The translations under genes were made by a program, and so were the position numbers. The notes below the pieces were generated by a model. That model saw only the letters and a list, made by a program, of their open reading frames with translations, was not told the origin of the DNA and made no database searches. From a virus: a DNA stretch of 24,796 bases. This document shows, one piece after another, positions 1-24,796 of the stretch; the stretch's first letter is position 1; every line of letters begins with the position of its first letter. Location: positions 1-24,796 of IMG/VR virus record IMGVR_UViG_3300003937_000281. One strand, given 5' to 3'.

Positions 1-1
1 G

Positions 2-1696
2 TTAGATAAGAAATTAGATTATATTGAAATATCACGAGGTATATGTCATATTGGTCATGTATCATATGAAGATATTTACGCAAGTTCTCGTTATTTAGAA
101 GGAGCAATTTTAGTTTATTGTAAGAAAATAGATGTGGTTGTACCAAATAAAAACAAAAACGCTAGAGCTTTGATGAACAAACGGGCGAGAGAAGATAAGT
201 TTGCTGGGGCGTATGTTCAAGACCCAATACAAGGTAGACACGAGTGGGTTTATGATTTAGATATTACATCTATGTATCCAAGTGTTATTCGTTCATTGAA
301 TATATCTCCAGATACTAAAATTGGTAAAGTTGTTGGTTGGGATTCCAAAGAATTTATTAAAAAAGATAATAAAAAAACATATACAATAATGGTAGGAGAT
401 AAAGAAAAAGGAAAATTGACAGAAAAGGAAATACAAGAGTATTTTGATAAAACTGATGTGTCAATTAGTTCTAATGGGATATTGTATAGGATGGATAAGG
501 TAGGACTAATTCCCGCAATTCTTGGTAAGTGGTTTGACGATAGAGTTCAATTTAGAAAATTAGCAAAACAATTTAACGAAGATGGGAATGAGAAAAAGTT
601 TCAATATTTTAATAGACGACAATACTTACAGAAGATATTATTGAATTCATTGTATGGTGTATTGGGATTACCTGTTTTTAGGTTTTATGATATTGATAAC
701 GCCGAGGCAACAACTCTTACAGGACAAGAACTTATTAAGTTTAGTAAGAAGATTACAAATCATTATTATAATAAGGAACTTGGAACGGATGAAGATTATG
801 TGATTTACATAGATACAGATAGTATTTTCGCATCAGCCACACCGTTGGTTAAAGCAAGACATAAAGGAATTGATACTAGTGCTGAAGCAACGATGACTCA
901 ACATATTATTAATATTGCGGATGAGATTCAGGCTTATTTGAATCAGAGTTATGATTTATTTGCTCAGAAATTTTTAAATTTAGATAAACATTATTTTGAA
1001 ATTAAACAAGAGGTTATTGCAAAGAGTTCATTATTCATTACCAAGAAACGATATGGAATGAAAATTATTAACGAGGAAGGTAGAAAGGTTAATAAAACTC
1101 ACGTTAAAGGATTGGATACAGTTAGAAGTTCTTTTGCTAAAGGAATGAAGACTTTATTATCAGAGGTATTGGAAGATTTGTTGGCAAATGTACCCAAAGA
1201 ACAAATTGATAAACGAATTTTTAAGTTTAAAAAGGGTATGAAGGCGATGAGTTATGATGATATAGCCTCACCTACTGGAGTTAAACGATTAGGTAAATTT
1301 ATTAAAAATGTAGATGAGAGAAATTTTCAACATAGAGATACTACAGTAGGTGGTAAATTAATATCAACATATTATGCTAAGGCCACACCAGTTCATGTAA
1401 AGGCATCTTTAGCATATAATGATATGATAGATTATTATGATAAGAAAAGATATTCTAAAATAGTGGGTGGAGAAAAAATTAAGTGGGTTTATTTAAAACA
1501 AAATCCTCTTAGTTTATCAGTTTTAGCATATAAAGGGGATGAAGATCCACCAGAAGTTTTAGATTATATTAAAAAATATATAGATGTTGATAAGTTATAT
1601 AATCAAGCACTTAAAAAGAAGATTAAGATGTTTTATGACGCAATGGGATATGGATTACCCGTAGATGAGAGATATACTTTAGAAAGATTTTTTTGA
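2..1696 (+). CDS. 43: Family B DNA polymerase (T4 gp43-like), 5'-truncated by window
   Basis: This is the polymerase (palm, fingers, thumb) part of the phage replicative DNA polymerase. The frame is open from base 2, so the gene starts upstream; the GTG at 134 is internal. Motif A reads DLDITSMYPS, with the metal-binding Asp at 260-262. Motif B (KILLNSLYG) begins at 632. Motif C (YIDTDS) lies at 806-823 with its two catalytic Asp. A KKRYG motif follows at 1043. These match T4/RB69 gp43 in order and spacing. T4 gp43 is about 900 residues and about 564 are present, so the 3'-5' exonuclease domain lies mostly or wholly outside the window. The clamp gene follows after 72 nt. No intein or intron interrupts the visible motifs. 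Confidence 0.96.
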   Translation, partial: LDKKLDYIEISRGICHIGHVSYEDIYASSRYLEGAILVYCKKIDVVVPNKNKNARALMNKRAREDKFAGAYVQDPIQGRHEWVYDLDITSMYPSVIRSLNISPDTKIGKVVGWDSKEFIKKDNKKTYTIMVGDKEKGKLTEKEIQEYFDKTDVSISSNGILYRMDKVGLIPAILGKWFDDRVQFRKLAKQFNEDGNEKKFQYFNRRQYLQKILLNSLYGVLGLPVFRFYDIDNAEATTLTGQELIKFSKKITNHYYNKELGTDEDYVIYIDTDSIFASATPLVKARHKGIDTSAEATMTQHIINIADEIQAYLNQSYDLFAQKFLNLDKHYFEIKQEVIAKSSLFITKKRYGMKIINEEGRKVNKTHVKGLDTVRSSFAKGMKTLLSEVLEDLLANVPKEQIDKRIFKFKKGMKAMSYDDIASPTGVKRLGKFIKNVDERNFQHRDTTVGGKLISTYYAKATPVHVKASLAYNDMIDYYDKKRYSKIVGGEKIKWVYLKQNPLSLSVLAYKGDEDPPEVLDYIKKYIDVDKLYNQALKKKIKMFYDAMGYGLPVDERYTLERFF

Positions 1697-1768
1697 TTTT
1701 GGAAGATAAAATAGATATATATATATGTATATATCAACAATTAATAAATGTAATATAGGAGATACAAA
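1697..1768 (+). promoter_or_regulatory. Longest intergenic spacer, with AT palindrome and clamp-gene RBS
   Basis: This 72-nt spacer is the longest in the window. Bases 1714-1735 form a 22-nt near-perfect AT palindrome whose single mismatched pair would be a G-U wobble in RNA. An AGGAG ribosome binding site lies just upstream of the clamp ATG. The spacer could hold a promoter, a processing site or a weak terminator. No clear promoter consensus was recognised, so the regulatory role is inferred from position and symmetry. Confidence 0.35.
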
Positions 1769-2464
1769 ATGAATAAAGCTTATTTAGATAGGTTTATAAG
1801 TAAATATTCGCTTGGAAATGATGAAGTTTTAACTACTGAATTTATTACTTTGGATAAGTCTTTACTTGGAAAGGTTACTTTAGATACTTTTCAATTCGAA
1901 GATGTTCAGTTGGGAATTTATGATACAAAACAACTTGCTAGTTTATTAGGTGTTTTAAATGATGATATTAATTTAACAGTAGTTAAATCACAAGATAAAG
2001 TGGTTTCTGTTAAATTTGAAGATTCATATGCATCTGTAAATTATATGTTGAGTGATTTATCGGTCATTCCTGATGTTCCTCAAATGAAAAGTGTTCCAGA
2101 GTTTGAATTGTCGTTGAAAATAGATAGTTTATTTATTGCGAAATTTATTTCTGGTAAAAATGCTTTAGCAGAATCTGAAACGTTTACAGTTTTAACAGAT
2201 GAAAATACGGATACTTGTAAATTTGTTATTAATTATTCTGCTATTAACACTAATAGGGTTAATTTACCAGTAACGGTAGAAACTTTTAGTGATGTAGGGC
2301 CATTATCCTTTAACGCGGAACTATTCTCAAAAGTTTTACAGGCTAATAAAGAATGTGAAAGTGCGAGTATGGAAATTTCGAGTAAAGGTTTGGCAAGAGC
2401 CTCGTTTAAAGTAGATAATTATGAGGCAATTTATAATTTAGTTGCTAGTCAAAGTGTAGATTAA
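1769..2464 (+). CDS. 45: Sliding clamp (T4 gp45-like DNA polymerase processivity factor)
   Basis: This encodes a 231-residue protein, close to the 228 residues of T4 gp45, the trimeric ring that tethers the polymerase to DNA. Recognition rests on overall length, position directly after the polymerase, and local resemblance to gp45: the stretch EDVQLGIYDTKQLASLLGVL near residues 44-63 matches the T4 stretch with IYD followed by LGIL and ND, and the C-terminal strand NYEAIYNLVA matches the T4 clamp end. Overall similarity to T4 is low, as is usual for this family. AGGAG precedes the ATG at normal spacing. In T4 the clamp also activates late transcription with gp33 and gp55, but neither partner gene was recognised here. 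Confidence 0.85.
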   Translation: MNKAYLDRFISKYSLGNDEVLTTEFITLDKSLLGKVTLDTFQFEDVQLGIYDTKQLASLLGVLNDDINLTVVKSQDKVVSVKFEDSYASVNYMLSDLSVIPDVPQMKSVPEFELSLKIDSLFIAKFISGKNALAESETFTVLTDENTDTCKFVINYSAINTNRVNLPVTVETFSDVGPLSFNAELFSKVLQANKECESASMEISSKGLARASFKVDNYEAIYNLVASQSVD

Positions 2465-2478
2465 TTAAATAGTTATCA

Positions 2479-3687
2479 ATGTATTTAGATTACTTTGATA
2501 AGTTTAAAAATATGGAGCCTTACCTTAAAATAGATAAAAAGGAATGGGCGTACATAAAAGAAACTTTTGATAGACCAGATATTCAGGAAACTCTCGTAGA
2601 GATTTTGAAAGAATATGAATTACCTACTCAAGAGTTGACCATAAAAGATGCATATAAAGATTTTATGAAGTTAAAGGGTATTCAATGGCCCGATTATTTA
2701 AAAGAATCTCAATGGTATGCAAGGTCAGAATATAAATGGCCATTAACTAAGAAAATTATACGAAGGATAAATAGAGGAAATGACGCTAGTAATTATTTCC
2801 AACAGTATAATAGGTGGTCAGTAGATGGAACTATTTCTCCAGGTCCAGTTAGGACTTGGGGGAATCCAAAGTTTATGTATACTTTGTTAGGTTCATTATT
2901 TACACTTGAGGTTGAGAAGGTAGATAGGGGAACATTAAGGTCTTGTATTGGACTTCGTAAGTATATATGTTCTCAATTCAAACCAAATGTAGCAAAATCA
3001 ATTTATGATATGTTTAAGGCAGAGAATATACTTGATTTTTCTATGGGTTGGGGTGATAGGTTGGCAGGATTTTACGCGAGTGATTATGGGAAACATTATG
3101 TGGGAATAGACCCAAGAAAAGAAAATCATCCTATTTACAACGAACAATCAGAGTTTTATGAGAAACACTTGGGATTTTTCGAACACGAGAGGAAATCAGA
3201 ATTTCATTGTTCTCCAGCAGAGGAGTTTGATTTTTCTCAATATGAAGATTATTTTGATTTAGTATTTACTTCACCACCATATTTTAATGTGGAGAGATAC
3301 AGTTATGATGATACACAAAGTTGGGTTAGATATAAGTCTATTGAAGATTGGAATACCGATTTCTTACAGAAGACATTGAAAAATTTATGGAGTAGTATTA
3401 AAACTGGTGGATATTTATTAGTGAATATAAGTGATGTAAATGCATCGAGTAAAGGTAAGAAAACAAAAGGATGGTTATCCATTTGTGATCCTATGAATGA
3501 TTTTTTAGATACATTTAAAGATAGTGAATATAAAGGTTGTGTTGGTTATGAGATGGCAAAAAGACCTAATTCAATAGGAGCTGGAACTGCTAAGGTAACA
3601 GAAGAAACTAATAGAAAACCAGAATATATCTTACCAGTAAAAGAAGGATTATTTGCTGAACCAATTTGGACATGGAAAAAAATATGA
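2479..3687 (+). CDS. DNA methyltransferase-like protein (SPPY motif, N6-adenine or N4-cytosine type)
   Basis: This 402-residue protein has a Rossmann methyltransferase core in its second half. The AdoMet-binding motif I is probably ILDFSMGWGDR at residues 184-194, with VGIDP at 208-212 as the following acidic strand. The catalytic motif IV SPPY is at 265-268. This order (motif I before IV) with SPPY is typical of amino-methyltransferases acting on adenine N6 or cytosine N4. The N-terminal 180 residues are charged and unrecognised and may provide target recognition. No restriction endonuclease is adjacent, so it looks like a solitary phage enzyme for self-protection, host evasion or a step in base modification. 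It sits between the clamp and clamp-loader genes, and its stop overlaps the gp44 start as ATGA. The start is preceded by only a weak RBS. Confidence 0.78.
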   Translation: MYLDYFDKFKNMEPYLKIDKKEWAYIKETFDRPDIQETLVEILKEYELPTQELTIKDAYKDFMKLKGIQWPDYLKESQWYARSEYKWPLTKKIIRRINRGNDASNYFQQYNRWSVDGTISPGPVRTWGNPKFMYTLLGSLFTLEVEKVDRGTLRSCIGLRKYICSQFKPNVAKSIYDMFKAENILDFSMGWGDRLAGFYASDYGKHYVGIDPRKENHPIYNEQSEFYEKHLGFFEHERKSEFHCSPAEEFDFSQYEDYFDLVFTSPPYFNVERYSYDDTQSWVRYKSIEDWNTDFLQKTLKNLWSSIKTGGYLLVNISDVNASSKGKKTKGWLSICDPMNDFLDTFKDSEYKGCVGYEMAKRPNSIGAGTAKVTEETNRKPEYILPVKEGLFAEPIWTWKKI

Positions 3688-4616
3688 TTATAAAAGAAGA
3701 TCACGGGTTATGGGTAGAAAGATACCGACCTTCAACAATGGAAACTTACATTGGGAATGAACATCTCAAAAGTAAGGTATCCATTTATTTAGAGAGTGGC
3801 GATTTACCACATCTATTACTGTATGGAAGGGCTGGTACAGGTAAGACCACATTAGCCAAATTACTTGTGAAGAATATAGAATGTGATTATCTGTATATTA
3901 ACGCATCAGACGAGAATAATGTAGATACAGTTAGAACTAAAGTGAAGACCTTCGCATCCACGATGGGATTTAAGGATATGAAAGTGATTATCTTGGATGA
4001 GTGTGATTACATTACACCAAACGCACAGGCAGCATTAAGAAACCTGATGGAAACATTTTCAAAACATTGTAGATTTATTCTAACTTGTAATTATGTAGAG
4101 AGAATTATAGACCCCATTCAATCAAGGTGTCAATCATTTCAGATAGTACCACCATCAAAGAAAGAAGTGGCAGTACATTTATCAAATATATTAAAGAATG
4201 AGGATGTAACTTTTAAGGTAGATGATATAGCAACTATTATTAATGGTGGGTATCCAGATATTAGAAAAATTATTAATACCTCACAAAGACAAGTTGTAAA
4301 AGGAGAACTTAAATTAGATGCTCAAGAAATTATACTGAGTGATTATAAATTAAAGTTATTAAAAGTATTACAAACTAAAAGTAAAACAAGAAAGGAAATA
4401 TTTACAGAAATAAGACAAATACTGGCAGATGCAAAGGTTACAGACTTTGCAGATTTTTTCAGATTATTATACGATGAAGTAGATACTTATGGGAAGGGTC
4501 ATATAGCAGAATGTATTTTGATTATTGCTAGATATGAATCATCCGATACCCATGTAGTAGATAAAGAAATAAACGCAATGGCAATGTTAATAGAATTATT
4601 AGGAGTAATTACATAA
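3684..4616 (+). CDS. 44: Clamp-loader ATPase large subunit (T4 gp44-like)
   Basis: This is the AAA+ subunit that, with gp62, opens and loads the gp45 clamp. From the ATG at 3684 the protein is 310 residues (T4 gp44 is 319). Walker A GRAGTGKT is at residues 48-55, Walker B ILDECD ends at 108, and the Ser-Arg-Cys sensor/arginine-finger motif is at 147-149 in DPIQSRCQSF. The N-terminal WVERYRPST box is typical of clamp loaders. The frame stays open to a TTG at 3666 and an ATG at 3672. I prefer 3684 because it makes an ATGA coupling with the methyltransferase stop and matches the N-terminal layout of gp44. The next gene begins with a one-base TAATG overlap. Confidence 0.93.
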   Translation: MIIKEDHGLWVERYRPSTMETYIGNEHLKSKVSIYLESGDLPHLLLYGRAGTGKTTLAKLLVKNIECDYLYINASDENNVDTVRTKVKTFASTMGFKDMKVIILDECDYITPNAQAALRNLMETFSKHCRFILTCNYVERIIDPIQSRCQSFQIVPPSKKEVAVHLSNILKNEDVTFKVDDIATIINGGYPDIRKIINTSQRQVVKGELKLDAQEIILSDYKLKLLKVLQTKSKTRKEIFTEIRQILADAKVTDFADFFRLLYDEVDTYGKGHIAECILIIARYESSDTHVVDKEINAMAMLIELLGVIT

Positions 4617-5218
4617 TGGACGAAAAATATTGGGGAGAGAAAAAACTTCCTGTGAAGAAAGCAGTAAATAAAGAAACTACAGAAAAACATATAGGAGTAC
4701 ATGAAAATAAGATTTATTATTATTCTGGAGTACATAGAGATGGTGCTGTAGAATTAAATAAGAAAATAGGAGAATTACAAGTAAGAAGTCTTACGATGGC
4801 AAATAACTTGGATGTAGAACCTTACCCTATTCATCTATACATAAATTCAGGTGGTGGTTCAATCACCGCAGGTATTTCATCTATGGATACTATACTGAGA
4901 TGTAAAGTTCCAGTTTATACTTATGTTGATGGTTTTGCTGCAAGTGCAGCAACATTCCTTTCAGTAGTGGGTAGTAAAAGATATATTTCAAGACATTCTT
5001 ATATGTTAATACACCAATTATCTTCAAACTTTTGGGGAAAATATTCAGAGTTTCAAGACGAAAAACAAAATTTAGATTTGATGATGGATACAATTGTAAA
5101 TGTATATAAGGAATATACAAAAGTTCCAGTCAGAAAATTAAACGAAATATTAAAACATGATTTGATGTGGGATGCTAAAACGTGTTTGAAATACGGATTA
5201 GTGGACGAAATCATTTAA
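4616..5218 (+). CDS. clpP: ClpP-like serine protease
   Basis: This is a 200-residue homologue of the ATP-dependent Clp protease proteolytic subunit, close to the usual 190-210 residues. The catalytic triad appears intact: Ser110 in GFAASAA, His133 in YMLIHQ, and Asp182 in LKHDLMWDA, with the typical ending YGLVDEI. The oxyanion-loop region INSGGGSITAGI is at 76-87. No Clp ATPase gene is in the window, so the product probably works with a host ClpX or ClpA/C chaperone, or alone on small substrates; that is inference. The start overlaps the gp44 stop (TAATG) and is preceded by AGGAG, so it is translated with the replisome genes. A prohead protease is unlikely because those are usually encoded among the head genes and lack the ClpP handle. 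Confidence 0.9.
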   Translation: MDEKYWGEKKLPVKKAVNKETTEKHIGVHENKIYYYSGVHRDGAVELNKKIGELQVRSLTMANNLDVEPYPIHLYINSGGGSITAGISSMDTILRCKVPVYTYVDGFAASAATFLSVVGSKRYISRHSYMLIHQLSSNFWGKYSEFQDEKQNLDLMMDTIVNVYKEYTKVPVRKLNEILKHDLMWDAKTCLKYGLVDEII

Positions 5219-5240
5219 ATAAAATAACAGGAGAAGAAAA

Positions 5241-5426
5241 ATGGCATCAGCTAAAGAACTACACGCAAAAATCAAAGAACACTTCGAGGAATTTGATATA
5301 AATCACGAAGCACACGTTGAAAAGGGCAATAAAGCCGCAGGTGGTAGAGCTAGAAAACATATTGGAGAGATTAAGAAACTGGTTACAGGTTATCGTAAAG
5401 CTTCAATATCTCAATCAAAGAAGTAG
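5241..5426 (+). CDS. Small histone H1/Hc1-like DNA-binding protein
   Basis: This is a 61-residue basic protein with a helical N-terminus and a conserved core GNKAAGGRARKHIGEIKKL at residues 29-47. That core closely resembles the GNKAAGTRARK-x-x-xEIKKL pattern of bacterial histone H1-like (Hc1-type) proteins from Bacteroidetes, cyanobacteria and chlamydiae. The C-terminal tail is short and Ser/Lys-rich. Such proteins bind and compact DNA. A well-formed AGGAG lies 8 nt before the ATG, suggesting good expression. It sits inside the replication operon between ClpP and a small unknown protein, so a role on replicating or packaged phage DNA, or in silencing the host nucleoid, is plausible but unproven. 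Confidence 0.75.
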   Translation: MASAKELHAKIKEHFEEFDINHEAHVEKGNKAAGGRARKHIGEIKKLVTGYRKASISQSKK

Positions 5427-5434
5427 GAGAATAT

Positions 5435-5617
5435 ATGTGGAAACATATTGGAGATATACCCGTGAGTCGGGATGAACATATCGCGAATTTGGAAGAACAA
5501 TTTTTTGATTTATTTCCAGATTGTGAAGACAAAAATAAGGCACTCGGTTTGTTCAATGAGATTGTTCAACATTTGATCGTAAGAACAGATAATATTTTTT
5601 CAGAGGATACAAAATGA
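5435..5617 (+). CDS. Small phage protein of unknown function
   Basis: This is a 60-residue acidic protein (MWKHIGDIPV...) that I do not recognise. It is predicted mostly helical from the spacing of Leu/Phe and charged residues, with no Cys pair, signal peptide or membrane segment. TAGGAG precedes the ATG. Its stop overlaps the next start (ATGA), so it is part of the replication operon. The reading frame is supported by tight packing and a good RBS rather than by homology. Confidence 0.7.
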   Translation: MWKHIGDIPVSRDEHIANLEEQFFDLFPDCEDKNKALGLFNEIVQHLIVRTDNIFSEDTK

Positions 5618-5859
5618 GTACAAAACCAATGAAACCATTATCTAAACCTAAAGAAACTGTAGATTTATCAAAGGCAGATACTTTACAATGTGAGGAATGT
5701 GATAATTATTTGTTTATTACCTCATTTGTGATAAAACGAGTTTCCGCAATTTTATCACCAACAGGACAAGAAGGATTAGTTCCAATTCAAGTCTATAGTT
5801 GTGGTAATTGTGGTACAGTTCCAAAAAAGTTATTAGAAGGTAGCGGACTTGAAACCTAA
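5614..5859 (+). CDS. Small zinc-ribbon protein, function unknown
   Basis: This is an 81-residue protein with two CxxC knuckles, Cys26/Cys29 (CEEC) and Cys63/Cys66 (CGNC), separated by a beta-rich stretch. This is a rubredoxin-like or zinc-ribbon arrangement likely to bind one zinc. The N-terminus is Lys/Pro/Thr-rich and probably flexible. It is coupled by ATGA to the preceding gene, and its last codons overlap the start of gp62. Zinc ribbons of this size in T4-like phages may be adaptors for polymerase, transcription or nucleic-acid binding; no specific role can be assigned. Confidence 0.75.
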   Translation: MSTKPMKPLSKPKETVDLSKADTLQCEECDNYLFITSFVIKRVSAILSPTGQEGLVPIQVYSCGNCGTVPKKLLEGSGLET

Positions 5860-6274
5860 AGGTTTATTTGATCATATTAATCAAATAACATCTAATCAAA
5901 CAAACGATTATTGGAACACATTAACAGAATCAGATAAGAAAACCTGGTCTAATTATATGATTAATAGGTTTCTTTCTATGAAAATGGAGTGGACAGATTT
6001 TGTAAATGAAATACAGAAATTAAAGCTGGCTCCGCGCCAGCTTTATTTGGTATATTCTAATGTATTACCAAAAGGTAAACAGTATTTAAAATATATTAAG
6101 AAGAAAAAAGACCCTATTTATAATACACAAGTAGTTCAGAAAATTTCTGAATATTTCGAAATCAGTCAATCCGAATCGGAAGACTATTTAAAACTATTAT
6201 CAAAAAAACAAATTAGAGAACTGGTATCCAAATATGGATATACAGATAAAGAATTAAAACAAATGGGATTGTGA
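5849..6274 (+). CDS. 62: Clamp-loader small subunit (T4 gp62-like)
   Basis: This is a 141-residue protein, shorter than T4 gp62 (187). The middle segment LYLVYSNVLPKGKQYLKYIK (residues 65-84) resembles T4 gp62, where an Asn is followed by an aliphatic run, PRGKRYGKW and a helix. The following YFEISQSESEDYLKLL corresponds to the T4 segment with KRYQVNTNDAINYKSIL. With gp44 it forms the 4:1 clamp loader. The start is TTG at 5849, with AGAAGG upstream and overlap with the previous stop; no nearby ATG would keep the N-terminus. A 10-bp hairpin lies inside the gene at 6021-6045. Four genes separate it from gp44, whereas in T4 the two are adjacent. Confidence 0.72.
   Translation: MKPKGLFDHINQITSNQTNDYWNTLTESDKKTWSNYMINRFLSMKMEWTDFVNEIQKLKLAPRQLYLVYSNVLPKGKQYLKYIKKKKDPIYNTQVVQKISEYFEISQSESEDYLKLLSKKQIRELVSKYGYTDKELKQMGL
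6021..6045 (+). other. Perfect 10-bp stem-loop inside the gp62 coding sequence
   Basis: TAAAGCTGGC (6021-6030) and GCCAGCTTTA (6036-6045) are exact reverse complements around the five-base loop TCCGC. The element is much more GC-rich than its surroundings and encodes roughly residues 58-66 of gp62 (KLAPRQL), using CTG, CCG and CGC codons that are rare nearby. It looks like the stem of an intrinsic terminator but lacks a long U-tract (TTTATTTGG follows). It may pause ribosomes or polymerase, protect or process mRNA, or be an inserted palindromic element. Confidence 0.6.
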
Positions 6275-6275
6275 T

Positions 6276-6749
6276 ATGATAGTCCCAAATAATATATTAG
6301 ACGAGATGGAGAAAAAACACAAAATGAAAGTTATTAAAGATAAACCAACAAAAGAAAATTATGTTGAAGATATAGATGAACAAGCTCACGCACAAGGTCG
6401 TGGGAGTAGTTATGATGTCATAGAACAAATGGAAAACGAATGGCCTCAAATGACCAGAGAGTTCAAGAAGATTCAACGAGAACAATACGAATTGTTTTTA
6501 CACAAACAACACGATTACGGCCCAGGTAATATTTCTGTTGGTACACAATTACAAACACCAGAAGAAATTAAATTATCACTTACAGGGTTATGGTTTCGTA
6601 TGAATGATAAGATACAGAGATTAAAAACCTTATTGATGGGTGATAGAGAATCTGTAGTAAATGGAGAACCTATTGAAGATGCATTTTTGGATGTTTCCAA
6701 TTACGGTATTATGGCTACTATTGTTAAGAACGGTAAATGGGGTAAGTAG
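6276..6749 (+). CDS. Nucleotide modification-associated domain 1 (DUF1599)-like protein
   Basis: This 157-residue protein has a C-terminal helical domain that resembles DUF1599/Nmad1, a family found in phage and bacterial gene sets linked to modified nucleotides. Signature stretches are KQHDYGPGNI (residues 77-86), RMNDKIQRL (108-116) and EPIEDAFLDVSNYGIM (131-146). The conserved His, Asp and Glu positions in a helical frame recall the metal-dependent MazG-type all-alpha NTP pyrophosphatases, so a role in dNTP processing is possible but inferred. The N-terminal 60 residues are charged and likely disordered. It begins 2 nt after the gp62 stop and ends the replication block. Together with the methyltransferase it could belong to a base-modification or nucleotide-pool function. 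Confidence 0.65.
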   Translation: MIVPNNILDEMEKKHKMKVIKDKPTKENYVEDIDEQAHAQGRGSSYDVIEQMENEWPQMTREFKKIQREQYELFLHKQHDYGPGNISVGTQLQTPEEIKLSLTGLWFRMNDKIQRLKTLLMGDRESVVNGEPIEDAFLDVSNYGIMATIVKNGKWGK

Positions 6750-6757
6750 AACTTAAA

Positions 6758-7954
6758 GTGAATATATTGGTTGTAGGTGCTGGAATGTATGTAACAGGTA
6801 GACATACTTCTGGTCCAGGTTCGGCTCTTGGTTCTATTGGTGAACTATCTAAAACTTTAAATATTGATTCTATTACCATAGTTTCAAAAAATGAATCAAG
6901 TCTTAAAGATGTTAATAGGGCAAAATTAGTAATTACTAAAGAATTAAATATTGATGTTTCAATAAAATTTATTGCTTTAGGTGATGATTCATTAAACAAA
7001 TTACAAGATATTATTTCTTTAAATAATTTTGATTGTGCAATTGTAGCATTACCTGACCACCTACATTATTCTTTTGCGAAGTTACTTATAGAAAATAAAA
7101 TTCATTGTTTTCTTGTTAAACCTCTCACACCGACATTAAAAGAATCATTAGACCTTGTTTCACTACAGAGAAAAAATAAAGTTTTGGGAGTAGTAGATTT
7201 TCACAAGAGATATGATGAAGTAAATCTTGTTATAAAGGATATTATTAATAAAGGTGATATTGGCTCACCTATTTCTGCTACTGTAGAATATAGTCAAAAA
7301 ATTGAGATGCCTACTCTTGTGTTTTCTGATTGGATTGAAAATTCTAATGTCTTTCAATATTTGGGAGTACATTATGTAGATATGATTTATTTTTTAACAT
7401 CATATAAACCAGAGAAAGTTACAGCAGTTGGAACTTACGGAGTATTACAAGAAAAGGGTATAGATACTTATGATTCGATTCACGCAACAATAGTATGGCA
7501 GAGTGGGTACAATGGATTTAATAACGCAGATATGGAACAACAAATGGTAACACAATTTACGACAAGTTGGATTGATCCAAGTACTTCAAGTGCAATGTCT
7601 GATCAAAAATATACTATAATTGGAACTAAGGGTAGGATAGAAAGTAATCAAAAACATAGAGGAGTAGAAGTAACAACTGAATCAGAAGGAATTCAATCTA
7701 TAAATCCATATTTTTCAAAATATCATGGTAAAACTTATTCTGGATATGATTTTAAAAGTATTAGTAAATTTCTTACTTATGCTGATGATTTCGATAACTC
7801 ACACGAGGAAGTTTATGTTAGAAAAGATATTGAAGGTTTAGATGAATTGCTACCTACATTTAAAGATACTTTACCAACATCATCTGTTATAGATGCAGTA
7901 AATAAAAGTTTAATAGATAATTCAAATTGGGTATATATTAATGATTTATCTTAA
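6758..7954 (+). CDS. Gfo/Idh/MocA-family NAD(P)-dependent sugar dehydrogenase
   Basis: This 398-residue oxidoreductase has an N-terminal Rossmann fold with GAGMYVTGR at residues 7-15 and the ALPDHLH strand end at 97-103. The usual EKP motif appears as VKP (120-122), keeping the Lys. GVHYVD at 203-208 matches the family's catalytic G-x-H-x-x-D motif. Family members oxidise or reduce sugars, inositols or nucleotide-sugars. The start is a GTG eight bases after the previous stop with a weak RBS; no earlier in-frame start was evident. It overlaps the next gene by 14 nt, which in turn overlaps a CMP-sugar synthetase, so the three are probably made together for an acidic or unusual sugar. The substrate is not readable from sequence. 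Confidence 0.85.
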   Translation: MNILVVGAGMYVTGRHTSGPGSALGSIGELSKTLNIDSITIVSKNESSLKDVNRAKLVITKELNIDVSIKFIALGDDSLNKLQDIISLNNFDCAIVALPDHLHYSFAKLLIENKIHCFLVKPLTPTLKESLDLVSLQRKNKVLGVVDFHKRYDEVNLVIKDIINKGDIGSPISATVEYSQKIEMPTLVFSDWIENSNVFQYLGVHYVDMIYFLTSYKPEKVTAVGTYGVLQEKGIDTYDSIHATIVWQSGYNGFNNADMEQQMVTQFTTSWIDPSTSSAMSDQKYTIIGTKGRIESNQKHRGVEVTTESEGIQSINPYFSKYHGKTYSGYDFKSISKFLTYADDFDNSHEEVYVRKDIEGLDELLPTFKDTLPTSSVIDAVNKSLIDNSNWVYINDLS

Positions 7955-8978
7955 TGATATAAAACTATCAAAAATTATGAAAAAGGTTCTTACTAATCTT
8001 AAAGTAAATAAAGATTCAATTAATCACGTTGTAAATTCTTTAGTAGAAACTTCTTTACGAGGTGTTGATTCACATGGAATTAATTTATTTCCTCATTATT
8101 GTAGAGTAATTAAGTCAGGTAGAATAAATAAAAATCCCAATATTAATATTTCAGATACAGGAGTATCAACATCAAGTATAGATGCAGACCATTCATTTGG
8201 ACACCATGTGGGGGCTGTTGCTATTGATAAAGCTATAAAGTTATCAGAAAAAACTGGAATATCTGCAGTAAATGTTAAAAACTCAACACATTTTGGGGCG
8301 GCATCATATTTTGGATTGAGGGCAGCAGAGAAGAATTGTTTAGGATTTGCATTTACAAATGCAGATTCTATGTTGAAAACATTTGGTAGTACAGAGGCAT
8401 TTTTCGGAACAAATCCAATTTGTTTTACTGCACCATTAAAAAATGAAGCACCATTATGTTTAGATATGGCAACCTCTTTAGTTAGTTGGAATAAATTAGA
8501 GAATAAAAAACTTAAGAATTTAGATATTCCAGATACTTGGGCATCTGATGACAAAGGTAAGAGTATAACTAATCCGAATAAAGCTATTAGTTTAAATCCC
8601 ATAGGAGAATATAAAGGTTATGGGTTGGCTATGATGGTAGATATTTTATGTGGTATACTTGCAGGAAGTTTGTCGAGTAAAGATATTCTTCCAATGTATA
8701 CTTCATCTATTAAAGAAAAAAGATATATTAGTCATTTTTTTATGGTCATAAATATTAAACATTTTATTGAAGTAAATGTATTTAAGAAACAGTTACAAGA
8801 TATCGTTGATAAGTTAAGAGACCTTCCTACAATTTCACAAGATACTTCTGTTATGGTGCCTGGAGATCCAGAGAAAAAATGTTATGATATAAGAATTAAA
8901 GAAGGTATTCCAATTGATGAAATTAAATATGAGGAGTTTTTAGATACCTCAAGTATGTTTAAAGAAGTTATAGAGTGA
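7941..8978 (+). CDS. Ldh2/MDH2-family (malate/L-lactate/ureidoglycolate-type) dehydrogenase
   Basis: This is a 345-residue member of the NAD(P)-dependent Ldh2/AllD/YlbC-type oxidoreductases, which do not have a classical Rossmann fold. Family signatures are present in order: RGVDSHGI (residues 40-47), NSTHFGAASYFGLRAAE in the first third, FGTNPI, LDMATS, GEYKGYGLAMMVDILCG and MVPGDPE near the C-terminus. Length is normal (about 330-350). Known members act on 2-hydroxy acids, including sulfolactate and malate. Some relatives sit in sugar clusters, and here the gene lies between a Gfo/Idh/MocA dehydrogenase and a CMP-sugar synthetase. The start at 7941 overlaps the upstream gene by 14 nt and preserves the expected first helix; the stop overlaps the next GTG (GTGA). 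Confidence 0.87.
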   Translation: MIYLNDIKLSKIMKKVLTNLKVNKDSINHVVNSLVETSLRGVDSHGINLFPHYCRVIKSGRINKNPNINISDTGVSTSSIDADHSFGHHVGAVAIDKAIKLSEKTGISAVNVKNSTHFGAASYFGLRAAEKNCLGFAFTNADSMLKTFGSTEAFFGTNPICFTAPLKNEAPLCLDMATSLVSWNKLENKKLKNLDIPDTWASDDKGKSITNPNKAISLNPIGEYKGYGLAMMVDILCGILAGSLSSKDILPMYTSSIKEKRYISHFFMVINIKHFIEVNVFKKQLQDIVDKLRDLPTISQDTSVMVPGDPEKKCYDIRIKEGIPIDEIKYEEFLDTSSMFKEVIE

Positions 8979-9616
8979 AGAATTTAACTGCAGTCATACC
9001 CGTTAGACAAGGTTCTCAAAGAGTTAAAAATAAAAACTTCAGAGAATTTGCTGGTAAGTCTTTATTAGAACATAAAATAGAAGTTGTAAAAAATCTACCA
9101 GTAGATGAAATAATAATAAATACGGATAGTGAATATGCAATTGAGTTAGCAAAAAAGAATGGAATAAAATATCATAAAAGAGAATCATATTATGCTAGTT
9201 CAAAATGTACTAATAGTGAATATCATGAATATTTGGCCAAGGTAACAGAATCAAAAAATATAATAATAACTCAAGTTACTGCACCTTTAGTTACTTTAAG
9301 TACGTTTATAGAAGCTATTGCTATATTTAATAAAGTAGATTGTAATAGTTTAATGTCTATAAAAAAAATAAAAGAGTTTTTGTGGTATAAAAATAAACCG
9401 ATAAATTATAATTTAGATTCTGCACCTAATTCACAAGATTTACCAGACTATTTTGCACCTACTTTTGGTGTAATTATAGTGAATAGAGAAGCTATGTTAG
9501 ATTCTCAAAATTATATTTGTAGTAAACCATATTTCTACGAAATTTCTGAAAGAGAATCTATAGAAATAGATACTGAATTAGATTTTGAATTTTCAGAATT
9601 TTTATATAATAAATAA
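8975..9616 (+). CDS. CMP-sugar cytidylyltransferase (NeuA/acylneuraminate family)
   Basis: This is a 213-residue nucleotidyltransferase. The N-terminal signature AVIPVRQGSQRVKNKN (residues 6-21) is the CTP-binding loop of acylneuraminate/KDO/legionaminate cytidylyltransferases. NTDSEY follows near residue 50, and the C-terminal IDTELDFE (198-205) supplies the Asp pair that binds metal. The enzyme activates a nine- or eight-carbon acidic sugar, or a related sugar, as CMP-sugar for transfer. Which sugar is unknown; no sialic/legionaminic acid synthase (NeuB) or NeuC is in the window, so the precursor may come from the host or from elsewhere in the phage. The GTG start overlaps the preceding TGA. 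The length is slightly short of the 220-235 typical of NeuA. Confidence 0.85.
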   Translation: MKNLTAVIPVRQGSQRVKNKNFREFAGKSLLEHKIEVVKNLPVDEIIINTDSEYAIELAKKNGIKYHKRESYYASSKCTNSEYHEYLAKVTESKNIIITQVTAPLVTLSTFIEAIAIFNKVDCNSLMSIKKIKEFLWYKNKPINYNLDSAPNSQDLPDYFAPTFGVIIVNREAMLDSQNYICSKPYFYEISERESIEIDTELDFEFSEFLYNK

Positions 9617-9620
9617 ACTT

Positions 9621-10382
9621 ATGTCAAGAATATACAATAAAGAGGGTAAAGTAATAGATACAGATGAATGGATTGAGGAAAATCATCCAGAGAATGGCGT
9701 ATTTAAAATTTATTGGACAAGAGATGGGGGAGTATCCGTAGAAGATGAAGGATTGGGTCAAAGATATGAATGGATTTATAAAGATGGTAAACGAGGCGAT
9801 GGCCCATCTATAGGGTGGTATCCAAATGGAAATCGTAACGTTCCAACTCATGGTTGGAAAGATGGTGTTTATACCAAGGTAAGAAGAATAATAGGCGAAA
9901 ATATAGGCAAGAATGGAAATATGAAACAAGAGTGGAATTGGAAAAAAGGGTATAAACATGGATTGCAGAGGTATTGGTATGAAAACGGGCAGTTATTTTA
10001 TGAAGGTGTTTTTATTGATGGTAGAAAAGAAGGAAAATGGAATTGGTGGTATGAAGATGGAACTAAACAAATGGAAAAAATACACAAGAAAGGGAAGCCT
10101 GATGGAGTATGGCGTTGGTGGAATGAAAGTGGAGAATTAATGAAAAGTGGTGAGTATGTGGAAGGGAAGAAACAAGGAATGTGGAATTATTATTATGATC
10201 AAGGTCAGAAATATTTTGAAGATATTGAGAGACAGATTCGTGAAGGTGCTGGTCATTGGCAGTGGATAGATGAAAGTTATGGAATTGATGAGGAAACAGG
10301 CAAGGGCGGAGAACGGGATCAAAACAAACCCTTTGTTACCACTCGGAAAAAGTGGAGGCCACGTGCAAAAGATACAACCTAA
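9621..10382 (+). CDS. Trp/Tyr-rich MORN/YwqK-like repeat protein
   Basis: This 253-residue protein is built from repeats of about 24 residues. Three clear units cover residues 114-137, 138-161 and 162-185, with a fourth starting at 186. Each has the pattern G-x-W/Q-x-x-W/Y-W/Y-x-x-x-G followed by a charged turn. This resembles the MORN-like repeats of YwqK-type proteins, which form extended beta-hairpin ladders. The N-terminal half contains looser copies (EWIYKDGKRGDGP). The C-terminal 40 residues are charged. The frame stays open to an ATG at 9585, but 9621 avoids a 32-nt overlap and begins a plausible MSRIYNKEGK. The role is unknown: possible structural, binding or immunity functions. Its end overlaps the next gene by 20 nt. 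Confidence 0.72.
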   Translation: MSRIYNKEGKVIDTDEWIEENHPENGVFKIYWTRDGGVSVEDEGLGQRYEWIYKDGKRGDGPSIGWYPNGNRNVPTHGWKDGVYTKVRRIIGENIGKNGNMKQEWNWKKGYKHGLQRYWYENGQLFYEGVFIDGRKEGKWNWWYEDGTKQMEKIHKKGKPDGVWRWWNESGELMKSGEYVEGKKQGMWNYYYDQGQKYFEDIERQIREGAGHWQWIDESYGIDEETGKGGERDQNKPFVTTRKKWRPRAKDTT

Positions 10383-11247
10383 ACAATCTAATATAAGTTA
10401 TTCTCAATATTCTATGTGGTCACAATGTCCTCATAGATGGAAATTAAATTATATTGATAGATTATCTACCTTTACAGATAGTATACATACTTTGTTTGGT
10501 ACAGCTATGCACGAAACGATGCAAACTTGGATACATTGTATTTATAATAAGACAGCTAAGTTAGCAAATGAATTGGATTTGGAAGATTTATTACTTTCTC
10601 GAATGAAGACACTTTACCACGAGAAAATGGAATTAGAAGGTGCAGAACATTTTACCACACCTGAAGAATTGACAGAGTTTTGGAAAGATGGTTGTGCAAT
10701 TTTAGATTTTCTTAAAAAACGTAGAGGTGATTATTTTTCTAAAAAGGGATATGAATTGTTGGGAGTGGAAACTGAAATAAATTATCCACTACAAGATGGG
10801 ATTATATTTAGAGGATTTATAGATTTAGTTATTAAAAATAAAATAACTGAGAAGATAAAAATTATAGATATCAAAACTTCCACAATGGGGTGGAATAAGT
10901 GGATGAAAGCAGATAAGAATAAAACATCACAGCTTTTGTTATATAAGCAGTTTTATTCAAAGATGTATGACTACCCAATAGATAAGATTGATGTAGAATA
11001 CTTTATCGTTAAACGTAGATTGTATGAAAATGTAGATTGGCCTCAAAAAAGAGTTCAATATTTTTCACCAGCAAGTGGAGTACCATCTATGAATAAAGTA
11101 ATACTTAATTTAAAGAATTTTGTTAAAGAGGGCTTTACAAACGGAAAGCATAATACGGAACATAACTATAGAAAAGAAGCATCCAAGAAAAACTGTAAAT
11201 GGTGTGAATTTAATCAGACAGAACATTGTGATGCGGGAGTGAAATAA
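10363..11247 (+). CDS. PD-(D/E)XK nuclease (RecB/Cas4-like) with putative Fe-S cluster cysteines
   Basis: This is a 294-residue nuclease. GTAMHE (residues 46-51) supplies the first catalytic His/Glu motif. GFIDLV has Asp154, and IIDIKTS has Asp169 and Lys171, completing the RecB/Cas4-type PD-(D/E)XK site. A Cys at 22 (SQCPHRWKLNY) plus C278, C281 and C289 (CKWC...C) at the C-terminus reproduces the one-plus-three Cys layout that holds a 4Fe-4S cluster in Cas4 and AddB-type nucleases. I chose the GTG at 10363 because GGAGG lies four bases upstream and the overlap with the MORN gene falls to 20 nt. An ATG at 10270 would add 31 residues of unlike composition. Likely roles are recombination, end processing or degradation of host DNA. 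Confidence 0.85.
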   Translation: MQKIQPKQSNISYSQYSMWSQCPHRWKLNYIDRLSTFTDSIHTLFGTAMHETMQTWIHCIYNKTAKLANELDLEDLLLSRMKTLYHEKMELEGAEHFTTPEELTEFWKDGCAILDFLKKRRGDYFSKKGYELLGVETEINYPLQDGIIFRGFIDLVIKNKITEKIKIIDIKTSTMGWNKWMKADKNKTSQLLLYKQFYSKMYDYPIDKIDVEYFIVKRRLYENVDWPQKRVQYFSPASGVPSMNKVILNLKNFVKEGFTNGKHNTEHNYRKEASKKNCKWCEFNQTEHCDAGVK

Positions 11248-11696
11248 TGGCACTACAGAAAATTAGTTTAAGAATATATCTACCACATTTATTAGAAAGT
11301 GAAAAGGCATTAGATTTTTTAACAACTACATATGAAGAGTTAAAAAACCCAACAACAGCATTGTATTTGTGGTATGATGAGGAAAAGGATAAGGTTGAAC
11401 CGAAAGATATTAAATCCTTTATAGAACTGTGGGAAAGTAGAAGTCATTATAGAACATATATACAGACTAAATTAGTTAGAGGCCCTCAAAATTTTATATG
11501 GTTTGATATTGTACCTATCGGAGTTGATACATCCGAGGTATCTGGTAGGTTTCAATATCATTATGGTAATTCAAATCAATTGGTAAAAGGAATTGAAAAA
11601 TTTAAAGAAATTGTAGAATTTTGTTCTGATAGTAGACCAATTAAAAAACAAAAAAGAACTGATAGTAAAAATGAAGATAGGAATCGTAGGAAGTAG
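11247..11696 (+). CDS. Conserved-looking phage protein, function unknown
   Basis: This 149-residue protein is not recognised. It has an alpha/beta look in the first 125 residues and a strongly basic, disordered tail (KKQKRTDSKNEDRNRRK), which may bind nucleic acid. There are no Cys clusters, signal peptide or transmembrane segments. The start makes a TAATG overlap with the nuclease stop and is preceded by GGGAG. Its last 26 nt overlap the SLOG gene. It is probably co-translated with the nuclease and might assist it; that is inference from position only. Confidence 0.72.
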   Translation: MALQKISLRIYLPHLLESEKALDFLTTTYEELKNPTTALYLWYDEEKDKVEPKDIKSFIELWESRSHYRTYIQTKLVRGPQNFIWFDIVPIGVDTSEVSGRFQYHYGNSNQLVKGIEKFKEIVEFCSDSRPIKKQKRTDSKNEDRNRRK

Positions 11697-12072
11697 AGAA
11701 TACGAGAATAAGTTAAAAATAAAGGAATTCATTTTTGAATTGAGACAAAAATTTGGAGATGAGTTAGTAATAGTAAGTGGTGGTCAAAAAGAAGGGGCTG
11801 ATGGTTACGCTAAAAAAACAGCCTTAGGTTTTGATATCAAATATGCTGAATTTCCACCAGTACATTATCAATATAATCAACATTGTGTATTAAAGCGAGG
11901 AAGATACGGAAAAAAATATTATGTTGGAAACTTTTTCGCTAGAAATAAACAGATTGCAGAGTATAGTGATATGGTGGTAGGTTTCATACCAGAAGGAGCT
12001 GTATCGAATGGTACAAGGCATACTTTAAGTGAGGCAGAGAAGCTAGGAAAAAAAATATTAATAATTAATTAA
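11671..12072 (+). CDS. SLOG-superfamily (DUF2493/YspA-like) nucleotide-binding protein
   Basis: This is a 133-residue single-domain protein of the SLOG Rossmann-like superfamily (relatives: LOG, DprA, TIR-linked sensors). It begins with GIVGSRE (residues 4-10). It has the phosphate-binding loop VSGGQKEGAD (35-44), ARN (90-92) and SNGT (112-115) before the last helix, then KKILIIN. This order fits DUF2493/YspA proteins. SLOG domains bind or hydrolyse nucleotide derivatives, including NAD- or ADP-ribose-type ligands and signalling molecules in anti-phage systems. In a phage the protein could bind or remove such ligands, which is speculative. There is no good RBS, and it likely relies on coupling to the upstream gene. 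A 45-nt AT palindromic spacer follows. Confidence 0.78.
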   Translation: MKIGIVGSREYENKLKIKEFIFELRQKFGDELVIVSGGQKEGADGYAKKTALGFDIKYAEFPPVHYQYNQHCVLKRGRYGKKYYVGNFFARNKQIAEYSDMVVGFIPEGAVSNGTRHTLSEAEKLGKKILIIN

Positions 12073-12117
12073 TGAGATAATATATATTTATATATATGAA
12101 TATATGGGAAAGATGTT
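12073..12117 (+). promoter_or_regulatory. AT-rich palindromic spacer before the RHH/glycosyltransferase genes
   Basis: This is one of only two spacers longer than 30 nt. Bases 12082-12105 are a 24-nt AT palindrome with a single mismatched pair, which would be a G-U wobble in RNA. It is built like the element at 1714-1735. GGGAAAG follows, acting as the ribosome binding site for the small gene at 12118. A promoter, operator or transcript-processing hairpin is plausible; no consensus was recognised. Confidence 0.35.
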
Positions 12118-12312
12118 ATGGATAAGTTACACTTAACATCGGTAAAGATATTAAAAAGTATCCATTTAAAATTTAAACGTAAATGTTTAGAAGATGAATT
12201 TACATTACAAAAATTTGTAAATAGGGCACTTGATATATATAACGCCGATGAAGAATTTAAAGATAAAATAAAAAACTATAAGGATTTGGAAAAGTCAGGT
12301 AGTATGTTATGA
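12118..12312 (+). CDS. Small ribbon-helix-helix-like protein, possible repressor
   Basis: This 64-residue protein is consistent with a ribbon-helix-helix DNA-binding fold: a short N-terminal strand (HLTSVKIL, residues 5-12) followed by two helices, FKRKCLEDEFTLQKFVNRALDIY. The spacing of the strand, the first helix, a turn and an NRAL-type second helix resembles CopG/Arc-like phage proteins. It sits immediately after an AT-rich palindromic spacer and is coupled by ATGA to the first glycosyltransferase, so it may regulate this transcript. The fold call is by eye, and no target site is proven. Confidence 0.55.
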   Translation: MDKLHLTSVKILKSIHLKFKRKCLEDEFTLQKFVNRALDIYNADEEFKDKIKNYKDLEKSGSML

Positions 12313-13691
12313 AGAAAAAGAAAATATTACTGCTCTCAGATGATTTAAGAATGTCGAGTGGAGTAGGTACTGTTTCAAAAGAGTTTGTATTAGGTACTGT
12401 AGAACATTATGACTGGGCCCAAATTGGAGGGGCTATAAAGCATCCAGATGAAGGTAAAGTGATAGATATGAATGATGCTTTAAAAGAAGATTATGGAGTA
12501 GAAGGGGGATATTTAAAAATATATCCTTCAAGTGGTTATGGCAATCCTGAAATGTTAAGGTCAATTTTAAGGTTGGAAAAACCAGATGCGATAATGATTT
12601 ATACAGACCCACGGTTTTGGTTATGGTTGTATCAAATGGAAAGAGAGATTAGGTCACAAATACCTATTTTCTATTACAACATTTGGGATGATTTACCTTA
12701 TCCTATGTGGAATCAACCATTTTATGAGAGTTGTGATTTACTTATGAACATTTCTAAACAGACGGTTAATATTGTAAAAAATGTAAGACAAAATAAACCA
12801 GTAGAAGATTGGCAATGTACATATGTTCCACACGGAATTAATTCCGATGATTTTAAACCCGTAGATGAAACTGATGCTAAGTTTGTACAGTTTAGAGATG
12901 AGTTATCTCAAGGTAATGAATATTCTTTTATTGTTTATTTTAATAATAGAAATATTAGAAGAAAAAATCCTGGAGATGTTTTAATGGCGTTTAAAACTTT
13001 CACAGATAAGTTATCCGAAGAAGAAAGAAAAGAATGTGCATTAGTGATGCACACACATCCAGTAGATAATAATGGAACGGATTTACCAGCAGTAGCAGAT
13101 GCCTTGATGCCAGATTTAAATGTAATATTTTCTGGGGCAAAACTTGAAACAGACCAGATGAATTTTTTGTATAATATTGCAGATATTACTGTTAATATAG
13201 CATCGAATGAAGGATTTGGATTAGGAACTGCAGAATCTGTTATGGCAGGAACACCAATCATAGTAAATGTTACTGGTGGAATGCAAGACCAATGTGGATT
13301 TAGATATAAGGGTAAAATATTAACCTCTAAAGATTATGAGTGGGTACATACTTTACATAATAGAAAAGAATGGAAAGACAATGAAGATTTGACTTGGGGT
13401 GAATGGGTAAAACCTGTTTGGCCAGCATGTAGGTCATTACAAGGTTCAGTACCCACACCATATATCTTTGACGACAGAAGTGATTTTGAAGAAGTTGCAG
13501 ACCAAATACATGAGTGGTATAAAGTACCAAAAGAAGAACGAGATGAAAGAGCGTTGAAGGGTAGAGAGTATATGATGAGGGATGATACACATCTTTCGGC
13601 TAAAGGAATGTGTGATAGATTCATAGAAGATATGGATACCGCATTTGAGAAATGGACACCAAGAAATAATTTTGATTTAGTAGAGGCGTAA
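12309..13691 (+). CDS. Glycosyltransferase, GT4-like (GT-B fold)
   Basis: This is a 460-residue retaining-type glycosyltransferase. The acceptor-side N-terminal domain begins ILLLSDDLRMSSGVGTVSKEF, the usual group 1 pattern with a Gly-rich loop. The linker has YVPHGI near residue 170, and the donor domain carries NNRNIRRKNPGDVLMAF. The diagnostic donor-binding loop SNEGFGLGTAESVMAGTP starts at residue 299, followed by NVTGGMQDQ. It uses an unknown nucleotide-sugar and acts in the cytosol; there is no membrane segment. It is coupled by ATGA to the upstream gene, and the next gene starts at the base after its stop. A second GT4-like enzyme follows, so the two may work in sequence on one glycan. 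Confidence 0.88.
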   Translation: MKKKKILLLSDDLRMSSGVGTVSKEFVLGTVEHYDWAQIGGAIKHPDEGKVIDMNDALKEDYGVEGGYLKIYPSSGYGNPEMLRSILRLEKPDAIMIYTDPRFWLWLYQMEREIRSQIPIFYYNIWDDLPYPMWNQPFYESCDLLMNISKQTVNIVKNVRQNKPVEDWQCTYVPHGINSDDFKPVDETDAKFVQFRDELSQGNEYSFIVYFNNRNIRRKNPGDVLMAFKTFTDKLSEEERKECALVMHTHPVDNNGTDLPAVADALMPDLNVIFSGAKLETDQMNFLYNIADITVNIASNEGFGLGTAESVMAGTPIIVNVTGGMQDQCGFRYKGKILTSKDYEWVHTLHNRKEWKDNEDLTWGEWVKPVWPACRSLQGSVPTPYIFDDRSDFEEVADQIHEWYKVPKEERDERALKGREYMMRDDTHLSAKGMCDRFIEDMDTAFEKWTPRNNFDLVEA

Positions 13692-15014
13692 ATGAGTAAT
13701 AAACCAAGGATGCTAGTTACAGCACCAGTTACAACAAGAAGTGGTTATGGGGCACATGCAAGAGATATAGTTTTATCATTGTTAGATTTGGATAAATATG
13801 ATGTTTCAGTTTTTCCAGTTAGGTGGGGAAATACTGCAATGGATTATTTAGATGAAAATGATAAACAACATAAACGAATATTAGATGTATTGATTTATGA
13901 ATTGACTGAAAAGACTTATCCACAACCTGATTATCATGTTCATATAGTAATTCCAAATGAATTTCAACAATGGGGAAAAACTTATAATATAGGAATTACT
14001 GCTGGTACAGAATTTACTGCAATTCCAGGAGAGTGGATTGAAGGATTAAATAAAATGGATATGACTATTGTTCCTTCACATTTTACAAAAAATGTATGTT
14101 TAAATACAAAATTTGATAAATTAAATGATAAAACAAATGAAAAAATTGGTGAGGCAATGGTTGAAAAACCAATGGAAGTTTTGTTTGAGGGTTATGATGA
14201 TAAGTTATATTCACCCACTAATGTAATAAAAAGTGATTTAACTACAGAATTGAATACAATTAAAGAAGATTTTTGTTTTTTAGTATGTGGTCATTGGTTA
14301 CAAGGTGAATTTGGTCATGATAGAAAAGATATTTCAAGTACAGTTAAGTTATATTTTGATACATTTAAAAATGTTCTTAAAAAACCAGCATTGATTTTAA
14401 AAACAAGTGGGGCAACTACTTCTGTTATGGATAGATATGAAATTTTAAAGAAGATACATCATATTAAAAAATCGTGTGGTGGTGATATTCAGAAATTACC
14501 TCCAGTTTATCTTTTACATGGAGATTTAGACGATGCCCAAATGAATGAATTGTATAACCACCATAAAATAAAAGCAATGGTAAGTTTAACTCACGGTGAA
14601 GGTTTTGGAAGACCTTTATTGGAATTCTCTACAACTGGAAAACCAATAATTGCATCTGATTGGAGCGGACAGGTAGATTTTTTAAATAAAGGATATACTA
14701 CATTATTACCAGGAGATTTAAAAGATATACCAAAGGATTCGTTTCCAAAAAATATTTATGTTAAAGAGGCAAAATGGTTTGTAGTTAATTACGGTGTTGT
14801 AAGAAGTATGTTAAAAAATATAACAAAAAATTATAAAAAGTTTAAGAAGAAGGCACTTAAACAACAACAGTTTGCTAAGAAATTTACACGAGATAAGATG
14901 ACTGAAAAGTTGGGAGAAATATTAGATACATATTTACCCAAACCAGTAGCGAATGTAGATTTAAAATTACCAAAGTTAAAAAAAGTTAAACTACCTAAAT
15001 TGAAGAAGTTATAA
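13692..15014 (+). CDS. Glycosyltransferase, GT4-like, with Lys/Pro/Leu-repeat tail
   Basis: This is a 440-residue GT-B-type enzyme. The N-terminus (MLVTAPVTTRSGYGAHARDI) carries the group 1 acceptor-domain loop. IVPSHFTKNV appears mid-protein. The donor loop THGEGFGRPLLEFSTTGKP begins at residue 300 and is followed by IIASDWSGQVDFL. The tail is unusual: after residue 420 it runs through repeats of LPKLKK (KLPKLKKVKLPKLKKL), a basic, amphipathic stretch that might bind membrane or DNA. GAGG lies before the ATG, which directly follows the preceding stop. The one-base TAATG overlap leads to a zinc-ribbon protein. Confidence 0.87.
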   Translation: MSNKPRMLVTAPVTTRSGYGAHARDIVLSLLDLDKYDVSVFPVRWGNTAMDYLDENDKQHKRILDVLIYELTEKTYPQPDYHVHIVIPNEFQQWGKTYNIGITAGTEFTAIPGEWIEGLNKMDMTIVPSHFTKNVCLNTKFDKLNDKTNEKIGEAMVEKPMEVLFEGYDDKLYSPTNVIKSDLTTELNTIKEDFCFLVCGHWLQGEFGHDRKDISSTVKLYFDTFKNVLKKPALILKTSGATTSVMDRYEILKKIHHIKKSCGGDIQKLPPVYLLHGDLDDAQMNELYNHHKIKAMVSLTHGEGFGRPLLEFSTTGKPIIASDWSGQVDFLNKGYTTLLPGDLKDIPKDSFPKNIYVKEAKWFVVNYGVVRSMLKNITKNYKKFKKKALKQQQFAKKFTRDKMTEKLGEILDTYLPKPVANVDLKLPKLKKVKLPKLKKL

Positions 15015-15442
15015 TGGAAAAAAATATAAAATGTCCACATTGTTATTCTAAAAAAATGTGTTTTGAAACTGTAGTGGAAGACTATTCAAGTTTTCTATGT
15101 TTCAGATGTGGGTTTATGAGTGATACTCGATTAATTCCAGAATCAGAATTTTTAGAAAAACATTTAGAAAATACTCCGTACTTGGTTGAATCTTTATCTC
15201 ACTTTGATATTAATAGAAAAATATATTGGTATCCTTCAGTAATGAATATGGGCCCAAGAGGAGTAGTGTTTCCAATAACACATAAAAAAACATATAAATG
15301 GAAAGCCTGTAAGTATATTGAGACCGATAAAGATAATTATACTAAAGAGTTAGATGTGGAGAATGGAGTGGAAGTTGATAAATTTGATTTTCTTAAAACA
15401 TTAGACTTTTTGGAGATAATAATTAATAAAAACTTTAGTTGA
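15014..15442 (+). CDS. Zinc-ribbon protein, function unknown
   Basis: This is a 142-residue protein with an N-terminal four-Cys zinc ribbon, Cys7/Cys10 (CPHC) and Cys29/Cys32 (CFRC), typical of small nucleic-acid or metal-binding domains. The remaining 100 residues are mixed alpha/beta with a Trp/Tyr-rich segment (IYWYPSVMNMGPRG) and are not recognised. It overlaps the upstream glycosyltransferase stop by one base, so it belongs to that transcript. Similar zinc-ribbon proteins occur in T4-like marine phages without known function. It need not be a glycan gene. Confidence 0.72.
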   Translation: MEKNIKCPHCYSKKMCFETVVEDYSSFLCFRCGFMSDTRLIPESEFLEKHLENTPYLVESLSHFDINRKIYWYPSVMNMGPRGVVFPITHKKTYKWKACKYIETDKDNYTKELDVENGVEVDKFDFLKTLDFLEIIINKNFS

Positions 15443-15447
15443 GTTAA

Positions 15448-15915
15448 ATGGCAAAAATATTAACAAGATGGTCAAAAGTAGGTGCAGGAGATATAGTATC
15501 TTTTAAATATCTTTCAGGAACCACAAATAGAAATCTAACACATACAATATTAGTATTGAATAAACCAGGTCGAAGGTCAATGGCCAAAACTGGGAAAAAA
15601 TATATTATAGGTTTAAAATTAGAAGAATCCAATAGACCTACAGTTGTAAATACTTCATTGTTAACTGATGTACTTATGAAATATGGTGAAGTTGTTGTAT
15701 TTGATGCCAAAAAGAAAATATTTAAGTTAGATTTTCATAAAAAGGCAAATGCAAGAAATTTGGAACAACTATACAATAAATTAAAACGTAAAATAAAATC
15801 TCTAAACATATACAGAACTTATGATTGGACTAAAGCACAAAAAAGTGCTGTATTTTTAGAGTCTGTTAAGATAGATAGAGCTTTAAGTGATGCATTATTG
15901 GAACAACATGAATGA
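15448..15915 (+). CDS. Phage protein of unknown function with SH3-like start
   Basis: This 155-residue basic protein is not confidently recognised. The N-terminal stretch VGAGDIVSFKY, followed by short strands (HTILVLNK, KYIIGLKL), suggests a small beta-barrel of SH3 type. The C-terminal half is Lys-rich and helical. There are no Cys pairs or membrane segments. It follows the zinc-ribbon gene after 5 nt and is coupled by ATGA to the GT2 gene. It could be a virion or nucleic-acid-associated protein lying within the glycan block; nothing in it suggests a transferase. Confidence 0.68.
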   Translation: MAKILTRWSKVGAGDIVSFKYLSGTTNRNLTHTILVLNKPGRRSMAKTGKKYIIGLKLEESNRPTVVNTSLLTDVLMKYGEVVVFDAKKKIFKLDFHKKANARNLEQLYNKLKRKIKSLNIYRTYDWTKAQKSAVFLESVKIDRALSDALLEQHE

Positions 15916-16547
15916 AAATTAGTTATGCAATAACCGTTTGTAATGAAGAAGCGGAGTTACAAAAATTAGTTACGATACTTTTAAAGAATAAACAATTACA
16001 AGATGAAATAGTAATCACCTTTGACCATAAGAATGGTTCGAGAGGTGTGGAAGATTACCTAAGAAGTCATTCAGTAAATGGTGAATTTAGTTGGCACACG
16101 GCTTGGCCATTATTTGATGGAGATTTTTCTAAATTGAAAAATTGTACTAAATCAAATTGTAGTGGAGATTATATATTTCATTTAGATGCAGATGAATATC
16201 CACATGAAATATTAATGGAACAATTACATACTGTATTGGAAATGAATGAGGTTGATTTGGTATGGATACCGAGAGTAAATACTGTAGAGGGATTAACTCA
16301 AGAACATATTCAAAAATGGGGATGGAAAGTTACACAAAAAGGTTGGGTAAATTATCCAGATTATCAGGCAAGAGTATTTAGAAATAGTGAAGATATTAAG
16401 TGGACTAGAAAAGTACATGAACATATTACTGGACATACCACACAAGCACACTTACCACCACACGAAGAATTGTCTTTATACCATCCAAAGACTATAAAAA
16501 AACAGGAAAAACAAAATGAGTTATACGAAAAAATCCAAAGAGCGTAA
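15912..16547 (+). CDS. Glycosyltransferase family 2 (WaaE/KdtX-like)
   Basis: This is a 211-residue GT-A inverting transferase. The first strand ends in TVCNEE (residues 8-13), the usual GT2 start. FDGDFSKLKNCTKSNCSGDY (68-87) precedes the metal-binding LDADEYP (91-97), the same order as lipopolysaccharide core WaaE-type beta-glucosyltransferases. DYQARVFRN and HEHI follow, also seen in that subgroup. It probably adds a hexose from a nucleotide-sugar. The product is short for GT2 and lacks a C-terminal membrane helix. The ATG overlaps the preceding stop (ATGA), and the 3' end overlaps the next gene by 32 nt. Confidence 0.87.
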   Translation: MKISYAITVCNEEAELQKLVTILLKNKQLQDEIVITFDHKNGSRGVEDYLRSHSVNGEFSWHTAWPLFDGDFSKLKNCTKSNCSGDYIFHLDADEYPHEILMEQLHTVLEMNEVDLVWIPRVNTVEGLTQEHIQKWGWKVTQKGWVNYPDYQARVFRNSEDIKWTRKVHEHITGHTTQAHLPPHEELSLYHPKTIKKQEKQNELYEKIQRA

Positions 16548-16938
16548 ATTTTTACCAACTTTAGGTGAATTAATAGATAGACTTAGTATTCATCAGTTAA
16601 AGGAAGTGTTTATACCAGAGAATAAGAAAAATTATGCTACAGAAATGAATGATATTGTACATGATATAGATTTAATTTTAAAAGAAAAAGATGTTAATTT
16701 AGATGGAGATATTATTAGAGCAATAATTGTTCTATCTCAAATGAATGCACATATTTGGTATAATGAATCACAAGTTCGTAAAGGAGAGAAGGGTACAGAT
16801 AATCTTATGTTAACTCACGGATTGAATGGTATTAGAAATACTGCTATTAATAAAATTATGGAAGTAGTTGGTGGAAGAAAAGATTATAAGATAGATTGTA
16901 TCGCATCAGATTTTAAAGATTGGGAAGTTAGTTGGTAA
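16516..16938 (+). CDS. Helical protein in glycosyltransferase cluster, possibly DUF4254-like
   Basis: This is a 140-residue, mostly helical soluble protein. The pattern LSQMNAHIWYNESQVRKG, followed later by LTHGLNGIRNTAINKI, resembles the N-x-x-x-W-x-x-E-x-x-x-R and L-N-x-x-R-N-x-x-I signature of DUF4254 proteins, which are encoded beside lipopolysaccharide glycosyltransferases. The match is by eye and tentative. Its start overlaps the GT2 gene by 32 nt with AGGAAA upstream, and its stop overlaps the next ATG (TAATG), so it is embedded in the transferase operon. It may assist a transferase or bind a nucleotide-sugar; no catalytic motif is visible. Confidence 0.6.
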   Translation: MSYTKKSKERKFLPTLGELIDRLSIHQLKEVFIPENKKNYATEMNDIVHDIDLILKEKDVNLDGDIIRAIIVLSQMNAHIWYNESQVRKGEKGTDNLMLTHGLNGIRNTAINKIMEVVGGRKDYKIDCIASDFKDWEVSW

Positions 16939-17711
16939 TGAGTAAAAATGTAGTTTTTATTCCCAATATAGATTTGGGAGATGGTAGAAATAAATCATAC
17001 AAATATTCAATTAATAGTTGGAAACGTTTTTGTGATAAATACGATTGTGAATTAATTGTATGGGAAGATTTATTACTTCCAGTAGAACAAATGAAGATAA
17101 CTTGGCAACGATATTATATGTATGATATTTTAGAGGCAAATAATATTGATTACGACCAAATATTGATAGTTGATGCAGATACAATAGTACATCCCGATTG
17201 TCCTAATTTCTTTACAGAGACAAATGGTAAATATAGTGCAGTTCGAAACAATGGAAGCTTCGAGTGGGTTAGAAGGTCAATGGATGGGTTTTCTAAATCG
17301 TTATTTCCAGGAGATATTACTTTTAATGTTTGGGATTATATAAATTGTGGATTTCAGATTGTTAATAAAGACCACAAAGAATTTTTTGAGTATGTGAGAA
17401 ATTATTATTTAGAAAATCAACAATTAGTACAAAACGCAATAGGTCAAGTTCGAGCAGGTACAGACCAAACAATAATTAATTTTTTATTACGATTACAAAA
17501 TATAGAAATAAATTATTTACCAATTTGTTATAATTTACAAGATTTACATTCTAAACAATTATTATTTTTACATCCTAAAATGTGGTTTTTAGATGAATTA
17601 ATATTCAAGAATTGTGGTTATGTATTTCATTTTAATGCAATTCCACCAAACGAAATGGGTAGAGATGCAAATTATTGGATAAAGAGAACCTATGAGGAGT
17701 TTTATAAATGA
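16938..17711 (+). CDS. GT-A glycosyltransferase-like protein with DxD motif (GT8-like)
   Basis: This 257-residue protein has an N-terminal nucleotide-sugar fold: VVFIPNI at residues 5-11, then RYYMYDIL before the metal-binding VDADTIV (78-84, DxD at 79-81). A later NCGFQIVNKDH and a DQT followed by hydrophobic residues are typical of GT8/GT77-like transferases. The ATG at 16938 forms TAATG with the preceding stop. A TTG at 16932 would add two residues and is less likely. Its stop overlaps the next start (ATGA). The sugar and acceptor are unknown. Confidence 0.78.
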   Translation: MSKNVVFIPNIDLGDGRNKSYKYSINSWKRFCDKYDCELIVWEDLLLPVEQMKITWQRYYMYDILEANNIDYDQILIVDADTIVHPDCPNFFTETNGKYSAVRNNGSFEWVRRSMDGFSKSLFPGDITFNVWDYINCGFQIVNKDHKEFFEYVRNYYLENQQLVQNAIGQVRAGTDQTIINFLLRLQNIEINYLPICYNLQDLHSKQLLFLHPKMWFLDELIFKNCGYVFHFNAIPPNEMGRDANYWIKRTYEEFYK

Positions 17712-18619
17712 AAGTAGTATTCTTTTCAGAATCACAAGTGAGTGGTAATATACCAAGAACTTTTGAGAATGCCCGTACAGAATATGCGTGGATGATGGCA
17801 TTAAATGCTCCACATTATAATATAAACAATATTTCAACGGAACACTTTGATTTGGGTATTGTTATTATACCAAAGAATAATCCTCAAATAGATTTAGATA
17901 AATATAGAAAAGTTTGTGATAAAGTGGCAGTAATGCAAGAAGGCCCACATTGGTATTTTCAAGATTATGAAATAGCAAATCAGTTTCATTATTACAATAC
18001 ATTAATGAGTGCTGATTGGGTTTATTGTCATAACTACAATGATATATTTTATTATCAAGGTTTAGGCTGTAATGATGTAAGGGTGATGCGGAGTTTAATG
18101 ATACCTGAAGGGTTAATACCAAGAAATGAATGGGGAGATGTCACTATGATTGGTGGTAATTTTGTTTCTTGGTATGGTGGATTTGATTCTTATATTGTGG
18201 CAAGAGAGATAGGTGATCCAATATCCGCTCCATCAATGGGTAGAAAACAAGAACAAGAAGATGCAATTGAAGACATTCAGTATCTACCATATATGAATTG
18301 GAGAGAATGGATAAATTGTTTATCTCAATTTAACATAGGTGTTCATTTAATGAGAACTCACGCCGCAGGAACATTTGCTATGAATTGTGCATTTCACGGA
18401 ATACCGTGTGTTGGATATATGGGATTAGATACACAGGAGATATGTCATCCATTAACTTCAGTAGAGGTTGGAGATTTAGAAACAGCTAAAGAAATGGCAC
18501 TAAGGTTAAAGACTGATGATGAATTTTATAAATCATGTAGTGAGACTTCATTAAAAAGATTTGAGACACACTATACAGAAGAAACTTGGTTAGAAAATTG
18601 GAATACTCAATGGAATTAA
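17708..18619 (+). CDS. GT-B-like glycosyltransferase (probable)
   Basis: This 303-residue protein begins with a Rossmann-type strand (KVVFFSES). Its C-terminal half reads FNIGVHLMRTHAAGTFAMNCAFHGIPCVG (residues 208-236), which matches the donor-domain pattern of GT-B enzymes: a strand, a small-residue loop, a helix and G-I/T-P. VMQEGPHWYF near 75-84 could be part of the interdomain cleft. No DxD is needed for this fold. It is shorter than the other GT-B proteins here and more divergent, so the call is probable rather than certain. Coupling is by ATGA to the preceding GT-A gene. The paralogous pair follows 4 nt downstream. Confidence 0.65.
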   Translation: MKVVFFSESQVSGNIPRTFENARTEYAWMMALNAPHYNINNISTEHFDLGIVIIPKNNPQIDLDKYRKVCDKVAVMQEGPHWYFQDYEIANQFHYYNTLMSADWVYCHNYNDIFYYQGLGCNDVRVMRSLMIPEGLIPRNEWGDVTMIGGNFVSWYGGFDSYIVAREIGDPISAPSMGRKQEQEDAIEDIQYLPYMNWREWINCLSQFNIGVHLMRTHAAGTFAMNCAFHGIPCVGYMGLDTQEICHPLTSVEVGDLETAKEMALRLKTDDEFYKSCSETSLKRFETHYTEETWLENWNTQWN

Positions 18620-18623
18620 GTAA

Positions 18624-19436
18624 ATGTTATTAGATTATATTGGAACAGAAAAGGGTGGAATAGGGTTAAGACAAAAGATGGCCTCAGCCAGTCTCAATGA
18701 AATAGATACTATAAGTGATTCTTTAGGTTATTTTTATGATGTATATTCAGAAGATAGTTATTATGTTATATTAATACGGGATGTACTTGATAAATGGAAA
18801 AGTGGGTATATAGAAGAATTGAAAAAAAGTGATCCTTGGATTCGTTCTGGAGCGGGCAGATTATTTAATTTTAAAACTTTTGAGAATGGATTTTTAAATA
18901 AAGATTTCAATACTATTAATATGATAGATTTGATGAAGTTTATGCACGAACCTAATAGTTTTTATGGTATTGATTGGATGTATAATAACCAACATTCGTG
19001 TTTTTGGCTTTGGAATAATAATCATGAGATTCCCAAACAGAATGCAGTTTCTCAGTTAGATGATTTTATTAAATTATCTAATGTATATTTTTTAGAATTA
19101 AAAGATTTAAGTAATCCAAAATTTTTAAAGTGGTTACAAAATAAAGATGATGGTTGGAAATCTATAAAAGAGATCCCATATCTTCATAAAACACCAGAAT
19201 ATTTAAAATATCAATTAAATATGTTTTGGGATCAATATCAGGAAGCAAAAATTTTAAAAAGTGAAAAGTTATTTAGTCCATTAATGATACATTCACTTGA
19301 TAACGGGTGGACTGGAGATATGATGTATAATTACCATACTGCAGAACTTGATTTAATTAAATGGAAATTAAAGCACCAACAAAAAATAGTAGAAACTATA
19401 AGAAAAGAAAGTGAACGTTATTTAAACTTTAAATAA
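18624..19436 (+). CDS. Sulfotransferase-like protein, copy 1 of tandem pair
   Basis: This is a 270-residue protein. Two stretches resemble the PAPS-binding loops of sulfotransferases: YIGTEKGGIGLRQKM (residues 5-19) at the position of the 5'-phosphosulfate loop, and LIRDVLDKWKSGY (50-62), with Arg52 and Ser60 at the position of the 3'-phosphate loop (RDP-x-x-x-x-x-SGY). The rest is Trp-rich and not recognised. The copy after it is about 60% identical by eye. If correct, it transfers sulfate from PAPS to a sugar, fitting the glycan block, but no PAPS synthesis gene is visible. It could instead be an unclassified P-loop-like transferase. There is little RBS. Confidence 0.55.
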   Translation: MLLDYIGTEKGGIGLRQKMASASLNEIDTISDSLGYFYDVYSEDSYYVILIRDVLDKWKSGYIEELKKSDPWIRSGAGRLFNFKTFENGFLNKDFNTINMIDLMKFMHEPNSFYGIDWMYNNQHSCFWLWNNNHEIPKQNAVSQLDDFIKLSNVYFLELKDLSNPKFLKWLQNKDDGWKSIKEIPYLHKTPEYLKYQLNMFWDQYQEAKILKSEKLFSPLMIHSLDNGWTGDMMYNYHTAELDLIKWKLKHQQKIVETIRKESERYLNFK

Positions 19437-19446
19437 TGTAAAGAAA
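19397..19446 (+). repeat. 50-nt 3'-end direct repeat, copy A
   Basis: The last 40 nt of the first sulfotransferase-like gene plus 10 nt beyond its stop recur at 20245-20294 with one difference in 50 (C at 19427, T at 20275). The shared part includes the post-stop sequence TGTAAAGAAA, so the duplicated unit extends past the gene. Confidence 0.85.
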
Positions 19447-19453
19447 ATATAGA

Positions 19454-20284
19454 ATGTTAATTGATTATGTAGGAACAGAAAACGGGGGAATAGGGTTAAG
19501 ACAAAAGATGGGCACTAGCACTCTTGGATTAGTGTCGGCCAACGGAGGCGATGTAGTACGACATCGTTTATGGAGTAATTATTCTAAAGATGATCAACAT
19601 TATTATGTTATATTGATAAGAGATGTATTGAGTAAATGGAAAAGTGGGTATATAGAAGAATTAAAAACAAGTAAGCCTTGGATATGTGCAGGGGCGGGTA
19701 GATTATTTCATTTTAATGTTTTTGAAAACGGATTTTTAAAAAATGATAAAAATACTCTTAAAATAATTAATCTTATGAAAGAGATGCATGATCCATATGG
19801 TATTTATGGTATTTATTGGATGTATCATAAATTACATTCGTGTTTTTGGCTATGGAATAATGCTAAAAATGTTGAAAATCAATGTGAAGATTCGTTTACC
19901 CAGTTAGATGAATTAATTAATTTACCTAATATATATTTTTTAGAATTAAAAGATTTAAGTAATCCAAAATTTTTAGAATGGTTACAAGAGAAAGATGATA
20001 ATTGGAATAGGATATCAGAGATACCCTACTCACATAAAACACCAGGACATTTTAAGTCACAGATAGAATTATTTTGGGAACAATATAAAAAAGGAAAAAT
20101 TTTAGTAGATCAACAGTTATTTAGTCCGTTAATGATAGAGTCGGTTGCTACAGGTTGGATAGAAGATATGATGTATCATTATCATTCTGGAGAACTTGAA
20201 TTACTTAAATGGAAATTTAAGCATCAGCAAACTCTAATAGATAATATAAGAAAAGAAAGTGAACGTTATTTAAATTTTAAATAA
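19454..20284 (+). CDS. Sulfotransferase-like protein, copy 2 of tandem pair
   Basis: This 276-residue paralogue of the gene directly upstream keeps the same proposed PAPS-binding stretches, YVGTENGGIGLRQKM (residues 5-19) and LIRDVLSKWKSGY (54-66). They are nearly identical to the first copy, as are blocks such as HSCFWLWNN, YFLELKDLSNPKFL and the C-terminal IRKESERYLNFK. Between residues 20 and 50 the two proteins are almost unrelated, and this copy is a few residues longer. That pattern fits two enzymes with shared donor binding but different acceptors. Both intact frames argue that the duplicate is used. Sulfotransferase identity is moderate; the paralogy is certain. Confidence 0.57.
   Translation: MLIDYVGTENGGIGLRQKMGTSTLGLVSANGGDVVRHRLWSNYSKDDQHYYVILIRDVLSKWKSGYIEELKTSKPWICAGAGRLFHFNVFENGFLKNDKNTLKIINLMKEMHDPYGIYGIYWMYHKLHSCFWLWNNAKNVENQCEDSFTQLDELINLPNIYFLELKDLSNPKFLEWLQEKDDNWNRISEIPYSHKTPGHFKSQIELFWEQYKKGKILVDQQLFSPLMIESVATGWIEDMMYHYHSGELELLKWKFKHQQTLIDNIRKESERYLNFK
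19549..19566 (+). other. 18-nt near-palindrome in the diverged segment of copy 2
   Basis: CGATGT and ACATCG are exact inverted repeats around the six-base centre AGTACG, giving an 18-nt palindrome with one mismatched pair around GTAC. It lies in the short segment where the second sulfotransferase-like gene differs from the first and is GC-richer than the surroundings. It may be chance, a recombination hotspot or a restriction-type site. Confidence 0.4.
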
Positions 20285-20294
20285 TGTAAAGAAA
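20245..20294 (+). repeat. 50-nt 3'-end direct repeat, copy B
   Basis: This is the second copy of the repeat at 19397-19446 (49 of 50 identical). It spans the 3' end of the second paralogue and 10 nt of the following spacer, just upstream of the ATG at 20299. The near-identity against weaker gene-wide similarity suggests recent exchange or selection on this stretch. Confidence 0.85.
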
Positions 20295-20298
20295 TAAA

Positions 20299-21540
20299 AT
20301 GTCAGATAATAGAATTATAAGTTTTATACAGCCAAGTAGAAGTAATTTAAAATATTTAAAGTGGTCGTATAATAGTATCAGAAAGAATTTAGGATACAGA
20401 CACGAGATATGTTGGGCCGATGATTTCTCTGATGACGGAACTTGGGAATGGATGAACGAGATTGCCGACAAGGATAAGAATGTAAAGATACATAGAAATG
20501 AAGGGCCTGAAAGATTAGGTCATACAATTTTATATGATACATTAGTGGAGTTGGCTTCAAATGATATTGTGATGATTTTTCATGCTGATATGTATGCGTG
20601 TCCCAAGATGGATGAAGAAGTCTTAAAACATTTAGAAAGAGGAAAGGTAGTAAGTGCTACAAGAATAGAGCCACCACTACATCCTGACGGGCCCGAAAAG
20701 ATATTACAAGATTTTGGTATAGAACCTGAAGAATTTGATGAATTAGGACTTATGAAGTTTTTAGACGAGGAAACACCTTGGACAAATATTATTGAACAAG
20801 AAGTAAAAGAAACTACTGAAGGTATATTTGCACCTTGGGCAATGTACAAGGAAGATTTTCAATCTATTGGTGGTCACGATCCATTATACGCCCCACAATC
20901 AAAAGAAGATTCAGATATATTCAATCGGTTTGTTTTAGCAGGATATGAATTAATACAAACTTGGAAAGGTTTTGTATATCATATGACATCCAGAGGTTCG
21001 AGATTCAAAGATGGGGCAATGAGAAATCCTGCGGGACAAGTGTTTATGAAAGGTAGAGAGAGTAGTGAGTGGTTGAAGCAAAACCTTCGTAGCACCCGTA
21101 ATTTCATACGCAAATGGGGGCATATGGTACGACATGATGCACTGATGAAACCAATCATTCCCCCGAAGTATGATGTAGGATTTGTGGTTCATAATTGTAA
21201 TACTGAAATGTTAAGAGAATTAGAGCCGTGGTGTAGTGATATTTATGGAGATTGGGTAGGACATAAAGGATTAGGTGCCAATGATTATATTAAGAAAGAA
21301 CAACCAGATACACAATTTGATTTGAGTAAAAAAATTCATTCTCAACATATAGAACCAAAAAATGATGTGGTGGTTGAATTTGATTGTAACCTTCTATCAC
21401 CTCAGAATTTTCAGATATTAGTGAATTTATCGGATATACTTAAAGATTCAGGTGAAGTAGGAGAGTTGGAATTAGAAGTATTCAAGTTTAAGATTAAAAA
21501 ATTAGAGGATTATTCTAAGGATTTAATAAATGTTGTTTAA
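20299..21540 (+). CDS. Glycosyltransferase family 2-like protein, two-domain
   Basis: This 413-residue protein has an N-terminal GT-A domain: first strand ISFIQPSR (residues 7-14), DDFSDDGTWEW (41-51) as the nucleotide-binding turn, and FHADMY (94-99) as the metal-binding DxD equivalent. SIGGHDPLYAPQSKEDSD around 200 is the typical GT2 acceptor-side motif, as in polypeptide and chain-extending GT2 enzymes. The last 130 residues form an extra domain of unknown function (VVHNCNTEMLRELEPWCSD onward). The gene is longer than most in this block and contains a locally GC-richer stretch near 21080-21170. It overlaps the next gene by 11 nt. Confidence 0.83.
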   Translation: MSDNRIISFIQPSRSNLKYLKWSYNSIRKNLGYRHEICWADDFSDDGTWEWMNEIADKDKNVKIHRNEGPERLGHTILYDTLVELASNDIVMIFHADMYACPKMDEEVLKHLERGKVVSATRIEPPLHPDGPEKILQDFGIEPEEFDELGLMKFLDEETPWTNIIEQEVKETTEGIFAPWAMYKEDFQSIGGHDPLYAPQSKEDSDIFNRFVLAGYELIQTWKGFVYHMTSRGSRFKDGAMRNPAGQVFMKGRESSEWLKQNLRSTRNFIRKWGHMVRHDALMKPIIPPKYDVGFVVHNCNTEMLRELEPWCSDIYGDWVGHKGLGANDYIKKEQPDTQFDLSKKIHSQHIEPKNDVVVEFDCNLLSPQNFQILVNLSDILKDSGEVGELELEVFKFKIKKLEDYSKDLINVV

Positions 21541-22399
21541 TAGAATTTTTGATAATAAATTACACGTTATAGGTGAGGTAGATAATTTAGGTTTTGATAA
21601 TTCAGAAGGATTAAGAATTCCAGATGAATATTTAGAAAATGAAGAATTTGTTATATGTAGAGGTGCTCAAGGAATTGGAGATTGGGGAGTAATATCTGCA
21701 ATGCCGAGATTATTAAAAGAAAAGTATCCAGATTGTAAGGTAATAATACCATCAAGTAAAATGATTAAAAGTATATTTGAAGTGGATTCTAATATTTCAG
21801 AATTGATATTTGCCAATAATCCATTCGTAGATGAGTTTGTTGATGAGATTAATGATGAAGTGTTTCACGACCATTATAGAATATATGATACAGATATTAT
21901 TGATGTACCACTTATTAAACAAATGTTAAAGTTTTGGCAGTTTGAAGAAAATGAAATGGAAGACTGTAGACCAGAAATGTATTGGAGTGATGAGGAAAAA
22001 GAATTAGGTGATGGGATTATAAAACAAGTTGTAGGTGATAAAGTTTTTGGTGGACTATTGGTATCTGATAGATTTGGAACTCAATATGGAAACCATAATG
22101 AATTAACCTTAAAGAACGAAACTTACAAGATAACTAAAATTTTAAAAGAAAATCCATTACCATATTTTTATTGGACATTCAAACCCATTGGAGAAACACC
22201 ATTCTTTTTTACAAAACTAGCTTTAGATATGAGAAATATAGATTTGAGAATTCAGTTATATATTAGGTCAAAGGCAAAGTTAAATGTAGGTAATCAATGT
22301 GGTACTTTACAAACCATTAGTAGATATTCGAAACTTTATACAGTTCAACGACAGTTTCCAATTGCACACAATTATGTAGATGGTGAGATTTATTTATGA
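21530..22399 (+). CDS. Possible GT9-like (heptosyltransferase-type) glycosyltransferase
   Basis: This is a 289-residue protein. Residues 45-67 (GAQGIGDWGVISAMPRLLKEKYP) followed by CKVIIPSS match the start of GT9 ADP-heptose transferases, where R-x-x-x-x-G-D precedes a helix ending in P. The C-terminal NVGNQCGTLQTISRYSKLY around 255-272 could be the donor-domain end. No complete GT9 signature is visible, so function is inferred from this local match and from the transferase neighbours. The start overlaps the upstream gene by 11 nt and the stop overlaps the next (ATGA). Confidence 0.5.
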   Translation: MLFNRIFDNKLHVIGEVDNLGFDNSEGLRIPDEYLENEEFVICRGAQGIGDWGVISAMPRLLKEKYPDCKVIIPSSKMIKSIFEVDSNISELIFANNPFVDEFVDEINDEVFHDHYRIYDTDIIDVPLIKQMLKFWQFEENEMEDCRPEMYWSDEEKELGDGIIKQVVGDKVFGGLLVSDRFGTQYGNHNELTLKNETYKITKILKENPLPYFYWTFKPIGETPFFFTKLALDMRNIDLRIQLYIRSKAKLNVGNQCGTLQTISRYSKLYTVQRQFPIAHNYVDGEIYL

Positions 22400-23208
22400 G
22401 TAATGTAGTTGTCTATACTGCAATTTTTGGTGGATATGATTTCTTATATGAACCATTGGTTAAACCTGATAATGTAGATTATGTGTGTTTTACTGATAGT
22501 AAAGATATGAAATCGGATACTTGGGATATTAGATATACTTTACCATTGTATAATAATCCAGAGTTAAAAAATCCAGCAGTTAGAAATGCTAGAAAACATA
22601 AGGCACTACCACATAGATTTTTATCAGAATATGAGTATAGTGTTTGGGTTGATGGTAATGCACAATGTAGAGGTGATGTTAATGAATTGATAGAAGGATG
22701 TTTGTGGGATCATAATGAGGCTTCTGATGGTGGACAAACGGGGGCAATCATTCCAGCACATTCATCACCGAAACCAAATATGGCAGTATATGATAAAATG
22801 TGTTGTACTCTTGATCCGTGGAATTGTATTTATGAAGAAGCAAGAAGGATATTTCAGTTTGGTGAAAAGAATTTAGAAAGAGAACCTTGGAAGGGAATCA
22901 AGGCATATAAAGATGATCCTAAATTGATACAGAAACAAACTGATAAATATATGAGAGAAAATTATCCACCCAATTTAGGATTATTAAGTGCAATGGTATT
23001 GGTTAGAAGACATAATGAAGCGGATGTGAAGAAGGTAGGAGAAGAATGGTGGGAAGAAATGAAATATTATAGTCATTTAGATCAAATGAGTTTTAATTAT
23101 GTGGCGTGGAAAAATAGATTAAATTTTAATTGGATAAAGGAAGATGTTAGAGAGTGCACACACTTTCAACACAAAGGAATACACAAGGTGAAATTAAATG
23201 AAAAATAG
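22396..23208 (+). CDS. DUF616 (TOD1/MUCI70)-like glycosyltransferase
   Basis: This is a 270-residue protein. VVYTAIFGGYDFL (residues 5-17) near the start, CFTDSKD (31-37), WVDGN (84-88) and the late DQMSFNYV match the order seen in DUF616/TOD1-MUCI70 domain proteins, which are thought to be GT-A-like glycosyltransferases. The WVDGN Asp would take the role of the DxD metal ligand. There are no membrane segments. Translation is ATGA-coupled to the preceding gene, and the stop overlaps the fucose synthase gene by 11 nt. Substrate unknown. Confidence 0.78.
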   Translation: MSNVVVYTAIFGGYDFLYEPLVKPDNVDYVCFTDSKDMKSDTWDIRYTLPLYNNPELKNPAVRNARKHKALPHRFLSEYEYSVWVDGNAQCRGDVNELIEGCLWDHNEASDGGQTGAIIPAHSSPKPNMAVYDKMCCTLDPWNCIYEEARRIFQFGEKNLEREPWKGIKAYKDDPKLIQKQTDKYMRENYPPNLGLLSAMVLVRRHNEADVKKVGEEWWEEMKYYSHLDQMSFNYVAWKNRLNFNWIKEDVRECTHFQHKGIHKVKLNEK

Positions 23209-24142
23209 ATATGATTTATTAATTACAGGTGGGAGTGGATTAGTTGGTAAACATTTACAAAAATATATAATTAGTAATCATCCGTTTGAACCAGAAGGTC
23301 AAGATACTGTAAAATATTTATCAAGTTTGGATGTAGATTTAACTAATTATAAAGAAACGAGTGATGTTTTAAAATATTACCACCCTAAAAGGGTTATACA
23401 TTTGGCAGCAAGAGTGGGTGGTATTGAAGATAATATGAACTATCCTATTGATTATTTGGAAACTAATTTATCAATAGATACTAATGTGTTAAAGGCAAGT
23501 CATGAACAAGGAGTTGAAAGATTAACTGCTTGTTTATCGAGTTGTATTTTTCCAGATGTGGTAGATAAATATCCAATGACGGAAGGTGATGTTTTTAAAG
23601 GTAAGGCACCAGCAGGTAATTTTGCATATGCTATGGCTAAAAGAACTTTGTTAACCAGAATAGAATCATATAATAAACAATATGGATTGAGTTGGAATTG
23701 GGTAGCACCTTGTAATTTGTATGGAGAGTATGATAAATTTGAAGACCACCATAGTCATTTCATACCAGCACTACTTAAAAAGATTTATTATGCAACAGAT
23801 AAGATAACATTGTTTGGTTCAGGTAAACCATATAGACAATTTATGTACGCGGACGATTTGGCTAAAGTATTTAAATTTGTTATTGATAATGATATAGTTG
23901 AAAGTTTTAATGTGGCACCCAATTTTAATTTCACAATTAAGGAAATGGCAGAAACTGCATTAAAAGTTTGTGGGAAAGAAGATTTGAAAATTGAATGGGA
24001 TAGTGATAAACCAGATGGTCAGTTTAGAAAAGATATTAGTTCTGAAAAATTATTAGGGTTATATCCCAATTTTGAATTTACAAGTTTGGAAGATGGTATG
24101 AGAAAAACATATGAGAAATTGAATGAGGTTTTAAATGATTAG
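23198..24142 (+). CDS. fcl: GDP-L-fucose synthase-like NAD-dependent epimerase/reductase
   Basis: This is a 314-residue short-chain dehydrogenase/epimerase. The Rossmann motif is GGSGLVG at residues 11-17. HLAARVGGI (68-76), SSCIFPD (114-120) and the catalytic Tyr144-x-x-x-Lys148 (in NFAYAMAKR) follow. The HLAA-x-VGG pattern together with SSCI(F/Y)P is characteristic of GDP-L-fucose synthase, which converts GDP-4-keto-6-deoxymannose to GDP-L-fucose with NADPH. Length matches the family (about 310-320). The partner GDP-mannose 4,6-dehydratase (Gmd) is not in the window and may be elsewhere in the phage or host. The downstream kinase-like and DegT genes overlap in series. Confidence 0.9.
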   Translation: MKNRYDLLITGGSGLVGKHLQKYIISNHPFEPEGQDTVKYLSSLDVDLTNYKETSDVLKYYHPKRVIHLAARVGGIEDNMNYPIDYLETNLSIDTNVLKASHEQGVERLTACLSSCIFPDVVDKYPMTEGDVFKGKAPAGNFAYAMAKRTLLTRIESYNKQYGLSWNWVAPCNLYGEYDKFEDHHSHFIPALLKKIYYATDKITLFGSGKPYRQFMYADDLAKVFKFVIDNDIVESFNVAPNFNFTIKEMAETALKVCGKEDLKIEWDSDKPDGQFRKDISSEKLLGLYPNFEFTSLEDGMRKTYEKLNEVLND

Positions 24143-24653
24143 TATTATTTCTGGCCCCACGTGTGTAGGAAAAACCTATTTTATGGAGAATAAAAAAGAT
24201 AGAATATTAGAACTTAATAATTTACCACCAACAATGGAATTTCATGCGACAGGAAGTATAAGTAGTACTCATTTAGAGTTTCCAGAAGTAGTAAGTCATT
24301 GGAAAAAACGGAACGATGGTGGAGCTGTAGTTGATCAACTTATTTGTATTCATCATAATCGATTAACGGAGCCACAACGTACCGTGTTAATAAACGCTTA
24401 TAAGGACAATGATGATTGTTTTTCAAAAAATGTGATTATACTTGGAATTCCATATTCTGAATATAAAGTTAGAGTTAAATTGCGGGGCAAGATACATGAA
24501 AGGCTTAGTAGTGCTCGTTTACTTCACACAATAAATCGATATAAAGATTGGATTGAAGAATTGAATAAAAACGAAATACCATATAAGTTTGTAGAGGCAC
24601 TTGGAGATTATAAAGTTTTAGAAGAAGAAGAATTTTTTAGGATGATAAAATGA
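24135..24653 (+). CDS. P-loop kinase-like NTPase
   Basis: This is a 172-residue protein with an N-terminal Walker A motif GPTCVGKT (residues 7-14) after a hydrophobic strand (ISII). The size and single P-loop fit small nucleoside, nucleotide or sugar kinases and adenylate-kinase-like folds. VVDQLICIH (about 66-74) could include the Walker B Asp. The substrate is unknown. Placement between fucose synthase and an aminotransferase would suit a sugar kinase, but that is inference. It overlaps the upstream stop by 8 nt and the downstream start by 4 (ATGA). Confidence 0.7.
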   Translation: MISIISGPTCVGKTYFMENKKDRILELNNLPPTMEFHATGSISSTHLEFPEVVSHWKKRNDGGAVVDQLICIHHNRLTEPQRTVLINAYKDNDDCFSKNVIILGIPYSEYKVRVKLRGKIHERLSSARLLHTINRYKDWIEELNKNEIPYKFVEALGDYKVLEEEEFFRMIK

Positions 24654-24796
24654 TTAGTTTAGTAAAAGATACAATAGATAAAAAAGATATCAATAGATTA
24701 ATAGAGTGGTTAAAAACTTATCCGAGATTAACAAAGGGAGCGGTAACATTAGAATTTGAAGAAAAGTTTTCTAATTGGTTAGGAAGAAAACATTCA
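24650..24796 (+). CDS. DegT/DnrJ/EryC1 sugar aminotransferase, 3'-truncated by window
   Basis: The first 49 codons are visible and the frame is open to the last base. MISLVKDTIDKKDINRLIEWL, then LTKGAVTLEFEEKFSNWLG, matches the N-terminal helix and G-x-x-x-x-x-FE-x-x-F pattern of PLP-dependent nucleotide-sugar aminotransferases (DegT family, aspartate aminotransferase fold I). These enzymes add an amino group to keto-deoxy sugars such as dTDP-, UDP- or GDP-4-keto sugars. The PLP Lys lies beyond the window. The start is ATGA-coupled to the kinase-like gene, extending the nucleotide-sugar part of the block. Confidence 0.75.
   Translation, partial: MISLVKDTIDKKDINRLIEWLKTYPRLTKGAVTLEFEEKFSNWLGRKHS

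Follow-up and report, generated by a model that had tools for sequence, protein, structure and literature searches.

A tandem pair of putative sulfotransferase-like genes among the glycan-modification genes of an uncultured T4-like phage

The window analyzed here, a whole virus record of 24,796 bases (IMGVR_UViG_3300003937_000281), carries two neighboring genes, p1 and p2, that are a genuine tandem duplicate pair with both open reading frames intact. The explanation we favor, and consider probable, is that a compact sulfotransferase-like gene within a glycan-modification cluster was duplicated in tandem in this lineage. Its products would work by a PAPS mechanism, and the segment in which they diverge most is a linker under weak constraint.

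The tandem pair and its relatives

The window comes from an uncultured T4-like phage, since the nearest match of its gp43-type DNA polymerase fragment is Microcystis phage Mel-JY01 (44%). The pair is flanked by glycosyltransferase-like genes, and the window further encodes an epimerase, a cytidylyltransferase, and Gfo/Idh and Ldh_2 dehydrogenases. A twin contig from a different metagenome, IMGVR_UViG_3300037674_001117, spans the entire window at 99.9% identity and differs from it by 22 substitutions, all outside 18624-20298. Most of these fall in two short tracts within glycan-cluster genes, 13259-13391 and 22179-22228, a clustering that is the pattern expected of recombination tracts. The sliding-clamp-like gene (window about 1813-1820) is 30 nt shorter than in the twin contig, i.e. 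10 codons in frame.

In a two-sequence comparison, p1 and p2 showed 61% identity and 75% similarity (E = 5e-124), in line with the value of about 60% given by a first-pass annotation of this DNA. The 50-nt repeat that it had placed at the 3' ends of the genes, with 49 of 50 positions identical, was also confirmed, the two copies lying 848 nt apart (Table 1). In a tree of the seven family sequences described below, p1 and p2 are sisters with a support of 0.997; the duplication therefore occurred inside their own lineage, as far as seven sequences can tell.

Table 1. Coordinates of the tandem pair, its motifs and its repeated or conserved stretches (window positions for p1 and p2)
Feature	Position	Strand	Basis
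Copy 1 (p1), predicted sulfotransferase-like protein, 270 aa	18624..19436	+	ORF; family alignment
Copy 2 (p2), predicted sulfotransferase-like protein, 276 aa	19454..20284	+	ORF; 61% identical to p1
p1 likely 5'-phosphosulfate-binding loop KMASASL, residues 18-24	18675..18695	+	motif in 7/7
p2 likely 5'-phosphosulfate-binding loop KMGTSTL, residues 18-24	19505..19525	+	motif in 7/7
p1 linker from loop to next strand, residues 25-45, diverged segment proper	18696..18758	+	family-pair conservation
p2 linker, residues 25-49, with 5 aa inserted compared with p1	19526..19600	+	G+C-rich start; near-palindrome 19549-19566
p1 predicted 3'-phosphate-binding motif RDVLDKWKSGY, residues 52-62	18777..18809	+	alignment; profile-profile matches; PF03567 match of L131
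p2 predicted 3'-phosphate-binding motif RDVLSKWKSGY, residues 56-66	19619..19651	+	alignment; profile-profile matches
p1 nucleotide-conserved island, NVYFLELKDLSNPKFL	19080..19127	+	42-46/48 identical in L107, L116, L130
p2 copy of island, NIYFLELKDLSNPKFL	19928..19975	+	47/48 to p1
3' repeat of p1, C-terminal codons and spacer	19397..19446	+	49/50 vs 20245-20294
3' repeat of p2, C-terminal codons and spacer	20245..20294	+	49/50 vs 19397-19446
Island in L107	6436-6483		46/48 to p1
Island in L116	1809-1856		45/48 to p1
Island in L130	5413-5460		42/48 to p1

Neither protein had a direct match in Pfam, PHROGs, NCBIfam or PDB. Protein searches with p1 and p2 against 50,697 phage records gave no match, a search of the genome collection returned nothing new, and the sole additional contig in the first viral scans was the near-identical twin. 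Relatives were obtained by scanning IMG/VR with degenerate DNA patterns and then applying a profile filter. This yielded five distant relatives from outside the window's population, L107/L030 (36%), L116, L130, L131 and L135, the last of which is a second, more distant paralogue sharing one record with L116. The resulting set of seven proteins (p1, p2, L107, L116, L130, L131 and L135) probably represents a small, hitherto unrecognized sulfotransferase-like phage protein family. L107 and L130, two records from one metagenome, both carry a B12-binding radical SAM gene a short way upstream of their sulfotransferase-like gene: two genes intervene in L107 (2035-4071) and none in L130 (2940-4883). 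The L131 record also holds a distinct ORF (10893-11495) with a textbook-looking ATPRSGSTSL loop, which was matched by no phage record.

Putative PAPS-binding motifs and the probable sulfotransferase assignment

Three motifs were found in all seven members of the alignment: [KR][MQ][GA][ST]x[ST][LI]; R[DNS]x5[KV]SG, located 22-31 aa downstream of the first; and, around residue 160, [IV]YFx(4)LS[NK]P, which covers a strand plus a helix. At the motif level, the first two would correspond to the layout of a PAPS-binding 5'-phosphosulfate-binding (5'-PSB) loop followed by a 3'-phosphate-binding (3'-PB) motif. Residues K18-L24 are the likely loop because the preceding GTE stretch varies freely while the next seven residues are kept in all members, the relatives reading KMGTQSL, KMGSTSI, RMGSTSL, RMGSYSL and KQGSCSL. 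The near-identical PAPS loops proposed in the first-pass annotation were the wrong segment. The stretch concerned, GTE[KN]GGIGLRQ, was rejected as a PAPS loop: relatives read GTEYLKISKFL, GTESVRIGMNN, GTDKVVIGKSA and GTKEVAIARQL there, and just GT and one Ile are retained.

The closest approach to a known profile comes from L131, which matched Pfam Sulfotransfer_2 (PF03567) at E = 0.0013 and 19.4 bits, below the 22-bit cut-off, with the match covering its 3'-PB motif (RDPIKRFKSGY). The PF03567 profile gave no match for p1, p2, L107, L116, L130 or L135. Because it has no score above the curated cut-off, the pair is not assigned to PF03567; the missing profile match marks a limit of sensitivity rather than a biochemical trait that defines these enzymes. 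Two genes downstream of L116 lies a true Sulfotransfer_2 gene (49.6 bits), and its loop PRTGGTSIKS parallels NKMGSTSIKS of L116. When the family profile was compared by hhalign with five phage (cyanophage) sulfotransferases, two of which are near-copies of one another, every best match fell on the 3'-PB motif. Taken singly, these matches are weak (probability no higher than 10%) and cover the 3'-PB stretch only; they were used solely as a ranking against controls, in which 0, 2, 6, 11 and 34 of 300 control ORFs, per sulfotransferase, were as good.

Structure modeling gave a pLDDT of 36 from two sequences and of 51 from six (pTM 0.50), the latter still of low confidence. Examined for the five-stranded parallel sheet with a PAPS site that marks PAPS-dependent sulfotransferases, this low-confidence six-sequence model had the sulfotransferase SULT7A1 as its best PDB neighbor (E = 3.9), and against a viral library sulfotransferases took ranks 1, 2, 7 and 29 of 29, none significant; no fold match of the poor model was significant, with E at least 1 throughout.

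The sulfotransferase relation is indirectly supported because the motifs recur in seven diverged proteins, L131 has a near-threshold profile match and the genes sit in a glycan-gene setting. Judged from these features, p1 and p2 are predicted, with reasonable confidence, to be sulfotransferase-like. The first-pass description of the genes as tandem sulfotransferase-like paralogues therefore stands outright for the tandem pair, and for the sulfotransferase part indirectly, through motifs, L131 and context. The same annotation had regarded a missing profile match as counting against the relation; p1 and p2 themselves have none, and the relation is rescued by their relative.

Two other readings of the motifs were weighed. 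The proteins might be nucleotide-binding or sugar-modifying enzymes other than sulfotransferases, resembling the PSB and 3'-PB elements by convergence, and the lack of a direct profile match for p1 and p2 and the low model confidence (pLDDT 51) would agree with this. We consider it rather unlikely, as the motif pair occurs in the correct order in seven diverged members, and both the L131 match to PF03567 and the hhalign ranking against the 300 control ORFs speak against it. The other reading would refine the favored explanation rather than replace it. p1 is the sole member with Ala replacing the loop Gly (Gly20 to Ala), Gly being present in 6/6 others; therefore, one copy may be impaired. p1 could accordingly be a decaying or regulatory copy with a weaker PAPS loop, and p2 the putative active enzyme. 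Apart from KMASASL itself, the evidence runs the other way and makes such a division of roles unlikely: the p1 ORF is intact and unchanged in the twin contig, its remaining motifs are all kept, and its Ala and Ser substitutions are conservative. Ala also occupies the loop-Gly position in the 2-O-sulfotransferase HS2ST.

The diverged linker and the nucleotide-conserved island

The first-pass annotation described residues 20-46 of p1 and 20-50 of p2 as nearly unrelated. The lowest identity in the pair is found at p1 residues 26-40 (17% aa, 44% nt), and the truly diverged part covers approximately residues 25-40 (18696-18743). The description is accurate for this part but not for residues 20-24, where ASASL and GTSTL are a conservative pair within a motif common to the entire family, nor for residues 41-46, which are alike between p1 and p2. 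Across the 21 family pairs, the linker (residues 25 to about 45) nearly always ranks last or close to last in conservation. Between p1 and p2, the lowest 20-column window holds 5/20 identities. Permutation gave p = 0.030, and stratifying by family conservation raised this to 0.042; both tests are post hoc, and the clustering of mismatches is weak and only marginally beyond chance. The diverged segment is the loosest linker of the protein family, which is the ordinary explanation for it.

The p2 segment stands out in composition. Bases 19511-19571 have 51% G+C compared with 30% in the window, which places them in the top 0.1% of 60-nt windows, and their codon choice is atypical. No G+C shift was seen in the linkers of relatives, and no donor of the G+C-rich segment was found in the window, the twin contig, the loci or the phage collection. 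Import of a short G+C-rich piece, in p2 only, is possible. A second patch with strongly atypical codon choice lies at 21040-21110. The palindrome reported earlier in the copy 2 segment is present as the near-palindrome CGATGTAGTACGACATCG, yet it is not distinctive: a total of 26 16-mers in the window have one mispair or none, and the RNA fold at this place is unexceptional for its composition (z = -1.3). It was therefore rejected as a functional element.

These data bear on the proposal in the first-pass annotation that the segment is a cassette-like variable acceptor pocket between fixed flanks. In this reading, an exchangeable acceptor-pocket cassette between fixed PAPS-binding flanks would be shuffled or diversified among copies and phages. 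It would account for the segment being the least similar part of p1 and p2 and for the foreign-looking composition of the p2 segment, with its 51% G+C and unusual codons, and in sulfotransferases in general the residues after the PSB helix can add to the acceptor site. However, the segment as delimited reaches into the likely PAPS loop and takes in half of it, conservation of the linker is low in almost all pairs of the family, and the linkers of relatives lack a composition shift. No donor or template copy of the segment was found in the window, the twin contig, the loci or the phage collection, and no reverse transcriptase in the six records, which are fragments. The single population-level comparison, with the 99.9% identical twin contig, revealed no differences within 18624-20298; an absence of extra variation in the segment, which the annotation itself had named as contrary to its proposal, thus holds as far as one twin contig shows. 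Taken with the family-wide low conservation of the linker, these results leave the cassette very improbable, and the proposal was dropped in favor of the loose linker. Diversity-generating retroelements and recombination cassettes likewise have a localized variable stretch within a conserved gene, but no reverse transcriptase (six fragmentary records), template repeat or population variation (one twin contig) was found here, and a diversity-generating retroelement was rejected for want of the first two.

A separate stretch of the genes is conserved at the DNA level. About 48 nt around YFLELKDLSNPKFL have 42-47/48 DNA identity among members that are otherwise about 50-57% identical in nucleotides, and L131 has 41/48 to p1; over their whole length, these relatives are 52-57% identical to p1. 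Where amino acids are identical, 115 of 139 island codons agree, compared with 79-82 ± 8 expected from codon usage, an agreement reached in 0/5,000 and 0/10,000 simulations; the island was selected after the fact and the codon test covers five genes. Other blocks showed little or no excess. The synonymous-codon excess of the island exceeds codon bias, and could be explained by recombination through the stretch, by a DNA- or RNA-level constraint, or by local codon preference. A tentative and rather unlikely suggestion is that the island encoding NVYFLELKDLSNPKFL has been kept by repeated short-handle recombination or by some intragenic function of its DNA or RNA. When IMG/VR was scanned with a pattern able to pick up exact island copies whatever the gene, the only hits were members of this family and unrelated chance matches. 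A weaker partial copy (24/31) at 20340-20370, close to where the downstream glycosyltransferase gene begins, encodes SNLKYLKW compared with SNPKFLKW and may be due to chance.

Proposed mechanism and relation to known sulfotransferases

Under the sulfotransferase explanation, the loop K18-M-[G/A]-[T/S]-x-[S/T]-L24 would hold the 5'-phosphosulfate of host-made PAPS, and R52/S60 in p1 or R56/S64 in p2 would bind its 3'-phosphate. The acceptor of the sulfate would be a hydroxyl or amino group on a sugar structure, at the virion or the host surface, that the adjoining glycosyltransferases and sugar-nucleotide enzymes would make. The differing segment would form the end of the PAPS loop and an unconstrained helix or linker ahead of the next strand. 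Being weakly constrained, it would have diverged once the gene was duplicated, and acceptor preference may have shifted somewhat in the process.

Sulfotransfer_2 proteins (PF03567), known from cyanophages and from L116's genome, resemble the p1/p2 family in having a PSB-like loop followed by an R-[DN]-P-x-x-R-x-x-S motif, and share its glycan-gene setting. In contrast to them, p1 and p2 are profile-unmatched and read KM(G/A)(T/S)x(S/T)L in the loop. The C-terminal half of p1 and p2 is long and carries FWxxY and ERYLNFK motifs. A catalytic PSB Lys and a 3'-PB site, as in NDST1, are common across sulfotransferases (PMC3733922), as is the PSB with its catalytic Lys in HS2ST (PMC6081452). K18 and the R...S motif of p1 and p2 would be the counterparts of these elements, whereas searches of the PDB detected no chain similar in sequence to either protein.

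The analysis brings out a small phage protein family that standard profiles overlook and, with moderate confidence, connects this family to sulfation within the glycan clusters of phages. The island, if confirmed in more members, would point to DNA-level constraint or short-handle recombination within a phage enzyme gene. Sulfated sugars, whether on the virion or on the host, could influence adsorption or superinfection.
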